From contig NZ_CP036523.1 of assembly GCF_008151785.1 (NCBI RefSeq), positions 1,302,001 through 1,366,000 of the forward strand: DNA of 64,000 nt, written 5' to 3'. The stretch is from Peptacetobacter hiranonis (GTDB lineage: Bacteria > Bacillota > Clostridia > Peptostreptococcales > Peptostreptococcaceae). The position numbers and the translations under genes are program-made. The notes beneath the pieces were generated by a model. That model saw nothing but the letters and a program-made list of their open reading frames with translations, searched no databases and was not told the DNA's origin. Of this stretch, positions 1 through 64,000 are shown in pieces (position 1 is the first letter of the stretch; the number at the start of each line of letters is the position of its first letter).

Positions 1-401
1 CAAGGAACTATATCTCCTCTATTTAATATAAAAATATTTCCTTTTTTTATATCTTTTACATCTATTTTTTCAGCATATCCATTTTCTAAATCAACAATTT
101 TTGTTACTGTTTTTGTTTTTTCTTTTGATTTTATCTCTCTTGTTATATCTTTTTCATACTTAGAGTTAAAGTATCTTATCAGTATATTTAAAAATGCAAC
201 TAAAAGTGAAAATAAAAATACATATATATCTATATTAGATGCATTTTTATCAAAAACTCTTGCTACTAACATAAAAAACATAACAGTTATAGATATAATC
301 ATAGAAACAGATTTTAAGCTTTTTCTTATATATCCAAATTTTAAATCTCCATTTACATCTTTATTTGCTTTATATTCATATATACCTGATAATATTTTCA
401 T
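1..401 (-). CDS. P-type cation-transporting ATPase, N-terminal fragment (KdpB-like)
   Basis: The window edge cuts this gene, leaving about 133 N-terminal residues. An ATG at 401 follows an AAAGGGTG ribosome site. The peptide has two hydrophobic segments (roughly residues 31-45 and 57-72), then a basic stretch and the motif KKGNIFILNRGDIVP. That matches the start of the actuator domain of P-type ATPases, where a GDIVP/GDIIP motif is typical. The two-helix entry into the A domain resembles KdpB more than heavy-metal pumps, but the phosphorylation site (DKTG) is outside the window, so the ion is unknown. The frame stays open to the edge. Confidence 0.6.
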   Translation of the reverse strand, partial: MKILSGIYEYKANKDVNGDLKFGYIRKSLKSVSMIISITVMFFMLVARVFDKNASNIDIYVFLFSLLVAFLNILIRYFNSKYEKDITREIKSKEKTKTVTKIVDLENGYAEKIDVKDIKKGNIFILNRGDIVP

Positions 402-489
402 ATACAACACCCTTTCATATTTCTTATATCTTAAATATAACAGTTAAAATATAAAGCTAGGATAAAAATGTATTCTTTAAGCATTAAGA

Positions 490-1245
490 TTATATAAAGA
501 TTGTATAAATACCAACTAACATCATTTTTATTATGGCAAAAAATTCTCTTACATAAAATACTGGTATCAAATACCACTTAGTTCTTTCTGTATAAAAACT
601 TATATTTTTATAACCATCCATTTTTGCATACTTGTCGCTTCTAAAAGCGTGAAAATCTGTAGTCACTACCTTAACATCTACATCAGCTACTTTTTTCTTG
701 CTGTCGTTTTCAATTTTATCTCTAGAAAACTCAAAGTTCTGCATAGTGTTTACAGATTTATCTTCCTTGATAATCATCTCTGGTTTAATTCCTCTTTCAA
801 CAAGATATCTTTTCATAGCCTCGGCTTCAGAGATATTTTCTCCGTCACCCTTTCCACCAGATACAACTATTTTACAATCGTCGTCGTTACTTTTTACATA
901 TTCAAGCGCTCTATCAAGCCTTCCTTTAAGAGTAAGTCCTGGCTCATTCCCCATCACTCTAGCTCCCAAAACAATGATATAATCACAGTTTTCCGTACTT
1001 TTCTTAGGAAATGCGATAATCATCCCCTCAACAGTGACGAATATTATAATCGCCACAGCTGCACAAATTTTTACAATCATATATAACCACCTATGTTTTT
1101 TAATCTTATCTCTAGTGAAGTGGTACACCAAGCAAATTGTTCCAAGTACAAAGAAAAATCCGCTAAATGCAACCCCATTCATAGCGAAAAACAGTATTCC
1201 AAAGTATAAATATAACACAATCGCTAAAACTAGACTAATACTCAT
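490..1245 (-). CDS. YdcF/SanA/ElyC-family (DUF218) membrane protein
   Basis: A protein of about 251 residues with three N-terminal hydrophobic segments, followed by a DUF218 domain that starts at CDYIIVLGARVMG. It also has the family's SGGKGDGENISEAEAM motif and a late TTDFHAFRS segment. DUF218 proteins are linked to envelope and vancomycin-related phenotypes in enteric bacteria, but the reaction is not established. I chose the ATG at 1245 because GGGAG lies 8 nt upstream; a TTG at 1263 is the alternative. It is read leftward, apart from the acetyltransferase upstream. Confidence 0.8.
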   Translation of the reverse strand: MSISLVLAIVLYLYFGILFFAMNGVAFSGFFFVLGTICLVYHFTRDKIKKHRWLYMIVKICAAVAIIIFVTVEGMIIAFPKKSTENCDYIIVLGARVMGNEPGLTLKGRLDRALEYVKSNDDDCKIVVSGGKGDGENISEAEAMKRYLVERGIKPEMIIKEDKSVNTMQNFEFSRDKIENDSKKKVADVDVKVVTTDFHAFRSDKYAKMDGYKNISFYTERTKWYLIPVFYVREFFAIIKMMLVGIYTIFI

Positions 1246-1286
1246 AAATACCAACTCCCGCAAACCTCAATTTTAGTAAATTTCGA

Positions 1287-2099
1287 CTATTTTCTATATA
1301 ACTCAAATGCCGTATACTCACCCTTCATTTTATATCCAAGTTTCTTAGCAAGTTCTATAGATCCTTTGTTGTGAGCATCCCAACTAGGATATATCCCTTT
1401 TTCAAGACATTTTAGAATAATACTTGCCCCACAAATAAGCGCATATCCATTTCTTCTATGCTGCTCATTTGTATCTATCTCAATCTCTATTCCACCTTCA
1501 AAAGTGCAGTAAGAAGACGCTCCCGACACAATTTCATTGTTTTTAGTATCTAAAAGGACAACTCCTACTCCCTTTTTAGAATAATCTTCGTAATCATTGT
1601 AATTTCCAACCAAGTCTTTGCTCCACTCATTTTCTAAGCATCTATTATAGATTTCTTCATCTATATCCAAAATCTCAAATCCTTCTTTTGCAGAACTTTT
1701 TATCTCGTTCAATTTATCCACGTCAAACTGGCTCATATCCTCAAATGTAGAATATCTCTTAATTTCTTTTAGCTCTGACACACCTTCTAAATCTGAATTA
1801 AATGTATCTCTAACAAGTTCTGCCCACTTATCATTTTGAGGTATAATTATATCCATCTCACCACATTTATAGTCACATTCACTATCTTTATAATCAAATT
1901 TTAAAAGACTATCATTTGGCTCTCCTACAAACATCCTAAAATCTCCAATCACAGCAACAGCAGATTGGGGATTATCTAAGTCAAGAGAATACACTTCTCC
2001 CATCACTCCCTGCAAACAAGACAGCAAGAAATTATTCTCCCAATCTCCAAACAAGCCTTTAACTTTTTCTACGTCCTTAACCTTAACTATATTACTCAT
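1287..2099 (-). CDS. GNAT-family N-acetyltransferase
   Basis: 270 residues. The C-terminal half carries GNAT features: a beta-strand GVGVVLLDTKNNEIVSGASS, then EIEIDTNEQHRRNGYA, where QHRRNGYA is the acetyl-CoA pyrophosphate-binding loop (Q/R-x-x-G-x-A), and a final helix with NKGSIELAKKLGY. The long N-terminal half fits the GNAT_acetyltran (ZmaR-like) family. The substrate is unknown. The ATG follows GAGAGGGAAATTTT. The gene sits after the shikimate genes on the same strand, with a 49-nt gap. Confidence 0.8.
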   Translation of the reverse strand: MSNIVKVKDVEKVKGLFGDWENNFLLSCLQGVMGEVYSLDLDNPQSAVAVIGDFRMFVGEPNDSLLKFDYKDSECDYKCGEMDIIIPQNDKWAELVRDTFNSDLEGVSELKEIKRYSTFEDMSQFDVDKLNEIKSSAKEGFEILDIDEEIYNRCLENEWSKDLVGNYNDYEDYSKKGVGVVLLDTKNNEIVSGASSYCTFEGGIEIEIDTNEQHRRNGYALICGASIILKCLEKGIYPSWDAHNKGSIELAKKLGYKMKGEYTAFELYRK

Positions 2100-2148
2100 A
2101 AAATTTCCCTCTCAATAAATTTCACCTTAAATCAACTAAAATTAACCT

Positions 2149-2421
2149 CTACAGTCCAAGCTCCTTTTTCTGAGAATTTCTACTAAGTTTCATCAAAAGC
2201 TCAAACACCTCTCTTATATCATCCTCATATTTCTTGTTTTTTAAATTAGCTACAGCCTTCTGAAGAACGACTTCCTCTCTACTACTCTGCAGTACTTCCA
2301 TTTCGTTTTCCTTCTTATAATTTGCAACCTTTAAAACAGTTTCCATTCTCTTTTCAAAAAGCTGCACAATCTCTCTATCTATCTCATCTATTTCAATTCT
2401 ATACTCATCAAGCTTTGTCAT
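2149..2421 (-). CDS. chorismate mutase (AroQ type, monofunctional)
   Basis: 90 residues, all-helical: KLDEYRIEIDEIDREIVQLF, then KRMETVLKVANYKKEN. This is the conserved first helix of CM_2 chorismate mutases, which convert chorismate to prephenate for Phe/Tyr synthesis. The active-site Arg (helix 1) and Lys/Arg (KRMETV) positions are present. There is no fused prephenate dehydratase or DAHP synthase domain. The ATG at 2421 has AAGGAG upstream; an earlier in-frame ATG at 2445 lacks a good site. The gene lies 35 nt after aroC and is probably cotranscribed with it. Confidence 0.85.
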   Translation of the reverse strand: MTKLDEYRIEIDEIDREIVQLFEKRMETVLKVANYKKENEMEVLQSSREEVVLQKAVANLKNKKYEDDIREVFELLMKLSRNSQKKELGL

Positions 2422-2456
2422 ATTAATCTCCTTTTCAAATATCAACTATTTAAAAT

Positions 2457-3557
2457 CTACATTCCATAAAGCATATCAAAAACAGCTATTGCAGCAGCTG
2501 ATTCAATAACACTCACAGCCCTCTGAACTATACAAGGATCATGTCTACCATTTACCTCGATTTCTGTATTCTTAACATCTCCATCGCTTCTCAAATCAGC
2601 CACATTCACAGTACGCTGCTTACTAGCAATTGAAGGAGTTGGCTTAATTGCAACGGTAAATACAACTGGCATACCATTTGTGATTCCTCCAATAACCCCT
2701 CCGTTATTATTAGTATAAGATAAAATATTTCCGTTATCATCGACATACATCTCGTCATTTGCCTCTGAACCGTACATCTTAGAAATATCAAATCCCTCGC
2801 CAAACTCAATCCCTTTCACAGCAGGAATTGAAAACATCATACTAGAAATAACAGATTCTACAGAATCAAATATCGGACTTCCTACACCAGCATCCATTCC
2901 GATAACTGCACACTCAATCTTTCCACCTACAGAATTCAAACTTTCTCTAGCCTTTAAAATCTCAGCTTTCATCTCATCTTCAAGACTTTCATCTATTAGT
3001 GGAAAATCAGAATATGAAAGCCTTTCAATTAAATTATCCTCTATATTAGTGTAATCAAAACTACTGTCATCGATATCTTTTATTGCTTTAATATGAGAAA
3101 CAATCTCTATGCCTTTCTTTTCTAAAATCTGTCTACAAATCGCTCCAGCAAATACAATTGGAGCTGTTAATCTCCCAGAAAAATGTCCTCCACCACGATA
3201 ATCATTAAAACCATTATATCTCACAAACCCAGTATAATCTGCGTGTCCAGGTCTAAAATTATCCCTTATCTGAGTATAATCTGCTGATTTTCTATCCTTA
3301 TTCTTAATAGTTGCGCAAAGTGGAGTCCCTGTAGTTTTTCCTTCAAAAAATCCACTCACAATATTTGCTTTATCATCCTCTTTTCTTGCAGTAGACATCC
3401 TATTTTTTCCAGGCTTTCTTCTATCCATCTGTCTTTCCACTTCATCCAAATCTATCTCAAAACCTGGCTCTAACCCGTCTATAACAACGCCGATTTCACT
3501 TCCATGCGACTCACCAAATACTGATATTTTTAAATTTTTTCCCCACATACTACTCAT
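2457..3557 (-). CDS. aroC: chorismate synthase
   Basis: 366 residues. Converts EPSP to chorismate with reduced FMN, the last shikimate step. Family signatures are GESHGSEIGVVIDGLEPG near the N-terminus, RRKPGKNRMSTARKEDD, RPGHADYTGFVRY, DYRGGGHFSGRLTAP, and a C-terminal RHDPCIVQRAVSVIESA. It starts with an ATG overlapping the aroA stop (ATGAGTAG), which fits translational coupling. No flavin-reductase domain is present, so it is the monofunctional type. Confidence 0.95.
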   Translation of the reverse strand: MSSMWGKNLKISVFGESHGSEIGVVIDGLEPGFEIDLDEVERQMDRRKPGKNRMSTARKEDDKANIVSGFFEGKTTGTPLCATIKNKDRKSADYTQIRDNFRPGHADYTGFVRYNGFNDYRGGGHFSGRLTAPIVFAGAICRQILEKKGIEIVSHIKAIKDIDDSSFDYTNIEDNLIERLSYSDFPLIDESLEDEMKAEILKARESLNSVGGKIECAVIGMDAGVGSPIFDSVESVISSMMFSIPAVKGIEFGEGFDISKMYGSEANDEMYVDDNGNILSYTNNNGGVIGGITNGMPVVFTVAIKPTPSIASKQRTVNVADLRSDGDVKNTEIEVNGRHDPCIVQRAVSVIESAAAIAVFDMLYGM

Positions 3558-4881
3558 GCAAATCACCACCAATCACTTCAACGCATCCACCTAATTTTTC
3601 AAAGTCCTCAAAAAATCTTGGGTACGATTTAGAAATACACTCAGCGTCTTTTATAACTATCTCTTCTTCACAGATTGTAGACGCTATTGAAAGCATCATA
3701 CAAATTCTATGATCCTTGTGGCTCCAAACCTCGCAGCCACCCTTTAACTTCTTATTTCCATTTCCGTAGATTATAAGAGAGTCTTCTCTCTCTTCTATAT
3801 TTGCACCTAGTTTTGAAAGCTCTTCATTTATCGCACTAAGTCTATCACATTCTTTAATTCTAAGCCTTTTTGCATTGACAATCTCTGTCGTACCATTTGC
3901 AAATGCTGCACAAACAGAAAGAACAGGTATAATATCTGGACAATCTGTTGCGTCTATAACAGTACTATTTAAAGAGTTTACCTTCATTTTTATATCGTCG
4001 CACTCGTCGTAAACTCTCTCGCAACCCATTCTCTCAAGGATATCCACAGTAGCCTTATCTCCCTGAATTGAGTTCCTTCTAAGACCTTTTACATTCACAT
4101 CGTTTCCAATGGCATCGGCACACAAGAAAAATGCTCCTTGAGAAAAATCTCCCTCTACTGTGTACTCATTACAATCTAAATTTTCTCTTTTGCAATTATA
4201 CTTTTGATTGCCCTTTATCCTAAACTTTCTGTATTCGTCGTGCTCAATCTCTATTCCAAAATCCTTCAAACTTGCAAGAGTTATATCTATATAGCTCTTA
4301 GACTCTATATTGTCTAATATATTTATAACTGAGTCATCTTCAAGCATTGATAGCGCAAATAACATCCCTGTTATAAACTGCGAACTAATATTTCCAGGAA
4401 TATCATACTCTCCAGCACCTAGTTTGCCATCTATTTCAAGATAATTTTCTCCTTTTTCGTACTTAACTCCATTCTTATCAAATATATCGTAATAAACATC
4501 TAAAGGTCTTTTCCCTAGATTTCCACTCATCTCAAATCTGCACTTATATCCAAGAACTGCTGCTATAGGAATCATAAATCTAAGAGTAGATCCTGATTCA
4601 TTGCAGTTTATAATGTGTAAATCATTGTCAGTTTCTATTTCTTCTCCAGCATTTTTACGAATTCCTTCGATTTCTATACTCGTATCGCCAACTTTTGAAA
4701 CTGCTCCAAATGATTTTACAGCCTCAAGAGTTGCTTTTATATCATCTGATAATTCTATATTGTTTATAATACTTTTTCCTTCTGAAAGAGCTGCACAAAT
4801 AAGCGCCCTATGTGCAAAACTTTTTGACGGTGGAATTGTAACATCACCTGAAAGCTTTGACGGTTTTATTCTTATATCCAT
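3550..4881 (-). CDS. aroA: 3-phosphoshikimate 1-carboxyvinyltransferase (EPSP synthase)
   Basis: 443 residues, the usual length. Transfers enolpyruvyl from PEP to shikimate-3-phosphate. Motifs in order: PPSKSFAHRALICAALSEG (Lys and Ser of the substrate site), CNESGSTLRFMIPIA (the LxCGNSGTT region, here with NESGST), GKRPLD, DCPDIIPVLSVCAAF (catalytic Asp), RLRIKECDRL and DHRICMMLSIA. The NESG variant and the SKSFAHR motif fit the class II-like enzymes of clostridia. First gene of the aroA-aroC-aroQ operon, with GAGAGG before the ATG. Confidence 0.95.
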   Translation of the reverse strand: MDIRIKPSKLSGDVTIPPSKSFAHRALICAALSEGKSIINNIELSDDIKATLEAVKSFGAVSKVGDTSIEIEGIRKNAGEEIETDNDLHIINCNESGSTLRFMIPIAAVLGYKCRFEMSGNLGKRPLDVYYDIFDKNGVKYEKGENYLEIDGKLGAGEYDIPGNISSQFITGMLFALSMLEDDSVINILDNIESKSYIDITLASLKDFGIEIEHDEYRKFRIKGNQKYNCKRENLDCNEYTVEGDFSQGAFFLCADAIGNDVNVKGLRRNSIQGDKATVDILERMGCERVYDECDDIKMKVNSLNSTVIDATDCPDIIPVLSVCAAFANGTTEIVNAKRLRIKECDRLSAINEELSKLGANIEEREDSLIIYGNGNKKLKGGCEVWSHKDHRICMMLSIASTICEEEIVIKDAECISKSYPRFFEDFEKLGGCVEVIGGDLHE

Positions 4882-4941
4882 TAAATTTCCTCTCTTTTCT
4901 CTATTTTAATAACACATCTCTTTTTATAATTTATATAAATT

Positions 4942-5889
4942 TTACAACATCCCATTCTTTTTAAATAAATGAATTCCGATTAATATTATAAGAATCATTA
5001 TACCAATCGTAATCGGGTATCCATAAGCCATACCAAGCTCTGGCATATACTTAAAGTTCATTCCATAAACACCTGTAATTATTGTAAGTGGAGCTGATAT
5101 TGCAGTTAATATAGTCAACTTTGTTATAAGTGAGTTTGTCTTTTCATTGACCTTTGAGTCGTAAATATCTAAAAGCTTATCTGCCAAATCTCTCGTTGCA
5201 ATTGAAAACTCGTACAACTTATCTATACCAAAGTCTATCCCCTGCATATCGTTGTACTCCTCAAGCTCGACCTCTTTTAAAAACCTAACATCCTCGCTTA
5301 CAGCATTATCTGTTATATAAATAAGCGGTCTAATATTTTTAACAACCTTTCTCGCAATTGCCCTAACTTTATTAATCTCTTCAATGTGGCTGCTGTTTAC
5401 ATTGTCCATCATATCATCCTCGATATCTAATATCCTATCCTCTAATCTCTCCAAAAACTCAAAACCATTCATTATATACTCTTTAATAATGTGCTGATTT
5501 ATTTTGTATAAGACGTATCTCGTACTCTTATCAGACTTAGTCTTATTCAAAATCAAATTTTTCATAAATTTATATATAAAGCTCTCCTCCTCAGCCACAG
5601 TGAGTATAAAATTATCGGCTGTGTATATACGAGCCTCAAATTCTCTTATCTCTTCATCTATGTATTCGAGAGATTTTAAAGTCATAGAATCAAAACTTTT
5701 ATTTGGGTTTATCCTGATAGAATTGTCAAAACTCATACAGTCGAAAAAGATCTCTTCATTTATCCCTAAAGTTTCCTTTATCTTACAAAACTCATCAACT
5801 TTTGACAGTATTACATAATCTCGCTGCGAGTCGTATCCTTCTTCAAATCCATCTAAAACTTTATTTTCCTGCAATTCCAATATCTTCAT
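4942..5889 (-). CDS. corA: CorA-family magnesium/divalent cation transporter
   Basis: About 315 residues. A soluble N-terminal domain with long helices leads to two C-terminal transmembrane helices: LTILTAISAPLTIITGVYGM and the last segment, YPITIGIMILIILIGIHLF. The signature YGMNFKYMPEL (the GMN ion-selectivity motif) joins them. CorA proteins form pentameric inner-membrane channels for Mg2+. The ATG at 5889 follows AGTAGGTGAG; a GTG nine bases upstream is the alternative. Divergent from the gene at 6088. Confidence 0.9.
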   Translation of the reverse strand: MKILELQENKVLDGFEEGYDSQRDYVILSKVDEFCKIKETLGINEEIFFDCMSFDNSIRINPNKSFDSMTLKSLEYIDEEIREFEARIYTADNFILTVAEEESFIYKFMKNLILNKTKSDKSTRYVLYKINQHIIKEYIMNGFEFLERLEDRILDIEDDMMDNVNSSHIEEINKVRAIARKVVKNIRPLIYITDNAVSEDVRFLKEVELEEYNDMQGIDFGIDKLYEFSIATRDLADKLLDIYDSKVNEKTNSLITKLTILTAISAPLTIITGVYGMNFKYMPELGMAYGYPITIGIMILIILIGIHLFKKNGML

Positions 5890-6087
5890 CTCTCTCACCT
5901 ACTTGTTTTTAATTTAAAAATTTTTTATTTATTATATCAAGTATACCATATCGAAGCCTATTACTGAAATTCGTTCTTCTTTTCATCAATTACATATGAT
6001 AGTTTAACAAGTTTTTTTCAATTATTTTCACAAAAGTGTAGTATAATAAGAAATAAAATTGAAATTTTCTTAAGGAGTTGATAAAAA

Positions 6088-6825
6088 ATGCTTACCCAAA
6101 GTGAAAAAAATATTCTTTCATTTGTAAAACCGTTCGCTATCGAGGACAGAAAGGTTTTAATGAGAGATAATTTTATAGATGAAAAGATAAAAAATATGAA
6201 TATAGATGAAATAAGGGAAACTGTGCTTTCTCTAGGAGAAAAGGGATATCTATGCGCAAAGGAATTTATAACTGGAACTGTTATGATTATGGAAGTGTAT
6301 CAAAAGGGCATCGAATATGACCAGCCAGCAGATGATTTAGGTGCTATGCCAGAGTTTTCATTTAAAAGAGGAAACTTCGAAACAGAAGTAGAACAGAAAA
6401 AGTATAAATACACAACACCTATAGAGCATATAAAACAGTACAATGCTTTTGAAACTGAGGAAGATAAGAAAAAAGAAATTGAATACAAAAGACAGTACGA
6501 GTATAGAAAACCTGCAGAATACAAAAGACCAGAAAATACCGTAAATAATGCAAATTCTACTAATACAGATGCTGCAACATCTTATTATATAAATAAAAAT
6601 ACAGATTATTTGGATATAAAGAAGATGATTTTTGCCGACGAAAGAATTTCTGAATCAGATCAGAAAAAGCTATTAAAACTAATAACACTGATTGAAACTA
6701 TGACAGAAAGCAACGTTCCTCTTCCAAAGGGTGCTTTTGTTGAATACGACGATGTTATATGTAAATATAGCTGGATTACAGATGTTATAGGTAGAGTGCT
6801 TATGAATAAATACTTCCTTGCATAG
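6088..6825 (+). CDS. hypothetical protein with winged-helix-like N-terminus
   Basis: 245 residues, start ATG after TTAAGGAGTTGAT. I do not recognise the family. Residues 1-75 are helical with a beta hairpin near GEKGYLCAKEFITGTVMIME, which could be a small winged helix. The middle (residues 90-155) is rich in Lys, Glu, Tyr and Gln with repeated EYKR-type words and is probably disordered. The C-terminal 75 residues (YLDIKKMIFADERISESDQKK onward) are again helical. The gene is divergent from corA and followed by a small membrane peptide. Confidence 0.6.
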   Translation: MLTQSEKNILSFVKPFAIEDRKVLMRDNFIDEKIKNMNIDEIRETVLSLGEKGYLCAKEFITGTVMIMEVYQKGIEYDQPADDLGAMPEFSFKRGNFETEVEQKKYKYTTPIEHIKQYNAFETEEDKKKEIEYKRQYEYRKPAEYKRPENTVNNANSTNTDAATSYYINKNTDYLDIKKMIFADERISESDQKKLLKLITLIETMTESNVPLPKGAFVEYDDVICKYSWITDVIGRVLMNKYFLA

Positions 6826-6892
6826 TAAGAAATTGTAAATTTGCGTAATGGAAGTTTGTAATATTTGAAGACAATATACGGGAGGGATTTTT

Positions 6893-7009
6893 ATGAAAAA
6901 ACTATTGGCAACTTTTATGAGAATCATATTTATTTTGATGCTTATACTTGTAATGATTCCTTCATTTATTATTCTAATTTTAAACTACGATAAAAGCAGA
7001 ATAAGATAA
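6893..7009 (+). CDS. small single-pass membrane peptide (38 aa)
   Basis: A 38-residue frame with a strong GGGAGGGATTTTT ribosome site before ATG. The peptide has KK at the start, a hydrophobic core (IIFILMLILVMIPSFIIL) and a basic tail (DKSRIR), i.e. one transmembrane helix. The function is unknown. It lies between the gene ending at 6825 and the oxidoreductase at 7042 on the same strand, so the three may share a transcript. Confidence 0.55.
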   Translation: MKKLLATFMRIIFILMLILVMIPSFIILILNYDKSRIR

Positions 7010-7041
7010 ATTTTAATACCATTAAAAAAAGGAGTTTTTCT

Positions 7042-8016
7042 ATGAAAAGATATAATTGGGCAACTTTAGGATGCGGCGTTATTGCTAATCAGCTTGCAGA
7101 GGCGATGATTTCAAGAGGAGATAATCTGTACTCTGTCGCAAATCGTACTCACGAAAAAGCTTTAGAATTCGCTGCAAAATATGGAATCGAAAAAGTATAC
7201 GATAAGATTGATGATGTTTTTGAGGATGAAAACGTGGATATTATCTACATCTCTACTCCTCACAATACTCATATAGAATATTTGAGAAAAGCTTTAAAAG
7301 CTGGTAAACACGTTCTTTGCGAAAAATCAATTACTTTAAACAGCAATGAACTAGATGAAGCTATAGCACTTGCAGAGGAAAATCACGTCATTTTAGCTGA
7401 AGCTATGACAATTTTCCATATGCCAATTTACAAAGAGCTTAATAAAATAATAGAATCTGGAAAGCTTGGAGATTTAAAACTAATTCAGATGAATTTTGGA
7501 AGCTACAAAGAATACGATATGACTAATAGATTTTTCAATAGAAATTTAGCAGGTGGTGCTATGCTTGATATTGGTGTATATGCACTTTCATTTGTTAGAT
7601 GGTTTATGAGCTCAAAACCTACAGAAATACTATCTCAGGTTAGGTATGCTCCAACTGGTGTCGATGAACAGGCTAGTATTCTTCTGAAAAATAAGGAAGA
7701 AGAAATGGCTACTGTGATACTATCTCTTCACGCAAAACAGCCTAAACGTGGAACTATAGCGTTTGATAAGGGATATGTTGAGATTTTTGAATATCCTAGA
7801 GGTGAGGAAGCTGTTATCACATATACTGAGGATGGCAGCAAGGAAGTTATAAAATCTGGAAATACTTCAAACGCATTGTTATATGAGGTTGAAGATATGG
7901 AAAAGGCATTAAATGGAAATCATGATATAATGCACTTGAATTATACTAAAGATGTTATGGATATGATGACTGAAATAAGAAATGAATGGGGTATGAAATA
8001 TCCTGAAGAAATTTAG
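7042..8016 (+). CDS. Gfo/Idh/MocA-family NAD(P)-dependent oxidoreductase
   Basis: 324 residues. The N-terminal Rossmann fold begins with WATLGCGVIANQLAEAM (the GxGxxA dinucleotide loop), followed by YISTPHNTHIEYLRKALKAG and CEKSITLN, which stands for the usual EKP motif with Ser in place of Pro. The C-terminal domain has GGAMLDIGVYALSFVRW, typical of the dimeric dihydrodiol dehydrogenase/xylose dehydrogenase-like subgroup. The sugar or diol substrate cannot be told from sequence. AAAAAAGGAG precedes the ATG, and a terminator follows. Confidence 0.88.
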   Translation: MKRYNWATLGCGVIANQLAEAMISRGDNLYSVANRTHEKALEFAAKYGIEKVYDKIDDVFEDENVDIIYISTPHNTHIEYLRKALKAGKHVLCEKSITLNSNELDEAIALAEENHVILAEAMTIFHMPIYKELNKIIESGKLGDLKLIQMNFGSYKEYDMTNRFFNRNLAGGAMLDIGVYALSFVRWFMSSKPTEILSQVRYAPTGVDEQASILLKNKEEEMATVILSLHAKQPKRGTIAFDKGYVEIFEYPRGEEAVITYTEDGSKEVIKSGNTSNALLYEVEDMEKALNGNHDIMHLNYTKDVMDMMTEIRNEWGMKYPEEI

Positions 8017-8024
8017 TTTTAACA

Positions 8025-8055
8025 AAAAGAGCTTCTAAGATAGAAGCTCTTTTTA
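8025..8055 (+). terminator. rho-independent terminator after the oxidoreductase
   Basis: The hairpin AGAGCTTCTA-aga-TAGAAGCTCT followed by a T-run, with an A-run before it. It could work in both directions and separates the rightward genes from the leftward mazEF pair. Confidence 0.85.
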
Positions 8056-8086
8056 TATTATACTTTATTTTAATCTATATTTTAAT

Positions 8087-8413
8087 CTATTCTATTGTAG
8101 AAACTAAAATATCTATAGCTTTTTCAACTAAATCATCTGGTGCTTTTTCTATAAATTTTACATTTCTTTTTGTTGGGTCAATTGTTCTAGCATGTTCACA
8201 TAATATTACACCTGTTGTCTTGGTTCTATCATCAAGTGGCAGATGTAATGGAAAACCTTTATTAGTGTTTGTAATAGGCATTACTATTAAAAGCTTAGCA
8301 ACTTTATTAAAAAAGTTATTACTAATAACAAGTGCTGGTCTAAATCCATGTTGTTCAACTCCTTTTACAGGATCTAAATCCAACTTGATTATATCGCCTC
8401 TATTAATCTTCAT
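8087..8413 (-). CDS. mazF: MazF/PemK-family mRNA interferase toxin
   Basis: 108 residues, the normal MazF length. It begins INRGDIIKLDLDPVKGVEQHG-FRPALVIS, with the family's RGDI-x-x-x-D...G-E-Q-x-G-x-RP-LVIS signature. The Arg of GFRPALV and the Thr of MPITNTNKGFP are the expected catalytic neighbourhood. MazF toxins cut mRNA at short sequences and are held inactive by MazE. Its start overlaps the antitoxin stop by 11 nt, so the two are translationally coupled. Confidence 0.92.
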   Translation of the reverse strand: MKINRGDIIKLDLDPVKGVEQHGFRPALVISNNFFNKVAKLLIVMPITNTNKGFPLHLPLDDRTKTTGVILCEHARTIDPTKRNVKFIEKAPDDLVEKAIDILVSTIE

Positions 8414-8678
8414 ACTCTATAACCTCCTGCCCTACACTTTCTCCCCAATAAATTTCTGAAGGTTCATAATCTGACATATCATAATCTTTAAAAAGCTCTT
8501 CTATTGGTATAACATTTGGGCGTCTACTTTCTTTTATAACAGGTTTTAAACTTAATTTACCTTCTTGTATATCAACTTCAACTTCTTCATTTTCTCCCCA
8601 ACCTAATTGATTTAATATCTCTTTTGAAAGTCTTATACCTTGGCTATTTCCCCATTTACTAACTGATAATGTTTTCAT
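8403..8678 (-). CDS. mazE: MazE-like AbrB-family antitoxin
   Basis: 91 residues. The N-terminal swapped-hairpin DNA-binding domain reads TLSVSKWGNSQGIRLSKEILN, the classic MazE/SpoVT-AbrB pattern. The C-terminal half (ESRRPNVIPIEELFKDYDMSDYEPSEI) is acidic and fits the toxin-binding tail. The ATG at 8678 follows GGAGGTG. The operator palindrome just upstream suggests autorepression by the MazEF complex. Confidence 0.92.
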   Translation of the reverse strand: MKTLSVSKWGNSQGIRLSKEILNQLGWGENEEVEVDIQEGKLSLKPVIKESRRPNVIPIEELFKDYDMSDYEPSEIYWGESVGQEVIEYED

Positions 8679-8708
8679 ATACAACACCTCCAATAATTAT
8701 ATTTCTAT

Positions 8709-8742
8709 AATAAGTATATACTTTGTATATACTTATTGTCAA
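8709..8742 (-). promoter_or_regulatory. mazEF promoter covered by a perfect inverted repeat
   Basis: The 13-bp arms AATAAGTATATAC and GTATATACTTATT, three bases apart, form a perfect palindrome at 8709-8737. On the minus strand a TTGACA -35 box (8737-8742) and a TATACT -10 box (8713-8718) are 18 bp apart, so a protein bound to the palindrome would cover the promoter. This fits conditional autorepression; binding itself is inferred. Confidence 0.75.
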
Positions 8743-8791
8743 TATTTATTCAATAATTATTTTAAATCGTATATTATTATTTCTTAAATTC

Positions 8792-8829
8792 AAAAAAGAC
8801 TGCTACAAAATTTTGTAACAGTCTTTTTT
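8792..8829 (-). terminator. terminator after ftsH (bidirectional)
   Basis: The hairpin AAAAAAGACTG-c-TACAAAATTTTGTA-a-CAGTCTTTTTT ends 37 nt past the ftsH stop. A and T runs on both sides allow use from either direction. Confidence 0.85.
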
Positions 8830-8866
8830 ATATGTTTTTATTTTGGATTTTAGTTTTCTTATTTAC

Positions 8867-10744
8867 TTAGTTTTCTTCTTTATTTGTAGATACTTCTACT
8901 TCTTCTACTGGAGCTTTTGCTTTTTCTGAATCTTCATTGTTTAGTATCCGCATGAATTCGTCCCCAGTTATTGTTTCTTTTTCAAGAAGGTAATCTGCTA
9001 ATTCATGAAGTTTGTCTATGTTATCTTCAAGTATCTGAGTTGCTTTTTTGTGGCAAGCTCCAATTAAAGCTATTACCTCTTTGTCTATTTTAGCTGCTGT
9101 TTCTGATGAGCAAGCTAGTGAAGTATCTCCACCTAAGTACCGGTTGTTTAGAGTTTCAAGTGCAACCATTCCAAACTCTTCACTCATACCAAATCTAGTT
9201 ATCATCGCTCTAGCTATTCTAGTAGCCTGTTCTATATCATTTGATGCCCCTGATGTGCACATATTGAAGATTATTTCTTCAGCTGCACGACCACCAGTGA
9301 ATGTTGTTATCTTATCTATTGCTTCTTCCTTAGACATTAGCACTTTTTCGCCTTCTTCAACCTGCATTGTATATCCAAGTGCACCTGAAGTTCTTGGGAT
9401 TATTGTTATCTTATGTACTGGTGCCGAATGTTTATTGATAGCTGCAACAAGTGCATGACCAATTTCGTGGTATGCGATAATTTTCTTTTCTTTTGGACTT
9501 ATAACTGCGCCTTTTCTCTGGTAACCAGCGATTATTGTTTCAACAGCTTCTTCTAAGTCCATCTGTTCAACCTGTTTTCTACCATCTCTAACTGCTCTAA
9601 GTGCAGCTTCGTTTACTATATTTGCTAGCTCTGCACCAGATGCTCCTGATGTAGCTCTTGCAATTTCGTTGAAATCTATATTTGCATCGTATTTAACTGC
9701 TTTTGCGTGTACTTTAAGTATCGCTTCTCTACCATTTAAGTCTGGTAATTCAACGGGTACTCTTCTGTCAAATCTACCTGGTCTTAAAAGTGCTTTATCC
9801 AAACTTTCTGGTCTATTTGTAGCAGCAAGTATTACAACTCCTACTCCACCATCAAATCCATCCATTTCGCTAAGTAACTGGTTTAGAGTCTGTTCTCTTT
9901 CATCGTTTCCTCCCATACCATTAGCGCCATCTCTCTTCTTACCTATAGCATCTATTTCGTCGATGAATACTATACAAGGAGCTTTTTCTTTAGCCTGTTT
10001 GAATAAATCTCTAACTCTTGCAGCACCCATACCAACAAACATTTCTATAAATTCAGATCCTGAAATTGAGAAGAATGGTACTCCTGCTTCACCTGCAACA
10101 GCTTTAGCAAGAAGTGTTTTACCTGTACCTGGAGGTCCAACTAAAAGTGCACCCTTAGGCATCTGAGCACCTATTTCTCTATACTTAGCTGGGTTGTGAA
10201 GATAATCTACTATCTCAGTTAAAGCTTCTTTTGCTTCATCCTGACCAGCTACATCTGCAAATCTCTTTCCACTCTGTGCAGGAACATAAACCTTTGCGTT
10301 TGACTTACCAAACTGCATAGAATTTCCGCCCATTTTTTTAGAAAGATTTCTCATCATTAAATTACCTAGCATACCTAAAATTGCAAACGGCAATATCCAA
10401 GTAAGTAAGAAGTTCATAAGAGGAGAATTTTCTCTAGGAATTTCTTTGCTGAATGATACATGTTTTGCGTTTAATTTTTCAATCAACTCTGGATCATTCA
10501 TATTTCCTGTTACATATATGTTTCTGTCGTCTTTTTTCTTAGGCTCTATAGCTATTTTATCGTTGTCTAAGTTAACTGTTTTTATCTCGTTTTTGTCTAA
10601 CATCTGCTCGAATTTGCTGTAAGTTATCTCAACTGTTTGTCTTTCCAGCATACTTGGGAATACAAGCACATTAAGAAGCATTACGAAAAGCATCATCATA
10701 GCATAGTAATAAAAAATCGATCTCTTCGGTTTCTTTGGTTCCAT
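8867..10744 (-). CDS. ftsH: ATP-dependent zinc metalloprotease FtsH
   Basis: 625 residues. Membrane-anchored AAA+ protease that degrades damaged membrane proteins and some regulators. Order of parts: N-terminal transmembrane helix, short extracytoplasmic domain, second helix near LLTWILPFAILGMLGNL, AAA+ domain with Walker A GPPGTGKT, Walker B CIVFIDEIDAIG and ATNRPESLDKALLRPGRFDRR, then the zinc protease HEIGH. The ATG at 10744 is preferred over 10750 because GGAGGT sits directly against the latter. In phage lambda, FtsH influences the lysis-lysogeny decision, which makes the adjacent prophage end notable. Confidence 0.97.
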   Translation of the reverse strand: MEPKKPKRSIFYYYAMMMLFVMLLNVLVFPSMLERQTVEITYSKFEQMLDKNEIKTVNLDNDKIAIEPKKKDDRNIYVTGNMNDPELIEKLNAKHVSFSKEIPRENSPLMNFLLTWILPFAILGMLGNLMMRNLSKKMGGNSMQFGKSNAKVYVPAQSGKRFADVAGQDEAKEALTEIVDYLHNPAKYREIGAQMPKGALLVGPPGTGKTLLAKAVAGEAGVPFFSISGSEFIEMFVGMGAARVRDLFKQAKEKAPCIVFIDEIDAIGKKRDGANGMGGNDEREQTLNQLLSEMDGFDGGVGVVILAATNRPESLDKALLRPGRFDRRVPVELPDLNGREAILKVHAKAVKYDANIDFNEIARATSGASGAELANIVNEAALRAVRDGRKQVEQMDLEEAVETIIAGYQRKGAVISPKEKKIIAYHEIGHALVAAINKHSAPVHKITIIPRTSGALGYTMQVEEGEKVLMSKEEAIDKITTFTGGRAAEEIIFNMCTSGASNDIEQATRIARAMITRFGMSEEFGMVALETLNNRYLGGDTSLACSSETAAKIDKEVIALIGACHKKATQILEDNIDKLHELADYLLEKETITGDEFMRILNNEDSEKAKAPVEEVEVSTNKEEN

Positions 10745-10921
10745 ATCCATACCTCCATTTTTTTATTCCTAAATTAATAAATACCCTAAATTCTTTAGGA
10801 TAATCTATTTGCCTTTATTTTTTGGTATTATTTTATCAATCCAAATTATAAAAATATGCTATTTTTATTATATGTGGAATTTTGATAAGTTTTATACCGC
10901 TTTTTACTATTTTTATAAAAT

Positions 10922-10951
10922 ATTATATCTTTATTTTATCATAACACACAA
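10922..10951 (-). promoter_or_regulatory. candidate ftsH promoter overlapping the prophage end
   Basis: On the minus strand TTGTGT (10946-10951) and TATAAT (10922-10927) are 18 bp apart and point to ftsH. The -35 box shares its last two bases with the direct-repeat core taken as the prophage end. The promoter is predicted by eye; ftsH has a leader of about 170 nt if it is correct. Confidence 0.45.
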
Positions 10952-10973
10952 TTCTTAATTATAACTTAACTTT
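10950..10973. repeat. left prophage attachment core (candidate)
   Basis: AATTCTTAATTATAACTTAA continues with CTTT. The same 24 bases with one change recur at 49995-50018, just past the integrase. The flanking bases are unrelated on the two sides, as expected for att sites. No tRNA gene is involved. Confidence 0.7.
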
Positions 10974-10982
10974 TTAAAAGTC

Positions 10983-11141
10983 GTCAAACTCGATTAAACT
11001 AGGTTAAACAAATCCCTATTTTTCAATGTTTATTTTGTTATTTTTTTAAAAGCCGTTAAACTAAGTTAAACTACTTTAAATAATGTTTCGTTTTTACGTC
11101 GGAAATTCCGTCGGAAGTTTTCGGAAGTATCCGGAAGTTTT
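10983..11141. repeat. short direct repeats near the left end, possible integrase arm sites
   Basis: Two groups. The words ATTAAACTAGGTTAAAC (about 10995) and GTTAAACTAAGTTAAAC (about 11055) nearly repeat. At 11097-11141 CGTCGGAAATTC, CGTCGGAAGTTTT, CGGAAGTATC and CGGAAGTTTT follow one another with no gap. At the other prophage end AAAACTTCC (49892-49900, the inverse of GGAAGTTTT) and GTCGGAAG (49917-49924) occur. Arm-type binding by the integrase is a guess from position and symmetry. Confidence 0.4.
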
Positions 11142-11156
11142 AAATACTTAAAAAGT

Positions 11157-11196
11157 AGAAAAAAAAGACTAGAGATTATTTTCCCTAGTCTTTTTT
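11157..11196 (-). terminator. terminator in the left noncoding zone
   Basis: The stem AGACTAG/CTAGTCT with an 11-12 nt loop lies between an A-run and a T-run, so it can act in both directions. An open frame of about 60 codons runs through it and is therefore unlikely to be a gene. Confidence 0.75.
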
Positions 11197-11414
11197 CTAA
11201 TTCTGAACCATTTTGTTTTTTTGAAAAGTTGTGTTTTATAACATCCAAAGTTTTTGTGTTAAGTTAAAAATGTTTAATGAACCTCACAGTGTCATTATTC
11301 GAAATTACCACTAAGTTATTGAGAAACCCCTTTGTCAATAAGTCTATCTACTATTTATATTATATCAATTTTTCCTTCATTATATACGGCAACTTTTTTC
11401 TTCATATTATATAC
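11197..11414. other. noncoding stretch, promoter-like box only
   Basis: I see no convincing gene between the two terminators. On the minus strand TTGATATAATATAAAT (about 11349-11364) contains an extended -10 box that would drive a transcript of about 180 nt ending at the 11157-11196 terminator. A 16-codon frame beginning ATGAAGAAAAAAGTTGCC lies just upstream of that box but has no clear ribosome site. Confidence 0.35.
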
Positions 11415-11487
11415 AAAAAAAGAAGGCTTTTAAGCCTTCCTTCTTTCCCGTAAAAATTCGGAGTACGTGAAAAAGATTTATATTATA
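11415..11487 (-). ncRNA. candidate short RNA with its own -10 box and terminator
   Basis: On the minus strand TATAAT (11482-11487) is followed after about 60 nt by the perfect hairpin GAAGGCTT-aa-AAGCCTTC and seven Ts (11415-11439). No frame fits inside. The -35 region is weak. The GTTGCCGTA...ATGATATAAT segment upstream of it (11512-11545) is a diverged copy of the one at 11350-11390, so a terminator-promoter block seems duplicated. Expression is unproven. Confidence 0.3.
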
Positions 11488-11556
11488 ACACTAGAGTAAG
11501 ATTGAATAATTTCATTATATCATTTCTTTTTTTATTTTTTACGGCAACTTTTACAT

Positions 11557-11590
11557 AAAAAAAGAAGGAGCAAACGCCCCTTTCTTCTTT
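11557..11590 (-). terminator. terminator downstream of the tRNA pair
   Basis: On the minus strand AGAAGAAAGGGGC-gttt-GCTCCTTCT is followed by seven Ts. It lies about 55 nt past the 3' end of the serine tRNA and probably ends the tRNA transcript. Confidence 0.75.
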
Positions 11591-11645
11591 TGATAGATAA
11601 TTTTTTATAGTATAAGAGAAAATATGTATACACCAAATATATAAA

Positions 11646-11727
11646 GGAAGATAAGGGATTCGAACCCTTGGACGCGTACGCCTCAACTTTAGCAAAGTTG
11701 TGTCTTAAGCCTCTCGACCAACCTTCC
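11646..11727 (-). tRNA. tRNA-Ser(GCT)
   Basis: 82 nt, a full cloverleaf. The acceptor GGAAGGT pairs with ATCTTCC (one G-T). The anticodon stem CAACT/AGTTG carries the loop TTGCTAA, anticodon GCT (reads AGC/AGT). There is an extra variable arm typical of serine tRNAs, and the T arm is AGGG-TTCGAAT-CCCT. CCA is not encoded. It lies inside the prophage, 6 nt from the glutamine tRNA, so it is phage-borne. Confidence 0.93.
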
Positions 11728-11733
11728 ACATAA

Positions 11734-11805
11734 CAAGGATGGAAGGATTTGAACCTTCGATATAGGAGTCAAAGTCCTACGCCTTAACCTCTTGGCAACA
11801 CCCTT
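11734..11805 (-). tRNA. tRNA-Gln(TTG)
   Basis: 72 nt. The acceptor AAGGGTG/CATCCTT has one G-T pair and a weak A1-T72, with discriminator G, both fitting glutamine tRNAs. The anticodon stem TAGGA/TCCTA has the loop CTTTGAC, anticodon TTG (reads CAA). The T arm is GAAGG-TTCAAAT-CCTTC. CCA is not encoded. First of the two prophage tRNAs in transcription order. Confidence 0.9.
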
Positions 11806-11813
11806 AAATTTTT

Positions 11814-11838
11814 AGGACGGAAGATTAACAACCGTCCT
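11814..11838 (-). repeat. perfect hairpin just upstream of the tRNA pair
   Basis: AGGACGG and CCGTCCT frame an 11-nt loop that contains TTGTTAA. The loop recalls an asparagine anticodon loop (GTT), so this could be the remnant of a third tRNA; no acceptor or T arm is visible. A processing or pausing hairpin is the alternative. Confidence 0.4.
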
Positions 11839-11911
11839 ATGTAGCTTTTTTAAGAAAATAGTATTTTCCAATACATAAAATGAAAAAAGTAGTAACTATT
11901 TATATTATAAT

Positions 11912-12151
11912 CTATATTTTATCTATGTATTCGGAAACTTTTTTCACTGTTTCAAATCTGTCTTTTCCAACTATTTTTTCTTTTGCTCCTTGAAGTAAGT
12001 TAGCAGCACCACCACCAACTACAATTAGATTATTAATTTCTTTCCCTTTCAAGCTATTTGCGTCTTTTAAAGAATAATCTTTTAATTTCCAATTAAGTAT
12101 AGTCGCAGCTACCTTGTCTATATCTCCTACATAAGCTATAACTTTATCCAT
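11912..12151 (-). CDS. possible separately translated endolysin C-terminal domain (internal start)
   Basis: Within the endolysin frame an ATG at 12151 (MDKVIAYVGD) has AAGAGGG eight nt upstream, a good ribosome site at exactly the domain border. It would give a 79-residue copy of the C-terminal domain. Related clostridial endolysins (CD27L, CTP1L) are known to make such a shorter form that assembles with the full-length enzyme. Here it is predicted from the site and homology only. Confidence 0.5.
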   Translation of the reverse strand: MDKVIAYVGDIDKVAATILNWKLKDYSLKDANSLKGKEINNLIVVGGGAANLLQGAKEKIVGKDRFETVKKVSEYIDKI

Positions 12152-12748
12152 TTTATTATCCCTCTTTACGTATTTTTTACCTTCTAATGCGTCAGCTATT
12201 GCCCTTGCTATGTTATCTCTGTTAGATTTATAAAGCTTCACATCATCTGCGTCAGAACAGAAACAAACTTCTATTAATATTGCCTTATCAACTGTATCTT
12301 TTAAAAATCTTAATCCTGTTGTAGGTTTTGCGTGTCTATTAGTAAAACCTATTTTAGATAAGTTTTCACATACCAATTCAGCTTTTTTTCTACATTCTTC
12401 ACGTCTAGCAGGTTTTTTCTTATTATCAAAATACCAAACCTCTACACCTATATTTTTTTCATTACCTTTTAGATCCTCTTTGTCAGTATCATTAAAATGT
12501 ATAGAAACATTCCAATCTACAGAATGCGCATTGTGTTTAGTTTTTAATTTGTTAAGTACATCAGTCTGTCCTGTACCATTGTCTACCGTACAGTTGTTAG
12601 CATTATTTCCATCAGCTTTTAAATACTCAACAACTTTTTTAGTTTGATATCTAGCCTCAGTGGACTCTTTCATATTTAAAGTGTTGTTTACTGTTCCACA
12701 AGCTATTTTCCCGTCTGGGTTATGTCCTGCACTTATATTAAATTTCAT
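11912..12748 (-). CDS. endolysin: N-acetylmuramoyl-L-alanine amidase (Amidase_3) with C-terminal domain
   Basis: 278 residues. Residues 1-190 are a zinc amidase: FNISAGHNPDG (first zinc His), a Glu in STEARYQ, WNVSIHFND (second His), and AILIEVCFCSD with the catalytic Glu. It cuts the sugar-peptide bond of peptidoglycan. Residues 200-278 match the C-terminal domain of C. difficile phage endolysins such as CD27L (IAYVGDIDKVAATILNW, LIVVGGGAANLL, GKDRFETVKKV). No signal peptide, so release needs the holin encoded just upstream. Its start overlaps the holin stop (TAATG). See the internal start below. Confidence 0.93.
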   Translation of the reverse strand: MKFNISAGHNPDGKIACGTVNNTLNMKESTEARYQTKKVVEYLKADGNNANNCTVDNGTGQTDVLNKLKTKHNAHSVDWNVSIHFNDTDKEDLKGNEKNIGVEVWYFDNKKKPARREECRKKAELVCENLSKIGFTNRHAKPTTGLRFLKDTVDKAILIEVCFCSDADDVKLYKSNRDNIARAIADALEGKKYVKRDNKMDKVIAYVGDIDKVAATILNWKLKDYSLKDANSLKGKEINNLIVVGGGAANLLQGAKEKIVGKDRFETVKKVSEYIDKI

Positions 12749-13158
12749 TAGTCATTTTCCTCCTTTAGTTGCTCCAATGCAACTTTAATTGATTTTGGAA
12801 TTGGTACTCCTAATTCGCTTGCATTTTCAACAACACTAAGCGATTCGTTGGCTATGTAGAAGAAACAAACAAGCGTACGGAATATATATCCATCATTTCC
12901 AATTACTCGGTCTAATATTACCGCAACTATTAATATTAGAAGTATGAATAATTTTTTGCATATTCCTCTGAAACTTGTTAAACTGTTTAAATTTTTATTC
13001 AAATACCCTTTTACAAGTCCTGTTATATAATCTACGCACATTAGTAACACAAGGCTTTTTAAAGCCAAGTCCCACCCTCCAAATAGCCATGTAAACCACG
13101 TTCCTAAAACGGCAATTCCGCCATTGAAATTATTTAAAAAATTTGTCATTCTAGTCAT
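12748..13158 (-). CDS. phage holin (TcdE/Cph1-type, Phage_holin_4)
   Basis: 136 residues with three or four hydrophobic segments (GGIAVLGTWFTWLFGGW, LALKSLVLLMCVDYITGLV, KLFILLILIVAVILDRVIG, and a weaker one at YIFRTLVCFFYIANESL). The motif CVDYITGLVKGYLNK is characteristic of the family that includes C. difficile TcdE. Holins permeabilise the membrane so the endolysin can reach the wall. It follows the glucosaminidase with an 8-nt overlap and precedes the amidase. Confidence 0.92.
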   Translation of the reverse strand: MTRMTNFLNNFNGGIAVLGTWFTWLFGGWDLALKSLVLLMCVDYITGLVKGYLNKNLNSLTSFRGICKKLFILLILIVAVILDRVIGNDGYIFRTLVCFFYIANESLSVVENASELGVPIPKSIKVALEQLKEEND

Positions 13159-13720
13159 TTTCCAACTCCTTAACTAATTCTTCTAATTTACTTTTTAACT
13201 CTTTATACTTCTTTTCATAATCAACCTTCTCAAGCCCTCTGTACTCCTCTATAGCCTTTTCAAGTCTAGTAGCTACACTTAACACACTATCTGCCCAACT
13301 AGTCCTAGTACACCATTTTTTACCTACAGAGTATATGTCTTGTTTACCTCCACAATATCTCCAATCTGCTTTAGAGTCCCTTTTAAGATATTGCATACCT
13401 AACCTATGCCCTGCGTGGTCGATACAATCTTCTTTAGTTTCAAAGTCTTTCCCGTAATTAGGCTTACCTTGTAAGCTATCCCTTGCATCTATACCGAAGA
13501 GATTATTCTTATCTTTTGCTAACTTAGATAGTCCATAATTACTTTCTAAACAAGCTATAGAAAGTAAAATAACTGCATTTATATCATAATTCTTTTCTGC
13601 CTTTAGGAAATACTCTGTTAGGTTAGATAGTGCGTTGTTAGGTTTTAACTTATTAACTGCGAAAGACAGTTCCTCTTTAGTGGTATGTGATAAACCACTT
13701 ATATTGTTTTTATTAAACAT
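13151..13720 (-). CDS. glucosaminidase-domain lytic protein (GH73/FlgJ-like)
   Basis: 189 residues. A core of about 125 residues: INAVILLSIACLESNYGLSK with the likely catalytic Glu, then KDKNNLFGIDARD, HAGHRLGMQYL and a final YSVGKKWCTRTSWADSV. This is the N-acetylglucosaminidase fold of FlgJ and Atl enzymes. The C-terminal 30 residues are a Lys/Glu coiled coil. No signal sequence. It sits between the fibre genes and the holin, so it may be a second lysin or a virion-associated wall-penetration enzyme. Confidence 0.85.
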   Translation of the reverse strand: MFNKNNISGLSHTTKEELSFAVNKLKPNNALSNLTEYFLKAEKNYDINAVILLSIACLESNYGLSKLAKDKNNLFGIDARDSLQGKPNYGKDFETKEDCIDHAGHRLGMQYLKRDSKADWRYCGGKQDIYSVGKKWCTRTSWADSVLSVATRLEKAIEEYRGLEKVDYEKKYKELKSKLEELVKELEND

Positions 13721-13739
13721 TCAATCACTTCCTTTTAAT

Positions 13740-13781
13740 AAAAAAGGGCATAAAAAAAGAACATATCTTAATCTATGCCCT
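13740..13781 (-). terminator. terminator between tail and lysis genes
   Basis: On the minus strand GGGCATA and TATGCCC (21-nt loop, itself ending in a T-run) are followed by six Ts. Partial read-through would still supply the lysis genes; no separate promoter is obvious. Confidence 0.65.
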
Positions 13782-13788
13782 ATCTGTT

Positions 13789-13974
13789 CTAGTTAGCTTG
13801 ATTTAATAATCTCTCTAACTCTTCTTTCTGTGTCTGTGTTATTTTGCCTGTGCTATAATATTTGTCTATTGTAGCTTGCATATCTTCTTTACTAGAATAG
13901 TTTTCTGCTAATATTACTCTTTTAGCTAAGTTGTACCATATCATACTTCTCACTCCTTTTATTGCTTTTATCAT
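13789..13974 (-). CDS. XkdX-family small phage protein
   Basis: 61 residues. MIWYNLAKRVILAENYSSKEDMQ followed by TGKITQTQKEELERLL fits the short XkdX family found at the end of tail modules in many Firmicute phages; the exact role is unknown. The ATG at 13974 has GGGGGTGAG three nt upstream, so I prefer it to the earlier in-frame start. Confidence 0.65.
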   Translation of the reverse strand: MIKAIKGVRSMIWYNLAKRVILAENYSSKEDMQATIDKYYSTGKITQTQKEELERLLNQAN

Positions 13975-13998
13975 ATTCTCACCCCCTTTCAAGGTGTA

Positions 13999-14385
13999 TT
14001 AAACCATTAAACCAGACATTTCCATTATTAACATGTCCTGTTCTGCGTTGACTTGTTCAAGTGCGTCAAGTCTTTCATGTACAGTTGGTGTCTGTGGAAC
14101 CTCTGGTGGCTCTGGAACTGGTGTGTAATCAAATTCTAATTCTTTAGTGTTTGGATTCACTCTGTAAGAAGTACATTCTGCGAATTCTGTTTTAAATTCG
14201 CCAAACTGTAACTCTATATAATCTACTTCTGTCTTATTATATTTTTGTAATTCAGAGTAAATTCTCCAATCGTCCTCGCTTGTTGTTGGATTTACCCAAC
14301 CTTCTGCCTCTCCAGTGTCTAAGACAACTCTACCATCTACTTTTAAATAATAAATTCTTTTTCCGATATATTTGTATCCTGCCAT
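13999..14385 (-). CDS. tail fibre-region phage protein
   Basis: 128 residues. The first 95 form a beta-rich domain (YKYIGKRIYYLKVDGRVVLDTGEAEGWV), then a proline-rich linker (PVPEPPEVPQTPTVHERLD), then a short helix (LDALEQVNAEQDMLIMEM) resembling the coiled coil at the end of many phage tail-module proteins. Placed between fibre paralogues and the XkdX-like protein. A structural or fibre-accessory role is inferred from position. Confidence 0.6.
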   Translation of the reverse strand: MAGYKYIGKRIYYLKVDGRVVLDTGEAEGWVNPTTSEDDWRIYSELQKYNKTEVDYIELQFGEFKTEFAECTSYRVNPNTKELEFDYTPVPEPPEVPQTPTVHERLDALEQVNAEQDMLIMEMSGLMV

Positions 14386-14401
14386 AATGTTCTCCTTTCT
14401 A

Positions 14402-14890
14402 TTATTCTATAGCCCAAACTCTTGATATTGATGGTTTAGTTCCTCCAGCGCCAGACCAATTTATTGTCTGAATACTAACTTTTACAGACTCCTTTGTTAT
14501 AGTTAGTATTTTTCCTCTAGTATGATATCCATCTCCATAGTTTGATTTTATAGTTCCTCCAAAAATATGAATTCCATTGTTAATTATATCCCCTGGTGGA
14601 ATTACTTCAACAAAAACGTATGTTGGTTTAAAAGATAAGTTTAACGGAATTGTTCTTGTAAAAGTTTCTGTGGTGTTACCACTTGTGTTAAATGGTATCA
14701 CTATATTGGGTGATAGTATTACTATTTTTTTAAATGGAATAACCATCTCATCTAATTTGTCAGGCACTTCGTTCAAAGAGTTTACTGCCGCAACTCCCTT
14801 TTCAATAAGTTTTTCATTTATATTATTAGATACTTTTTCTAGATTTAAATTAATTAATTCTGTTGTGTCTATAGTTTTTTTCAAACTCAT
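14402..14890 (-). CDS. tail fibre/receptor-binding paralogue 1
   Basis: 162 residues. A helical N-terminus (SLKKTIDTTELINLNLEKVS, then NEVPDKLDEMV) is shared with the two genes upstream. The C-terminal 90 residues are beta-rich and diverged (FTRTIPLNLSFKPTYVFVEV), ending in IxxVWAIE as in paralogue 2. The ATG at 14890 follows AGAGGTGATAACT. Attachment function is inferred from position at the distal tail module and the N-conserved, C-variable pattern. Confidence 0.6.
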   Translation of the reverse strand: MSLKKTIDTTELINLNLEKVSNNINEKLIEKGVAAVNSLNEVPDKLDEMVIPFKKIVILSPNIVIPFNTSGNTTETFTRTIPLNLSFKPTYVFVEVIPPGDIINNGIHIFGGTIKSNYGDGYHTRGKILTITKESVKVSIQTINWSGAGGTKPSISRVWAIE

Positions 14891-14902
14891 AGTTATCACC
14901 TC

Positions 14903-15370
14903 TTATTCTATAGCCCATATTGTTTTTATTTTTGCACTTCCGCTTTGACCATACCAATGTGGGTTTATATCTATTTTAATTGCATTTTTTGTTATACTAG
15001 CAATTTCACCACGACAATGTTGCCCCTCATGATAAGAATTTAAGTTGCTGAAAACATTGTCACCATATTGTTTTTCCGCTAGTTCTGGTGGTGGTGAAAT
15101 CTCAACAAATACTATTGATGGTAAAAAACCAAGGTTTACTTTTACAGTTTGTTGAAAAGAAATGTTCTGTGATGGTAAAGACACATTGGGCTTTATGATA
15201 GCAAACTTTTTGTACTGCACAATCATTCTTTCTATTTTTTCTGATACATCTGCTAAATTTGTAGCCTGTTCTCCACCTAATTCGATAAGCTTGTTATCTA
15301 TATTATTTGCAACTGTTTTTAAGTTGTCTTTCTGTGTGTTTGTATTGTTTATAGTGTCCTTCAAAGACAT
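14903..15370 (-). CDS. tail fibre/receptor-binding paralogue 2
   Basis: 155 residues, closest to paralogue 1: SLKDTINNTNTQKDNLKTVA, LADVSEKIERMIVQYKKFAI, NLGFLPSIVFVEISPP and a final KIKTIWAIE. The conserved YKKxAI junction joins the helical stalk to a beta-rich head that also resembles short galactose-binding-like heads on C. difficile phage fibres; the ligand is unknown. Confidence 0.6.
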   Translation of the reverse strand: MSLKDTINNTNTQKDNLKTVANNIDNKLIELGGEQATNLADVSEKIERMIVQYKKFAIIKPNVSLPSQNISFQQTVKVNLGFLPSIVFVEISPPPELAEKQYGDNVFSNLNSYHEGQHCRGEIASITKNAIKIDINPHWYGQSGSAKIKTIWAIE

Positions 15371-15380
15371 TTAATCACCT

Positions 15381-15857
15381 CTATTCTATAGCAATAATTT
15401 GATAAATATAAGCACCTGAATACCCGCCACTATTATTATAAAAAATTCTAACACTCTTATTTTTTAAATTTTTTAAATACATTTTATCCATCAAACGATT
15501 TATCCATACACCTGTTTTTTCAGATATATTTTTTGTAGAATCTAATACTGCATTATAAGCTCCACCACCAACAAATACAAAAATTTGATTAGGGATAAAA
15601 GAAATATTTAATTCTATATCTGTAGTAGACCATTCAGAACCTTCTGGAACAAAGTTTGGTTTTTTATCTTCAAAATTTAATATCGCTATCTTTTTATAAT
15701 TCTTACTTAACATACTTTTAATGTTGTTGGGTATTTCCTCTAAACTTTTAGAAGTGATACCCCCCCGTACTACAGTTTCATTTATTTTGTCCTTAGCTAA
15801 CTTTACTTTATTTTTTAAATTCTCTGTCTGTGCTATTGTAGTTTTTAAATCTGCCAT
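15381..15857 (-). CDS. tail fibre/receptor-binding paralogue 3
   Basis: 158 residues. ADLKTTIAQTENLKNKVKLA and LEEIPNNIKSMLSKNYKKIA match the N-termini of the other two, and the chain ends IYQIIAIE. The head (residues 65-150) differs most, with GGGAYNAVLD and GGYSGAY glycine loops. First of the three in transcription order, 11 nt after the preceding fibre gene. Confidence 0.6.
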   Translation of the reverse strand: MADLKTTIAQTENLKNKVKLAKDKINETVVRGGITSKSLEEIPNNIKSMLSKNYKKIAILNFEDKKPNFVPEGSEWSTTDIELNISFIPNQIFVFVGGGAYNAVLDSTKNISEKTGVWINRLMDKMYLKNLKNKSVRIFYNNSGGYSGAYIYQIIAIE

Positions 15858-15868
15858 ATCCTACCTCC

Positions 15869-16333
15869 TTACACTGGATTACCTATCTCTGTCTCTAACT
15901 CTGTATTAATTCCACTTAGCTTTGTAACTTGTCCTGTTAGTTCTTGTTCTAGTGTTTGTGTCTTAGTCTCTAAAGCCTTAACTTTAGTAGCTAGTGCGTC
16001 TATTGCTTTTTGTACATCTGTAGCTCCTAATGTGTGCGTGTCTGTGTAGCTTGTTCCACTTGCTGTTGTTTCTATAGAAGAAACATCTGTTTTTAATTCG
16101 TCTAGTACCTTATCTAGTGTTTCGCCTGTAAAATGCGACTGTGCGTCTGTTATACGAATCTTAGAATCAACAAGTTCCATTCCATTTACATTGTCTTCAA
16201 TTTCCTTCATTTTAGCTCTATCTTCTTTAAATGCGTTATCAATCGCCAAATTATCTGCGTTAAAATCTGCCATTTTGACATAATCAGAACCGACGTATTG
16301 ATTAAGTCCAATTGTTTTCGTTTTAGTTGCCAT
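15869..16333 (-). CDS. tail fibre stalk protein
   Basis: 154 residues. The start MATKTKTIGLNQYVGSDYVK is typical of clostridial phage tail fibres, and is followed by FNADNLAIDNAFKED, a Thr/Ser-rich segment (GTSYTDTHTLGATDVQKAID) and a C-terminal coiled coil of heptads. It probably builds the trimeric fibre shaft. Located directly after the DUF2313 baseplate gene. Confidence 0.65.
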   Translation of the reverse strand: MATKTKTIGLNQYVGSDYVKMADFNADNLAIDNAFKEDRAKMKEIEDNVNGMELVDSKIRITDAQSHFTGETLDKVLDELKTDVSSIETTASGTSYTDTHTLGATDVQKAIDALATKVKALETKTQTLEQELTGQVTKLSGINTELETEIGNPV

Positions 16334-16347
16334 TTATTCAGCCTCCT

Positions 16348-16998
16348 TTAAACGTATATTTCTAAGTCTTCCCATGTTATAAACATATCGTCCCAATTCT
16401 TAAATTTATAATTATAAGAATCGAACATCTGCCATTCTAGGAAGTCCACCATAAAGCCTTGATAATATCTTTCAAACTCTTTCCAAGTAAGGTTTAAAGT
16501 TTCCCATTGCGTCCAAGTCTTGTGGTATCGTGTGCATTCGTCCCAAGTCATGTATGTGAATATAAAATCGTATGTTAGATGAGCAGGTTTAACCCTTTCT
16601 ATTGCTTCGCGTAAAGCTGACAATGTGTCGGGTTCGCCCCTAACTCCAACGAATTTAACTGTAAACTTATATTCGCTATTTTGTTCGGTTACTTCACAAG
16701 CACCACCTGAATATCCTTCTACAAGGCTTTTAATTGCTTTTAATGTTGTTGTTTCTCTATTCTGTAAAGCATTTAATATATTCTGCCTTCTTATCCTTGT
16801 TTTCAAGTGTCTTGATATTGGAAGTCCTGCGAACTCCTCCCACTTATCTAACCCCCACGTTGCTGAAACTACAAAACATTGATTAAGAATATCTTGAAAA
16901 GCTCTTTTTCTGAAATCATCTTCATTTTCTAATGCTTTTTGAATTAATTTGAAGGTTTCATTGTCTTTTAATAAGTTTGGGTATTTTTCTATTAACAA
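16348..16998 (-). CDS. baseplate protein, DUF2313 (XkdU/YmfQ-like)
   Basis: 216 residues. The DUF2313 core has FQDILNQCFVVSATWGLDKWE, RRQNILNALQNRETTTLKAIK, CEVTEQN and REAIERVKPAHLTYDF. An unusual Trp/Tyr-rich tail repeats words like TWKEFERYYQ, TWDECTRYH and TWEDLEIYV, about every 15-20 residues. The equivalent PBSX gene follows the baseplate J gene, as here. Likely a baseplate wedge or fibre-attachment part. Confidence 0.85.
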   Translation of the reverse strand: MLIEKYPNLLKDNETFKLIQKALENEDDFRKRAFQDILNQCFVVSATWGLDKWEEFAGLPISRHLKTRIRRQNILNALQNRETTTLKAIKSLVEGYSGGACEVTEQNSEYKFTVKFVGVRGEPDTLSALREAIERVKPAHLTYDFIFTYMTWDECTRYHKTWTQWETLNLTWKEFERYYQGFMVDFLEWQMFDSYNYKFKNWDDMFITWEDLEIYV

Positions 16999-18057
16999 TT
17001 AGATCACCCCGTTCAAAGTTATTGTTCCTACTGTTGGTACTTGTTCGGCGCCTACATTAACATTAGACACTGCATTATTGATTTTTACATCATTACAATC
17101 CGTTATTGAATCGCAATTTACAAGTAGTGCAAAAACATTCGAATATAATATTTTGTCAGTTACTGTTAAAAGATATTCTTCTAACTTAGCTTTCACTTCT
17201 TCCCCAGCTTGTTCTTTAGAATATGCCGAATTTAAAGTAATGTTAGCAGCTATATCAACTTTCAACTCACTAGGTGTAACAACTGTAACTGTCGCCCCAA
17301 TAGGTCTAACTTCTTCAATGTGTTCTTTGCACCTATCTATAATATCTTTAGATACTGGTTTATTTTTTCTTCCAACAATTGCAACTTTAACAGTTCCCCG
17401 TCCGTTCCAAAGCGGTGTTACTTTAGCACCAAAAACACCGTCGCATTCTTTTGCCCATTGTTCATAGTGTGCCACGTTTCCACTTGTGGCGTGATTGCGT
17501 TGTGTTTCGTAAAATCTAATCCTTAATTCTTCATCTGTTTCTCTATCTATACCGCCGGTTATTTCACTTGTCGCCACTATAGAATCAAGACCTATAGTTT
17601 CTTCTGCTATTAAAAAAATGCTCCCTATAGGAACGTTATAACTAGCACCAACACCATTTGCCTGGATTGGACTTTTATTTTCTTCTACTATTTTGGAAAT
17701 TGTAACATCTTTTACCACTGAATAATCTAATCCATTAATTCTTATAATAGAACCATTTAATATTTGTGTTCCTATCGAACCTTTGAACTCAACTTCACCC
17801 GTTGCAAAATCCCCTTCTTTTCTGTATATCCCGAATTCATTTACCCTTTTATCTAAGTAATCGAAATATCCTTCTTCAATAAAAGCTAATTTAAAAAGGT
17901 TCATCATATCAATATACAATTTCGCCTCTTCTACTGATAAAGCCGAAACGGTGCTATTAATCAATGAACCCTCGTTTATTGCTAATCCGGTTTTCTTTAT
18001 ATTTTCATCATTTAAAATTCTATCTTTTATATTTTCATAGGTTTGGTTACTATACAA
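16999..18057 (-). CDS. baseplate J-like protein (XkdT)
   Basis: 352 residues. The family pattern SALSVEEAKLYIDMMNL, GSIGTQILNGSIIRINGLDYSV (a long variant), EITGGIDRETDEELRIRFYE and EVRPIGATVTVVTP identifies a baseplate J/gp47 protein, the central wedge of contractile tails. Its end abuts the DUF2313 start (same base), and its start overlaps the DUF2634 gene by 8 nt. Confidence 0.93.
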   Translation of the reverse strand: MYSNQTYENIKDRILNDENIKKTGLAINEGSLINSTVSALSVEEAKLYIDMMNLFKLAFIEEGYFDYLDKRVNEFGIYRKEGDFATGEVEFKGSIGTQILNGSIIRINGLDYSVVKDVTISKIVEENKSPIQANGVGASYNVPIGSIFLIAEETIGLDSIVATSEITGGIDRETDEELRIRFYETQRNHATSGNVAHYEQWAKECDGVFGAKVTPLWNGRGTVKVAIVGRKNKPVSKDIIDRCKEHIEEVRPIGATVTVVTPSELKVDIAANITLNSAYSKEQAGEEVKAKLEEYLLTVTDKILYSNVFALLVNCDSITDCNDVKINNAVSNVNVGAEQVPTVGTITLNGVI

Positions 18058-18487
18058 CTAAACGCACCTCCCCATACACTGTTTTTACTGTTATATCTAT
18101 ATGCAATACATCGCCGTCAAATACTATACTATTTTTTTTAACACTTAATAGATATTCATTAACTAACAACGCTTCCTTTATGTATCGAAACGCCTCGGAT
18201 TCGGTTAATCCTTTAGTAAACCTTTGACCTACCAATGTAATTAATTCCGTTCCATAATCCCATGAAAATATTTCATGTTCATAACGGTTTGTATGTAAGG
18301 CGTGGTAAATCCAAACTTGCAACGCTTCTTTTCCCTCTACAATTTTAAAATCTCCGGAATTATCTTTTATAAAATCATCTTTTGCGAAATCCCATGCAAA
18401 TTCACGATATAACGGCAATTCGTTATTTGTTTCCGGTATGTAGTCACTTTCCGTTCCTATAAACGGAAAAAAATTATTATCCGCCAT
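18050..18487 (-). CDS. baseplate wedge protein, DUF2634 (XkdS)
   Basis: 145 residues. REFAWDFAKDDFIKDNSGDF, EGKEALQVWIYHALHTNRYEH and FSWDYGTELITLVGQ match DUF2634/gp25-like baseplate proteins, which have lysozyme-like or gp25 folds at the wedge. Position between DUF2577 and baseplate J is the PBSX order. Confidence 0.88.
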   Translation of the reverse strand: MADNNFFPFIGTESDYIPETNNELPLYREFAWDFAKDDFIKDNSGDFKIVEGKEALQVWIYHALHTNRYEHEIFSWDYGTELITLVGQRFTKGLTESEAFRYIKEALLVNEYLLSVKKNSIVFDGDVLHIDITVKTVYGEVRLVV

Positions 18488-18789
18488 TACAATTTCACCA
18501 CCTTGTCTACTACAATATAAGAATTTGCTATTTGTAAGATTACAACCTTGTCACCCTTCTTTAATTCGAATCTATAGTTTGATTCAATAGAAGCTGTTTT
18601 TCTGTCTTTTACACCTTGCAATATATAAAGTTCTTTAGAAGTTAGTTCTATATCTTCAAATCTTACCTTTAAATTAGGTACTCCGGATATAACTTCACCT
18701 AAAAAACACTCTTGAATATTAAAATATTTTCCTTCTTCTCTCATATTTTCCAATAATTCAATTGAAGGATCACGTGAATTCTTTTTCAT
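18487..18789 (-). CDS. DUF2577 baseplate protein (XkdR)
   Basis: 100 residues. A short beta-barrel-like protein: CFLGEVISGVPNLKVRFEDI, ELTSKELYILQGV and LKKGDKVVILQIANSYIVVDKV. The KxGDKVxxLxxxNxYIVLDKV ending is the DUF2577 hallmark. Placed as in PBSX; its stop shares a base with the start of the next gene. Confidence 0.85.
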   Translation of the reverse strand: MKKNSRDPSIELLENMREEGKYFNIQECFLGEVISGVPNLKVRFEDIELTSKELYILQGVKDRKTASIESNYRFELKKGDKVVILQIANSYIVVDKVVKL

Positions 18790-18800
18790 TTAACTCCCTC

Positions 18801-20168
18801 CTAAAGAAACCTTCTTGCATTGTGGAAATCTCCACGACTGTTCAAATTACTTATTTTTACAACATCTCCGGTTTGTGGTGCGTGTAGGTATTTTCCATTT
18901 CCAACATATATTCCTACATGGTGTACCGGTGAGCCAAAGAACACACAATCGCCTGGTTGTAATTGCGACTTGCTAACCGCTTGACCATACGTCGATTGTT
19001 GACGGCTTGTTCTAGGAACGTTTTTCCCTAACTGTTTTGCCGTCCAATAAACCAACCCGGAACAATCGAATGTATTCGGACCAGTCGCACCCCATTTATA
19101 ATGTTTGCCAAGTTTTGTTTTTGCAATATCAACGGCTTTACTACTACCACCAACACTAGTTGCTCCACCTTCTATTGCTCCTTCTTTTTCTGTAGAACCT
19201 TCACTTATGGTTACTTCATTCATTATATTTTCAAAATTCAAATCTAAATCAACTATATAAGAACCACCCGACCAGGTATGTTTGTCTGAATCAATAAAGA
19301 ATTTGCCAATTAATCCGGTGTGTGTATCCTTAACGTGAACACCATATCCACTAACACAAGTAATATCGCCAAATCCGGATAAACTAGCCGACTTATCAGC
19401 CTTTTTAAATTTATCTTCCGGTTTTATATCTGTCTTGCCTTCTGTTTGTTGCTCGATTTCAGTAATTGTAATGTTGTATAGCTTTTGTGTTTCCTTATCA
19501 ACTTTTTCAGAAACCTTATTTCCGTTTTTATCAACAATAATAACTTTATTTACCAATTTATCTATACTTGATTTAAACTTACTTTTTATAAGGTTTTCAC
19601 TTTCATTAAATTGTAATTCTAATACCTTTTCGCCCTTTTCAATTACATTGAATTTATCAATTGTTGTTGTAATCATGTACTTTTTCTTGGTCTTTTCACT
19701 AGCTTCCGTATAAGCTGCCATTATTACGTCATATCCTGTACTTTTTGTTATAACCTTAGTAAACTTTTGTCCGGTCTTTGCTAGAGTTCCGGCATTGTAA
19801 CCAAGTTTTTTTATAACATCTGCTGCTACTTTTTCGGTCGCAACATTATTAAAATTAAACGCCACTTTATTTTTTAATAAATACCCAATATCTTTAGAAG
19901 TATATTTCTTTTCATTATTAGAACTATCTGCGTCTACATCAATCAAAATACCTCTAAATATTTCTTTTCCGGACACAAAAAAAGAAACTGTATCACCTTC
20001 GCTCACGCCAATTGATTCAATTTCTTTATCTGCTACTGCTTGTAATACGTCAAACTCTAACGTCCTACTTGCGGATTTTATATCCCCACTCCATACTATT
20101 TTTGTAACAGCTTGGGTACAATCTAATATTACTCCGGACTTTAAATGTACTTTTAATTCTAGATCCAT
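18801..20168 (-). CDS. XkdQ-like baseplate hub fused to an NlpC/P60 peptidoglycan hydrolase
   Basis: 455 residues. Residues 1-325 fit the XkdQ/gp27-like hub (VTKIVWSGDIKSASRTLEFD, FFVSGKEIFRGILIDVDADS, SKDIGYLLKN). After a Gly/Ser-rich linker (about 326-340) comes an NlpC/P60 domain: AKTKLGKHYKWGATGPNTFDCSG with the catalytic Cys, VPRTSRQQ, LQPGDCVFFG, and HHVGIYVGNGKYLHAP with the catalytic His. Such tail-tip hydrolases cut the peptide stem during DNA entry. Many relatives keep the enzyme on a separate gene, so the fusion is worth noting. Confidence 0.92.
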   Translation of the reverse strand: MDLELKVHLKSGVILDCTQAVTKIVWSGDIKSASRTLEFDVLQAVADKEIESIGVSEGDTVSFFVSGKEIFRGILIDVDADSSNNEKKYTSKDIGYLLKNKVAFNFNNVATEKVAADVIKKLGYNAGTLAKTGQKFTKVITKSTGYDVIMAAYTEASEKTKKKYMITTTIDKFNVIEKGEKVLELQFNESENLIKSKFKSSIDKLVNKVIIVDKNGNKVSEKVDKETQKLYNITITEIEQQTEGKTDIKPEDKFKKADKSASLSGFGDITCVSGYGVHVKDTHTGLIGKFFIDSDKHTWSGGSYIVDLDLNFENIMNEVTISEGSTEKEGAIEGGATSVGGSSKAVDIAKTKLGKHYKWGATGPNTFDCSGLVYWTAKQLGKNVPRTSRQQSTYGQAVSKSQLQPGDCVFFGSPVHHVGIYVGNGKYLHAPQTGDVVKISNLNSRGDFHNARRFL

Positions 20169-20178
20169 TTTTTAACCT

Positions 20179-20820
20179 TTATGGTATTACAAACTTTTGT
20201 CCTGGATATATAAGTGAAGGGTTTTTAATCTTATCCTTGTTAGCATTAAATATTTTGGTATAATCTGAACCCTTTCCGTAATATTTTTTACTTATATTCC
20301 ATAGACAATCGCCCTTTTTTACTGTGTAGTAGCGTTTTTCTTTAGTCGTTTTTGGTTTTGTTGGTCGCTTATTATTTCCGCTAGTTGTAGGCTTTTTAGT
20401 ATTCTCAACTGTTCTAGTAAATTTAACTTCATTGTGCTCTTGTAAACTTATTTTATAATACACGTCACCGGTTCCGTCTTGTTCCCTATATGTAAAAGAT
20501 TTAATACGACAACTAATATTAATGCTTGTATCCGTAACAATATATCGAATAATTGTTCCATTTTCTATCCATCCTTCTATTGTTTCAACATAACTGTATG
20601 GGTTTGATATTCCGGAATATTCGCAATAACTAGCATTATCACTATAAGGGAAAAATGATTCTAAGGTTGAGGTTGCTAAATCCTCCCCATTAAACACATC
20701 TATTTTTTTACCTTTTACAATTCTTTTATTATCAAATTCCGCCGTTCTTTCCACTTCAAATTCGGGCGGTAGAACGGGGATTCGTATAGATTCATTTTCA
20801 GCTTTTAACCAAATTTCCAT
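20179..20820 (-). CDS. LysM-domain tail protein (XkdP)
   Basis: 213 residues. The N-terminal region (IRIPVLPPEFEVERTAEFDN, SFFPYSD) matches XkdP-like proteins. The C-terminal LysM motif is YYTVKKGDCLWNISKKYYGK followed by NPSLIYPGQKFVIP, a peptidoglycan-binding fold. A basic Thr/Lys/Pro linker joins them. In PBSX-type phages it follows the tape measure gene and helps form the hub or initiator complex. Confidence 0.9.
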   Translation of the reverse strand: MEIWLKAENESIRIPVLPPEFEVERTAEFDNKRIVKGKKIDVFNGEDLATSTLESFFPYSDNASYCEYSGISNPYSYVETIEGWIENGTIIRYIVTDTSINISCRIKSFTYREQDGTGDVYYKISLQEHNEVKFTRTVENTKKPTTSGNNKRPTKPKTTKEKRYYTVKKGDCLWNISKKYYGKGSDYTKIFNANKDKIKNPSLIYPGQKFVIP

Positions 20821-20822
20821 TT

Positions 20823-22469
20823 TTAAACCCCTCCCCGTTTTGCTAATCTTATCTTTCTATTTATACCGTTTATAATCAGGTCTATATCTGCCTCTTCACG
20901 AACTATTATCGTATCTGCTAATTTAGAGAATGTTATTCCCGTTTTAGTATTATTTCTATATTCGTCCGCCTCTCTTCTACTTAATACACGCTCTCCTTGG
21001 TGTAACCTTGTTTGGTAGTTATCGTACGGAACACGTGCTAATCCTGAAGCGTGACCAGGTCCTTTTTTACCACCACCGCCAAATACTTGGTTTATTTTTG
21101 CTGTAATTGGGTTATTTTTTATAAAGTTCATTGCACGGCTCCAAGCGTCACGCAATGCGTCAATTGCCCCTTTTACAGTTATAAGCATTTGACTTAACAT
21201 ATCTAAAGGTGGCTTTATAATCGACCATGCAAGTTTTAAGGCTGTTCCCATGATTGTCCAAGCCAATTGCCAACCTGTTCCAAGCGCTTTAATTATAGAA
21301 GTTATTACACCGGCGTTTTGCCCTATAAATTGTAATATTCTAATCACAATTGGACCCACCGCCCGGACTACTGCACCTATCATTTGGAATATAGTTTGTA
21401 TAGTAGTTCCAAAAATTGAAAAGATCCCCATAGTTTCCGGAGATTTATTAATAATACTATCTAAAAATCCATTAAACATTTGTCCTAATGGTGCTAATGG
21501 CTCTAACATAGATTGTAAACCACTAGTTATCATAGGCGTTAAAACATTTATAGCCTCAGTTATCTTAGTAAATCCGCCAACTAAACCACCCGAAAACGGA
21601 GCAAATATATTTTTAATGCCAACTTGCATTACACCTTGTAGTGTAGAAATTGCACCTGGAAGGGTTTTTGACATCTCATCTACTAAACCACCTTGGTTTT
21701 GAGCTATTCCCTTTTTTGCTTCTTCAAATGTTTTATATTGGGTTCCTAGCATATTATTCAACATTTCCATGTTGCCCGTTGAACCACTAAAGAAAGCCTC
21801 TGCAACCTCTTGTTCTGTTCTCATATCGCCCACGAAGGCTTTTACGTTACCCATTAAAGCGGTTGTATTTTTAGCCTCTTTTATATTACCTTTTTCAATT
21901 ATAGCTGCTTTCGTTCCGAATTGTGCAACACTCTGTGTACTAAACGGTGTTTTATTTGCATATTGTTCTAAGAATTTATAATATTGGTCTGTTGACTTCT
22001 TAGCTTGTTTTTTAGATTGCCCGGAATTTTCTAACACTCTATTTATAGTTATTTTTTGTGTTTGTTCTTGTCCTATACCTTCTATAGCGACCTTCCGGAC
22101 GGCTGTAAATGTTATTCCGGCTGCAAGACTCATTAGCTTACCTTTTATACCTTGTAGTACAGGACTTGCCTTATCTTGTACTCTAGTCGGAATAACTTTT
22201 TCTTTTATTGATTTTAATTTTCCTTTAATTTCTTCTATTTTTGCTTTTGCATTAACTGCGTCTACTCTTATATTAGCTTTAGCTTTTTTTAGTACATCTA
22301 ATCCCTTTTGAATACTCTTCATTTTGGGACTTGCTTTATCTTGTATAGCTGTTAAGAATTTGATTTTACTATTTTTTTTTGCTTTTTCGACAACACTTAA
22401 AACCGGTTTTATTTTGTTTGAAATATTGTCTTTAAACTCTGTTAAAAGGGTTAATTTATAATCTGCCAT
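20823..22469 (-). CDS. tail tape measure protein
   Basis: 548 residues. The N-terminal part repeats LTxxxDKxSxKxxxVxxxL-like words (KPVLSVVEKAKKN, QDKASPKMKSIQKGL, QDKASPVLQGIKGK), which is the stalk pattern of Firmicute tape measures. A hydrophobic region follows at residues 290-430 (VRAVGPIVIRILQFIGQNAG). The end HASGLARVPYDNYQTRLHQGERVLSRREA is a common tape-measure C-terminus. Rather short, so the tail should be short. It follows the frameshifted chaperone, as usual. Confidence 0.93.
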   Translation of the reverse strand: MADYKLTLLTEFKDNISNKIKPVLSVVEKAKKNSKIKFLTAIQDKASPKMKSIQKGLDVLKKAKANIRVDAVNAKAKIEEIKGKLKSIKEKVIPTRVQDKASPVLQGIKGKLMSLAAGITFTAVRKVAIEGIGQEQTQKITINRVLENSGQSKKQAKKSTDQYYKFLEQYANKTPFSTQSVAQFGTKAAIIEKGNIKEAKNTTALMGNVKAFVGDMRTEQEVAEAFFSGSTGNMEMLNNMLGTQYKTFEEAKKGIAQNQGGLVDEMSKTLPGAISTLQGVMQVGIKNIFAPFSGGLVGGFTKITEAINVLTPMITSGLQSMLEPLAPLGQMFNGFLDSIINKSPETMGIFSIFGTTIQTIFQMIGAVVRAVGPIVIRILQFIGQNAGVITSIIKALGTGWQLAWTIMGTALKLAWSIIKPPLDMLSQMLITVKGAIDALRDAWSRAMNFIKNNPITAKINQVFGGGGKKGPGHASGLARVPYDNYQTRLHQGERVLSRREADEYRNNTKTGITFSKLADTIIVREEADIDLIINGINRKIRLAKRGGV

Positions 22470-22482
22470 TTTGCCACCCCTT

Positions 22483-23102
22483 TTATTTCATATTTTCAAT
22501 TTCCTTCATTTTCTCTTCAATCTCCATCTTGGCAAAATAGGTTAATACTTTTACTTCCCCAGCCGGCATATCAAATATATCCCTTATGGTGTATTTTTTA
22601 TTGTATCTGAAGCAATAATACATCAAAAAATAGCGGTCTGAGGAATTAACTAGTTTTTTACATCACTAAATAATACTTCTCCACCGCCTAAACCTTCTAT
22701 AAGGTTGTATAACTCTTCTCTTTCATTTTTAGTTGTTATCTTTTCTAATAAATCAGTTGGAATTCTAACCCCAAACTTTTTCATTAACCTTTCATTTTTA
22801 AATAGACTTGCTCCATTATAAAGCACACTTTCTATTATTGTCATATTCTGTAATTTTCTACTGCTCATTTTTACGCTTCCGTCTGCCTTTATTTCCATAC
22901 ATACATCTAATATAGCTTCAGCACATGCCGGAAGTATTTCTTCTATAGTTACTATAAAATCTTGACCTATCATTTTAGATAGTCTTTCCATTTTTATTTG
23001 CTTTTTGGCTCTAGCAAAATTACTATTATCAACTGCCATTAATAATTCTAGTGCGTCCGCTTTTTTATTCTCTACTGCTTTTATTTTGTTATTGTTTGCC
23101 AT
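22483..23102 (-). CDS. tail assembly chaperone, -1 frameshift product
   Basis: The codons GTA AAA AAC TAG place the canonical slippery heptamer A-AAA-AAC in the right phase directly before the stop. Slipping back one base opens a 56-codon frame (LVNSSDRYFLMYYCFRYNKK... ending EIENMK) that has no start of its own, giving a total of about 205 residues. This matches the G/GT-type arrangement known from lambda and many contractile phages. I see no obvious stimulatory hairpin downstream. Confidence 0.82.
22650..23102 (-). CDS. tail assembly chaperone, unshifted form (XkdN-like)
   Basis: 150 residues. LELLMAVDNSNFARAKKQIK, KMSSRKLQNMTIIESVLYNG and GVRIPTDLLEKIT fit the XkdN-like family that lies between tail tube and tape measure genes. 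It ends FSDVKN at a stop immediately after a slippery sequence, so a share of ribosomes should produce the longer product below. These proteins coat the tape measure during tail assembly and are absent from the finished virion. Confidence 0.88.
   Translation of the reverse strand: MANNNKIKAVENKKADALELLMAVDNSNFARAKKQIKMERLSKMIGQDFIVTIEEILPACAEAILDVCMEIKADGSVKMSSRKLQNMTIIESVLYNGASLFKNERLMKKFGVRIPTDLLEKITTKNEREELYNLIEGLGGGEVLFSDVKN
22653..22659 (-). promoter_or_regulatory. programmed -1 ribosomal frameshift site (A AAA AAC)
   Basis: Read on the minus strand the bases are AAAAAAC, phased X XXY YYZ relative to the upstream frame, followed at once by the TAG stop of that frame. Confidence 0.82.
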
Positions 23103-23159
23103 TGTGTCACCCTCCTAAATAAAAAAAGATGACAAGTCGTCCTCTTAAATCTCAATTAA

Positions 23160-23606
23160 TTAAACTAAACTAACTATTTCTACACTTTCATAAGTGAACG
23201 GTAATTCTATTTCACCAAGTGTTCCGACTTCAGTTTTAACCCATGTTAAATCGTCGAACATAACGCCATTAAATATTAAACGTTCTGCACCAAGTCCGCT
23301 TGGATCATCTAAGTTTGTCATAAGTGTAAATCGCGGTTCCTCTGCATTCCCTAAAGAAAAATCTTTTAGTTTCTTTATTGCAAAACTGTTGATTTTGTAA
23401 AGTGTTACTGAACCTTTACCCTCAACCGCTAGTGTCTTATGTTTTACCCTTCTATCTCTTACAACTTTTATACTTTCCTTTTCGAATTCGTCCTTTATAT
23501 CTATTGCTTTCGCCTCTGACATATATTCTGAATCCCACCATAATTCACCGTATGTCCCTGATTGTATTTTAGTTGCGTCTAATATAGCTCTATAATCTTC
23601 AGCCAT
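23160..23606 (-). CDS. tail tube protein (XkdM-like)
   Basis: 148 residues. The family pattern is clear: ILDATKIQSGTYGELWWDSEY, AKAIDIKDEFEKESIKVV, VEGKGSVTLYKINSFAIKKL and a final GTLGEIELPFTYESVEIV. It forms the inner tube of the contractile tail. Located 4 nt after the sheath gene, the standard pairing. Confidence 0.92.
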   Translation of the reverse strand: MAEDYRAILDATKIQSGTYGELWWDSEYMSEAKAIDIKDEFEKESIKVVRDRRVKHKTLAVEGKGSVTLYKINSFAIKKLKDFSLGNAEEPRFTLMTNLDDPSGLGAERLIFNGVMFDDLTWVKTEVGTLGEIELPFTYESVEIVSLV

Positions 23607-23610
23607 ACTC

Positions 23611-24714
23611 TTACACCTCCACCGCTATGTCAAAGTCTTCCATTGCGTCAATGCCTTTAACTCGCATAGTTATAAATACGTAAGAATCTGTGTCCGCCTC
23701 TCTTATTTCACTTTCTTTCATATCATCGACTTTTACGCCTATTGATTTAAGGTATTCTTTTTGTTTATCCATGTTTATTTCAACAACTGGATTTTCTTTT
23801 ATTAATCCCTCTTTAACTAACTCGTCTAAGAATAGTTTTATTTCATTCATAAGTAAGCATTTGTTACTATAACTATTCGGTACTTTACCTATATAATTTT
23901 CAACGATAACTTTTCTAACCGAATTGTTTATAAAGTCGTACGTTTGCACTATCTTTATCTTCTTGAATGATTTTCCTTTAACCTGGTTGTCTGTAGTTGT
24001 TAAAGAAGTTACGCCCCTCGCAATTCTAACCGCACCGGCTGTATTTATTGCAATAAGTTTACCTTCGTTTACTGCTGCATTTGCATTAACGTTAGTTATA
24101 TCCGGTATTGTTGTTACATCATTTAGGATTGCGTATGTTACTGATTGTGCATAAGGCGTTCCGGCTATAAGTCCGGATATTCTTGCACAGTACTTCGCTT
24201 TTAATACTTTTTCGCCGTCAACTTCAACGTTGTCAGTTTGCCAATTGATTATATATTCTTTATCCGGTGGAGTTGCTGACGATATAACCGCCATTACATC
24301 AACGCCGTTTTCTCTCATTTTTTCTATGAAAGATATTATTTTTGTATTGTCACTTTCAATTGCGTCCGGATAACATAGTATATTGAATTCTTTATTTTCT
24401 AGTAAGTTGAACGCGTTGTCTATAGTTTCGCCACTTGAATTTATAACTGCTAAAACTACTTTTGAAGGTTTGTATGTTACTTCAGTAAGTACTCCGCCTT
24501 CATTTCTATCTTGCGTATTGCCTAAAAAAACGGAACTAACTAGCTTTTTATTCGCCTGTGTTAGTTCCGTTGGTATATCTTTTTCATTTTTTATTTCTGT
24601 TATTCCAAGGTTTTTTGTATCTTTAAGTACTACTGCTACTATACCGCGCCCGGCTCTTGTTTGTAGCCTTTTTGTTATCTCCTTGAAACTTATCTTAATT
24701 TCTGGAAGTCCCAT
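23611..24714 (-). CDS. tail sheath protein (XkdK-like)
   Basis: 367 residues. The contractile sheath: GLPEIKISFKEITKRLQTRA and RGIVAVVLKDT at the start, EFNILCYPDAIESDNTKIIS in the middle, and VRKVIVENYIGKVPNSYSNK followed by FLDELVKEGLIKENP at the C-terminal end. This pattern is shared with PBSX and C. difficile myophages and shows the phage has a myovirus-type tail. Confidence 0.95.
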   Translation of the reverse strand: MGLPEIKISFKEITKRLQTRAGRGIVAVVLKDTKNLGITEIKNEKDIPTELTQANKKLVSSVFLGNTQDRNEGGVLTEVTYKPSKVVLAVINSSGETIDNAFNLLENKEFNILCYPDAIESDNTKIISFIEKMRENGVDVMAVISSATPPDKEYIINWQTDNVEVDGEKVLKAKYCARISGLIAGTPYAQSVTYAILNDVTTIPDITNVNANAAVNEGKLIAINTAGAVRIARGVTSLTTTDNQVKGKSFKKIKIVQTYDFINNSVRKVIVENYIGKVPNSYSNKCLLMNEIKLFLDELVKEGLIKENPVVEINMDKQKEYLKSIGVKVDDMKESEIREADTDSYVFITMRVKGIDAMEDFDIAVEV

Positions 24715-25160
24715 TATTTAATCTCCTCCCTTTTAATATCAATATGCTGCATTAATTTATTAGGTTTGAATTCTAGATCCTTAACGTCATAGAACTCTAA
24801 TTCAATTGAATAATACAAGTAATCGCTTATATCATCTTTCAAAAATTTAATATTATTGTTTTTAATATTAATTCTTCTATCATTTACTTCTATATAGCTA
24901 TTAAATAACTTATCCAAATCAGACGCCATATCATAAACTTTAGCTTTATCATCGTGTTCATCTAAAAAATATTTAATATCAACATAAATTAAACGGTAAT
25001 TACTATATCGCCTATCTGTTTTGTTGACACTAGGATTGATTGAAACGTAAAAACATTCACTATCACTCATTTCCTCGGAGTTAGTAAAAATAGGTATATT
25101 ATTGTGTGTGTGATATAACATTTTTGTAACTGTATTTAAAATTTCTCTGTATTTAATCAT
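24714..25160 (-). CDS. tail terminator / minor tail protein (DUF6838-like)
   Basis: 148 residues, starting IKYREILNTVTKMLYHTHNN, with FYVSINPSVNKTDRRYSNYRLIYV as alternating strands and a later DISDYLYYSIELEFYD. Position between the HK97-gp10-like protein and the sheath is that of tail-completion proteins in this phage type. The family assignment is tentative. Confidence 0.65.
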   Translation of the reverse strand: MIKYREILNTVTKMLYHTHNNIPIFTNSEEMSDSECFYVSINPSVNKTDRRYSNYRLIYVDIKYFLDEHDDKAKVYDMASDLDKLFNSYIEVNDRRINIKNNNIKFLKDDISDYLYYSIELEFYDVKDLEFKPNKLMQHIDIKREEIK

Positions 25161-25596
25161 TTTCTAACCCCAATTCTTTTATGTAATACTCACCGTAATA
25201 GTCCATATTACTTTTTATTTGATTCATTGTATCTCTAAGCATATAGACACCTTCTACCGGCGACCCTTTCGCTTTTCCGTCCTTTCTTCCTTTTTCTCTA
25301 ACTTTTTTCTTTTTATTTCCTTTTCTTCTCTTTTTACCTCCACCACCGCCACCTCTGACTCTATGACCAAATTCAACGTGTGGTGCGTATTCCATGTCGT
25401 TGAACAACATTCCTTTTTTACCATCAACTTCAATATTCCAATCTTTATGAAGGTCTCCTGTATCTCCAACGGGCGTTTTATCAACTACTATCTCATTTGC
25501 ATCGGATAATATTTTCATAATTGTATTTTTCATAGCTTTTTCGCTATTTTCTTGGATTTTATTCAAATCTCTTATTAAATCATCGATGTCAGCCAT
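25153..25596 (-). CDS. HK97 gp10-like head-tail protein (XkdI-like)
   Basis: 147 residues. The N-terminal helix (DDLIRDLNKIQENSEKAMKN) and TPVGDTGDLHKDWNIEV fit gp10-like proteins, as does MEYAPHVEFGHRVRGGGGGG. A very basic insert follows (about 25 of 35 residues are Lys, Arg or Gly), then VYMLRDTMNQIKSN. It probably completes the neck. Confidence 0.82.
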   Translation of the reverse strand: MADIDDLIRDLNKIQENSEKAMKNTIMKILSDANEIVVDKTPVGDTGDLHKDWNIEVDGKKGMLFNDMEYAPHVEFGHRVRGGGGGGKKRRKGNKKKKVREKGRKDGKAKGSPVEGVYMLRDTMNQIKSNMDYYGEYYIKELGLEND

Positions 25597-25597
25597 T

Positions 25598-25942
25598 TTA
25601 TCGCTCCTTGAGTTCTAGTGTAACTTCTATGTGGTTATAATATCGGAATGGTTTTGACGCCTGGAAATAATAAGTATCTCCAAAATGATTAACTGTTATA
25701 AAATCACCCTTCTTTATATTTGCATTTGGGTAAGTAAAAAGAGTGTATGTAGTATAAAAAGATTGCATTTCATTTTCTAGTAGAACCGGCGATTGTTCCT
25801 CATCTATTCGACATCTAAGACCTGTTTCGACCTTTTCAATCCTCTTATTTGTAACTCCTGTATCCGGATTCACTGAACTTACCTTTCTTTCAATATCGCA
25901 AGTATCTGTATAAAGTGTCGCTAATATATCTGCCTCATTCAT
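25598..25942 (-). CDS. head-tail joining protein (XkdH-like)
   Basis: 114 residues, beta-rich: LATLYTDTCDIERKVSSVNP, CRIDEEQSPVLLENEM, then KKGDFITVNHFGDTYYFQAS. This pattern is that of the small stopper/joining proteins that follow the connector gene. Its stop and the next gene start are 1 nt apart. Confidence 0.78.
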   Translation of the reverse strand: MNEADILATLYTDTCDIERKVSSVNPDTGVTNKRIEKVETGLRCRIDEEQSPVLLENEMQSFYTTYTLFTYPNANIKKGDFITVNHFGDTYYFQASKPFRYYNHIEVTLELKER

Positions 25943-26352
25943 TAATAAAACCTCATTCTCCTATGTCGATTCATAGTAGCTTTTTCTTCTTTACTGAATA
26001 AAGAATCACTCGACATTTTATTTCCAAAGTTAAAAATAGCCGTGTCCCCTACTGTGTCTTGATAAGTTATAGTAGTTTTTCCGGTGCTTATACTTTTAAT
26101 AGTTCCGGGTGGTGCTATGCTTGTTTGTCCTTGCGATTGGTTATTGCTGTTTAATTCTTTCGCTTTCATTATTCCTTCAACTTTAAAAGTTGCTAATGAT
26201 AACAATATAGTTGGAAGTTCTTCATCCTCTGGAATACGTGTATAATCTCTAATAGCTTCATTTACTTTATTCAAGTAAAACTTTATAATGTTGTCCTTCG
26301 AATCATCGTCAATGTTTAAAAGCATTTTTACTTCTTCTAATTGATTATTCAT
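25942..26352 (-). CDS. phage head-tail connector (gp6/XkdG-adjacent adaptor)
   Basis: 136 residues. The helical start LEEVKMLLNIDDDSKDNIIKFYLNK (split across DDDS) followed by IRDYTRIPEDEELPTILLSL is typical of phage head-tail adaptor proteins. The later segment GQTSIAPPGTIKSISTGKTT and the end NRHRRMRFY also fit. Its role is to bind the portal ring from outside the capsid. Confidence 0.8.
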   Translation of the reverse strand: MNNQLEEVKMLLNIDDDSKDNIIKFYLNKVNEAIRDYTRIPEDEELPTILLSLATFKVEGIMKAKELNSNNQSQGQTSIAPPGTIKSISTGKTTITYQDTVGDTAIFNFGNKMSSDSLFSKEEKATMNRHRRMRFY

Positions 26353-26608
26353 CTTTAAGCATTTCTATTAATTCTTCTTTTTTTAGATTCGAATATCCCT
26401 CGAACCCATTTTCTTTTGCTAGTGCTTTTAATTCATTTACCGTTAATTCGCTTAAATCTTTTTCAACTGTTTCCGCTGCTACTTCTTCAATTTCTTCTAC
26501 GGCTTTTGAAGGTTCGGGATTATAAACCACGAACCCTTGAGCCGTATATGTATCTATTAATCTATCGTCTACTTCTATTTCAACATTGCTTCTTACTAAT
26601 ATAGCCAT
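26345..26608 (-). CDS. small capsid-region protein with HeH/SAP-like C-terminal motif
   Basis: 87 residues. A short beta start (AILVRSNVEIEVDDRLIDTY), an acidic linker, then DLSELTVNELKALAKENGFE and YSNLKKEELIEMLK. The last 36 residues match the helix-extended-helix (HeH, Rho_N-like) fold found in small phage head proteins and in nucleic-acid-binding proteins. It overlaps the connector gene by 8 nt. Confidence 0.7.
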   Translation of the reverse strand: MAILVRSNVEIEVDDRLIDTYTAQGFVVYNPEPSKAVEEIEEVAAETVEKDLSELTVNELKALAKENGFEGYSNLKKEELIEMLKDE

Positions 26609-26625
26609 ATACGTTCACCTTCTTT

Positions 26626-27567
26626 TTATTCTTTTGCATCTGATATACTAGCGAATATTAATTTTTTCTTATTCTCTAACACAAATAAATCATGATATCT
26701 TCTGTAATCAGATTTCCAACTATTAGAACCCTGGTTGACTTCTGGACTAAATGTTCTAACCTCATCTTGTTTAGTTATTGCGACCGGTGCATTACTTGCA
26801 ACTACAAGGAAGTTACAGTTTTTAGCTGAATCACCTTTTGCAAATCCTCCACCTTCTTGTCCACCCGTTTTACCGTCATTTAATTTTATAGCGCTTACCA
26901 TATATTGACTTGGTGTCGCTATTATTGGGCAACCGTCAAACGCTGGGACTGTAGTATCTATTCCACCTGTTTTCCAAGTAACGTTCTGTAATTTATTCAT
27001 GCACGCTTCTTCTAATGCTAGTTTTGTATCGTATGTAGCATGTATTATTAACTGTCCCATATATCCTTGTTCTCTTATTGTTTTTATAGCGTGTTTTATT
27101 TTGCTTATTACATTTTCTTTAGTTATTTCAACTGAATATTCAACATTTGTATCACTAGGAACATCAATAGCCGTTTTTATACACTTACTAAGTCTATATG
27201 CGTCTATCTCAGGTACAACTTGTGTTCTTTGGAATTCTCCCATAAGTGTTCCCATAGTTGCTACAAATCCGCTTTCGTCCACATCGTGTTTATCTAAATA
27301 GAAACTTCTACCTCTATCTTGTGTCATTTTGTATGTATAATATTTTATTTCTGCTTTACCGCCTACATAACCAGTGTTACCGGCTCTATCATAATTTGCT
27401 AATCCATCAACATTTATAGTTGGTATTTTTACTTCATCTCCACCACTATATTTAACTTGACCGGCGTTTCTATCCATCCACCCAGTAAGTAAGTTATGCG
27501 CTACGGCTTTATCTAATTCCCTTTGGAATATTTTTGCAAATTCTATATTGTTTAATCTTGCTGCCAT
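26626..27567 (-). CDS. major capsid protein
   Basis: 313 residues. NIEFAKIFQRELDKAVAHNL, GGDEVKIPTINVDGLANYDR, YYTYKMTQDRGRSFYLDKHD and DAYRLSKCIKTA match the capsid proteins found next to DUF4355 scaffolds in clostridial phages (HK97-like fold). It lies directly downstream of the scaffold gene with AAGGAGG before the ATG. Confidence 0.9.
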   Translation of the reverse strand: MAARLNNIEFAKIFQRELDKAVAHNLLTGWMDRNAGQVKYSGGDEVKIPTINVDGLANYDRAGNTGYVGGKAEIKYYTYKMTQDRGRSFYLDKHDVDESGFVATMGTLMGEFQRTQVVPEIDAYRLSKCIKTAIDVPSDTNVEYSVEITKENVISKIKHAIKTIREQGYMGQLIIHATYDTKLALEEACMNKLQNVTWKTGGIDTTVPAFDGCPIIATPSQYMVSAIKLNDGKTGGQEGGGFAKGDSAKNCNFLVVASNAPVAITKQDEVRTFSPEVNQGSNSWKSDYRRYHDLFVLENKKKLIFASISDAKE

Positions 27568-27595
27568 TTTAAAACCTCCTTAAATTATCAAAAAA

Positions 27596-28132
27596 TTAAA
27601 AAGTACCATTTATTGCATTCGCTAATTCTTGTGCAAGTTGTTGTTCGGCTGTTAAATCACCCGAATTACCACCTGCCGGAACATATTCGAACGTGTTATC
27701 GTTCGGTGTTCCTTCAACTGCGTCGAATAAATAGGATTTTTCTTTTTGTACGTTTGCTAATTGTTCTTTTATTTCTTTAGTTTGGTCTTTCGATTGTTTT
27801 ATTTTGTCGAAATCCAAGTGTGCTTTCACTGATACTTCATCTCTAACCTTAAATTCATCGAAATTAGTTTTTAAAAACTCATTAAATTCTTTCTCCGCCT
27901 TTTCTGTCGCTATCTTCGTTTCTAATCCTTCAAACTTTGTTTTCCAAGATTCAGCGTCATTTTTTAACTTTTCAACATCAACACCATTAAACTTTGTATT
28001 TAGATCCTCCAATTGAGATTCAAGTTTCTCAACTTTTCCTCTCTCTCTGTTAATGTCTTTCCCGTATTCATCTAATATTTTGTCGATTACGTCAGCTTCT
28101 AAGCCTAATTCTTTTAAAAAACTTCTTTTCAT
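27596..28132 (-). CDS. capsid scaffolding protein (DUF4355-like)
   Basis: 178 residues. A highly charged coiled coil in the first half (ERGKVEKLESQLEDLNTKF, LKNDAESWKTKFEGLETKI), then EFLKTNFDEFKVRDEVSVKA and a Gly/Asn-rich tail (GGNSGDLTAEQQLAQELAN). Size, composition and position before the capsid gene fit a scaffold. No protease domain is visible. Confidence 0.85.
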   Translation of the reverse strand: MKRSFLKELGLEADVIDKILDEYGKDINRERGKVEKLESQLEDLNTKFNGVDVEKLKNDAESWKTKFEGLETKIATEKAEKEFNEFLKTNFDEFKVRDEVSVKAHLDFDKIKQSKDQTKEIKEQLANVQKEKSYLFDAVEGTPNDNTFEYVPAGGNSGDLTAEQQLAQELANAINGTF

Positions 28133-28281
28133 TTCCTTCTCCTTCTCTCGATACGCTTTTAACGTGGTCGCCTCACTTTCGATTGCTAGTTTTACGACGT
28201 TCCGGTCAAATTTTTGTAATTTAATACGCGTATTTGCCTATTTTTTGCAAATTTGCGATATAAAATGTTAAAAATAGGCAT

Positions 28282-28304
28282 AAAAAAAGCACCTTTCCGG
28301 TGCT
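28282..28304 (-). terminator. terminator after the 30-aa gene
   Basis: On the minus strand AGCACC-ggaaa-GGTGCT is followed by seven Ts. It separates the small gene from the scaffold gene. Confidence 0.75.
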
Positions 28305-28306
28305 AA

Positions 28307-28399
28307 TTATTTTTTATTATCTAATTCTACTCTTTCTTTTTTTTCGCCATTGAAATATAATTCACATGTTTCTAATTCGCTTAAAGGTATATCACCCAT
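28307..28399 (-). CDS. 30-residue phage peptide
   Basis: ATG after GGAGGTATAAA, 30 codons: MGDIPLSELETCELYFNGEK then KERVELDNKK. Not recognised. It stands between two terminators (28282-28304 and 28425-28462) within the head operon, so it may have its own transcript or depend on read-through. Confidence 0.5.
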   Translation of the reverse strand: MGDIPLSELETCELYFNGEKKERVELDNKK

Positions 28400-28424
28400 T
28401 TTATACCTCCTAATTTTTTGCATA

Positions 28425-28462
28425 AAAAAAGCACCTTAACAATTCTCTGTTAAAATGCTTTA
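28425..28462 (-). terminator. terminator after the 28482-28691 gene
   Basis: On the minus strand GCATTTTAAC-agagaatt-GTTAAGGTGC (one mismatch in the stem) is followed by seven Ts. With the similar terminator at 28282 it sets the toxin-type head gene apart from the scaffold and capsid genes. Confidence 0.75.
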
Positions 28463-28481
28463 TTAATTATTTCGTTTAATT

Positions 28482-28691
28482 TTATTTTTCATCTTCTAAT
28501 ATCTCCAATGTTTTTATTTCAGATTTATTTATTAAATTATCCTTTATCTCTATCATTGGTTCTTCGTCTTCATCCTCAGATTGATAAAAATATAAACATT
28601 TACCTATAACAGTTTTTTCCCCTTCAAAGTCTTCAAAAGTAACTTTTATCCTTTTACCCATACACTCTTTCATATATTTTTCAGTAATCAT
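28482..28691 (-). CDS. small acidic phage protein; candidate partner of the Ntox50 fusion
   Basis: 69 residues, strongly acidic (EDEDEEPMIEIKD) with alternating strands: KRIKVTFEDFEGEKTVIGKC, LYFYQSEDE and KSEIKTLEILEDE. Family unknown. It starts 14 nt after the MuF-toxin gene on the same transcript and is followed by a terminator. That placement and acidity suit an immunity protein against a basic RNase-like toxin, but there is no direct evidence. Confidence 0.6.
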   Translation of the reverse strand: MITEKYMKECMGKRIKVTFEDFEGEKTVIGKCLYFYQSEDEDEEPMIEIKDNLINKSEIKTLEILEDEK

Positions 28692-28704
28692 AACAACACA
28701 ACTC

Positions 28705-30078
28705 CTATCTTGGAACTATATGTGTTCCATACTTTTTTGAATAACTTATCGAAAATTTTTTCGTTTCACGTTCTTCTTTAGTATATTTATCTACTACAAC
28801 CCCTATAATTGAGTCACTTTCACATATTTCTTTTTCTACAAACTTACCACTATTACTTATTTTAATTATACCCGTCCCACAATATTTATCAACTAATTCT
28901 TGAGGATCTACACTTTCAAAAAGATAGCTTCCTCCCTTATAATTATTGTGTCCTTTTATATGTTTTCCTTGTCTGTCTTCAAAAATTTTTAAATTATACG
29001 ATGTTTTTATTTCGTATCTTGCATTAATTCTTTTCCATTCTTTTATATGTTCATTATATCTAACTTCTACAAAATCCTCAATATTATCAGGCATAATTAT
29101 GCCAACTTTTTTGAATTTTTCAAACATTTCCATATCATCTTTTGTTATATCGCTTACCCTTTCCATACTTGGAACAACAGTACAACGACAGTTAGGGTGT
29201 AGAGGTGGGAAATTTTCTCCAACTATTGCATTTTCAAGTGCTATAACTTTATTATGCTCTTCCCGACACCTTTCGCATGTCCTTGATTGACCTATAGCAG
29301 CTTTATATTTATATTTCATAAAACCTGTATCTTTATACTGTTCTAACTTAGCTTTATTTACTGCGTGCGACCTTTCAGTCCTAACTACACGCATTATATC
29401 ATCTTTACTACCTTCCATACGCTTTGATATTTCGTTACAGATATTTCTACTTGATTTACCTTGATAGATACCTTTAGTTAGTTCATTCCTAACTACACCA
29501 GCCAATTTATCACGATTAGACCATATACTTTCTGAAAAATTAGCACCCGACCAAGGCTCCATTAATATTTTTGTTACTCTCTCTTTAGCTATGCTTTTAG
29601 TTGCTTCCATTCCATAGGCATAATTTACGTTTTTAGCACTATCAGAATAAGCATTCACAACACTCTTTTCTAATAACTCTTTAACTATATCATTTGAATA
29701 TGTAAAACATTTATTCAGTTGTTTGTTGACTTGATAGGTTAATTGCTCAAGCCTACTAATACGCGATTTCATAGCTAATGTATTAAGCTCTAGTAATAAC
29801 TTTTCATCACTTGTCTTTTCTATTAACTCTATATATTCGCTTAAATCCATTCTCCATTCAGAAAACTCTTTAGAAGTTAAGTATTTTATAGCGTCAGAAT
29901 AAGTTAATCCATTGTCATTGGCATATCTTTGAAATAAAGTCATAATATCTTTTTCCAACTCTTTAAAGGTATCTTTATATATTTTATTGAGTTGCTTTTG
30001 AATCTTTTTTTCATCATTTATAGCTTTATTTTTATCTCTTAATATTCTTTTCTCCCAATATTCTGCATTACTCTTCAT
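28705..30078 (-). CDS. MuF-like minor head protein fused to a C-terminal Ntox50-like toxin domain
   Basis: 457 residues. Residues 1-200 are helical. Residues 200-310 hold the SPP1 gp7/MuF core: IMRVVRTERSHAVNKAKLEQ, GQSRTCERCREEHNK and PPLHPNCRCTVVP. The last 100 residues read EDRQGKHIKGHNNYKGGSYL, VDPQELVDKYCGTG, IIGVVVDKYTKEERETK and a terminal YSKKYGTHIVPR, which matches bacterial toxin 50 (Ntox50), a predicted RNase fold of polymorphic toxins. MuF-toxin fusions are known in temperate Firmicute phages and may be carried in the capsid. Confidence 0.85.
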   Translation of the reverse strand: MKSNAEYWEKRILRDKNKAINDEKKIQKQLNKIYKDTFKELEKDIMTLFQRYANDNGLTYSDAIKYLTSKEFSEWRMDLSEYIELIEKTSDEKLLLELNTLAMKSRISRLEQLTYQVNKQLNKCFTYSNDIVKELLEKSVVNAYSDSAKNVNYAYGMEATKSIAKERVTKILMEPWSGANFSESIWSNRDKLAGVVRNELTKGIYQGKSSRNICNEISKRMEGSKDDIMRVVRTERSHAVNKAKLEQYKDTGFMKYKYKAAIGQSRTCERCREEHNKVIALENAIVGENFPPLHPNCRCTVVPSMERVSDITKDDMEMFEKFKKVGIIMPDNIEDFVEVRYNEHIKEWKRINARYEIKTSYNLKIFEDRQGKHIKGHNNYKGGSYLFESVDPQELVDKYCGTGIIKISNSGKFVEKEICESDSIIGVVVDKYTKEERETKKFSISYSKKYGTHIVPR

Positions 30079-31414
30079 TTATATCAACCTCTTTAGCACG
30101 TTGATTCATATCCGGATAAGAGTTAAATATATTAATTTTGCTTTCTTCCTCTTCTTCTAATAACTTTGTAGCCTCTTCAACATCCTCAACCCAAGGATGG
30201 TTTTGTAATATTAATTTTTCCGGAATAATTCCGACGCTCTGCTGCGCTATCTGACTTGCTTCTAATTCAGATGAAATCATATTGCGCGACCATATCTGAG
30301 TTATTTTTTTAAATCGTATGTTGTAGTGATTTAATATAGCTTCTATTAAATCGTTTATTGATTCTCTGAATTCAGTTTCTAATAATCCGGCTTTCAGTTC
30401 TAATTTACGATAGAAAAATTTAAGTGCTACTCCGCTTGCATTCCCGAAACTTTCGTTGTCTTGCTGCAAGCCTTGACCAGATTCATATATTTGCTTTTTC
30501 AACAATTCTAACAATGAATTTCTAGCCTCAACCGGTATATCAACGCTCAGTGTTTTTAAATCACCTTTAGCACCGTCACCGTCGTCCTCAAGTATTACTG
30601 TTTTATATTTTTTTACATTATTCAGGAAGTCTGAAGATTTACCGTCATAGTTGGTAATAATCCATAAAATTTCTTGTATATCTTCAATATCATTTGCGTA
30701 TCCGGATACAACGCGGTCATATAAATCAATTAAATCCTTGTACTTTATTAAATCTGAAGTATGATTCGAATTATTGGCAAACGGAATAAACGGAACGCGT
30801 CCAAACTTATGTTTAATACCTTTTAATTCGCTCTCATCTACACCGTCAATATCATTTCTAAATTTATATTTATCAAGCGTGTCAATCGTCCAATCTTCTA
30901 CATTCACGAATTTTATTGGCGTTAAGTTATCATCATATTCAATTGTTTCGTAAACTCTCAATATTTCTATTAATTTCTTTTCTAGATCCTCAGAGTAGAA
31001 TGGTATTATTTGTTCTGATTCTACTTTTTCATAACGGAATTCATTTTTTTCGTTCCGCCAATAATGTAGCCATGCACAACCGGTATTGGACGCCTCAACT
31101 CCTAAATCTTTTATTTTTCTCACATAGTCTTGACCTAAAGTATCACTTACACGGTCATTCACAACTTGGTTGTCGTCTACATCAATAAGAATAGGGTATG
31201 TAAACATATACGCAACCTTCTCATCAACCAACAATTGATGGAAGTTGTGTGCAATTCTATTATCTGCACTTCTAAGAATGTTTTTCCCGTCTGACGGAAC
31301 AACTCCGGTTTCTTTTATTTGAGTTTTATTTGAGTAATATTCTTTACCTACCGTTATATTACTTTTATTAAATATTCTATTTCTCACATAATTCCTTAGT
31401 TTTCTTTCGTTCAT
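30068..31414 (-). CDS. portal protein (SPP1 gp6-like)
   Basis: 448 residues. KNILRSADNRIAHNFHQLLV, KVAYMFTYPILIDVDD, IEDIQEILWIITNYDG and NASGVALKFFYRKLELKAGL follow the SPP1 gp6 portal pattern. It forms the 12-fold ring through which DNA enters and leaves. The end overlaps the MuF gene by 11 nt and it starts 14 nt after the terminase. Confidence 0.93.
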   Translation of the reverse strand: MNERKLRNYVRNRIFNKSNITVGKEYYSNKTQIKETGVVPSDGKNILRSADNRIAHNFHQLLVDEKVAYMFTYPILIDVDDNQVVNDRVSDTLGQDYVRKIKDLGVEASNTGCAWLHYWRNEKNEFRYEKVESEQIIPFYSEDLEKKLIEILRVYETIEYDDNLTPIKFVNVEDWTIDTLDKYKFRNDIDGVDESELKGIKHKFGRVPFIPFANNSNHTSDLIKYKDLIDLYDRVVSGYANDIEDIQEILWIITNYDGKSSDFLNNVKKYKTVILEDDGDGAKGDLKTLSVDIPVEARNSLLELLKKQIYESGQGLQQDNESFGNASGVALKFFYRKLELKAGLLETEFRESINDLIEAILNHYNIRFKKITQIWSRNMISSELEASQIAQQSVGIIPEKLILQNHPWVEDVEEATKLLEEEEESKINIFNSYPDMNQRAKEVDINEE

Positions 31415-31428
31415 TTTATACCTCCTTT

Positions 31429-32832
31429 CTACTCTGTTCTTGCTCCTTTTCTAAATGCTTTTTCAACACATCCGGTTAAACAGTCCGGCGCGTCGTCGTG
31501 CTTATTCTTACCCTCACGTTGATATTCGTATAATGCTTTATAGAATTCCGGATATTTGTTTTCCCAACCTTTAGGGAATAGAACATGATTCATAATATAC
31601 GTGGAATTCGTTAATATTCTAGCTTCTTTATTTTTGCGTTGGGTAAATGTTTTAATTATCGTTGTATTGAAAGGATATTTTTCATCTTTTATTCTAGCTA
31701 CATTTCTAGCAAACCCACGACCACCGTTATTGCTTTCTATAAATGCTTTTTTAACATCATTTTTAACCAACAAATCCGCCGTTTCTATCTCTGTTTTTTC
31801 CATTGATTCTTTTGTGTAAAGAACATCTAATATATATAAATCTTTACCATAAACCCCGTAACAAATCGAACATAAGTAATCGCTACCAGTATCCGCAGTA
31901 TCTGTATAATTCTTTATATCTGTAAAAAGTGGTGTTCCTGTATCGTCACAAGGTATTTTATCGTATGTTAAGAAACGTTCATAAAGTCTTCCTTCCATAT
32001 CTATTGGGTTCTGATTGTAGTTCGCTTCGGCTATATCTTTTCCCATAGCTGCAACTTTTAAATCGTAACTTCTGCGTGATAATACATCGTCGCATAGCAT
32101 TGTTCCGTCGTCTTGTAATGCTTTCATATTGATATGTTTTATTTTCATACCTATTTCACTAAAATATTCAAGCACTCGACCGGCAAGGTCCTTACTGCTC
32201 CAACGTGTCATAATGACGATTATTTTTCCACCCTCTTCTAAACGGGATAACATCGTATTCGTGAACCAATCCCAATGCTTTTCTAGTGTATTTTCATTGT
32301 ATGCCTCTTCACTATTTTTAATTAAGTCGTCGACTATTATTAAACTTGCTCCAAATCCGGTTGCGGTTCCCCCTGGAGCGGTCGCAAGGTAATTGTTGTA
32401 CGAACCTTCTAAACTCCAAAGGTTCATCGCACCGTCGCCACGCTTAATTCTTGTGTTCGGGAATATATCAGAATAAATAATTTTATCTTTATCCCCTTTT
32501 AATGCTTGAATATCATTTCTAACTGTTTTTGAAAAAGTAGTTGATAGTGTTTCGTTATAACTTCCCGTCATTATTTTTTCGTTTGGGTTTTTACCTAATA
32601 TCCACTCAACAAATAATCCTGCCGTCCTAGATTTTCCATGGCGTGGCGGAATGTTTATTACTAATACGTCGTCGTCACCTTCATAAAACGCTTGTAAATC
32701 ATTACATATTTCAACTAAATATCCTCTATCTTTTTTATAAAAGTCTGGACTTATTAAATGGCAATAAAAAAAGAAGTCGCGTCGTGCTAACTCCTTCATT
32801 GCTTCCATTTTTATATATTCTTTTTTATCCAT
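31429..32832 (-). CDS. terminase large subunit
   Basis: 467 residues. The ATPase N-domain carries the Walker A region INIPPRHGKSRTAGLFVEWI, Walker B-like GASLIIVDDLIKNSEEAY and coupling motif IVIMTRWSSKDLAGRV. The nuclease C-domain includes YTDTADTGSDYLCSICYG, AFIESNNGGRGFARNVA and HDDAPDCLTGCVEKA with acidic metal-site residues. It packages DNA through the portal; overlaps the small-subunit gene by 8 nt. Confidence 0.96.
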   Translation of the reverse strand: MDKKEYIKMEAMKELARRDFFFYCHLISPDFYKKDRGYLVEICNDLQAFYEGDDDVLVINIPPRHGKSRTAGLFVEWILGKNPNEKIMTGSYNETLSTTFSKTVRNDIQALKGDKDKIIYSDIFPNTRIKRGDGAMNLWSLEGSYNNYLATAPGGTATGFGASLIIVDDLIKNSEEAYNENTLEKHWDWFTNTMLSRLEEGGKIIVIMTRWSSKDLAGRVLEYFSEIGMKIKHINMKALQDDGTMLCDDVLSRRSYDLKVAAMGKDIAEANYNQNPIDMEGRLYERFLTYDKIPCDDTGTPLFTDIKNYTDTADTGSDYLCSICYGVYGKDLYILDVLYTKESMEKTEIETADLLVKNDVKKAFIESNNGGRGFARNVARIKDEKYPFNTTIIKTFTQRKNKEARILTNSTYIMNHVLFPKGWENKYPEFYKALYEYQREGKNKHDDAPDCLTGCVEKAFRKGARTE

Positions 32833-33283
32833 CTTCTATCAACTTCTTTAATTCTTCTGTTGTTAGATCAGTAAACGGACTAGTATTATTATTGATATTC
32901 GCTTCTATATTTTGCTTATCTCTCCATTGCTCCGGCTTTCTATTCTTTAACCAAAATATTTGTGCGGTTGTGTCCGGTATTACTTCTTTTGTTACTGTTT
33001 TTGTTCTTACTGAACCGTCGTCAGATTCTTCTATTGTTACTTCATCATATTTATATCCTAACGCCCTTTTTAAGAGTGCATTTTCAACCTCTATGTCTAC
33101 AACTTCTTTTCCCTTTTTTAGGGCTGCCGAAAGTGCCGAATACTTTTTCTTATATTCTCTAAATGTTGAATATGCTACTCCTAAATTATTCGCTATTTGT
33201 TCATCTGTTAATCCGTTTCGCGCCCAACCTTCAACTAGTGTAAGTTTAGGCTCTACGAATTCTTCGTATTTACTTTTAGCCAT
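32825..33283 (-). CDS. terminase small subunit
   Basis: 152 residues. The helix-turn-helix LVEGWARNGLTDEQIANNLG followed by VAYSTFREYKKKYSALSAAL is the phBC6A51-type terminase small subunit that recognises packaging DNA. The rest is ALLKRALGYKYDEVTIEESD and PDTTAQIFWLKNRKPEQWRD, typical of the family. The ATG follows AAAGGAGTAAGTTAAA. Confidence 0.9.
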   Translation of the reverse strand: MAKSKYEEFVEPKLTLVEGWARNGLTDEQIANNLGVAYSTFREYKKKYSALSAALKKGKEVVDIEVENALLKRALGYKYDEVTIEESDDGSVRTKTVTKEVIPDTTAQIFWLKNRKPEQWRDKQNIEANINNNTSPFTDLTTEELKKLIEDG

Positions 33284-33310
33284 TTTAACTTACTCCTTTA
33301 ATCTCAAAAT

Positions 33311-33336
33311 AAAAAAGACAACCTCGTTTGGTTGCC
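33311..33336 (-). terminator. leader terminator upstream of the late (terminase) genes
   Basis: On the minus strand GGCAACC-aaacga-GGTTGTC is followed by six Ts. It lies after the ArpU-like gene and its repeats but before the terminase genes, where it would block late transcription unless bypassed. Confidence 0.75.
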
Positions 33337-33409
33337 TTTCTCCTTGTTTTGCCAATTAATTGTCGATTTAAGAAGGGACGCTTCTTGTCAGTTCTTACAC
33401 TACTATTTT

Positions 33410-33431
33410 AACACCTTTTTCAGTGTTAAAA
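33410..33431. repeat. inverted repeat between late repeats and leader terminator
   Basis: TTTTAACAC and GTGTTAAAA are perfect inverse copies with a short loop. No T-run follows in the direction of transcription, so it is more likely a protein site or RNA hairpin than a terminator. Confidence 0.5.
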
Positions 33432-33469
33432 CCGTCCAAATACCGAACAATTACCGAACAAATACCGTC
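33426..33469 (-). promoter_or_regulatory. four 11-bp direct repeats after the late-regulator gene
   Basis: On the minus strand, back to back: GACGGTATTTG, TTCGGTAATTG, TTCGGTATTTG, GACGGTTTTAA. The core CGGT recurs every 11 bp, on one face of the helix. The array begins one base after the stop of the ArpU/RinA-like gene. A binding site for that regulator is inferred. Confidence 0.65.
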
Positions 33470-33470
33470 A

Positions 33471-33890
33471 TTATAATTCAAAAAATACTTTTAAGTCTTC
33501 TAAAGCCTTTTTTCGTATCTTTTGTAAATAACGTTCTGAGTATCCTAATTGTTCTTCGCATTCTCTCCAACTGCATTTGTAAAAATATCTCAATTGAATT
33601 ATTTTTCGTTCATAATATGGTAACTCGCTAACTCCTAATTCAATTACTTTTAATTCGTCCTCTTTCTTTTTTATTCTGTTTTCTACAATGCTTTTCTCTT
33701 GTATTAATTTTAAAGTGTTTTCCTCAACAACCTTTCTAGTATTTGAGGTTTGTACTCGTTCACTGCAAGCCAACGCCGGAAGTTCTGTTATATCCTCTGC
33801 CAGTATATCGGCTTTCATTTTTAACTTTTTTATTTGCATTTTTAAAGCGTTATAATTCCTTAACTTTTCTACAACTTCTTCTATTTGCAT
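33471..33890 (-). CDS. ArpU/RinA-like late transcription regulator
   Basis: 139 residues. A helical N-terminal half with long coiled-coil stretches (LIQEKSIVENRIKKKEDELK) leads to a sigma-70 region 4-like helix-turn-helix: ERKIIQLRYFYKCSWRECEE followed by QLGYSERYLQKIRKKALEDL. This is the layout of ArpU/RinA-type activators of late phage genes. It is the last gene of the early operon, directly before the repeats and leader terminator upstream of terminase. Confidence 0.8.
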   Translation of the reverse strand: MQIEEVVEKLRNYNALKMQIKKLKMKADILAEDITELPALACSERVQTSNTRKVVEENTLKLIQEKSIVENRIKKKEDELKVIELGVSELPYYERKIIQLRYFYKCSWRECEEQLGYSERYLQKIRKKALEDLKVFFEL

Positions 33891-33900
33891 TTTATCCCTC

Positions 33901-33975
33901 CTAGAATCTGTTAAGCACCACTTTCACAACCAATAAAAGAGTTATTAAAAATACTATCACTTTTATTTCTTCTAT
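33901..33975 (-). CDS. possible 24-residue membrane peptide with ATA start
   Basis: GGAGGTGGTCGC precedes an ATA codon opening 24 codons: IEEIKVIVFLITLLLVVKVV then LNRF. The peptide is one hydrophobic helix. It overlaps the previous stop by 4 nt. ATA starts are rare, so this rests on the ribosome site and the clean hydrophobic composition only. Confidence 0.25.
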   Translation of the reverse strand: MEEIKVIVFLITLLLVVKVVLNRF

Positions 33976-34403
33976 GCGACCACCTCCTTTTTCGCCTCTC
34001 TTCTTTTCTTTTTCAATTCATCGTAATCAATCCACCCGTATTCATTTCCATATTTTTTGCTTTTCGCAACCCAATACAATGGCTCTTTATATTTATATTC
34101 ATACATCTTTCGTTTTAAGTTTCCCTGCTGCGTTTCCATTCCTTTTACATCAATTCGAATTATATTGTTTTCTCGATCTGTAAATGTAAAGTCTACACTG
34201 TAAGTTATAGGTCTAAATGTTTTCCCATCTTTTTTAAATCCTTCCTGGAGTATCAACTTTTCTTGCAATATTATATCCTTTATCAATCCTTGTTTTTCCA
34301 ACTCACATAAATATAAATAAAACTCACCTTCTGTTTTACTGTCGAATTTTATCCCTTTTATTTCCGTTTTCTTGCTATTGTATTTACTTTTAATAGAAAT
34401 CAC
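33972..34403 (-). CDS. DUF1064-family phage nuclease-like protein
   Basis: 143 residues. KKTEIKGIKFDSKTEGEFYL, LQEKLILQEGFKKDGKTFRP, YSVDFTFTDRENNIIRIDVK and YWVAKSKKYGNEYGWIDYD. The E...D...(I)DVK spacing looks like the PD-(D/E)xK nuclease core that DUF1064 is placed near. Commonly found in the early region of Firmicute phages; the target is unknown. Confidence 0.8.
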   Translation of the reverse strand: MISIKSKYNSKKTEIKGIKFDSKTEGEFYLYLCELEKQGLIKDIILQEKLILQEGFKKDGKTFRPITYSVDFTFTDRENNIIRIDVKGMETQQGNLKRKMYEYKYKEPLYWVAKSKKYGNEYGWIDYDELKKKRREAKKEVVA

Positions 34404-34794
34404 CTTCTTTTATTCTTCTGTCCATTCTTTCACATTTTTTATTTAACCAATAAACAATTTTATCTTCCTTCACTTCATAAATTTTCGCTATCCAACATAA
34501 ACAAATTATTACGTCTGCCATTTCTTCAGCCAAATTGGGTTCAAATTTTTCATTTATTAATTTTTTTACATTTTCTATTTTAGGTGTTATGTTCTCTCTT
34601 TTTACCTTTTGTGTTTCTAAAGCTCTTTTTATACCTAAATTTTTTAAATGTATTTTACTTCTATTCATTTTTGATATAGCTTGTATTAATTCGCCCAGCT
34701 CTTCAAATAATATATTTTGTATTGTATTGTCATAACCTTTGGTTTCATCTATTATAGCATCATGTTTATTTAACGTTTTAACTATATGTTTCAT
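34390..34794 (-). CDS. MazG-like nucleotide pyrophosphohydrolase
   Basis: 134 residues. The metal-binding helices are ILFEELGELIQAISKM (EExxE) and EEMADVIICLCWIAKIY (ExxxD), as in all-alpha NTP pyrophosphatases. A basic linker of about 45 residues separates them. Phage MazG proteins hydrolyse (d)NTPs or alarmones; which one cannot be read from sequence. Overlaps the DUF1064 gene by 14 nt. Confidence 0.78.
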   Translation of the reverse strand: MKHIVKTLNKHDAIIDETKGYDNTIQNILFEELGELIQAISKMNRSKIHLKNLGIKRALETQKVKRENITPKIENVKKLINEKFEPNLAEEMADVIICLCWIAKIYEVKEDKIVYWLNKKCERMDRRIKEGDFY

Positions 34795-34815
34795 TTTTCC
34801 ACCTCGTCAAATTTC

Positions 34816-34840
34816 AAAGGGTAGACGTTAATCTACCCTT
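34816..34840 (-). terminator. hairpin, weak terminator
   Basis: AAGGGTAGA and TCTACCCTT pair perfectly around a 6-nt loop; only three Ts follow on the minus strand. It lies directly upstream of the MazG-like gene. Confidence 0.4.
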
Positions 34841-34848
34841 ATATATTA

Positions 34849-34956
34849 GCTTACTCTAAAGCTACTCCGCAACTACTAGCAAGTTATACAACTATTGCTA
34901 TTACTTGGTTTTATGATTTTTCTTGATATTTTTGCTTAGTCTAGCAAGTTACTCCG
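34849..34956. repeat. imperfect direct repeats between two early genes
   Basis: On the minus strand CGGAGTAACTTGCTAGACTA (ending AGC, 34934-34956) and CGGAGTAGCTTTAGAGTAAG (ending C, 34849-34869) are related, and CTAGCAAGTTA recurs exactly at 34941-34951 and 34876-34886. The first copy includes the last codons of the coiled-coil gene. Confidence 0.45.
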
Positions 34957-35728
34957 TAATTACCTTGAATATCGCTTCCATACTGTCAGCCATTTTATTT
35001 GTATATTTCTTTATAAAGCGTTTGGATTTTTTATTTTTCATTTCTCCTCTTAACTTCCTAAATATATCAATCGCGTTTTTATCTATTTCAAGAGTATTAA
35101 CGTTTATTGGGTTTGTCTTTATGAATCTTTCTGCCTGATAATATATAGTTTCTTCTTCTATCTTGTCTTGTATGTTTTCAACTTGTCCCTTAAAATAGTT
35201 TTGAAATTTTTCTAAATCTTCTTCAAATGTTTTTTCTCTTCTTTTAATGGGTTCTAGTTGTTTTTCTAGCGGATTATATATTATATAACCTTCATTTTGT
35301 AATAATCTTTGATAGCTTATTATTTGCCCTTCATAATGTTCTATAGTTTCATCTTTTCTTTTAAGTTCTTCAATTAGTTTCTTTTTATCTTCCTTTAAAT
35401 CAAATATATCCTTTAAAGCCTTTTCATACTGTACGCGTTGACCTTCTAATTCTTTATTTTTTCTTTCTATTGTGTTGCAATGCTCATTTTTTAGTTTCTC
35501 AATTCTTTTCTGTAGCACATTCTTTGTAACTATCAAAGTTTCTATTTCTCCTGCTAGTCTTTCGTGTTCTGATACTAATTTTTCCTTTTCTTTTTCTAAT
35601 ATGTTTATAGATTTTTTACTTGTAGTTTTATAAGCTTTCAATCCTATATTTTCTTCTTTTATTTCTTCTAGCTGCTTTTTTAGATCCTCGTTTTCTTTTT
35701 TTAGCTTACTTCTAAATATATCTAACAT
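34949..35728 (-). CDS. large coiled-coil phage protein
   Basis: 259 residues. Residues 1-130 are an almost unbroken charged coiled coil (LKKENEDLKKQLEEIKEENI, LAGEIETLIVTKNVLQKRIE), followed by YEGQIISYQRLLQNEGYIIY and a basic helical end (MKNKKSKRFIKKYTNKMADS). Function unknown; possibly a scaffold or DNA-associated structural-maintenance-like protein. It overlaps the upstream gene by 7 nt. Confidence 0.65.
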   Translation of the reverse strand: MLDIFRSKLKKENEDLKKQLEEIKEENIGLKAYKTTSKKSINILEKEKEKLVSEHERLAGEIETLIVTKNVLQKRIEKLKNEHCNTIERKNKELEGQRVQYEKALKDIFDLKEDKKKLIEELKRKDETIEHYEGQIISYQRLLQNEGYIIYNPLEKQLEPIKRREKTFEEDLEKFQNYFKGQVENIQDKIEEETIYYQAERFIKTNPINVNTLEIDKNAIDIFRKLRGEMKNKKSKRFIKKYTNKMADSMEAIFKVITE

Positions 35729-36477
35729 CTCTTTGCCTCTCTCTCTGCCATGCTGTAGTAATATTTATTTAATTGCATACCGTATATATCATTGAACCTT
35801 CCTATAACTTCATCCTTTTGCATTCCGCTTTTTATCCACCCAACTAGTACATCTTTATGATTAAAGAACATTTCTGAGTTGCTAACGTATTCAATGCCTC
35901 TTTCCTTGCATGCTTCTTTTAAAAGTCTATTGATTGTTGTTTTATGTACCTTAAATCCAAAGTCTTTTTCTAATCCCTTAACTAAATCATCATACAAGCA
36001 TTTTTCTGCTCTTTTATTGAACAAATACTCTCTAATTTCTTTTCTTTTTTCCGGATTTGAAAGTATTTTTCTGCTTATCGATTCTTGTTTTTTGGACTCC
36101 AGTTTGAATGCTTTTTTTACTTCTTTTTCTTTCATCTCTTCTTCTAAACTGTTCATATACATATTTTCTATGATTTCAGTTTCTTTATAGATATAAGTAT
36201 CAATTTTTTCTAATGCTTTTACATATCCATTTTTTTCTATTTCATATTGTAATAAAGATAATATTTTTTCCTTGTCATTACCTTTTTTGATAAGTATAGT
36301 TTCTGCATGCTCCATAACAGTTATTTCTTTTGTGTAGTTTGAAGAACCGAAGCCTAAAGCCTCGATTCCTCCTTTCATTTTTTTATACTCCACATCAACC
36401 TTTATAGCATCTGTATATTCCCTTGTAACATATTTTAATTTATAATATTTTTCTCCGTGTTTTGCTGTCACTATCAT
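35722..36477 (-). CDS. phage protein with a possible helix-turn-helix
   Basis: 251 residues from the ATG at 36477 (GGAGG seven nt before). The N-terminal half is mixed (MIVTAKHGEKYYKLKYVTRE). In the C-terminal half, LYDDLVKGLEKDFGFKVHKT followed by TINRLLKEACKERGIEY resembles a DNA-binding helix-turn-helix. The last part, MQKDEVIGRFNDIYGMQLNK, is another helical pair. No family recognised; early region, cotranscribed with its neighbours. Confidence 0.55.
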   Translation of the reverse strand: MIVTAKHGEKYYKLKYVTREYTDAIKVDVEYKKMKGGIEALGFGSSNYTKEITVMEHAETILIKKGNDKEKILSLLQYEIEKNGYVKALEKIDTYIYKETEIIENMYMNSLEEEMKEKEVKKAFKLESKKQESISRKILSNPEKRKEIREYLFNKRAEKCLYDDLVKGLEKDFGFKVHKTTINRLLKEACKERGIEYVSNSEMFFNHKDVLVGWIKSGMQKDEVIGRFNDIYGMQLNKYYYSMAEREAKRC

Positions 36478-36679
36478 AATCGAACCTCCAACCATATTCA
36501 TTTTGTAAATTTTTCTTAATAGCCATTAAATCCGGCTCGTCATTATCTTTTCTTGTATCATTTAGTAAATTAGCTGATTTTGTTATAGCTGGAATTAATT
36601 TAATATCCATATCATACGCCATCATATAAGCTGCCATATGTATTATTAAATCTACCTCGTTAATAATTACCTTTTCCAC
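36440..36679 (-). CDS. hypothetical phage protein
   Basis: 79 residues: EKVIINEVDLIIHMAAYMMA, LIPAITKSANLLNDTRKDN and KKNLQNEYGWRFDYDSDSKT. Helical, family unknown. It overlaps the next gene by 38 nt and starts 11 nt after ssb. Confidence 0.55.
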   Translation of the reverse strand: MEKVIINEVDLIIHMAAYMMAYDMDIKLIPAITKSANLLNDTRKDNDEPDLMAIKKNLQNEYGWRFDYDSDSKTRRKIL

Positions 36680-36690
36680 TTTATCACCTC

Positions 36691-37098
36691 TTAGAATGGA
36701 ACGTCGTCATCGTCAACTGCACCATAACCGTTTACATCTAGTCCGGACGGTTCAAAATCATAGTCCCCTTTTTCGTTTCCTAGTGCTTGTTGTTTTGTTT
36801 CTCCACCTAAAAACTCCAATCTATCTACATTTACATAAACAAGTTGTTTTTTCTCTCCGTCCTTTTCGTATGGATCAATTTTCAACTCACCTTCAACAAG
36901 TATGTGTTTTCCTTTAGTTAAATAATTTGATAGGTTTTCGGCGTTCCATTTTTGGCAATTAACCCAAGTTGGCGCGTCACCTTCTCTTTTATAATTCTTT
37001 TCCACTGCTATAGAAAATTTAGTAACATTCTTTCCCGAATCTAAATATTTTAATTCTGCGTCGCGTCCTAAATGACCAGTTAATATTATTTTATTCAT
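36691..37098 (-). CDS. ssb: single-stranded DNA-binding protein
   Basis: 135 residues. OB fold: NKIILTGHLGRDAELKYLDS, TKFSIAVEKNYKREGDAPTW, VNCQKWNAENLSNYLTKGKH and LVEGELKIDPYEKDGEK. The acidic C-terminal tip DDDDVPF binds partner replication and recombination proteins. It supports phage DNA replication together with the ERF protein and the initiator further upstream in the operon. Confidence 0.95.
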   Translation of the reverse strand: MNKIILTGHLGRDAELKYLDSGKNVTKFSIAVEKNYKREGDAPTWVNCQKWNAENLSNYLTKGKHILVEGELKIDPYEKDGEKKQLVYVNVDRLEFLGGETKQQALGNEKGDYDFEPSGLDVNGYGAVDDDDVPF

Positions 37099-37291
37099 TC
37101 TCTTTTATCTCCTTTTCTATATCTCTTATATAGCTTTTAAATATCCCTCTAAGACTTTTGAATATTTCTGCTTGTTCTTTTCTTGAAACCTCTGTAAATA
37201 CCTTGTCGCTCTTTATAGAAAAGCATTTTACCGCTTCCGGCTCTTTTGTGTTTCTATCAATTTTTATTGTTATTTTCCCTAAATTCTCCAT
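37091..37291 (-). CDS. hypothetical phage protein
   Basis: 66 residues: GKITIKIDRNTKEPEAVKCF, then helices EQAEIFKSLRGIFKSYIRDI. Family unknown. It overlaps ssb by 8 nt and the DUF1653-like gene by 1 nt, so it is tightly coupled in the early operon. Confidence 0.55.
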   Translation of the reverse strand: MENLGKITIKIDRNTKEPEAVKCFSIKSDKVFTEVSRKEQAEIFKSLRGIFKSYIRDIEKEIKENE

Positions 37292-37680
37292 TATATTTCC
37301 ACCTCTTTTAATTTGTTCATCTTCTTTTCAAATCTGTATATCTGTTTTGCGTCCGGATATTTTTTTGTATCTAATCTTTCAGCAAACATATTGACCGGTC
37401 TTGCATATACATTACCGAAGCTTTTACCGCTTACACACATATAGATTATTAATTCGCCCTCGTCCTGGAACCCTATATATCTATATACTCCGTTCTTTTC
37501 TACAACTTGTATGTGGTAGTTCTTTTCAGTATGGAAAGCCTCTAAATTATTTTCAAATAACTGTTCATTGTATTCTTCGCGTGTTATATGTGTTGCTGTT
37601 AGTAGTGTTATGTATTTTTCACCTTTGAAGTGTTCGTATATTCTTGGTAAATGTATTGTTCTCTTTGGTTCTCTTTTCAT
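37291..37680 (-). CDS. DUF1653-like phage protein
   Basis: 129 residues. LPRIYEHFKGEKYITLLTAT, YICVSGKSFGNVYARPVNMF (with an M before C) and AERLDTKKYPDAKQIYRFEK follow DUF1653 (xYxHxKGxxYxV...VRPxxMFxxxV...RF), a small beta domain of unknown function common in phages and bacteria. Here it is interrupted by an extra 30 residues. Directly downstream of the first Cys-rich paralogue. Confidence 0.7.
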   Translation of the reverse strand: MKREPKRTIHLPRIYEHFKGEKYITLLTATHITREEYNEQLFENNLEAFHTEKNYHIQVVEKNGVYRYIGFQDEGELIIYMCVSGKSFGNVYARPVNMFAERLDTKKYPDAKQIYRFEKKMNKLKEVEI

Positions 37681-37684
37681 TTTT

Positions 37685-38089
37685 TTATTCTCCTTTAGTA
37701 AATGTTTTATATGCTTTTTCTACATCTTCTTCGCTCCAATGTTCGCAGTAATCTTCGCATGGATCCTTTGGATACTTTTTACAAATATCGCTATTCATAC
37801 AACTTTCGCAATCGCCGTATTTAAGTTGTGCGTAGCAACCTTTTATAATTGTTAGTTTCTTTCCGTCTAATTCTAATTCTTTATTTTTTTCTTTATAAAG
37901 CTCCCCTTTATAAAGCTCCCAGCTATTTTTATTAATATTTCTTATCCGCATCATTCCATCGTTTCCATTCGCGTTTTTTATGTCCCCTTTTTCATCAGCA
38001 TAAAAATAATCTTTATAGGGTGAACTACCCTCTATACACACTATTTTCTCGCCTCTCTTTAGCGCTTTTATAGTTTCTAATATATCCAT
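37685..38089 (-). CDS. Cys-rich phage paralogue 1 (DUF2829/Tad2-like N-part, divergent)
   Basis: 134 residues from the ATG at 38089 (GGAGGACATGAA before it). N-part: DILETIKALKRGEKIVCIEG and a beta segment. C-part: GDCESCMNSDICKKYPKDPC, EDYCEHWSEEDVEKAYKTF. The shared C-terminal pattern is C-x2-C-x5-C then W-S-x-x-D-V-x-x-A-Y. It is the most divergent member: the central DWEV motif is missing and two extra Cys are present. Early operon. Confidence 0.6.
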   Translation of the reverse strand: MDILETIKALKRGEKIVCIEGSSPYKDYFYADEKGDIKNANGNDGMMRIRNINKNSWELYKGELYKEKNKELELDGKKLTIIKGCYAQLKYGDCESCMNSDICKKYPKDPCEDYCEHWSEEDVEKAYKTFTKGE

Positions 38090-38145
38090 TTCATGTCCTC
38101 CTTTTTTAACGCGTGCCAGCGTGTAGCCAACACGCGCCATTGATT

Positions 38146-38448
38146 TTATTTTAGTAACTGATAAACTTGTTCAACTAATCCTATCGGAACATTTTCGTAT
38201 AATTTCATTTCGTCTACATCATCGAAGTGATAAGGCTTTAATATCTCATCTACCTTCCGACTATAGCAAATAACCCCTATTTCAAAAGTAATATAATCTT
38301 CTAAATTTAAGTGACTTACTCTTGGAGTACAATAATGAAATTCACTCGCCTGTATGCTCATCGTTCCGTATTTTAAGAATAACTGACTGTTTACAGGAAA
38401 CTTTCTCAAACCTAACTTTTCCATAACTTCTATAAATTCAAATTCCAT
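38146..38448 (-). CDS. hypothetical phage protein
   Basis: 100 residues: EFEFIEVMEKLGLRKFPVNS, QASEFHYCTPRVSHLNLEDY, ITFEIGVICYSRKVDEILKP. Beta-rich with a helical end; family not recognised. It starts 2 nt before the stop region of the small membrane gene at 38451. Confidence 0.5.
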   Translation of the reverse strand: MEFEFIEVMEKLGLRKFPVNSQLFLKYGTMSIQASEFHYCTPRVSHLNLEDYITFEIGVICYSRKVDEILKPYHFDDVDEMKLYENVPIGLVEQVYQLLK

Positions 38449-38450
38449 TT

Positions 38451-38591
38451 TTATTCTCCTTTTCTGAACTCTTCTTTTATAAATTCAACTCCTGCTCTTA
38501 TGAGTGTCACTGTAACCAGTACTGAAAAAGTTGCTAGTGGAATTAATACAGTTAATATAAACGCATAGAACAGTATTTTTAGTCCTAGCAT
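38451..38591 (-). CDS. 46-residue single-pass membrane protein
   Basis: ATG after GAAGGTGAAATTCAA, 46 codons: MLGLKILFYAFILTVLIPLA, TFSVLVTVTLIRAGVEFIKE, EFRKGE. One long hydrophobic segment with a charged C-terminus. Its start overlaps the end of Cys-rich paralogue 2 (ATGCTAG), so the two are translationally linked. Function unknown. Confidence 0.6.
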   Translation of the reverse strand: MLGLKILFYAFILTVLIPLATFSVLVTVTLIRAGVEFIKEEFRKGE

Positions 38592-39028
38592 TTGAATTTC
38601 ACCTTCTTTTTTATTAATATTTGATAAGCTTCGTTCACATCTTTAAAGCTCCAATTTTCTATTCTTTGTGGATTATCTAAGTAACCTAATTGTCTAACTT
38701 TTATTCTGATTTTCTGATATTCATCACAAATTTTATTAACATAGCATTCCTTACAACTTGCATTTAAATTGTGGCAATACATTTTAATCGCTTTTCTTTT
38801 CCGTTCGATTATCCTTGTATCGACCTCTGTTGTTGCTTCTTCCCATTCTCCTAATACAAGTGGTTCGATTGTATCTGAATATATTTCAAGTTTATATTTG
38901 TATTCCACATCTGACATCTTAACTAAAAATACACCATCTTCAAAAACTATGTAAATTTCTTTGAAACCTACAGGTCTAACCTTCATTCCTTGTTCTTTCG
39001 CAAGTTTTAAGGCTTTAATTATATCCAT
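38585..39028 (-). CDS. Cys-rich phage paralogue 2 (DUF2829/Tad2-like N-part)
   Basis: 147 residues. N-part: MDIIKALKLAKEQGMKVRPV, GVFLVKMSD, TIEPLVLGEWEEATTE. C-part: YCHNLNASCKECYVNKICDE (C-x6-C-x2-C-x5-C) and ENWSFKDVNEAYQILIKK. N-part wording (EALKxAKxxGKKVRPVG... LxxWE) is like DUF2829, the family of Thoeris-inhibitor Tad2; the Cys part is not. Adjacent to paralogue 3 with no gap. Confidence 0.62.
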   Translation of the reverse strand: MDIIKALKLAKEQGMKVRPVGFKEIYIVFEDGVFLVKMSDVEYKYKLEIYSDTIEPLVLGEWEEATTEVDTRIIERKRKAIKMYCHNLNASCKECYVNKICDEYQKIRIKVRQLGYLDNPQRIENWSFKDVNEAYQILIKKKVKFKC

Positions 39029-39439
39029 TTATATCTCACCTGCCTCTTTTAAAGTGTGGTAGGCTTCAACTATCTCTTTTAAACTCCAATCGTCAAGTAG
39101 CATTCTAAGAGGACTGTATGGCTTAGTGTGACAAATGCGTCTAATTTTGCACTCATAACAATCGTCACAATCTGCATTTTTATCACAGTATCTAACTATC
39201 TGAAATTTCATTGAATCTATTTTGTACTGTGTCTGTTTGCTTGGTTTTTCCTTTACAACTTCCCAATCTGCTAAAATATCTTCTGTTGGTACATAACAAT
39301 ACACATAAGAACCATTAGAAATTTTATAGTATTTAAAAAAACTTCCATTTTTATATTTAATTACCTGACAGCCCCGACCTACAGGTCTAACTTTCTTCCC
39401 CTGCTCCTTTGCTATTTTTAAAGCCTCTACTATGTTCAT
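39029..39439 (-). CDS. Cys-rich phage paralogue 3 (best DUF2829/Tad2-like match)
   Basis: 136 residues. N-part: MNIVEALKIAKEQGKKVRPV, FKYYKISNGSYVYCYVP and TEDILADWEVVKEKPS, which closely follows the DUF2829 ending (DxLAxDWEVV). C-part: FQIVRYCDKNADCDDCYECK, IRRICHTK and DDWSLKEIVEAYHTLKEAG. If the N-part folds like Tad2 it could bind a nucleotide signal; this is inference. The Cys set could bind zinc. Confidence 0.68.
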   Translation of the reverse strand: MNIVEALKIAKEQGKKVRPVGRGCQVIKYKNGSFFKYYKISNGSYVYCYVPTEDILADWEVVKEKPSKQTQYKIDSMKFQIVRYCDKNADCDDCYECKIRRICHTKPYSPLRMLLDDWSLKEIVEAYHTLKEAGEI

Positions 39440-39711
39440 TAAAATCTCCTTTCTGAGTGAACATGTACTTCTACATTTTTAGGTTCTACAAGCTGTATTT
39501 TTTCAGCATCTTTTATATTCACTCTCTCAATAGTTATATTTCCATTGCCTTCTCTTATTGCATTCGTTATCATTTCTAACTCTTTTTCTTTCGCTTCATT
39601 TTCAAGCTTAGCTTTTTTGTGTATATCTATAAAATAAACGAGTATGTCAGTTACTATCAGTATTACGACTGTGGAAAATAACCCTACAATTATCCAATCT
39701 ACTACATCCAT
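39439..39711 (-). CDS. small membrane protein with charged tail
   Basis: 90 residues. One N-terminal helix (VVDWIIVGLFSTVVILIVTD, ILVYFID), then a charged cytoplasmic coil (HKKAKLENEAKEKELEMITN) and a beta end (VEVHVHSERRF). Family unknown. Shares one base with paralogue 3's start and one with the HTH gene's end. Confidence 0.55.
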   Translation of the reverse strand: MDVVDWIIVGLFSTVVILIVTDILVYFIDIHKKAKLENEAKEKELEMITNAIREGNGNITIERVNIKDAEKIQLVEPKNVEVHVHSERRF

Positions 39712-40002
39712 TTATTTATCACCCTTCCTTTTATTTTTGTAATCTTTTATTATCCCTTTTCCCCTTAATCTCCATATCCTTTTCTTAATTGCTTCCTCTG
39801 TTCTTCCTAGCGCATACCCAATATCCTTCATTGTCATACCTTGAATACTTGTTATTATGAATTCATCATCTTCTTTCGTATAATGTTTACGCATATTGCA
39901 TTCATCGTCAGCATATACCAAACTTTCATTTTCCTCTTTTCTTCTTTTTTCATATTCTTTGAAATACGCTTTATAATCGGTTATCATTTTTTTACCATTC
40001 AC
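39712..40002 (-). CDS. small helix-turn-helix phage protein
   Basis: 96 residues with a GTG start. After a charged helix (DYKAYFKEYEKRRKEENESL), DDEFIITSIQGMTMKDIGYA then LGRTEEAIKKRIWRLRGKGI make a SANT/GcrA-like helix-turn-helix. Likely DNA-binding; the target is unknown. Overlaps paralogue 4 by 11 nt. Confidence 0.6.
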   Translation of the reverse strand: MNGKKMITDYKAYFKEYEKRRKEENESLVYADDECNMRKHYTKEDDEFIITSIQGMTMKDIGYALGRTEEAIKKRIWRLRGKGIIKDYKNKRKGDK

Positions 40003-40201
40003 ACTCTCTTGCTGCTTCCAATATACCGTGTGCCTCTCTTATGTCGTCTTCTGCCCAGTCATTACAACCGTTGCTTATTGGTGCCTGGTACTTGTCGCAA
40101 GTATCTTCTATATGGCATTTATTACAATCCATATAATCATCGCTGCAATGTTCTATTAGATCCTTTTTCATTAACTCAATTTCTATTTTTCTTGTATCCA
40201 T
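39992..40201 (-). CDS. Cys-rich phage paralogue 4 (C-part only)
   Basis: 69 residues. It has only the C-terminal module: LIEHCSDDYMDCNKCHIEDT, CDKYQAPISNGCNDWAEDDI, REAHGILEAARECEW. Pattern C-x6-C-x2-C-x5-C, then W-x-x-x-D-I-x-x-A-H. That the module stands alone here shows it is a separate domain. Confidence 0.6.
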   Translation of the reverse strand: MDTRKIEIELMKKDLIEHCSDDYMDCNKCHIEDTCDKYQAPISNGCNDWAEDDIREAHGILEAARECEW

Positions 40202-40211
40202 TTTTTAACCT

Positions 40212-40373
40212 CTAATTATATAAATCTAGTTCCTCTTCTAAAATTTCTTGTAGTTCTTCTGTTTCTTCTGCTAACCTAGTCAAATAAAACTTATCTAACT
40301 TGTTATCCTGTATATCCTTTATTAATGCCATTTTTAGGTCGTTCAATACTTCCTTGTATCTCTCGAATGTCAC
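40212..40373 (-). CDS. 53-residue acidic phage protein
   Basis: GTG start with AAGGTGAAAAGTA before it, overlapping the previous stop by one base (TAGTG). 53 codons: TFERYKEVLNDLKMALIKDI, QDNKLDKFYLTRLAEETEEL, QEILEEELDLYN. Helical and acidic, no family recognised. Confidence 0.5.
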   Translation of the reverse strand: MTFERYKEVLNDLKMALIKDIQDNKLDKFYLTRLAEETEELQEILEEELDLYN

Positions 40374-40585
40374 TACTTTTCACCTTCCTTTGATACACTA
40401 AATTTAGCTTGTATCTTGTCTAGTAAATCCATTTTTTGCATAAAGCTTAGTGAATTATCATCTAATATCGCGTCAATTTCCTTTGTAAGCTTAGTTATAT
40501 AAATCTTTGCATATAGATAAACCACAAAAGCTAAATCGATTAATATAAGCGTTGCTACTATTGTCGCAAGAAATATCGTTTTCAT
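40373..40585 (-). CDS. small membrane protein
   Basis: 70 residues. One transmembrane helix at the start (FLATIVATLILIDLAFVVYL), followed by a mixed-charge helical tail (ITKLTKEIDAILDDNSLSFM). Second small membrane gene placed between Cys-rich paralogues. It shares one base with paralogue 5's end. Confidence 0.55.
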   Translation of the reverse strand: MKTIFLATIVATLILIDLAFVVYLYAKIYITKLTKEIDAILDDNSLSFMQKMDLLDKIQAKFSVSKEGEK

Positions 40586-41067
40586 TAATCATCCTCCTTT
40601 TTATTTAATTCCTGGTATGCTTCGATAATTTCTAACATATCCCAATTTTCAAACCCTTCTTTTATCGGCGGTCTATTGTTTTTAAACGTTATCGGATTAC
40701 ATATTGTTTTGAAGAACTTACAATCACCCCAACTAAAACCGTGATTATCTAAGTTTTGACACCCAAAACTATATATGCTCTGTTCCTTGCAAAACTTACT
40801 TAATTGAAATTTCATACCATCAAGTTTTAACTGCTCTTTTTCGTCCATTTCAAATACTTCCCAATCACCTAATAGGATTGTTTCTATATCATTTTTTAAT
40901 ATTTCAAATGCTTTACAATCTTCTTTTTTTCTAGCTTGTATCATTGGACTACCCAAGCAATTTTTATAAATATATATTTCAGTTCCTTTATAATTTTCAT
41001 TTTCCCAAGCTACTGGTCTAATTTTTTCACCTTGTTCAAATTTTTTAAATGCTTCTAATATATTCAT
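40585..41067 (-). CDS. Cys-rich phage paralogue 5 (DUF2829/Tad2-like N-part)
   Basis: 160 residues. N-part: MNILEAFKKFEQGEKIRPVA, TEIYIYKNCLGSPMIQARKK and TILLGDWEVFEMDE. C-part: MKFQLSKFCKEQSIYSFGCQ, SWGDCKFFKTICNP (C-x5-C) and ENWDMLEIIEAYQELNKKE. First of the family in transcription order, and like paralogue 3 it keeps the DWEV motif. Confidence 0.65.
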   Translation of the reverse strand: MNILEAFKKFEQGEKIRPVAWENENYKGTEIYIYKNCLGSPMIQARKKEDCKAFEILKNDIETILLGDWEVFEMDEKEQLKLDGMKFQLSKFCKEQSIYSFGCQNLDNHGFSWGDCKFFKTICNPITFKNNRPPIKEGFENWDMLEIIEAYQELNKKEDD

Positions 41068-41070
41068 TTT

Positions 41071-41241
41071 TTATTCCTCTTCTTTCGCTTTAGCTATTTT
41101 TATTTCCATTTCCGCACATTGTAAAGAAACTATAATTGAAGATACCGCAAACTGACTTAAACCTTCTTCCTGGATTGAATTAATAATATCTTCTTTCAGT
41201 TCCTTTATACGTTCCACGAAGTCCGCTGCGCTATATCTCAT
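41071..41241 (-). CDS. 56-residue phage protein
   Basis: ATG one nt after the preceding stop, with GGAGTTGAG before it. 56 codons: MRYSAADFVERIKELKEDII, NSIQEEGLSQFAVSSIIVSL, QCAEMEIKIAKAKEEE. Amphipathic helices, family unknown. Confidence 0.55.
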   Translation of the reverse strand: MRYSAADFVERIKELKEDIINSIQEEGLSQFAVSSIIVSLQCAEMEIKIAKAKEEE

Positions 41242-41565
41242 CTACATCTCAACTCCTATAAAACTAAGTGCTTTTGCAACCGCAGCATTTCTTTTTAATT
41301 CTCTCATTTCCTTTTTGCTTATCTTTCTTTCATTTAGGTTTCTTTCTGCTCTTTCATTTATTAAAAACATTGCACCGTTTAAAAGTCCTCTTCTTACTTC
41401 TTCGCTGTCTTTTTTAAACTCTCTTATTATGCTTTCAAATCCGTCTTTCATTAAGAAACATACTATTCTTGTATATTCTCCTAATATCTCCGCCGGCGTT
41501 CCGTCTGCCTGTATCTGAAGATTTATTTCGTTTTTTCCTTTAACTTCTTCTGCTATTATTTTCAT
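41242..41565 (-). CDS. hypothetical phage protein
   Basis: 107 residues from the ATG at 41565 (GGAGGGACGAAAA before it). A short beta start (MKIIAEEVKGKNEINLQIQA) and helices (GEYTRIVCFLMKDGFESIIR, ISKKEMRELKRNAAVAKALS). Family unknown; upstream of the Cys-rich cluster. Confidence 0.55.
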   Translation of the reverse strand: MKIIAEEVKGKNEINLQIQADGTPAEILGEYTRIVCFLMKDGFESIIREFKKDSEEVRRGLLNGAMFLINERAERNLNERKISKKEMRELKRNAAVAKALSFIGVEM

Positions 41566-41635
41566 TTTTCGTCCCTCCATTAAATGATCTAAATTTTATA
41601 TTTTAGAAGCCGGGGTGAATTAACACCCCAACTTA

Positions 41636-42466
41636 CTAAATTCCAAACTTTTTCAACTGACTTTGTCTCATTTTTTCTTCAAGTTCTTCTTTTGTATATT
41701 TACTTACAGTACTTTCGAAGTTTTGGAACCCGTTTGATTTTGTTCCGGTCTGACTTGTTTCTTTGAAATCACTCTCGATTGCTTTATACAAATAACCTTC
41801 TTTAGATTTAAGGTTCTTTGATTCTGTAAGTATTATTTTTTCTCTCAGATAACTAATATCTTTTCCCTTATCCTTTAGTAGATTTATTATTCTTATTGCA
41901 TATTCTTCAGAATAAGATTTTCCTAAAAAGCCTTTTAATAAATCGACTTCTTTTTGGTGAGAAACCTCCACCCCTGGTGGTGGGGTAATCTCTTTAGTTA
42001 TCTCTGTGTTATCTATGGTATTGGTTGGGTCATTTTGACCTACTCCATTAGTCCAATTTGACCTAATGGATTGGGTCATTTTGACCTTATCGATTGGGTC
42101 ATTTTGACCTAATGAGTTATTGCAACGGTTTCGGTACAATGCTTGATAATCTATTGTGTACCATTTAGTTTTGTCATATCCCTTTTTGTTGAAATTACCG
42201 GATATTAATATTCCCTTGTCTTCTAAACTTTTAAATGTTCGTTTAACTGTTGGTTCACTCCACCAAGGAAAAAAATCATCACGCCATTTTTTTATTGAAT
42301 TAAACGTCCAATATCTACCGTTGTAGTAGTTATTACCGCTTCTTTCGTTACTGACTAACCAATAGTGTATTTGCTGTAACACAATTGCTTCATTCAATCC
42401 AATTTCAATTGCTAACTTTGGGTCAAATACTACCGGTGGGTCATTGAATAAGGTAAAATCGCTCAC
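41636..42466 (-). CDS. phage replication initiator (DnaD/replisome-organiser type)
   Basis: 276 residues. N-terminal winged helix typical of phage replisome organisers: LAIEIGLNEAIVLQQIHYWL, YNGRYWTFNSIKKWRDDFFP, TVKRTFKSLEDKGILISGNF. Residues 115-160 are a variable linker encoded by the iteron DNA. The C-terminal part has a DnaD-like helix (EEYAIRIINLLKDKGKDISY, LREKIILTESKNLKSKEGYL, YKAI). It should bind the iterons and load the host helicase. Confidence 0.85.
   Translation of the reverse strand: MSDFTLFNDPPVVFDPKLAIEIGLNEAIVLQQIHYWLVSNERSGNNYYNGRYWTFNSIKKWRDDFFPWWSEPTVKRTFKSLEDKGILISGNFNKKGYDKTKWYTIDYQALYRNRCNNSLGQNDPIDKVKMTQSIRSNWTNGVGQNDPTNTIDNTEITKEITPPPGVEVSHQKEVDLLKGFLGKSYSEEYAIRIINLLKDKGKDISYLREKIILTESKNLKSKEGYLYKAIESDFKETSQTGTKSNGFQNFESTVSKYTKEELEEKMRQSQLKKFGI
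42025..42110. repeat. replication-origin iterons inside the initiator gene
   Basis: TTGGGTCATTTTGACCT occurs exactly at 42025, 42071 and 42094, and a degenerate copy (13 of 17) at 42048: four units with an exact 23-bp period. Each contains the palindrome GGTCA-ttt-TGACC. Since 23 is not a multiple of 3, the copies encode different residues, so the conservation is at DNA level. This fits an origin placed within the initiator gene, as in lambda. Confidence 0.8.
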
Positions 42467-42479
42467 GCTATCACCTTCT

Positions 42480-43136
42480 TTATTCTTTTTCTTTCATCTT
42501 TTCATAACCAGCAACAACACGTTCATATTCTGTAAGCGTCATTTCTTCGGCTGTTTTATTAAAGGCTTTTGATATTTGTTTTCTTACGGTGCTTTGGTCA
42601 ACACCTTTTCTTATTGCTAATCCAAACAGTTTGTTTAAATGTTGGTTTGTTACCTTGTTTGGTTGTTCTATGTTTTTCTTATCTTCTGTAGCAGCTTTTC
42701 CGCGGTCGTTAGTTGCGTCTGCGTCTTTTGTATCATCAATACAGAATAAACCGTTTAGGGCGTATTTTCTCGCATACGATGAAGTACTTCCTGTTAGTTG
42801 AGCGCCGTCCATTCCTTTTTTGTTTTCGTCCTCTCTAGCCTGTGCCTTAACACACACATTTTCTCCATTATCTGTATCAACAAAAGTTGCAGTTGTTACT
42901 ATATAATGCCTTCCTTCTTCTACCTTTGTTTCATCGCTTAAAAGTACGATTGCGTTATATTTATCCAATAAAGGTTTTAAGCCTTCTAATATATCTTCGC
43001 AACTTCTATAGTAATACTTACCGAATTTATTCCATTGGTTTTTAGGTGCTTTCAATTCGACTTGTACTCTATTTAACTTTTGCCAAACATTCAGTTTTTT
43101 AACTTCCTCTACAACTTCTTTAACCTCTTCACTCAT
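42480..43136 (-). CDS. erf: ERF-family single-strand annealing protein
   Basis: 218 residues. LNVWQKLNRVQVELKAPKNQ, FGKYYYRSCEDILEGLKPLL, then DGAQLTGSTSSYARKYALNG and LFCIDDTKDADATND form the ERF superfamily core. The C-terminal part has a helical tail. ERF proteins anneal single strands in phage recombination and genome circularisation. Paired with the Gp157-like gene and SSB. Confidence 0.92.
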   Translation of the reverse strand: MSEEVKEVVEEVKKLNVWQKLNRVQVELKAPKNQWNKFGKYYYRSCEDILEGLKPLLDKYNAIVLLSDETKVEEGRHYIVTTATFVDTDNGENVCVKAQAREDENKKGMDGAQLTGSTSSYARKYALNGLFCIDDTKDADATNDRGKAATEDKKNIEQPNKVTNQHLNKLFGLAIRKGVDQSTVRKQISKAFNKTAEEMTLTEYERVVAGYEKMKEKE

Positions 43137-43151
43137 CTCTCTTGCTCCCTT

Positions 43152-43673
43152 CTATTTACCTTTTGGTACGATTAGACTTGTTGTCTTTAATACTTCTGTT
43201 CCTGGTACAACTTCGCCGGTTTCGTTCAACCAATCTTTTATCTTTTTCTTATCTACCTTTTTAACAACTTCTACTTTCACGAATTCTTCCGGAACCAATG
43301 TTTCATCTAGCACATTTATAGAATCCGGATTATTTCTAACTGTTAAATTTCCAAGTGAAGTTTCTAATCTTTTTTTACCTAGTTTTTCCAAGCACTCTTT
43401 TATTAGTGTCTTTAATTTGTTCATTGAGTTTTGTTTGTTTTTCTTTAATGCTTGTAGACGCTTTATTTCTCCGTCAATTGCCTCTATATCGCTTTGTATG
43501 TTTCTTAGAATATAAAGCATTGATTCAGATTTATTGTTTATCTCAAGGTCGATTAACGCCTTAACTCTCTTTGTTTGTTCTAACTGTTCTTCCTGACCTT
43601 CTAACTCTTCCAATTCTTCTATAGTTAAAAGTATTACTTCCGCTTCTTCTGTAAGCTGATATAATGTTGACAT
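43152..43673 (-). CDS. Siphovirus Gp157-family protein
   Basis: 173 residues. STLYQLTEEAEVILLTIEEL, a long coiled coil (YILRNIQSDIEAIDGEIKRL), RLETSLGNLTVRNNPDSINV, LVPEEFVKVEVVKKVDKKKI and a final GAE-type segment (ETGEVVPGTEVLKTTSLIVP). This is the Gp157 pattern, usually just before ERF or RecT genes; it may support recombination. The ATG at 43673 follows GGAGGGGTTGTTG. Confidence 0.9.
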   Translation of the reverse strand: MSTLYQLTEEAEVILLTIEELEELEGQEEQLEQTKRVKALIDLEINNKSESMLYILRNIQSDIEAIDGEIKRLQALKKNKQNSMNKLKTLIKECLEKLGKKRLETSLGNLTVRNNPDSINVLDETLVPEEFVKVEVVKKVDKKKIKDWLNETGEVVPGTEVLKTTSLIVPKGK

Positions 43674-43727
43674 CAACAACCCCTCCTTGTTATAATTTAG
43701 GTAAATTTTCTTTTATATATTCTGATT

Positions 43728-43771
43728 GAACGGTCTATATTTTGTGGTGATTTATAGACCGTTCTTTTTTT
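43728..43771 (+). terminator. hairpin with T-run on the plus strand
   Basis: GAACGGTCTAT and ATAGACCGTTC pair perfectly around a 15-nt loop and are followed by seven Ts on the plus strand. All nearby genes read leftward, so as a terminator it would stop antisense transcripts; it may instead be a leader hairpin for the Gp157 gene. Confidence 0.55.
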
Positions 43772-43889
43772 ATCTTGTAGAAGCTAAAATGTCTTCTACT
43801 GTTTCTTTGTATGCTTGATATTCTTGTTCAAGCCACTCCCAATATTCTTCCTCTTCAACTTCTTGCGTTTTCAATAACTCTTCTTTCAA
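43770..43889 (-). CDS. 39-residue acidic phage peptide (TTG start)
   Basis: A TTG at 43889 has GGAGG nine nt upstream and opens 39 codons: LKEELLKTQEVEEEEYWEWL, EQEYQAYKETVEDILASTR. It overlaps the end of the preceding gene by 35 nt in another frame and runs to the plus-strand hairpin. Composition is protein-like (amphipathic, Glu/Trp/Tyr-rich). Start uncertain. Confidence 0.45.
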   Translation of the reverse strand: MKEELLKTQEVEEEEYWEWLEQEYQAYKETVEDILASTR

Positions 43890-44091
43890 ACTCTTCAGCC
43901 TCCATATACAATTCATTAATTAGTTTTCTCATTTCCAAGTGTGCTTCTTTTAGATCCTCGATTTTGTTATCCATTGCATTTAATCTTTTTTCACTATCTC
44001 TTATAAAAGCTGTTTGTGTAATGCTGCTCATAGCCTTGCATAATTTAGAATCTATTCTTTTTTCTTTTTCCCTAAAACTTGCATAGTCCAT
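43855..44091 (-). CDS. small coiled-coil phage protein
   Basis: 78 residues, helical and charged: DYASFREKEKRIDSKLCKAM, DSEKRLNAMDNKIEDLKEAH, KLINELYMEAEEFERRVIEN (from LRKLINEL). Family unknown. It shares one base with the upstream gene. Confidence 0.5.
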   Translation of the reverse strand: MDYASFREKEKRIDSKLCKAMSSITQTAFIRDSEKRLNAMDNKIEDLKEAHLEMRKLINELYMEAEEFERRVIENARS

Positions 44092-44327
44092 TATTTCACC
44101 ACCTTTGCTAATTCTTTTCTTTTTCTACTTCTTTTACGGAAGTCTTTTTCAGCTTTTATCACGTCTAGGTTGTCAGATAGAATATCTAACGGAAATGTAA
44201 GCATAAAGAACACAAACGCGAATAAAACCATATTGACTTCTATATTTAACATCTGTGCAACTGCTAGTCCTAATAAAACTACATTTGCACTTCTTAACCC
44301 TTTAAAAAACTTGTGTACTTTTTTCAT
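44091..44327 (-). CDS. small two-helix membrane protein
   Basis: 78 residues. A basic start (KKVHKFFKGLRSAN), two hydrophobic segments (VVLLGLAVAQMLNIEVNMVL, FAFVFFMLTFPLDIL) and a basic tail (DFRKRSRKRKELAKVVK). Family unknown. It overlaps the preceding gene by 26 nt. Confidence 0.55.
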   Translation of the reverse strand: MKKVHKFFKGLRSANVVLLGLAVAQMLNIEVNMVLFAFVFFMLTFPLDILSDNLDVIKAEKDFRKRSRKRKELAKVVK

Positions 44328-44604
44328 TTTCTCTTTTCTTCCTTTCTTCTTTTATTAAACTTCTAATATCCTGGTTTCTATATTTATCAATGAATACCGG
44401 GATTGAATCAGCTATCACACTTTTTTCGTTTTTGAATTGAAGTGAATCTAAAAAACCTAAGTCAACTAATTCTTTTGTAAGTTTTGTTCCGGCGTTTAAT
44501 GTTGACCGTACTTCCGGAACTGATAGCAAATATTTATCCTTAATCCCTCTGTTTTTTATAACTTGCAATATCTCTCTTAGGATATTTAATATATCTAGTG
44601 CCAT
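44302..44604 (-). CDS. hypothetical early phage protein
   Basis: 100 residues from the ATG at 44604 (AGGAGTGGTTTTA before it). LDILNILREILQVIKNRGIK, LLSVPEVRSTLNAGTKLTKE, LVDLGFLDSLQFKNE. The middle resembles a helix-turn-helix, but no family is recognised. First genes after the antirepressor. Confidence 0.5.
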   Translation of the reverse strand: MALDILNILREILQVIKNRGIKDKYLLSVPEVRSTLNAGTKLTKELVDLGFLDSLQFKNEKSVIADSIPVFIDKYRNQDIRSLIKEERKKRENEKSTQVF

Positions 44605-44659
44605 TAAAACCACTCCTATTCCATATCTCCAAATAAAAACTCTCTTAACTACTATCAAT

Positions 44660-44718
44660 ATAGTTTTCCGACGATTCAGATTCAGTTGATAAGATGGATA
44701 AATCTATCGGAAAACTAT
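44660..44718. repeat. 12-bp perfect inverted repeat upstream of early genes
   Basis: ATAGTTTTCCGA (44660-44671) and TCGGAAAACTAT (44707-44718) are exact inverse copies separated by 35 bp. It lies in the gap between the 51-aa gene and the gene at 44604. Possible operator or long hairpin. Confidence 0.55.
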
Positions 44719-44737
44719 TTGATTTACTTGATAAATT

Positions 44738-44893
44738 CTAGTTAACTATGATTTTTACAAGCTGTGGGAAAGTATCTATTTCGTGTTGTACTTCTTTTAA
44801 GAGTTCTGAAATACGTTTTATCTTTTCCGTAGCTTTTTCTTCATCAAATTCTATTTTTACATTCACCTGTAACTCTTTTAACTCTCTGCTCAT
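44738..44893 (-). CDS. 51-residue phage protein
   Basis: ATG with GGAGGTGTAGAG before it, 51 codons: MSRELKELQVNVKIEFDEEK, ATEKIKRISELLKEVQHEID, TFPQLVKIIVN. Small helical protein. It starts 4 nt after the antirepressor stop and ends close to the inverted repeat. Confidence 0.6.
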   Translation of the reverse strand: MSRELKELQVNVKIEFDEEKATEKIKRISELLKEVQHEIDTFPQLVKIIVN

Positions 44894-44897
44894 CTCT

Positions 44898-45707
44898 CTA
44901 CACCTCCATTCCTATTTGTTCAGCACTTAAAAACTTATCAATGAAATATGTCTGCCCTTTTCCTGTTATTTTAGTTGTCTTATTTATTTTCACATCTCCA
45001 TTAGGCTTGTTTATAACTGTTTCTTTAATCTCCATAATTCCTAATTCCATACTTCTTTGAGTTGGTAGGTTATGGTCGCTTCCTTGTCTTTTTATCAAAT
45101 ATCCATTATCTCTTAGATATTGGAATAACCTTTTTTCTCCTGTCTTTACTCCATTTTGCTTTAACAGTTTTGCCAGCTCTCCAACTAATATTGATTGCTC
45201 TGATGATGCTACTGCGTCGGCAAAAAGTGCTTTAGGCTTCATTACCTTATTTTCAATCTCTAATCTATTTATATTGTTTTTGGCTATCAGTAAAGCACGT
45301 TCCATAATTTTCTCTGGACTGTTCCATGCTTTTTCAACTTGAATAAGATACTGTCTTATTCTTTTTCCTTCTGGTGTTCTCTGAATCATTGCAATCTCTT
45401 TTGCCATATCCAACTTTAGTAGGTGGTCTGTTATTTTTCTTACTCCTCCAAATGCTGTATCGTCTTGGACATTTTTGTCCATCACGCAGAAATCAATATT
45501 TTCCTCGAAATCATATTCAATCATTCTATCCATCCATTTTTTATATGGAGTAGCTACCTTTAATCTTTCATGTAATTCTCTACCACTTATTATTGTTTCG
45601 CTGTTTTCATCTGTTCTTATGTTTAATAATTCTTCTGTTGAAACTAACTCAACATTTTCTCTAGCTTCTGCCACTATTACAACTGGTTCTAAATTTGATA
45701 CTGTCAT
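44898..45707 (-). CDS. phage antirepressor (AntA/AntB N-domain, ANT C-domain)
   Basis: 269 residues from the ATG at 45707 (AAAAGGAGGG before it). Residues 35-110 are an AntA/AntB domain: IISGRELHERLKVATPYKKW, MDRMIEYDFEENIDF, and LDMAKEIAMIQRTPEGKRIR with Q-rich end. Residues 165-265 are a KilAC/ANT domain: LVGELAKLLKQNGVKTGEKR, LFQYLRDNGYLIKRQGSDHN. Antirepressors counter the CI-type repressor and favour lytic growth. A copy of the AACCATTTGGTT operator lies just ahead of its start. Confidence 0.9.
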   Translation of the reverse strand: MTVSNLEPVVIVAEARENVELVSTEELLNIRTDENSETIISGRELHERLKVATPYKKWMDRMIEYDFEENIDFCVMDKNVQDDTAFGGVRKITDHLLKLDMAKEIAMIQRTPEGKRIRQYLIQVEKAWNSPEKIMERALLIAKNNINRLEIENKVMKPKALFADAVASSEQSILVGELAKLLKQNGVKTGEKRLFQYLRDNGYLIKRQGSDHNLPTQRSMELGIMEIKETVINKPNGDVKINKTTKITGKGQTYFIDKFLSAEQIGMEV

Positions 45708-45708
45708 T

Positions 45709-45936
45709 TTAATTTCCCTCCTTTTTATAACCATTTGGTTGTTTTGTGTTTAAAAAAATATCTTCTATCCTACACCCTAATATTTGAGATATTATAAAAG
45801 CCTCTTCTACTGTAAATTTGGTTATCCCATTTTCCTTTTTTACATATGTAGAAGGCTTCATATTTGCTTTATTTGCAAGGCTTTCTTGTGTAAATCCATT
45901 CCGAAGCCTTAATCTTTTTAATTTTTCATTTTTCAA
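45709..45936 (-). CDS. Cro-like XRE-family regulator
   Basis: 75 residues. The helix-turn-helix is KRLRLRNGFTQESLANKANM followed by KPSTYVKKENGITKFTVEEA. I favour a TTG start at 45936, with GGAGGTG six nt upstream; the ATG at 45951 would have its own ribosome site inside the coding part. It is divergent from the CI-like repressor, with operators in between. Presumed Cro role: start of the lytic operon. Confidence 0.85.
   Translation of the reverse strand: MKNEKLKRLRLRNGFTQESLANKANMKPSTYVKKENGITKFTVEEAFIISQILGCRIEDIFLNTKQPNGYKKEGN
45729..45740. promoter_or_regulatory. operator copy between the Cro-like gene and antirepressor
   Basis: AACCATTTGGTT, identical to the operator at 45953, lies within the last Cro codons, about 20 bp before the antirepressor start. 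Repressor binding here could check antirepressor expression separately. Confidence 0.6.
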
Positions 45937-45952
45937 AATTTGCACCTCCAAT

Positions 45953-46070
45953 AACCATTTGGTTGATAAGTTTATTATAATACCATTTGGTTAGTTAGTC
46001 AACCATTTTTTATAATTTTTTTATAAAATTTGGTTGGTTTTATTCCATTTTTTACATTTTGGTTGTATAA
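45953..46070. promoter_or_regulatory. lysogeny switch: divergent promoter region with operators
   Basis: AACCATTTGGTT (45953-45964) and ACCATTTGGTT (45982-45992) are palindromes with AACCA/TGGTT arms. Half-sites follow: CAACCATT near 46000, TTTGGTTGGTTTT near 46030 and TTTTGGTTG near 46058. They fill the 156-bp gap between the divergent repressor and Cro-like genes. Binding by these two proteins is inferred. Confidence 0.7.
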
Positions 46071-46107
46071 TTTAATTAAGTAATTTATATAGAAAAGTGG
46101 TGTTTTT

Positions 46108-46533
46108 ATGGTAACTTTAGGTAGTAGATTGAAGGCTTTAAGGCAAGAAAAAGGACTTACACAAAAGGAAGTAGCAAAATTAATAGGTACTACTGATGTA
46201 AGTATAGGAAGGTATGAAATGGACGCTAGAGTGCCTAAAGCTGATATATTAAATTCTCTAGCTAAATTATATGATGTTGAAATAGATTATCTTCTAACAG
46301 GAAAAGAAGAAACTGAACAACCTTTAAATGATAGAGATAAAAAAGATATAGAAAAAGATCTAAAAAAGATAATGGACGATTTTCGTGACGGAGAATCTGG
46401 ACCAGTTTATTTTGATGGTATAGAACTTGACGAAGATGATATGGATAAATTAGAAATAGCTATGAGAACTGCTCTTGAAATAGCGAAGGTTAAAAATAAA
46501 GAAAAATATACACCTAAAAAATACAAGAAATAA
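46108..46533 (+). CDS. CI-like XRE-family phage repressor
   Basis: 141 residues. Helix-turn-helix near the start: LGSRLKALRQEKGLTQKEVA, KLIGTTDVSIGRYEMDARVP, KADILNSLAKLYDVEIDYLL. The C-terminal half is acidic and helical and lacks a LexA/CI-type protease domain, which fits repressors cleaved by an ImmA-type protease, the gene that follows. Keeps the lytic operon silent in the lysogen. Confidence 0.9.
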   Translation: MVTLGSRLKALRQEKGLTQKEVAKLIGTTDVSIGRYEMDARVPKADILNSLAKLYDVEIDYLLTGKEETEQPLNDRDKKDIEKDLKKIMDDFRDGESGPVYFDGIELDEDDMDKLEIAMRTALEIAKVKNKEKYTPKKYKK

Positions 46534-46554
46534 TAAAAAGGTAGGTGCGTTTGA

Positions 46555-46980
46555 ATGGATGTGAAAGAATACGTATCTATTATAAAGAAAAAAGCTAATA
46601 CGGACGATGTATTTGAGTTGGTCGATTACTTTAATATAAATGTAATTGAAACCGATTTAGGCTCTTCTACATTAGGAATGTATCGTTATATAAAAAGAAA
46701 TAAATTTATTTTTTTAAACAATGATTTAGAACATTATCAGAAAAAATTCGTCTTAGCGCACGAATTAGGACACGCGATATTACATAGCGATTTAAATTGT
46801 TTTTTCCTAGAAAAGAAAACTTTATATTTAAAGAATAAGTTTGAGATTGAAGCTAATAAATTCGCCGTTGAATTACTTGTTAGCGACGACGATTTAAAAG
46901 AATTAGAAGGATATACAATCGAACAGATGTCAGCTATTCTCAATATTCCTTCTGATTTATTAAAATATAAATTTAAATAG
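46555..46980 (+). CDS. ImmA/IrrE-family metallopeptidase
   Basis: 141 residues. The zinc motif is KFVLAHELGHAILHSDLNCF (HExxH), then FEIEANKFAVELLVSDDDLK with the third metal-site Glu. In ICEBs1 and many phages, ImmA cleaves the neighbouring XRE repressor after DNA damage or a quorum signal. 21 nt after the repressor gene, same transcript. Confidence 0.92.
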   Translation: MDVKEYVSIIKKKANTDDVFELVDYFNINVIETDLGSSTLGMYRYIKRNKFIFLNNDLEHYQKKFVLAHELGHAILHSDLNCFFLEKKTLYLKNKFEIEANKFAVELLVSDDDLKELEGYTIEQMSAILNIPSDLLKYKFK

Positions 46981-46992
46981 GGGTGATTATGA

Positions 46993-48573
46993 ATGAGCAA
47001 GCAAAAGAAGGAGATTAAAAGTATTAACAATGATAATTCCGATAAAGGTGGGTGTGGAATAGGATGCCTCGGAATTTTATTCTTTTTATTATCTAGTAGA
47101 ATTTCAGTATTTTTATTAGCATTTCTTTTATATAGTTCAGCTTATCGGCAAGACAATGCTTTTTCAATCGGTGTATTAATAGCAATTGGGATATTGCTTG
47201 TAATACAATTCGCTATTAATTCTAGTTCTAAAGAAATAGAACAAGCTAATGCAAACAAATTAAAGGAAGAACTAGATGAATTAAATTCAGAAATAGAAGT
47301 TAAAAAAGAAGTTATTGAAAAAATAAATAACGATATAAATAATATAGATGGAATTGATTCAGAAAAAGAAAAAATAGTTGTTGAATATTGCAATAAAAAG
47401 AAAGAATATGATTCTCTTTTATCTGAACTAGAATCTCTTAAAGATGATTTAAGTGTTGCTAATGAAAAGATTGAAAAAATTAAAGAGATGAAAAAAGAAA
47501 TAAAATCTTTAAAAGATGAACTTATAGAAACAAATGATATAGTATTACTTCAATCATTTGGACTATATGAGCCAAAATATGATTTTGAAAACTCTGAACA
47601 GTATATGGAAAGACTTAAAGAAATTAGAGATGACCAGAAAGAAATGGTTAAAAATAATAGTGGTGTTAATATAGATACTCAATGGTCAGTTGATGGATCA
47701 GTTAAAAAAGGACAGGCTTTAACAAATAAAAATGTAAAATCATTATTCAGATTATTCAACGCTGAATGTGACAACGTAATAAATAAGGTTACATATAGAA
47801 ATTTAGAAGCGTCTGAAAAACGTATAAGAAAGTCATTTGAACAGGATAACAAGCTATATGAAGCATTTAATATAAGTCTAAGAGAAGATTACTTAGATTC
47901 AAAAATAGATGAATTATATTTATACTTTGAATATCTACAGAAAAAGCAAGAAGAAAAAGAAGAACAAGCAGCATTAAGAGAACAAATGAGGGAAGAAGCT
48001 AAAGTTCAGAAAGAAATAGAAAAAGAAAAGAAAAAGATTGAAAAAGAAAAAATTCATTTTAATACTGAATTAGATAGATTAAAAGAAAATATACCTTCTG
48101 AAAACGAAGAAAAATCTATCTGGGAAGCAAAAATAGCCGAATTAGAAGCAAAAATTAAAGAACTTCAAGAAGTTGAAGAAGATGTATTGAACAAAGAAAA
48201 AAATACTCGTGCTGGGTACGTTTATATAATCTCAAACATAGGTTCTTTCGGTGAAAATATCTATAAAATAGGACTTACTAGAAGATTAGACCCTATGGAA
48301 AGAGTTAACGAACTTGGCGACGCGTCAGTACCGTTCAAATTTGATGTTCATGCAACTATATTTAGTGAGGACGCTCCTGCTCTTGAAAATGCACTTCATA
48401 AGGCTTTTGAAGATAGAAGGGTTAATAAAGTTAATAACAGAAAAGAATTCTTCAACGTTACTTTAGATGAAATAAAAGAAGTTGTAGAAAAGAATTTTGA
48501 CAAAACTGTTGAATATACAAAATATGCTGAAGCTATGGAATATAGACAATCTTTAAAATTAGCTAACAACTAA
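46993..48573 (+). CDS. membrane-anchored coiled-coil protein with T5orf172 (GIY-YIG-like) domain, DUF4041-like
   Basis: 526 residues. Two N-terminal hydrophobic segments (residues 23-45 and 52-70), a long coiled coil (about 80-180), a DUF4041-like region (PKYDFENSEQYMERLKEIRD, KGQALTNKNVKSLFRLFNAE), another coiled coil (300-400), and a C-terminal T5orf172 domain: GYVYIISNIGSFGENIYKIG, LTRRLDPMERVNELGDASVP, ALENALHKAFEDRRVNKVNN. The YVYI...YKIGLTRR pattern recalls GIY-YIG nucleases. Expressed from the lysogeny module, so perhaps a resident protective gene. Confidence 0.82.
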   Translation: MSKQKKEIKSINNDNSDKGGCGIGCLGILFFLLSSRISVFLLAFLLYSSAYRQDNAFSIGVLIAIGILLVIQFAINSSSKEIEQANANKLKEELDELNSEIEVKKEVIEKINNDINNIDGIDSEKEKIVVEYCNKKKEYDSLLSELESLKDDLSVANEKIEKIKEMKKEIKSLKDELIETNDIVLLQSFGLYEPKYDFENSEQYMERLKEIRDDQKEMVKNNSGVNIDTQWSVDGSVKKGQALTNKNVKSLFRLFNAECDNVINKVTYRNLEASEKRIRKSFEQDNKLYEAFNISLREDYLDSKIDELYLYFEYLQKKQEEKEEQAALREQMREEAKVQKEIEKEKKKIEKEKIHFNTELDRLKENIPSENEEKSIWEAKIAELEAKIKELQEVEEDVLNKEKNTRAGYVYIISNIGSFGENIYKIGLTRRLDPMERVNELGDASVPFKFDVHATIFSEDAPALENALHKAFEDRRVNKVNNRKEFFNVTLDEIKEVVEKNFDKTVEYTKYAEAMEYRQSLKLANN

Positions 48574-48575
48574 AA

Positions 48576-48598
48576 AAGAGCCTATAAAATAGACTCTT
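48576..48598 (+). terminator. weak hairpin after the T5orf172-domain gene
   Basis: GAGcCTATaaaATAGaCTC with a short T/C run. The stem has a mismatch, so transcription may continue to the integrase. Confidence 0.4.
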
Positions 48599-48775
48599 CC
48601 TTACATAAAAATTTTAAATGAATTGTGAAAGTTTTTAATGAAAATATTGATTATTGGTTTGTATCAGCTTTTCTACAATTCAATTATAACATAACCTTTT
48701 GAAAATAATTGGGCGACTTTTTTCGCCTTTTTATTTAACATATATAAGAACATACATTCGAAAAGAGGTGGTAAA

Positions 48776-49909
48776 ATGGGAAGTTTAAGAAAAAAAGGTG
48801 ATAGATGGTATTTTTCAGTTGAACTTCCACAAGAAAACGGAAAACGAAAACGTGTTGAACGACGGGGCGGAAAAACTAAAAAAGAAGCCCAGGAAAAAAT
48901 GAAACTATTTGAAGCGGAAGTACTAAAAAACGGCTATAAAAAAGAATGCAAAATGACATTTGATGAATTGTATAATATTTGGTTTAACGAATATGTTTTG
49001 AATAATTGTAAAGAAAGTACTACTAACAATTATGCTAGATATTACAAAAAACACATAAAACCTATTTTGGGAAACTATAAAGTTTCAGATATTAAAGCTC
49101 GTGTTCTGAGTGACTTTTTTAATAAGTTAAAAGAAGAGGATAAATGTCATTCATCTGCAAATATTATAAGAGTTGTAATTTCAAGTTGTTTGGATTATGC
49201 AATATTTCCACTTGAAATTATAGAAAATAACTCTTGTAAGTTTATAAAATTCCCTAAATTTAAAAAAACAAAAGATAAAAAAGATATAATCGATATGAAA
49301 GATTTCGAAACTATATTGGATATAGGTTCTAGTAAACACAACTTTAATAACATGTGTCTTCTGTTGCTGCATACAGGGTTAAGAATAGGTGAAGCTTTAG
49401 GTCTGCAATGGGAGGATATTGATTTTGACAATAAAATAATACACGTCAGACATACTTTAATAGCACCAAATGTAAGGGAATGTAAATTAAGTACACCTAA
49501 AACAAAAACTTCAATTAGAGATATATACTTTAACGATACTGTTGAAAAAGTATTTAAAAATATAAAGAAAAGCCAAAACGAAAATCGTTTGAAGTTTGGT
49601 GTACTTTATAACTGTAATAACATGGTATTCACTCATGAAGATGGTTCTTTTTTAGATCATCATCATTTCACAAATATGGTCGCTAAGATAAACAGAAAAA
49701 CTAATATCAATTTTTCTATGCACACGTTCCGTCATACTCATGCGACTATGCTCCTACAAGCTGGTGCAAATATGAAAGATGTTCAAGCAAGATTAGGTCA
49801 TGCCGATATATCAACCACTATGAATATTTATGTACAAGATACTGAAGAGTCTAAGAAGAAAGCATTAGACAAATTTAACGATTATATCGAAAAAACTTCC
49901 AACATTTAA
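48776..49909 (+). CDS. int: tyrosine recombinase / phage integrase
   Basis: 377 residues. N-terminal AP2-like arm-binding domain (MGSLRKKGDRWYFSVELPQE, KKEAQEKMKLFEAEV), SAM-like core-binding domain (FDELYNIWFNEYVLNNCKES), and catalytic domain with HTGLRIGEALGLQWEDI (Arg), SMHTFRHTHATMLLQAGANM (HxxR), LGHADISTTMNIYVQDT (His and nucleophile Tyr). It inserts and, with a helper, excises the prophage. The attachment core lies 86 nt past its stop. GAGGTGGTAAA precedes the ATG. Confidence 0.96.
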   Translation: MGSLRKKGDRWYFSVELPQENGKRKRVERRGGKTKKEAQEKMKLFEAEVLKNGYKKECKMTFDELYNIWFNEYVLNNCKESTTNNYARYYKKHIKPILGNYKVSDIKARVLSDFFNKLKEEDKCHSSANIIRVVISSCLDYAIFPLEIIENNSCKFIKFPKFKKTKDKKDIIDMKDFETILDIGSSKHNFNNMCLLLLHTGLRIGEALGLQWEDIDFDNKIIHVRHTLIAPNVRECKLSTPKTKTSIRDIYFNDTVEKVFKNIKKSQNENRLKFGVLYNCNNMVFTHEDGSFLDHHHFTNMVAKINRKTNINFSMHTFRHTHATMLLQAGANMKDVQARLGHADISTTMNIYVQDTEESKKKALDKFNDYIEKTSNI

Positions 49910-49946
49910 CGCTAATGTCGGAAGAATGTAGGAAATATAATATTAT

Positions 49947-49987
49947 AATTCGCTAAACCGTTGAAATTTCAATAGTTTAGCGAATTT
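49947..49987 (+). terminator. hairpin after the integrase
   Basis: AATTCGCTAAAC and GTTTAGCGAATT pair perfectly over 12 bp with a 16-nt loop. The run after it is T3 then A-rich, so it is a moderate terminator; it could also hold recombination-protein sites, being 8 nt from the attachment core. Confidence 0.6.
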
Positions 49988-49994
49988 AAAAAAT

Positions 49995-50018
49995 AATTCT
50001 TAATTATATCTTAACTTT
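49995..50018. repeat. right prophage attachment core (candidate)
   Basis: AATTCTTAATTATATCTTAA followed by CTTT: 23 of 24 bases match the left core at 10950. The position beside the integrase supports attR. Confidence 0.7.
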
Positions 50019-50052
50019 CCTTAAATTTTATTTATAAAAAATTTGAAACAAA

Positions 50053-50075
50053 AAAGAAGGCTGCTAACCTTCTTT
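50053..50075. terminator. hairpin in the right junction
   Basis: AAAGAAGG and CCTTCTTT around a 7-nt loop, A-rich before and only a short T-run after. Between the prophage end and the small membrane gene; probably ends a chromosomal transcript. Confidence 0.45.
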
Positions 50076-50119
50076 AAATCTCTCACTAGAATTATGTGTT
50101 TATATAATTTTATATAAAT

Positions 50120-50152
50120 AAAAAACTGCTAAGAAATTTCTCAGCAGTTTTT
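50120..50152 (-). terminator. terminator after the 36-aa membrane peptide
   Basis: AAAAACTGCT-a-AGAAATTTCT-c-AGCAGTTTTT: long stem with one mismatch and T-runs on both sides. It directly follows the leftward peptide gene. Confidence 0.8.
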
Positions 50153-50158
50153 ATTTTA

Positions 50159-50269
50159 TTAGAATTTTTTCATTATCATATTGAATATCATAATTACATT
50201 GAATAAAAGTCCAACAGCAATTATGAACATTATCATTTTAAGAATAACTGATTTCATACCGTCCTTCAT
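50159..50269 (-). CDS. 36-residue single-pass membrane peptide
   Basis: GGAGGAAAATT before the ATG, 36 codons: MKDGMKSVILKMIMFIIAVG, LLFNVIMIFNMIMKKF, then two stop codons in a row (TAATAA) and a terminator. One hydrophobic helix with basic ends. Function unknown; a stand-alone chromosomal gene next to the prophage. Confidence 0.6.
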   Translation of the reverse strand: MKDGMKSVILKMIMFIIAVGLLFNVIMIFNMIMKKF

Positions 50270-50379
50270 AATTTTCCTCCCTAACATTTACTCTACTAAA
50301 CGTTATCACGTTATATACTCTAAATCAAGTATTTTTAAAGAATTAATTATTTTTAATTTAATAATATATTTATCAAATA

Positions 50380-50427
50380 TTGACACTGTCAAGTTTGTAT
50401 TGATATAATATTTACAGTGTCAAGTTT
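50380..50427 (+). promoter_or_regulatory. promoter and operator of the TetR gene
   Basis: TTGACA (50380-50385) and TATAAT (50404-50409) are 18 bp apart. Overlapping them, ACACTGTCAAGTTT (50383-50396) and ACAGTGTCAAGTTT (50414-50427) are direct repeats 31 bp apart, about three helix turns, and TTGACACTGTCAA is itself palindromic. Autorepression by the TetR protein is likely. Confidence 0.7.
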
Positions 50428-50446
50428 AAATTATCGGGAGGAGTCT

Positions 50447-51037
50447 ATGAAAAATTCAACATATCATCATATAAATTTAAAAAATGAGTTAATCGAAAAA
50501 GGGATTGATTTGGTAAATAAATATGGAGTTGAACAGCTTTCATTAAGAAAAGTAGCTCAAGTGTGTAATGTAAGCCATTCTGCTCCGTATAGCCATTTTA
50601 AAAATAAAGATGAGTTAATTTCAGCTATGCAAAAGTATATTACAGATCAATTTTCAGAAAAATTATTAAATACTGTTTCTCTTTATTCAAATCAATCTAA
50701 TTTTTTATTAGAATTTGGTAAAACATATATTTTATTTTTTTTAGAAAATCCACAATATTTTTCATTTTTATTTACACAAAATTCTATAAGTATTGATTTA
50801 GATATTAATAGTTTTACAGAAGAGAATTATAAACCATTTCTAATATATAAAGAACAACTGTTAAAACAACTTGCATCTTTAAATATATCTGATGAAAAAA
50901 AACAAAATTATATTATTTCATTATTTGCTTATATACATGGTATTACTTCTTTGGCAACAATGGAAAATGTAAGGCATACATTCGATTGGAGTAAAAAACT
51001 TGATGATTTAATTTGTCTATTTTCTATTGAAGGGTAG
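50447..51037 (+). CDS. TetR-family transcriptional regulator
   Basis: 196 residues from the ATG at 50447 (CGGGAGGAGTCT before it). The HTH is ELIEKGIDLVNKYGVEQLSL, RKVAQVCNVSHSAPYSHFKN, KDELISAMQ. The C-terminal ligand domain is helical (FGKTYILFFLENPQYFSFLF, ISLFAYIHGITSLATMENVR), close to TetR_C_33/WHG-type regulators. Operator repeats lie just upstream; controls itself and probably the next gene, 8 nt downstream. Confidence 0.88.
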   Translation: MKNSTYHHINLKNELIEKGIDLVNKYGVEQLSLRKVAQVCNVSHSAPYSHFKNKDELISAMQKYITDQFSEKLLNTVSLYSNQSNFLLEFGKTYILFFLENPQYFSFLFTQNSISIDLDINSFTEENYKPFLIYKEQLLKQLASLNISDEKKQNYIISLFAYIHGITSLATMENVRHTFDWSKKLDDLICLFSIEG

Positions 51038-51045
51038 GTGAAATT

Positions 51046-51804
51046 ATGTTAGGTGTTTTTTTTAGTGGAACAGGAAATACTGAATATTGTGTTAGACTTT
51101 TATCTTCTTTATTAGATGAATCTTATGAAATTGTTTCTTTAGAAAATCCATCATCTATAAAAAAGATTGAAGAGCGGGATACAATTATTTTCGGTTATCC
51201 TATACAGTATTCTAATATTCCCTATTTTGTAAGAGAGTTTATAATAAAAAATTCATTTTTATGGAAAAATAAGAAAATTATATGTTTAGCTACAATGGGG
51301 GCCTTTAGTGGCGATGGTGCTGGATGTTCAGCAAGGCTATTTAAAAAATATGGGGCAATAATCTTAGGTGGTTTACATATAAAAATGCCTGATTCTGTAT
51401 GTGATAGTCCTTTACTCAAAAAAAATACACAAGAGAAAGAAATAATAATTAAAAATGCAACTGAAAAAATAAAACTCATTGCAAATAATATAAAAAATAA
51501 AATATATCCTAATGATGGTTTATCTTCTATATCTCATATAATTGGTCTTTTAGGTCAACGACTTTGGTTTTTCCATAAAACGAAAACTTATAGTAATAAT
51601 TTGACTATTAATGAAAATTGTATTGGTTGTGGCTTGTGTTCAAAAATTTGCCCTACTCAAAATATAAGTATAGTAAATCTAAAAGCTATTGGAGGTAATA
51701 AATGTACTCTGTGCTATCGTTGTGTAAGTAACTGCCCACAAAAGGCAATTACTATTCTAGGGAAAAAAGTAATTGAACAGTATAAACTAGATAATTATAT
51801 ATAA
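51046..51804 (+). CDS. flavodoxin-ferredoxin fusion (EFR1-type) protein
   Basis: 252 residues. A flavodoxin-like N-domain starts with VFFSGTGNTEYCVRLL (the SGTGNT phosphate loop) and has TMGAFSGDGAGCSARLFKKY. The C-domain carries two [4Fe-4S] motifs: CIGCGLCSKICP and CTLCYRCVSNCP. This is the EFRODO/EFR1 family common in anaerobes; likely a soluble electron carrier, partner unknown. Very AT-rich, like the TetR gene. Confidence 0.88.
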   Translation: MLGVFFSGTGNTEYCVRLLSSLLDESYEIVSLENPSSIKKIEERDTIIFGYPIQYSNIPYFVREFIIKNSFLWKNKKIICLATMGAFSGDGAGCSARLFKKYGAIILGGLHIKMPDSVCDSPLLKKNTQEKEIIIKNATEKIKLIANNIKNKIYPNDGLSSISHIIGLLGQRLWFFHKTKTYSNNLTINENCIGCGLCSKICPTQNISIVNLKAIGGNKCTLCYRCVSNCPQKAITILGKKVIEQYKLDNYI

Positions 51805-51808
51805 AATA

Positions 51809-51843
51809 GAAGAGGAGAATGCAAATTTTTCATTCTCCTCTTC
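51809..51843 (+). terminator. terminator after the flavodoxin-ferredoxin gene
   Basis: GAAGAGGAGAATG and CATTCTCCTCTTC pair perfectly (13 bp) around a 9-nt loop. No long T-run follows, but the stem is strong; it lies between convergent genes. Confidence 0.7.
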
Positions 51844-51849
51844 TATTTA

Positions 51850-52410
51850 CTATTTTCCTTCTAGCTCTAATCTCATTTTTTCCATTTCATAACATTCATA
51901 TTTTCTCCAAGCGTATGAATCTGGGTCAATTCCATGTTCTAATCCAAGTCTAACCTGTTCCATCTGGTTAGCAAAAAGCTTTCTTTCTGTGTATGGAGAG
52001 ATATCTACTCCATTTTCAAGACCTTTTCTAATCTGCTCCATAACAGAAGTGTATATATTAGATTTTGCGTATTTACTTACATCTACACCACTTTCAAGTC
52101 CCATTCTAATCTGCTCCATCTGGCTCCAGATAAATTTATCTGTTGCATAAACAGAAACATCGTACCCATCTTCAAGACCTCTTCTGATTTCATACATCTG
52201 GTTAGAATCTAATCTATGATCTATATAGAAAGAAATATCTAATCCTTCTTTTAACCCCATTCTTATCTCATACATCTGTTCAAATTTGTATTCAGGCTTA
52301 GCATAAACATCGACGTCGATGCCTTCTTTTAAGCCTAAATCTATCTGATAAAGCTGATCCCCATTAAACACATCTAAATGATAGTAGTCTACTATTGTTT
52401 TTGATTCCAT
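51850..52410 (-). CDS. 26-residue tandem-repeat protein
   Basis: 186 residues from the ATG at 52410 (GAGGTGCATTTT before it). It consists of six full units and one partial unit with the pattern QM-x-x-I-R-x-GLE-x-G-x-D-[VI]-S-x-Y. Examples: QMYEIRMGLKEGLDISFY, QMEQIRMGLESGVDVSKY, QMEQVRLGLEHGIDPDSY. Each unit is probably a helix and turn, giving a solenoid. Such repeats occur in uncharacterised Firmicute proteins; no enzyme domain and no signal peptide. Function unknown. Confidence 0.75.
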   Translation of the reverse strand: MESKTIVDYYHLDVFNGDQLYQIDLGLKEGIDVDVYAKPEYKFEQMYEIRMGLKEGLDISFYIDHRLDSNQMYEIRRGLEDGYDVSVYATDKFIWSQMEQIRMGLESGVDVSKYAKSNIYTSVMEQIRKGLENGVDISPYTERKLFANQMEQVRLGLEHGIDPDSYAWRKYECYEMEKMRLELEGK

Positions 52411-52635
52411 AAAATGCACCTCATTACACTAATTTGTACTTCAAATTTTTAAATTTATTAATTATAGTATATCACACTATTAACCAAATTTTATGCTGTT
52501 TTATTTTATGATTTAATAAAGTTTTGTTTTTATAATAATTTTCTGAAAATTAACTATCATATATTGAAAAATAAATTTCACAGTACTATAATAATAATTA
52601 CAAATATAAGATAATTTTTGAAAGGTCGTGATTTT

Positions 52636-53088
52636 ATGCGTAAAAATGATTCTAATGTGCTTCCTGATACTATTAGCGATAAAATCAGAAAATCAGTATC
52701 ATCAAGAAATTACGAGCTTGCAGACTACCAATATCAAAGAATCATGGAAAGCATTTACGATTTTGAACAATATTTAGACAAAGATAAAGAGGTTGCTCTA
52801 TATCTTACTAATTTCGGTGAAAGCGTCCTTATGCATATAACTGATATTGGATACAGCAATCCATCACTTATCCACTACTTCGGATACGTAAATGGAAACT
52901 ATGCTGAACTAATCCAACACGTTTCTCAAATCAATTTCTTAATTACATCAGCTCCAAAATTGGACGATGAAAAACCAGCAAGAAGAATTGGATTTAAGAA
53001 CAATGTTGGTGAAGAATTTGTAGAACCTTCAAAAGAAGACCTTGAAGACTACGAAGCGCTGATGAAAGAAAGCAGAACAAACTTCTAA
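52636..53088 (+). CDS. DUF6173-like cytosolic protein
   Basis: 150 residues from the ATG at 52636 (GAAAGGTCGTGATTTT). LADYQYQRIMESIYDFEQYL, DKEVALYLTNFGESVLMHIT, DIGYSNPSLIHYFGYVNGNY and AELIQHVSQINFLITSAPKL. The central part matches small Firmicute proteins of unknown function (DUF6173 by recollection). No membrane segment. A strong terminator follows. Confidence 0.65.
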   Translation: MRKNDSNVLPDTISDKIRKSVSSRNYELADYQYQRIMESIYDFEQYLDKDKEVALYLTNFGESVLMHITDIGYSNPSLIHYFGYVNGNYAELIQHVSQINFLITSAPKLDDEKPARRIGFKNNVGEEFVEPSKEDLEDYEALMKESRTNF

Positions 53089-53130
53089 AATAAATTAATA
53101 CTCTTAAAAAACTTAACACGATTAAAAGAA

Positions 53131-53157
53131 GGCTGTTGCAACTGCAACAGCCTTTTT
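53131..53157 (+). terminator. terminator after the DUF6173-like gene
   Basis: GGCTGTTGCa-ac-TGCAACAGCC with five Ts. Confidence 0.9.
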
Positions 53158-53263
53158 AATACTTTCCTATAGATAGTATAATTATAAAATTTAATTAGCT
53201 AGCTTTTGGTATTGCATAATAACAAACTTCCATCGACAACTCGGTTTGAAGCTAGTAAAAAAT

Positions 53264-53341
53264 AGGACAAGATATATAACTGCCAGCCAGCGACAATGCA
53301 ACTTGATTGCCTGGAGCGGATGGTAGTTATAATCTTGTCCT
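53264..53341 (+). ncRNA. structured intergenic element A (short type)
   Basis: The outer helix is AGGACAAGAT/ATCTTGTCCT, continued inward by ATAACT/AGTTAT and CCA/TGG. The core is CGACAAT, inner hairpin GCAA-CTTGA-TTGC, then CTGGAG, so GCCTGGAG is complete. Weak pairing extends outward. It lies between the convergent DUF6173-like gene (already terminated) and the leftward membrane gene. RNA status is inferred from the shared core in five copies. Confidence 0.7.
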
Positions 53342-53391
53342 TTCATTTTAATTAACTTTTCCGAAGTTTTCCTAAAAGTTATATCACGCTT

Positions 53392-54057
53392 TTATTTTTC
53401 ATTTACCTTTTTCATAGCATTGTATCCCATGAATACTACCCATACATATGCTAATGTTTTAGGCATCATTAGTGCTCCAACTATTGGAATAGTTTTAGCA
53501 AATAGTACAACTGGAATATAGAATCCAAAGCTTAATGTTACTGCAAGCCACATATTTTTGAAACTTAAATCGTTAAATTCTCTTGTCTTTTTAAAGAATA
53601 TTACTATTATAACTAATCCCATTATTGCAAATGGTATGTTTCTGTATATTCCCCAAATTTCTGGTGCATTTGGAGATAACCAATCATTCTGTGGGAATAG
53701 GCAAAGTATTATTCTTATCGCTGCTAATGCATAAACTGCGAATTTAAGACCTTTATCGTCTTTTACTTCATATCTCATTTCCCATATATGGAATAATATT
53801 ACATAGAAAATAGTCATTGTTATTGATGCAACGGCTTCACCAAATCCTAACGCAGCAGGATTGTTGTTTATACCTACTGTCCACATAGAATATACTCTTG
53901 GAACTAGATGGAACGCATCCCCACATCCAAGAACGATAGCCATTATACCAAATAATCTATACTGACTACCTTTTTCTGTTGCTTTGATCATCTTTATACC
54001 TACTGTAATAACTGTTACTAAGTAGCAGATGTCAAAAATACTTTCAAATATTCTCAT
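53392..54057 (-). CDS. polytopic membrane protein of unknown function
   Basis: 221 residues with about seven hydrophobic segments, among them FDICYLVTVITVGIKMI, RLFGIMAIVLGCGDAFHLVP, SITMTIFYVILFHIWEMRYE, AIMGLVIIVIFFKK and SFGFYIPVVLFAKTIPIVG. Seven helices with conserved His and Asp in GCGDAFHLVPR suggest a 7TM sensor- or rhodopsin-like layout, but no family is known to me. The ATG at 54057 follows AGAGGTGATAAAT. Confidence 0.65.
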   Translation of the reverse strand: MRIFESIFDICYLVTVITVGIKMIKATEKGSQYRLFGIMAIVLGCGDAFHLVPRVYSMWTVGINNNPAALGFGEAVASITMTIFYVILFHIWEMRYEVKDDKGLKFAVYALAAIRIILCLFPQNDWLSPNAPEIWGIYRNIPFAIMGLVIIVIFFKKTREFNDLSFKNMWLAVTLSFGFYIPVVLFAKTIPIVGALMMPKTLAYVWVVFMGYNAMKKVNEK

Positions 54058-54282
54058 ATTTATCACCTCTGTATTTTTTATATGTTATATTTTAACACAT
54101 ATTATTTTATTGTCAAACATTTTTTATAAATAATATTTTATACTAAAAATATTTATCTAAAGAAAATATTTTTTACAATAAATATAACTAAATAAAAAAT
54201 AATAAAAAAAATATCCCCCTACACTCTTTTCCAAGAATATAAGAGGATGCTTAAAACGTTTTAAAATTTATTAACTTATATT

Positions 54283-54398
54283 TTGAAAAATCGTGATTAA
54301 TTTGCTACGACAATCTGTAAGCGACTCGCAACTTATAAATGTGTTACATAAAAGTGCGAGTCGCTGAAGCCTGGAGAACAATTAATCACGTTTTTCAA
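54283..54398 (+). ncRNA. structured intergenic element B (long type)
   Basis: Outer helix TTGAAAAA-t-CGTGATTAA/TTAATCACG-TTTTTCAA (one bulge). Core CGACAATCTGTA, inner helix AGCGACTCGCA/TGCGAGTCGCT with a 24-nt AU-rich loop, then GAAGCCTGGAG. It lies past the ispH stop and upstream of the 7TM-like gene, both read leftward, so the motif strand is antisense to them. The region 54058-54282 otherwise holds only AT-rich sequence. Confidence 0.72.
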
Positions 54399-54415
54399 TC
54401 GCAAGGTAATAACTT

Positions 54416-55258
54416 TTATAAACTTTTTAAGTATTCTATTATATCGTCTATTATCCAGTCTGGAGTAGATGCTCCAGCTGTTATTCCGACGTTTTCGTAT
54501 TTTTTTATCTCTTCCACATCTAAATCATCTCTAGTTTCAATTGCAAAAGTAGGGCAAACCTCTTTACATATTCCAACTAATTTCTGAGTGTTTGAGCTGT
54601 GTTTTCCACCAATTACAACCATACAGTCCATTTCTGATGCAAGCTCTCTAGCTGCTTCCTGTCTAGCCTTAGTTGATGAACAAATAGTATTATTAAAATC
54701 AATCTTATCTGATTTCTGTTTTAATATATCAACCATATTTCCGTAAACTTCTAAATTCATAGTAGTCTGTGCAACTGAGCAGTAATCAACCTCAGGATCT
54801 AATTCTAACTCTTTTGCTTCATCTATAGTTTTTATAATTATAGCCGAGTTGTTGCACCATCCATTTATTCCTATAACCTCAGGGTGATTTTTATCACCTA
54901 TTAAGATTATTTTCTTTCCTTTGTCGTAGTTTTCTTTAACTATATCGTGGATTTTTTTAACAAAAGGACATGTTGTATCCACTACTTCTAGTTCTTTTTC
55001 ATCTGCTCTATCGTATATAGACTTAGACACACCATGAGATCTTATTATCATTTTAACATCACTTGGTATTTCCTCTATATCGTCAGCTGTCACTAGCCCT
55101 CTTTCCTCATACTTTTCAACTGCCTGTTTATTATGTATAAGTGGACCTAATGCGTATATCTGTTTATCATGTTCCTCGCATAACTCTCTCCATGCAAGTC
55201 CCATAGCTCTCTTAACACCAAAACAAAATCCTGCTTTTTCTGATATCTTTATATTCAT
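54416..55258 (-). CDS. ispH: 4-hydroxy-3-methylbut-2-enyl diphosphate reductase
   Basis: 280 residues. Last enzyme of the MEP isoprenoid pathway, with a [4Fe-4S] cluster: AGFCFGVKRAMGLAW (first Cys), DTTCPFVKKIHDIVK (second Cys), and NTICSSTKARQEAA (third Cys). Also LGPLIHNKQAVEKYEERG, IRSHGVS and TAGASTPDWIIDD. The ATG at 55258 follows GGAGGAAATT. Same operon as plsC and cmk, a common clostridial order, but without the fused S1-domain seen in some. Confidence 0.96.
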   Translation of the reverse strand: MNIKISEKAGFCFGVKRAMGLAWRELCEEHDKQIYALGPLIHNKQAVEKYEERGLVTADDIEEIPSDVKMIIRSHGVSKSIYDRADEKELEVVDTTCPFVKKIHDIVKENYDKGKKIILIGDKNHPEVIGINGWCNNSAIIIKTIDEAKELELDPEVDYCSVAQTTMNLEVYGNMVDILKQKSDKIDFNNTICSSTKARQEAARELASEMDCMVVIGGKHSSNTQKLVGICKEVCPTFAIETRDDLDVEEIKKYENVGITAGASTPDWIIDDIIEYLKSL

Positions 55259-55277
55259 AATTTCCTCCAATCGATGC

Positions 55278-55910
55278 TTAGGCGTTGTATTTTATTCCTT
55301 CAACATCTACTATTCCATCTGCCTGTTCACAGTAATTTTTAATAATTACCTGCATAACTTCTTCTGAGATTCTTTCGTGGTCTTCATTTGTCAATTTGGC
55401 TCTAAAATACTGGCTCATATCTATAGGTTCGCCTATATATATCTTAACTCTGCTGAATAATTTATAGCTAGAAATTACAGATATAGGCACTACATTTGCC
55501 TTTCCTTTAGATGCAAAAAGTGATAAACCTGCCTTTGCCTGACCAAATTCTTTTCCTTTTACCCTAGTTCCTTCTGGGAATAATCCTAGCACATAACCAT
55601 CTTTTATAGCTCTTAAAATCTGCTTAACTGTTGAAATTCCAGTATTCTCTCTATCTATTGGTATAGTGTTTAATTTCTTTAAAATAAAACCTAGTATTTT
55701 ATGGTCGAATAATTCCTTCTTAGCAACCGCTGCAACCTCTCTTGTAGTCATTGAAGATGCAACAAATATAGGATCTAGGTTTGATTTGTGATTCGCAGCT
55801 ATTATAACATTTCCTTCAAGAGGTACATTTTCTATACCAATTACCTCATATTTGAAGAAAACCCTACAAAATAGACGAAGCACACTCAATGCAAAATCGT
55901 AAAACTTCAT
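55278..55910 (-). CDS. plsC: 1-acyl-sn-glycerol-3-phosphate acyltransferase
   Basis: 210 residues. Adds the second acyl chain in phosphatidic acid synthesis at the membrane. NVIIAANHKSNLDPIFVASS holds the HxxxxD catalytic motif, GLFPEGTRVKG the phosphate-binding EGTR motif, and ANVVPISVISSYKLF the late block. An N-terminal hydrophobic stretch may anchor it. 19 nt upstream of ispH in the operon. Confidence 0.93.
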   Translation of the reverse strand: MKFYDFALSVLRLFCRVFFKYEVIGIENVPLEGNVIIAANHKSNLDPIFVASSMTTREVAAVAKKELFDHKILGFILKKLNTIPIDRENTGISTVKQILRAIKDGYVLGLFPEGTRVKGKEFGQAKAGLSLFASKGKANVVPISVISSYKLFSRVKIYIGEPIDMSQYFRAKLTNEDHERISEEVMQVIIKNYCEQADGIVDVEGIKYNA

Positions 55911-55963
55911 TATTTAATTTCTCCATTCTTATTTTTATTTAACTTTATAGTATACATGGTAAA

Positions 55964-56602
55964 CTATTTTATTTTAGATACTACAGCCTCTACAACCTCG
56001 TCAATTCCAAGTCCAGTAGTGTCTATTTCTATAGCATCGTCTGCTTTTTTTAGAGGAGCAAATTCTCTATTAGAGTCTATCTCATCTCTTTTTTCTATAT
56101 CTTTTATAATCTCTTCTAAAGTTCCTTCAAATCCCTTTTCACAAAGTTCTTTGTATCTTCTTCTTCCTCTTTCTTCAGGAGTCGCAACTAAGAAGAACTT
56201 GTAGTCTGCATTTGGGAATACATAAGATCCGATATCTCTACCGTCAAGTATTACATCATTTCTTGTTCCTATCTCTCTCTGAACATCTACCATTAAATAT
56301 CTAACTTCTTTTATCTTAGCAACGTCAGAAACATTTGCACTTACTTCTCTAGTTCTTATCTTCTCGTTTACAACTTTTGAATCAAGATATATATTATTAT
56401 CTCTAAAATCTATATCAGTTCTTTTAGCTACTTCTATTACAGCTTCCTCATTCTTAACATCAACGCCTTCAGATAAGCATTTGTATGTTACTGCTCTGTA
56501 CATTGCTCCTGTGTCTATGTAGTTTATGTTTAGTTTTTTAGCTATTAATTTTGAAATAGTACTCTTTCCAGCTCCTGCTGGTCCATCTACTGCTATTATC
56601 AT
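55964..56602 (-). CDS. cmk: cytidylate kinase
   Basis: 212 residues. Phosphorylates CMP/dCMP. P-loop AVDGPAGAGKSTISKLIAKK, then YIDTGAMYRAVTYKCL, DGRDIGSYVFPNADYKFFL and RRYKELCEKGFEGTLEEIIK with the CMP-binding insert. The ATG at 56602 keeps the expected short N-terminus. Clustered with plsC and ispH. Confidence 0.96.
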   Translation of the reverse strand: MIIAVDGPAGAGKSTISKLIAKKLNINYIDTGAMYRAVTYKCLSEGVDVKNEEAVIEVAKRTDIDFRDNNIYLDSKVVNEKIRTREVSANVSDVAKIKEVRYLMVDVQREIGTRNDVILDGRDIGSYVFPNADYKFFLVATPEERGRRRYKELCEKGFEGTLEEIIKDIEKRDEIDSNREFAPLKKADDAIEIDTTGLGIDEVVEAVVSKIK

Positions 56603-56625
56603 AATTACCACACTCTCCTCTTTTT

Positions 56626-57882
56626 TTATTCATCTTTTCCTGCTGCAAATCCTGTTGAGAATGCAATCTGTAGATTATACCCTCCAGTTTCTGCATCTAT
56701 ATCCAAAATCTCACCTGCAACGTGAAGATTTTTTATCTTTTTAGATTCCATAGTAGTAGAGTTGATATCCTTAACAGATACCCCTCCAGATGTTACTATA
56801 GCTGGCTCAATTCCTAATGTTGAAGTACAAGTCAGCTTCATTTCTTTTATAAGTGATACTAGCTTGTTTTCTAGTTTTTTAGGAAGTTCGTTGACTTTCA
56901 TTTCCTCAACTCCTGCCTGTTCTGCAATAGCTTTTAAGAAATTCTGTGGAAGTATTCCTTTTAAATTTGTTATTACATTTCTATTTGGGAACTCCCTTAT
57001 CGCTGCAACGATATCTTCTCTTGTGCTATTAGGTAGGCAGTCTAGTGTTATTTCTATATTTCCATCTTCCAATGCTTTATTTATATAAGAAGATAAAATT
57101 AAAACCGCCGGTCCACTTATTCCAAAGTGAGTAAATATCATATCGCCGCTCTGTTTTATCTTTTTCTTCTTAATCTTGCAAGATAATTCCACGTCTTTTA
57201 GCGAAATTCCCTGCATATTCATTATCCAAGATTCTTCTATCTTAAGTGGTACAAGTGCAGGAAGTGGCTCAACTATCTTATGACCGTATTTTTTTAGGAT
57301 TTTGTACATATTTCCGTCTGATCCTGTATTTGAAAAACTTCTTCCTCCCGCTGCGACGATTACCTTGTCGCACTCAATCTTATCTCCATTGTCTAGGATA
57401 ATTCCTTTAATTTCACCAATCTTGTCCTTTTTTGATAAAATCTGTTCCTCTGGGAACATATTTACATCTAAATCGGCAACTCTTTTATTGTAGTATATTT
57501 TAACATTTCTCTTTAAAAGCTCTTTGTTTAAAGCATCTATTAAATCTTCTGACTTGTCGTTTTCTGTATATACCTTAAAATCATTATCTTTTTCTATTTT
57601 GTATTTTAGGCCAATTCTGTCAAAGAACCCTAGCAGATCCTTATTTGAAAATGCGTCAAAACTGCTGTATAAAAATCTCTTGTTTGTAACTACCTTATCA
57701 AAGAAATCATCTATCTCTCTGGCATTAGTTAGATTACATCTTCCTCCACCAGTTAGTTTGATTTTTCTTCCTAATTCGCCGTTTCTCTCAAGAAGTATTA
57801 CCTCGTTATTTGCATTTTGACTAGCAGATACAGCCGCCATCATACCAGCTGCTCCACCACCGATTATAACAACCTTTGCCAT
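56626..57882 (-). CDS. NAD(P)/FAD-dependent oxidoreductase (HI0933/YhiN family)
   Basis: 418 residues. FAD-binding start VVIIGGGAAGMMAAVSASQN, ELGRKIKLTGGGRCNLTNAR (family hallmark), IVAAGGRSFSNTGSDGNMYK (after KV), THFGISGPAVLILSSYI, and GGVSVKDINSTTMESKKIKN with a final GEILDIDAETGGYNLQIAFS. The substrate is unknown; relatives are flavoproteins near cmk in many clostridia. Confidence 0.93.
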   Translation of the reverse strand: MAKVVIIGGGAAGMMAAVSASQNANNEVILLERNGELGRKIKLTGGGRCNLTNAREIDDFFDKVVTNKRFLYSSFDAFSNKDLLGFFDRIGLKYKIEKDNDFKVYTENDKSEDLIDALNKELLKRNVKIYYNKRVADLDVNMFPEEQILSKKDKIGEIKGIILDNGDKIECDKVIVAAGGRSFSNTGSDGNMYKILKKYGHKIVEPLPALVPLKIEESWIMNMQGISLKDVELSCKIKKKKIKQSGDMIFTHFGISGPAVLILSSYINKALEDGNIEITLDCLPNSTREDIVAAIREFPNRNVITNLKGILPQNFLKAIAEQAGVEEMKVNELPKKLENKLVSLIKEMKLTCTSTLGIEPAIVTSGGVSVKDINSTTMESKKIKNLHVAGEILDIDAETGGYNLQIAFSTGFAAGKDE

Positions 57883-57933
57883 ATTTATCTCCTTTATCCA
57901 ACAATCCTATACCCAAGTAAAAATAACCTACAT

Positions 57934-58575
57934 TTACTCAAGAGCCGAGTTGTTAAGTTTATAATCCCCTTTTATATGAGATGTATCATTCATCTTAGTA
58001 ACAACTGGACCGTAATGTCTCCACTCTACTATATTTAAAGCTGTGTTATCCTGTTTAATTCTGTATATATTTTTCATTGGTGAGTCTAACATTAATAATA
58101 GAAGCACCCTAACTGTCACTGAATGACTAACTAGTAAAATATTCTTGTTATCATATTTTTCATTTAATTCGTCTATGAATTTTTCTAATCTTTCCTTTAT
58201 CACATCTAAAGTTTCCCCACCAGGAATTTTTGCAAGATGTGGCTCATTTCTCCAAGTTTTGTATATTTCTGGGTATTTTTCAGTTATTTCTGGAATTAAT
58301 CTACCTTCCCATTCTCCAAATCCCATTTCTCTTAAAGCTTCTGTCGGCTGCACTTCTATCCCAAATCTCTTTCCAACTGCTTCTGCTGTCTGCATTGCTC
58401 TTCCTAAATCGCTTGAGAATATCATATCCAGTGGATATTTATCCATGCCCTCTGCAAGTTCATTTGCCTGAGCAAGACCTTTTTCTGTTAGAGGTGAATT
58501 TCCATGCCCCTGAGTTTTTCCTAATATATTCCATTCTGTCTGTCCATGTCTAGCTATATAATAAGTGTTTCCCAT
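57934..58575 (-). CDS. histidine phosphatase family protein (phosphoglycerate mutase-like)
   Basis: 213 residues from the ATG at 58575 (CGGAGGAAATT before it). YYIARHGQTEWNILGKTQGH has the RHG nucleophile, IFSSDLGRAMQTAEAVGKRF the second Arg, LREMGFGEWEGR the Glu, and LLVSHSVTVRVLLLLML the second His. A cofactor-dependent PGM/cobalamin-phosphatase-like enzyme; the substrate cannot be set from sequence. Confidence 0.9.
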   Translation of the reverse strand: MGNTYYIARHGQTEWNILGKTQGHGNSPLTEKGLAQANELAEGMDKYPLDMIFSSDLGRAMQTAEAVGKRFGIEVQPTEALREMGFGEWEGRLIPEITEKYPEIYKTWRNEPHLAKIPGGETLDVIKERLEKFIDELNEKYDNKNILLVSHSVTVRVLLLLMLDSPMKNIYRIKQDNTALNIVEWRHYGPVVTKMNDTSHIKGDYKLNNSALE

Positions 58576-58703
58576 AATTTCCTCCGTTTCATTTTTACAA
58601 AACAAATGATATTGTCAAATGTTTTAATTTATCTCAATATTATATTATACAACAATAATGTGTTTTAATCTATGTTTATCGGCTAAAAGGCTGATGCAGG
58701 TGA

Positions 58704-58906
58704 AGTATTTCAAGGTAGAATTAATGATTTTGTAGCAATATTTTGACTTAGTACAAGTATTCGCTCTCCAGGCTTCAGCGCCTCGCACTTTTATATAACA
58801 CATTTATAAGTTGCGAGGCGCTTACAGAATTGTCGGTGCGATATACTTGTATCTAAGTCTGCAAAATATCTGCTTACAAAATCATTAATTCTTATCTTGA
58901 AATATC
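58704..58906 (-). ncRNA. structured intergenic element C (long type, very long arms)
   Basis: Read on the minus strand. Outer arms of about 65 nt are near-complementary: ATTTCAAGATAAGAATTAAT... against ...ATTAATTCTACCTTGAAAT, with TGATTTTGTA and ACTTAG/CTAAGT and ACAAGTAT blocks inside. Core CGACAATTCTGTA, inner helix AGCGCCTCGCA/TGCGAGGCGCT and the same AU-rich loop as B, then GAAGCCTGGAG. Compared with B one base pair of the inner helix changes from A-T to C-G on both sides. Confidence 0.75.
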
Positions 58907-59040
58907 TTTTGAAAACAAAAAAATATTGTAAATAGGTTTTACATCAATAGGGCATATAATGTGTTGAATGTGCAATCCTATTCTCCATTCTCTCTTTAAA
59001 CAAGGTAACAGCTAAGAACAAAATTAATATTTTTATTACA
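58907..59040. other. AT-rich gap between elements C and D
   Basis: No gene, tRNA or clear hairpin seen in this part of the 620-bp interval between the phosphatase and yitT genes. Confidence 0.5.
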
Positions 59041-59184
59041 TAGAGGCTTTTGCTAAGTTTACTTTCTTTGCTTGGAAATTAAATATATCTCCGTACTCGA
59101 CAATGCAGCTCGACTGCCTGGAGAGAAGGAGATATATTTTTTCCAAGCAGCAAAAAAGGAGACTTCCTCAAAAGCCTCCTCTAA
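59041..59184 (+). ncRNA. structured intergenic element D (short type)
   Basis: Outer arms run from AGAGGCTTTTG to CAAAAGCCTCCTCT, with inner blocks TTTGCTTGGAAA/TTCCAAGCAGCAAA and AAATATATCTCC/GGAGATATATTT. Core CGACAAT, inner hairpin GCAG-CTCGA-CTGC, CTGGAG. Compared with A the inner pair A-T is G-C here, a compensatory change. It overlaps the yitT terminator on the other strand. Confidence 0.75.
59152..59180 (-). terminator. terminator after yitT
   Basis: On the minus strand AGGAGGC and GTCTCCT (one mismatch) followed by six Ts. It is built from the right arm of element D. Confidence 0.65.
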
Positions 59185-59197
59185 CAAAATATTAATC

Positions 59198-60070
59198 TTA
59201 TTCTGCTGTTACCGGTTTAAATCCATTACCTAATGCCTCATGTATATCAGTTATGATTATAAACGCTTTAGGATCGACTTCTCTTACAAGTCTTTTTAGC
59301 GCAACAACTTCTTTCTTCTCAACTACAACCAAAATAACATTCTTATCAGCACCAGTGTACGCACCTTCACCTTTAAGGAAAGTCGCACCTCTGTCTAACT
59401 CTTCCATTATCTTGTCTGTAATTTCCTTTGAATGATCAGAAATAATCATAAATGACTTAGAATAGTTAAATCCTTCTATCATAAGGTCGCTGACCTTTAT
59501 AATGATGTATAAAGAAACAGAAGAATATAGTGCTATTTCTATCTGACCTGTTGCAAATCCTGACATAACGATTACTGCACAGTCTATAATTCCTAAAAGA
59601 ATTGGTATACTTAATGTTGGGAACACCTTATTAATTAACAAAGCCATTAAGTCTGTACCACCTGTAGAACCACTTATTCTAAGGATTAACCCCTGTCCGA
59701 TACCCATAAGTATTGAACCGAGTATTATAATTAGGTAAATGTCCTCTGTTATGAATATTGAAGACATACTCTCAGTTACCTTTAACGCAACTGTTAATAA
59801 TATTATTCCTAGTACTGTTTTGATACAGTCTCTCTTGCTCAAAATCTTGTACGCTGCGATAAATAGCGGTACGTTTAGAACAAGGTTGACAATCCATAGA
59901 GGAATTCCAAAAAGCATATTAAGAACAACTGCAAGCCCAGTTATCCCACCTGATGCAATTCCATAAGGATTGAAGAATAAATTTAGCGAAATCGCCATCA
60001 TAATACATCCTATTATTAGAATAAAAACATCGCTAAACCCTAGTCTTAAACTTTCTTTTTCTTTTTCCAA
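59198..60070 (-). CDS. YitT-family membrane protein (DUF161 and DUF2179)
   Basis: 290 residues. Five to six transmembrane helices: LIIGCIMMAISLNLFFNPYG, IASGGITGLAVVLNMLFGIP, LSIPILLGIIDCAVIVMSGF. The motif GLILRISGSTGGTDLMALLI is characteristic. The C-terminal DUF2179 domain reads MIISDHSKEITDKIMEELDR, TFLKGEGAYTGADKNVILVV. Transport role unknown. Confidence 0.92.
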   Translation of the reverse strand: MEKEKESLRLGFSDVFILIIGCIMMAISLNLFFNPYGIASGGITGLAVVLNMLFGIPLWIVNLVLNVPLFIAAYKILSKRDCIKTVLGIILLTVALKVTESMSSIFITEDIYLIIILGSILMGIGQGLILRISGSTGGTDLMALLINKVFPTLSIPILLGIIDCAVIVMSGFATGQIEIALYSSVSLYIIIKVSDLMIEGFNYSKSFMIISDHSKEITDKIMEELDRGATFLKGEGAYTGADKNVILVVVEKKEVVALKRLVREVDPKAFIIITDIHEALGNGFKPVTAE

Positions 60071-60316
60071 AATGATCCACTTCCTTTCATATTTAATTAT
60101 ATATGAAATTTTTCTTTTTTCATAGTTTGGGAAAATATTTATTTAACAATATATTAATCTATAACTATTTTATTAAATCTATTTTTTAAATTTACTTTTA
60201 AACTTCTTATATATATAAATTGTTTTATATTTGTAGTATAATATTATTAAGAAGTAAGAAAAAATTTTCCTGGTTTATTTTATAAATTAAATCACATTTT
60301 TGAAGAGGTGGTATTT

Positions 60317-60793
60317 ATGATTTTTGATTTATATCCTTGGAAAGTAGATTTTGACATAGAATCTACTAAAGAATTTTATAAAGAAAATAATCTATCTATT
60401 GATGCTGATTTAAATGAAAAATTTAAACGCAGCCTACACCTAACTCACAAACAATTTTTTGAAAATATCGGTGTAGATATTTTAAAAGTTAGAGTTGAAG
60501 AGATAGAATCTTGCCCAGATGAAAACGTAAACGACCATAAATTGTCTGTTGATTTCTTAGTATGTGGAAAGTTTTTGACAATAGCTGAGTTTCAAAAGGA
60601 AATTTATGGAAATATAGAAGAATTTAAAGACGATGTAGAAAAGGTAGATGTATTAGATTACGATTTTCCACCATTTGTAAACATAGACGATATGGGATGC
60701 GGAGTTGTATTTAAACATCCATCTAGCAAATTTGACTTTAAAGGATTTGAAAAATGGGACTGCGGATATATCTGCGGCTCAGTAATAATATAG
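60317..60793 (+). CDS. hypothetical cytosolic protein
   Basis: 158 residues from the ATG at 60317 (GAGGTGGTATTT before it). MIFDLYPWKVDFDIESTKEF, LTHKQFFENIGVDILKVRVE, then FPPFVNIDDMGCGVVFKHPS and FDFKGFEKWDCGYICGSVII. Unrecognised, with a Cys-rich conserved-looking C-terminus. It ends directly at element E. Confidence 0.6.
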   Translation: MIFDLYPWKVDFDIESTKEFYKENNLSIDADLNEKFKRSLHLTHKQFFENIGVDILKVRVEEIESCPDENVNDHKLSVDFLVCGKFLTIAEFQKEIYGNIEEFKDDVEKVDVLDYDFPPFVNIDDMGCGVVFKHPSSKFDFKGFEKWDCGYICGSVII

Positions 60794-60922
60794 AGAAAAG
60801 GGTGTTTTAAGCAATCATCAACGACAATCTACAGACGATTTTTTCTTTAGCTTCGAACGGAGTTCGAACTAGATAAGAAAAATCGTCGAAGCCTGGAGTG
60901 ATGATGCTTAAACACCCTTTCT
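60794..60922 (+). ncRNA. structured intergenic element E (long type)
   Basis: Outer helix AAAGGGTGTTTTAAGC-a-ATCATCA/TGATGATGCTT-AAACACCCTTT. Core CGACAATCTACA, inner helix GACGATTTTTTCTT/AAGAAAAATCGTC topped by a second perfect hairpin TTCGAAC-gga-GTTCGAA, then GAAGCCTGGAG. It starts right after the stop of the upstream gene and ends 8 nt from the convergent dehydrogenase stop, so it can also act as a bidirectional terminator. Confidence 0.75.
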
Positions 60923-60929
60923 TTCTATT

Positions 60930-62093
60930 CTATAAACTCATTTTATATATTTCTAATACATCTTCTTTGCTTAGAGATACATATCCATATTTTGCACCTC
61001 TTTTAGATGCAAATTCAGCCATAACTTCTAAGTTTTCTTCATCTATACCAACTTCTCTTAAATTCATTGGTATTCCTATACTTGCGAAGAAATCATAAGT
61101 CTTTTCAATAGCCATATTAGCTATTTCAAATTTATCTAATGAAGAATCAATTCCCCATACATTAACACCGTAATCGACAAATTTACCTACTGTTTTGTCG
61201 CTTAATATGTGTTTCATCCATCTTGGAGTAAGGATTGCAAGTCCAACACCATGAGTTATATCATAGTATGCACTTAATTCGTGTTCCATTGGATGAACTG
61301 ACCAACCTACATCTGTTCCGTAAGAAATCATACCATTTATTGCATGAGAGCCTGCCCACATTAAATTTGCTCTTGCATCATAATTTTCTGGCTCTTTAAC
61401 AGCTATTGGTCCAAATTCTATACAAGTTTTTAATAGTGATTCAGCGAATCTATCCTGTAAATAAGCCCCTTCAACATCGTGGAAGTATGTTTCTATAATG
61501 TGGCTCATTATATCTGCAGTTCCAGCAGCTGTCTGGTTTGCAGGCACTGTATATGTGTATTCAGGATCAAGTATTGATACTCTAGGTTTTAAAATTTCTC
61601 CACCCATACCTAATTTATCATTTGTTTCCATATTAGATATAACAGCAAATCCATCCATTTCTGAACCTGTTGCTGAAAGAGTAAGTACTGATATTATTGG
61701 AAGTGCTTCTTTTATAAGTGAGCTTTTTAGTACTAAATCCCAAGGATCTCCATCATAAAACGCTCCAGCTGCTATAAGCTTACTACAGTCGATTACGCTA
61801 CCTCCACCAACTGCAAGTATTACATCTATCTTACATTCTTTGCATAATTTAACACCATCTCTAGCAGAGTCTATTCTTGGGTTTGGAGCAATTCCAGAAA
61901 GCTCAAATACATTGATATCAGAATCATTTAACTGTTCCATAACCTGGTCGTAAATTCCATTTCTTTTAATACTATTTCCACCGTATACAAGAAGAACATT
62001 GTGTCCAAAGTTTTTAACTTCTCCTCTTAACTTAGATATCTGTCCTTTACCAAAATGTACTCTCGTTGGAATATTATAGTCAAAATTCTTCAT
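60930..62093 (-). CDS. iron-containing alcohol dehydrogenase (NADPH-butanol dehydrogenase type)
   Basis: 387 residues. NYNIPTRVHFGKGQISKLRG start, dinucleotide site LAVGGGSVIDCSKLIAAGAF, and metal ligands in GTADIMSHIIETYFHDVEGA (Asp, His) and GWSVHPMEHELSAYYDITHG (two His). LTLSATGSEMDGFAVIS is typical of BdhA/YqhD-like enzymes. It reduces aldehydes to alcohols in fermentation; the preferred substrate is unknown. Downstream of the RpiR regulator on the same strand. Confidence 0.93.
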   Translation of the reverse strand: MKNFDYNIPTRVHFGKGQISKLRGEVKNFGHNVLLVYGGNSIKRNGIYDQVMEQLNDSDINVFELSGIAPNPRIDSARDGVKLCKECKIDVILAVGGGSVIDCSKLIAAGAFYDGDPWDLVLKSSLIKEALPIISVLTLSATGSEMDGFAVISNMETNDKLGMGGEILKPRVSILDPEYTYTVPANQTAAGTADIMSHIIETYFHDVEGAYLQDRFAESLLKTCIEFGPIAVKEPENYDARANLMWAGSHAINGMISYGTDVGWSVHPMEHELSAYYDITHGVGLAILTPRWMKHILSDKTVGKFVDYGVNVWGIDSSLDKFEIANMAIEKTYDFFASIGIPMNLREVGIDEENLEVMAEFASKRGAKYGYVSLSKEDVLEIYKMSL

Positions 62094-62123
62094 AGCACTA
62101 CCTCCAAAATTTATATAAATTTT

Positions 62124-62990
62124 TTATTCAAACATTCCGTATTTATCCCACATCTGCTCTAAATCGTCGAAATGTTCTTTTATATCTTCTTTTTCCTTCA
62201 TACCTACTGCTACCGCTAGTGCATTTGCAACACTCATAGCAGGAACTAGAGAATCGACAAATGATGCCATATTGCTCTTAACTATTAGCGTATTATCAGA
62301 TTCTGAAGCTATTGGAGCAAATAAACTATCTGTTATAGATATTACATGTGCTCCTTTTTCCTTAGCATATTTTACTAGCTGGAATGATTTTTTAGAATAT
62401 CTTGGGAAACTAAATGCTATTACAACATCATCTTCACCAATTCTTACTATCTGTTCAAATGCATCTCCCATATCCATTCTTACAGTATGAACATTATCTA
62501 GTATTATTCCTAAGTAGAATCCTAAGTACTGAGCAACAACAAATGATGTTCTCATTCCAAGTATGTATATTTTTCTAGCTTTTAATAATCTAGAAATAGC
62601 TTCCTGGAATGCTTCTCCATCTATTTCTTCAAGAGTTTCTCTTATGTTGTCTATATCCCCTTTTAGGATTTTGTTAAGTATTGTATTTTCATCAGAGTAG
62701 TCGTTTGCCATTTCAACCCTCTGAACTGTAGTCAATTTATTTTTTATTAATTCCTGTAAAGCTGCCTGTAGTTTAGGATATCCTGAATATCCTAGTGCAT
62801 TTGCAAACCTTACAACTGTTGATTCACTAACTCCGACAGTTTCCCCCAATTTACAGGCAGTCATAAATGCAACCTTGTCGTAATTATTTAGTATATACTG
62901 TGCTATTAACTTCTGACCTTTACTTAATCTAGTATACTGTGTCTGTATATCTGAGATAAGCTTTTTACTGTCCTTTAATGTTTCATCCAT
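62124..62990 (-). CDS. MurR/RpiR-family transcriptional regulator
   Basis: 288 residues. N-terminal HTH: LSKGQKLIAQYILNNYDKVA, CKLGETVGVSESTVVRFANA, LGYSGYPKLQAALQEL. C-terminal SIS domain: ARKIYILGMRTSFVVAQYLG, DVVIAFSFPRYSKKSFQLVK, KGAHVISITDSLFAPIASES. SIS domains sense phosphosugars. It may control the adjacent dehydrogenase 30 nt downstream. Confidence 0.92.
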   Translation of the reverse strand: MDETLKDSKKLISDIQTQYTRLSKGQKLIAQYILNNYDKVAFMTACKLGETVGVSESTVVRFANALGYSGYPKLQAALQELIKNKLTTVQRVEMANDYSDENTILNKILKGDIDNIRETLEEIDGEAFQEAISRLLKARKIYILGMRTSFVVAQYLGFYLGIILDNVHTVRMDMGDAFEQIVRIGEDDVVIAFSFPRYSKKSFQLVKYAKEKGAHVISITDSLFAPIASESDNTLIVKSNMASFVDSLVPAMSVANALAVAVGMKEKEDIKEHFDDLEQMWDKYGMFE

Positions 62991-63190
62991 TTTTTCTTTC
63001 TCCTTTTACCCTATATCTTTATTTTTATTAAGAATGCAACTCAATATACATCTATTCAAATTTTCTGTATATTGACATCGAACATATATAAAGATTCATT
63101 TCTCTACCATATTATAACACTTTATCCCATTATTTTTAAGGGATAAGTGCAATTTTTTCATCATATTTCGACTTTTTTAGAAATTTTTCT

Positions 63191-63772
63191 TTATACCTGT
63201 TTTTTCTTTTCTATTAATATTATCGATGGTGGGTTATTCTTTTGATTTATAAACTTAGATTCAAATACATTATACTCCTTTTGCTCTAAATTTGCTGCGT
63301 AATCAAATACTGCATTTCTTTCTTCCATTCCACCCTCATGACCTGTGTAGATTGAAACGCAAACCACTCCATTTTCCTCAAGCAATGCCACCGACTGCTT
63401 TATAGCCTCTATAGTTGTATCTGGCTTAGTTATTATCCTATGCTCACATCTTGGCAAATACCCTAAATTAAACACCGCACACTTGATGCTATCTTTTACA
63501 TAGTTGCTTATATTTTCGTGTCCATCTAAAATAAGCTCTACCCTATCCTCAAACTCAAGCTTTTTAACTTTCTTTTCAGTAGATTTTATCGCCTCTTCCT
63601 GAACATCAAAAGCATAAACCTTACCATTTTCGCCAACTATTTCAGCTAAAAATACAGTATCGTATCCATTCCCCATAGTTGCATCTATACAAACATCGCC
63701 TTCTCCAATGACCTCTTTAATGTACATCTTGGCGATATTGTTTACATTGTCAAAATTATTTCTCTTTTTCAT
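63191..63772 (-). CDS. mnmM: tRNA 5-aminomethyl-2-thiouridine-methyltransferase (MnmM/YtqB)
   Basis: 193 residues. Class I SAM methyltransferase: VCIDATMGNGYDTVFLAEIV, AFDVQEEAIKSTEKKVKKLE, FNLGYLPRCEHRIITKPDTT (the NLGYLPR motif), IYTGHEGGMEERNAVFDYAA. It matches the rRNA methylase-like YtqB family, shown to finish mnm5s2U34 in Gram-positive tRNA. Stand-alone gene. Confidence 0.88.
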   Translation of the reverse strand: MKKRNNFDNVNNIAKMYIKEVIGEGDVCIDATMGNGYDTVFLAEIVGENGKVYAFDVQEEAIKSTEKKVKKLEFEDRVELILDGHENISNYVKDSIKCAVFNLGYLPRCEHRIITKPDTTIEAIKQSVALLEENGVVCVSIYTGHEGGMEERNAVFDYAANLEQKEYNVFESKFINQKNNPPSIILIEKKKQV

Positions 63773-63946
63773 ATATCCATCTCTTTTCGTAAAAAACTAC
63801 AATAACAAAAGTTGTTACGTATAATCACTTCACTTTATCTTTTTATTTTTTCCACATTATATTATAACCAACTTAAACATTTAATACAATTGTTTAATCT
63901 ACTTTATTTAAAATTTAATTCATTTATTTAATCAATACTTCTATAG

Positions 63947-63974
63947 AAAAAGGGACTTTAAAAAAGCCCCTTTT
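63947..63974. terminator. hairpin at the right edge
   Basis: AAAAGGGaCTTT and AAGcCCCTTTT pair with one mismatch around an A-rich loop. It probably ends a gene beyond the window. Confidence 0.6.
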
Positions 63975-64000
63975 ATAAGTTTCTGTTTATTTTTATAAAT

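Follow-up and report, generated by a model that had tools for sequence, protein, structure and literature searches.

MITEs have conserved terminal inverted repeats and produce target duplications. Integron attC sites have variable arms, extra bases on one strand and an inner hairpin of variable length, and they keep their outer boxes. REPs and REPINs, as outlined in PMC3116915, are high-copy extragenic palindromes that occur in doublets as inverted repeats and are predicted to form single-stranded DNA hairpins. Hairpins can also originate in replication: in the summary given by Monttinen and Loytynoja (PMC8794818), template switching, hairpin-loop priming included, both creates and mends stems.

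The present study concerns a family of palindromes encountered in a 64-kb stretch of the Peptacetobacter hiranonis chromosome (64,000 nucleotides, called the window here). Like MITEs, its members are short, non-coding, inverted-repeat sequences that are present in many copies and absent from the matching sites of relatives. However, their ends vary from one subfamily to another, and no target-site duplication could be demonstrated, the edges being blurred by site-specific palindromy (in three groups) and the intergenic regions of the relatives being too diverged. High copy number, extragenic palindromy, inverted doublets and predicted single-stranded DNA hairpins link them to the REPs outlined in PMC3116915. 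However, whereas the REP unit of the RAYT-associated systems is a conserved palindromic stem, here the apex is constant and the arms vary; the orientation behind stop codons is fixed in 75 of 81 copies, the host genome has no Y1 transposase and the arms can copy the end of the host gene. The variable arms, one-strand extra bases and variable inner hairpin are reminiscent of attC, but it is the apex that is kept, and no conserved outer boxes are present in the host genome. A parallel in mode of origin may be the hairpins summarized in PMC8794818, with which the elements appear to share one-event reverse-complement copies, multi-base compensatory changes and Watson–Crick stems without a G-U step; the hairpins described there lie in RNA genes, whereas here inverted gene ends occur at many loci around one conserved tip.

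Results

At five intergenic sites in the window, CGACAAT and GCCTGGAG bracket an inner hairpin (Table 1), which confirms the initial annotation of this DNA. GCCTGGAG occurs five times in the window versus 0.31 expected, a count reached by none of 100 shuffles; CGACAAT alone is not enriched there (8 versus 5.0 expected). The five elements have folding z-scores of -5.9 to -8.9, and covariance models R1 and R2 match just these five sites in the window, so that, as originally noted, none lies in the prophage or the left flank. The long outer helix is present and is longer than first described, with arms of 40–103 nt per side. Among the five, the arms differ from one another, as had been claimed, but those of element A belong to a subfamily of nine loci and those of element C are common to five other loci. 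The core and inner hairpin of elements B and C are 92% identical over 71 nt, whereas their arms differ. The central loop had been called fixed, and this holds for the asymmetric loop but not for the inner hairpin, which takes several forms genome-wide, combined with different arms. The family is unnamed in Rfam: a search of the window with Rfam 15 gave three gathering-level matches, none at an element; a permissive search of 53000–61200 gave four, all below gathering (E 1.7–8.4); and nine loci of other genomes gave three, all outside the elements. The titles and abstract beginnings of the open-access papers searched likewise yielded no description of the element.

Table 1. Elements and inverted coding-end copies in the window. 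The strand of an element is its gene-sense strand (CTCCAGGC first).
Feature	Position	Strand	Core	Arms (nt)	Setting
Element A palindrome	53225..53380	-	53291-53316, short inner hairpin	66/64	Downstream of gene 53392-54066 (-), no Pfam match
Element B palindrome	54237..54444	-	54308-54376, long inner hairpin	71/68	Downstream of LytB/IspH-family gene 54416-55270 (-)
Inverted copy of LytB/IspH coding end	54237..54264	+			In left arm of element B
Element C palindrome	58703..58908	+	58766-58835 (CGACAAT and GCCTGGAG on minus strand)	73/63	
Element D palindrome	58995..59221	-	59098-59123, short inner hairpin	103/98	Downstream of YitT-family gene 59198-60070 (-)
Inverted copy of YitT-family coding end	58995..59021	+			p=0.008
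Element E palindrome	60781..60938	-	60822-60898, long inner hairpin	41/40	Between gene 60308-60793 (+, no Pfam match) and Fe-ADH gene 60930-62093 (-), whose strand is the gene-sense strand

The host Peptacetobacter genome (G000) contains 81 exact core copies (82 core matches minus one overlapping false match, at 1355234) and 134 places recognized by the covariance models. Read on the gene-sense strand, the tip consists of CTCCAGGC, the inner hairpin and ATTGTCG, and is 26–77 nt long; the CGACAAT strand, with its tandem G-A mismatches, was first taken as the functional one, an assignment overturned by gene context. The arms are DNA palindromes with a genome median of ~80 nt per side, as measured by strict extension compared with a null (lenient scoring, which ran through AT-rich flanks, was dropped). 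By arm sequence, 44 of the 81 copies fall into seven subfamilies with 3 to 15 loci each; at the chosen threshold, the arms of the remaining 37 do not group with those of any further copy. Arms are common within subfamilies and not between them, and the ends are not conserved between subfamilies. Whole elements, arms included, have thus also spread, and the arms are not always newly made; arm sharing, which had been taken as the mark of mobile repeats, is present in some copies. Many copies form head-to-head pairs ~300 bp apart, and most of the 81 are single rather than arrayed. Extra bases in the first 20 bp lie almost entirely on one arm (201 versus 5). A sequencing artefact was ruled out by the mismatches and bulges in the arms and by the same anatomy in several genomes.

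On the gene-sense side, 75 of the 81 copies have a stop codon facing the core, at 22–423 nt (one upstream value, 109541, is an artefact) and within 160 nt in 70; on the other side, this is so in 42 of these 81. Genes here are simple open reading frames called for this analysis, not annotation. Element C is among the six copies for which no called gene ends upstream on the gene-sense strand. When T-runs were scored 16–34 nt after the core, 13 of the 22 copies at most 45 nt from the stop codon had one behind the stem, versus 37 of 324 background windows; so did 10 of 38 copies at 46–100 nt and none of the 15 beyond. Some tips sit inside or directly behind an intrinsic terminator. Copies close to a stop codon resemble intrinsic terminators in these T-runs; the elements differ from ordinary terminators of the genome in the large constant tip, the ~80-nt arms and a smaller share of G-U pairs.

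At 22 of 70 testable loci, the coding end of the gene recurs in inverted form in the downstream arm with a score above the 99% null, and at 27 loci with one above the 95% null; at 48 loci, no copy passes the 99% threshold. (Eleven of the 81 copies were left out, six without a facing stop codon and five with the stop beyond 160 nt.) A copy score of at least 15 is reached by 17 of the 83 genes that have a core at most 160 nt downstream versus 2 of 167 genes without one; at one of these two, a degenerate core is visible by eye. A coding-end copy also occurs in one palindrome that encloses a plain terminator and no core. The inverted copies span 17–57 nt of coding sequence. In the window, the right arm of element B extends into the LytB/IspH-family coding end, and the inverted copy in its left arm has 24 matches, 4 substitutions and 1 missing base (p=0.0003 versus mismatched loci). 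The YitT-family gene end at element D is alignable by eye in both relatives, G001 and G002. At locus 2212904, 40 bases of the coding end are matched, with none substituted and three inserted. The C-terminus of this protein is retained in both relatives (DEVTNACLRELNKYR in G001, DEITNACLREVNKYR in G002), which have neither the element nor the copy, and the copy carries the codons of the host, not those of G001 (by eye). Because the protein end is conserved where element and copy are lacking, and the copy follows the host codons, the gene is the template, and at this locus, at least, the inverted coding end derives from the host gene. Copies were compared with the relatives at three loci (2212904, B and D), and at each the reverse-complement copy of adjacent sequence is missing in the relatives.

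The stop codons on the gene-sense side and the T-runs, together with the stereotyped extra bases on one arm and an apex conserved across genera, favor a structured RNA at mRNA 3′ ends, in which a protein or ligand would bind the asymmetric loop atop a terminator or stabilizing stem. So does strong covariation, with changes on both sides in 23 of 29 pairs (alignment A1) and 31 of 38 pairs (A2, 57 of 58 copies, 1457101 being left out) and a score in A1 and A2 that is far above slid controls and reached by none of 500 shuffles, but DNA palindromes would give the same outcome. In the near helix (bp 5–17), the host copies have 1022 Watson–Crick, 8 G-U and 9 A-C pairs, and 23 of 24 loci of other genera (one was dropped for want of a recognized core) have 453, 3 and 6, compared with 351, 20 and 8 in 40 ordinary terminators from the host genome; taken alone, the difference in G-U to A-C ratio between elements and terminators has p 0.12. 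Near the tip, G-U pairs are thus no commoner than A-C, unlike in those terminators, which counts against the RNA interpretation. Farther out, G-U has a mild lead, at 93:71 within 60 nt in the host and 26 versus 14 within 70 nt in other genera. In one count, G-U exceeded A-C by 34:6 in the 20 nt next to the core and by 46:7 in the inner stems; however, the former is concentrated at bp 1–6, in junctions fixed within subfamilies, and a column-wise count of the inner helix gives 13 versus 9. Counts in fixed columns are about equal (30:30, 69:65, 32:27), diluted by misregistered columns. Also against an RNA are the arms that enter coding sequence as inverted copies, the absence of Rfam matches and the copy numbers in host and relatives (134 places in G000, 2 in G001, by R2, and 0 in G002), which hardly suit a needed regulator. 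The initial annotation took the varying arms as the sign of a functional RNA and named an absence of covariation beyond DNA palindromes as contrary to it; with a near helix that is almost only Watson–Crick and arms that are inverted coding copies, this is largely what was found. Overall, the initial interpretation is partly supported: the family is real, unnamed and repeated, with a fixed asymmetric loop and varying complementary arms, but the inference from varying arms to a functional RNA is not supported. We consider a structured RNA at mRNA 3′ ends unlikely, although the tip may have some RNA role.

Relatives of the element are found in 16 of 71 Peptostreptococcaceae genomes. The sites in G001 and G002 that match the five window elements have no core, on which basis the element has spread recently. 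By eye, G001 has plain terminators where A, B and C/D stand in the host; gene 60308–60793 and element E are jointly absent from both relatives. In other genera, the extra bases again lie mostly on one strand near the core (35 versus 3), CGCT and TTCGCTAG-like flanks recur (by eye), and at several loci, L200, L202, L207, L209 and L210 among them, the far arms resemble a terminator stem around the element (by eye). Tandem arrays occur in G006. Orthologous loci show matched changes by eye, with four pairs in a 5-bp block changed on both arms in G073/G074 and two pairs at valS in G060/G059; changes without a partner occur at pyrH in G003/G074 and near the core in G073/G074. At recT in G010/G076, not only the arm but also the final codons of the gene differ, which suggests that the gene too may be overwritten by the element.

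The plain terminators in G001, the terminator-like far arms, the subfamilies of near-identical elements and the head-to-head pairs are what an ordinary non-autonomous MITE- or REP-like palindrome might produce by inserting at terminator hairpins, its outer arms being host terminator stems and its enzyme elsewhere or lost. Terminator stems, however, fail to explain the inverted copies of coding sequence, the ends are not conserved between subfamilies, and Y1_Tnp (PF01797) has no match in G000 (two in G001 and one in G002, each with an internal stop); we regard this origin as doubtful. A RAYT/IS200 model was dropped for the same lack of Y1_Tnp in G000, and a retrocopy model because RVT_1 (PF00078) has no match there (none in G001, one in G002). 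Phage carriage was also rejected, since three sequence patterns had no match in viral contigs and R1 matched neither of two recT relatives from viral contigs at E values up to 5.

Discussion

Collectively, our analyses reveal a constant hairpin tip that has a preferred position and orientation behind genes, is missing from the corresponding sites in relatives and is flanked by near arms with almost only Watson–Crick pairs. The explanation that we favor, with moderate confidence, is a DNA hairpin tip that is mobile and resides at gene ends, with arms that template switching of DNA creates, lengthens and repairs. Interspersed DNA palindromes would grow around this tip, which in most cases lies shortly behind a gene: once a strand has passed the gene end and the tip, it would fold back and serve as its own template, so that a reverse complement of the 3′ UTR, and often of the final codons, would come to lie on the non-coding side. 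Insertion and arm copying would be a single event and the copying a replicative template switch, and we infer that a protein recognizing the tip exists. Against the template-switch reading stand the lack of a Y1_Tnp or RVT_1 enzyme in G000, the mild G-U lead in the far arms, the 48 loci without a copy above the 99% null, the arm subfamilies, the coding-end copy around a terminator that has no core, the arm changes without a partner and the recT locus. Plain template switching also does not predict the extra bases on one arm, which suggests that the folded strand is under selection. More tentatively, the element may be selfish or exapted DNA without ends of its own, of which only the tip is inherited and the arms are made by forcing the replicating strand to copy the neighboring gene end, so that the palindrome mirrors its host gene and may serve as a terminator. 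Folded single-stranded recombination sites like attC, in which structure and extra-helical bases matter but arm sequence does not, could account for the nearly one-stranded extra bases near the core, the arrays in G006 and the joint absence of gene 60308–60793 and element E, but are very improbable given that the conserved part is the apex rather than outer boxes and that most copies stand alone.

If template switching around a mobile tip is the right explanation, a single step can produce long hairpins at gene ends, across many loci of a single genome, that stay nearly perfect without selection for RNA pairing, and some factor would spread the tip. Covariation alone could then mimic a functional RNA, which calls for caution, and the family would allow bacterial template switching to be studied in a natural setting.

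Results

The element is a genome-wide family in the window's genome, G000 (2,521,899 bases, one contig), where the window occupies G000:C1:1302001-1366000. An exact-pattern search of G000 found 23 short-core and 58 long-core copies, a reversed control pattern gave 0 matches, and these 81 copies, one overlapping false match having been removed, were analysed here. At E <= 0.01 two covariance models, R1 and R2, together match 134 places in G000, 102 of them in the stretch from 0.5 to 1.5 Mb (binomial p ~1e-17 for an even spread), which lies across the chromosome from position 0. Because the genes near position 0 are presumably lysS-, ftsH-, and tilS-like, this element-rich stretch may be the terminus half. 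In the window, elements A-E lie where the initial annotation placed them, and the two models match these five and nothing else across its whole length. All five fold far better than shuffled sequences, and an Rfam search returned no family at any of them. Enrichment of the core proved to be a property of one side: GCCTGGAG occurs in the window far above its chance count, whereas CGACAAT on its own is not commoner than chance. We define the element strand as that carrying CGACAAT ... GCCTGGAG, on which the left and right arms are named, and the gene-sense strand as its complement, CTCCAGGC ... ATTGTCG, named after its gene context.

Among relatives, R2 has 2 matches in G001 and 0 in G002. A further model, R3, constructed from matching loci of other genera, matches 16 of 71 Peptostreptococcaceae genomes, representing 8 of the 23 genera, at E <= 0.01, some weakly; R1, run with stricter filters over 393 genomes sampled from the order, matches 6 at E <= 0.001, all Peptostreptococcaceae. 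The sole match to the specific short-core pattern in a genome contig database was a Peptacetobacter record. In G006, which belongs to another genus, element clusters and tandem arrays adjoin genes read as SecA-like and cell-wall-protein-like.

Locations of individual features
Feature	Location	Observation
GP20-b RNA match (Rfam RF03003)	window 28152-28208	within the region initially taken as prophage
161-aa gene	window 60308-60793	no Pfam match; between YitT and Fe-ADH genes; missing jointly with element E from G001 and G002
Element-rich stretch	G000:C1:500000-1500000	
Coreless terminator	G000:C1:1480640-1480740	gene end and inverted coding-end copy flank a plain terminator
Element and adjoining transketolase-like gene	L001 1455-3026 (G000); L107 (G001 C63)	95% identical
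Tandem array	G006 L172	three units of equal score, spacing 222 bp
Tandem arrays	G006 L174	periods 116-362 bp
Further clusters and arrays	G006 L173, L175, L179, L180	

The family keeps a consistent orientation to genes. Upstream on the gene-sense strand, the nearest called gene has its stop codon toward the core in 75 of the 81 copies, at a distance of 22-423 nt (<=160 nt in 70 copies), as against 42 of 81 on the opposite side. Element C is among the six copies without such an upstream stop codon, where small open frames are unconvincing. In a subset of 34 matching loci from other genera, a stop codon faces the element at 6-89 nt in 24 and a start codon in 10; host genes there, read from translations, include pyrH-, valS-, and enolase-like genes. 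Of the 22 copies <=45 nt from the stop codon, 13 have a run of five T 16-34 nt past the core (background windows, 37 of 324). A separate hairpin with a T-run stands between stop codon and core in 15 of the 38 copies located 46-100 nt away and in 10 of the 15 farther than 100 nt. These counts suggest that some near copies may act as the terminator and that some farther copies follow one.

When arms were paired outward from the core, left flank against right, with mismatched loci as the null, the pairing score exceeded 95% of the null in 78 of 81 copies (median arms, 82 and 80 nt); within 20 nt of the core, Watson-Crick pairs number 1287, compared with 111 mismatches and 165 unpaired bases. Extra bases in the first 20 bp number 201 in the left arm versus 5 in the right and prefer certain positions (e.g., bp 2-3, 8-9, and 15-17), and the same side is favored, 35 versus 3, at 23 loci of other genera. 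Grouping by arms assigns 44 copies to seven subfamilies, each with 3 to 15 loci, and leaves 37 singletons. Arms and tips are separable: a single arm subfamily can hold differing inner hairpins, the largest having the long form in 11 copies and the short form in 4. Near-identical elements occur at three loci and differ in their outer right side.

Many arms carry an inverted copy of the neighboring gene end. The last 60 nt of the CDS were compared with the downstream arm at the 70 loci with a stop codon <=160 nt away, and the copy exceeded 95% of the null at 27 and 99% at 22. Scores >= 15 were reached by 17 of 83 genes with a core <=160 nt downstream versus 2 of 167 without one (Fisher p 2e-7); of these two, a degenerate core can be made out by eye in one, and the palindrome of the other encloses a plain terminator. 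Since that coreless terminator has a coding-end copy, copying may not need the tip. Across the 16 loci scoring >= 15, copy and gene share 494 matches, with 41 substitutions, 27 inserted bases, and 11 missing, numbers that vary with alignment costs. Both relatives, G001 and G002, keep the gene end of locus 2212904 and lack element and copy there, and the G000 copy has, by eye, G000's own codons. The YitT and LytB/IspH gene ends of the window are likewise alignable by eye in relatives, with copies in G000 only; G002 is without the gene between A and B, so that the two sites form one junction there.

Arms at orthologous sites in other genomes were compared by eye. Between G073 and G074 four pairs in a 5-bp block differ, each matched on both arms, and one further change near the core is unmatched; at the valS site both differing pairs between G060 and G059 are matched, and at the pyrH site the bases differing between G003 and G074 are unmatched. 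In two genera, at recT-like gene ends in G010 and G076 (L182; L195/L184), the palindrome extends over the last codons. The two differ in a block of three bases on each side, and a right half left from an earlier copy persists in G010. The match between L001 and L107 begins at the palindrome edge, other G000-G001 regions compared being 77-85% identical; it possibly reflects transfer of gene and element, or MAG contamination.

Discussion

On the gene-sense strand, bp 5-17 hold 8 G-U, 9 A-C, and 1022 Watson-Crick pairs, versus 20, 8, and 351 in 40 ordinary G000 terminators located without favoring G-U; the G-U share differs clearly (p 7e-7), and the G-U:A-C ratio alone does not (p 0.12). Near arms of other genera have 3 G-U, 6 A-C, and 453 Watson-Crick pairs, and G-U:A-C counts in fixed columns, which include misregistered pairs, are equal (30:30, 69:65, and 32:27; inner helix, 13:9). 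Some counts are contrary, however. Up to 20 nt from the core the count is 34:6, clustered at bp 1-6, at junctions common to subfamily members; 46:7 in inner stems, from one count, probably reflects an invariant C that faces A in the first position; and far arms give 93:71 within 60 nt (other genera, 26:14 within 70 nt). Taken together, the pairing counts argue, in our view, against the near arms being under strong selection for RNA pairing; they do not speak against the tip having a role as RNA.

Neither a Y1 transposase nor a reverse transcriptase was found in G000. Template switching, hairpin-loop priming included, creates and mends stems, as described by Monttinen and Loytynoja (PMC8794818). 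Copying alone is no explanation for the one-sided extra bases. Orientation could be fixed by selection alone, since an event in the opposite direction would overwrite the gene. The observations are best fitted by a model in which the constant tip would reach the ends of genes and fold-back copying would leave an inverted gene end on the non-coding side.
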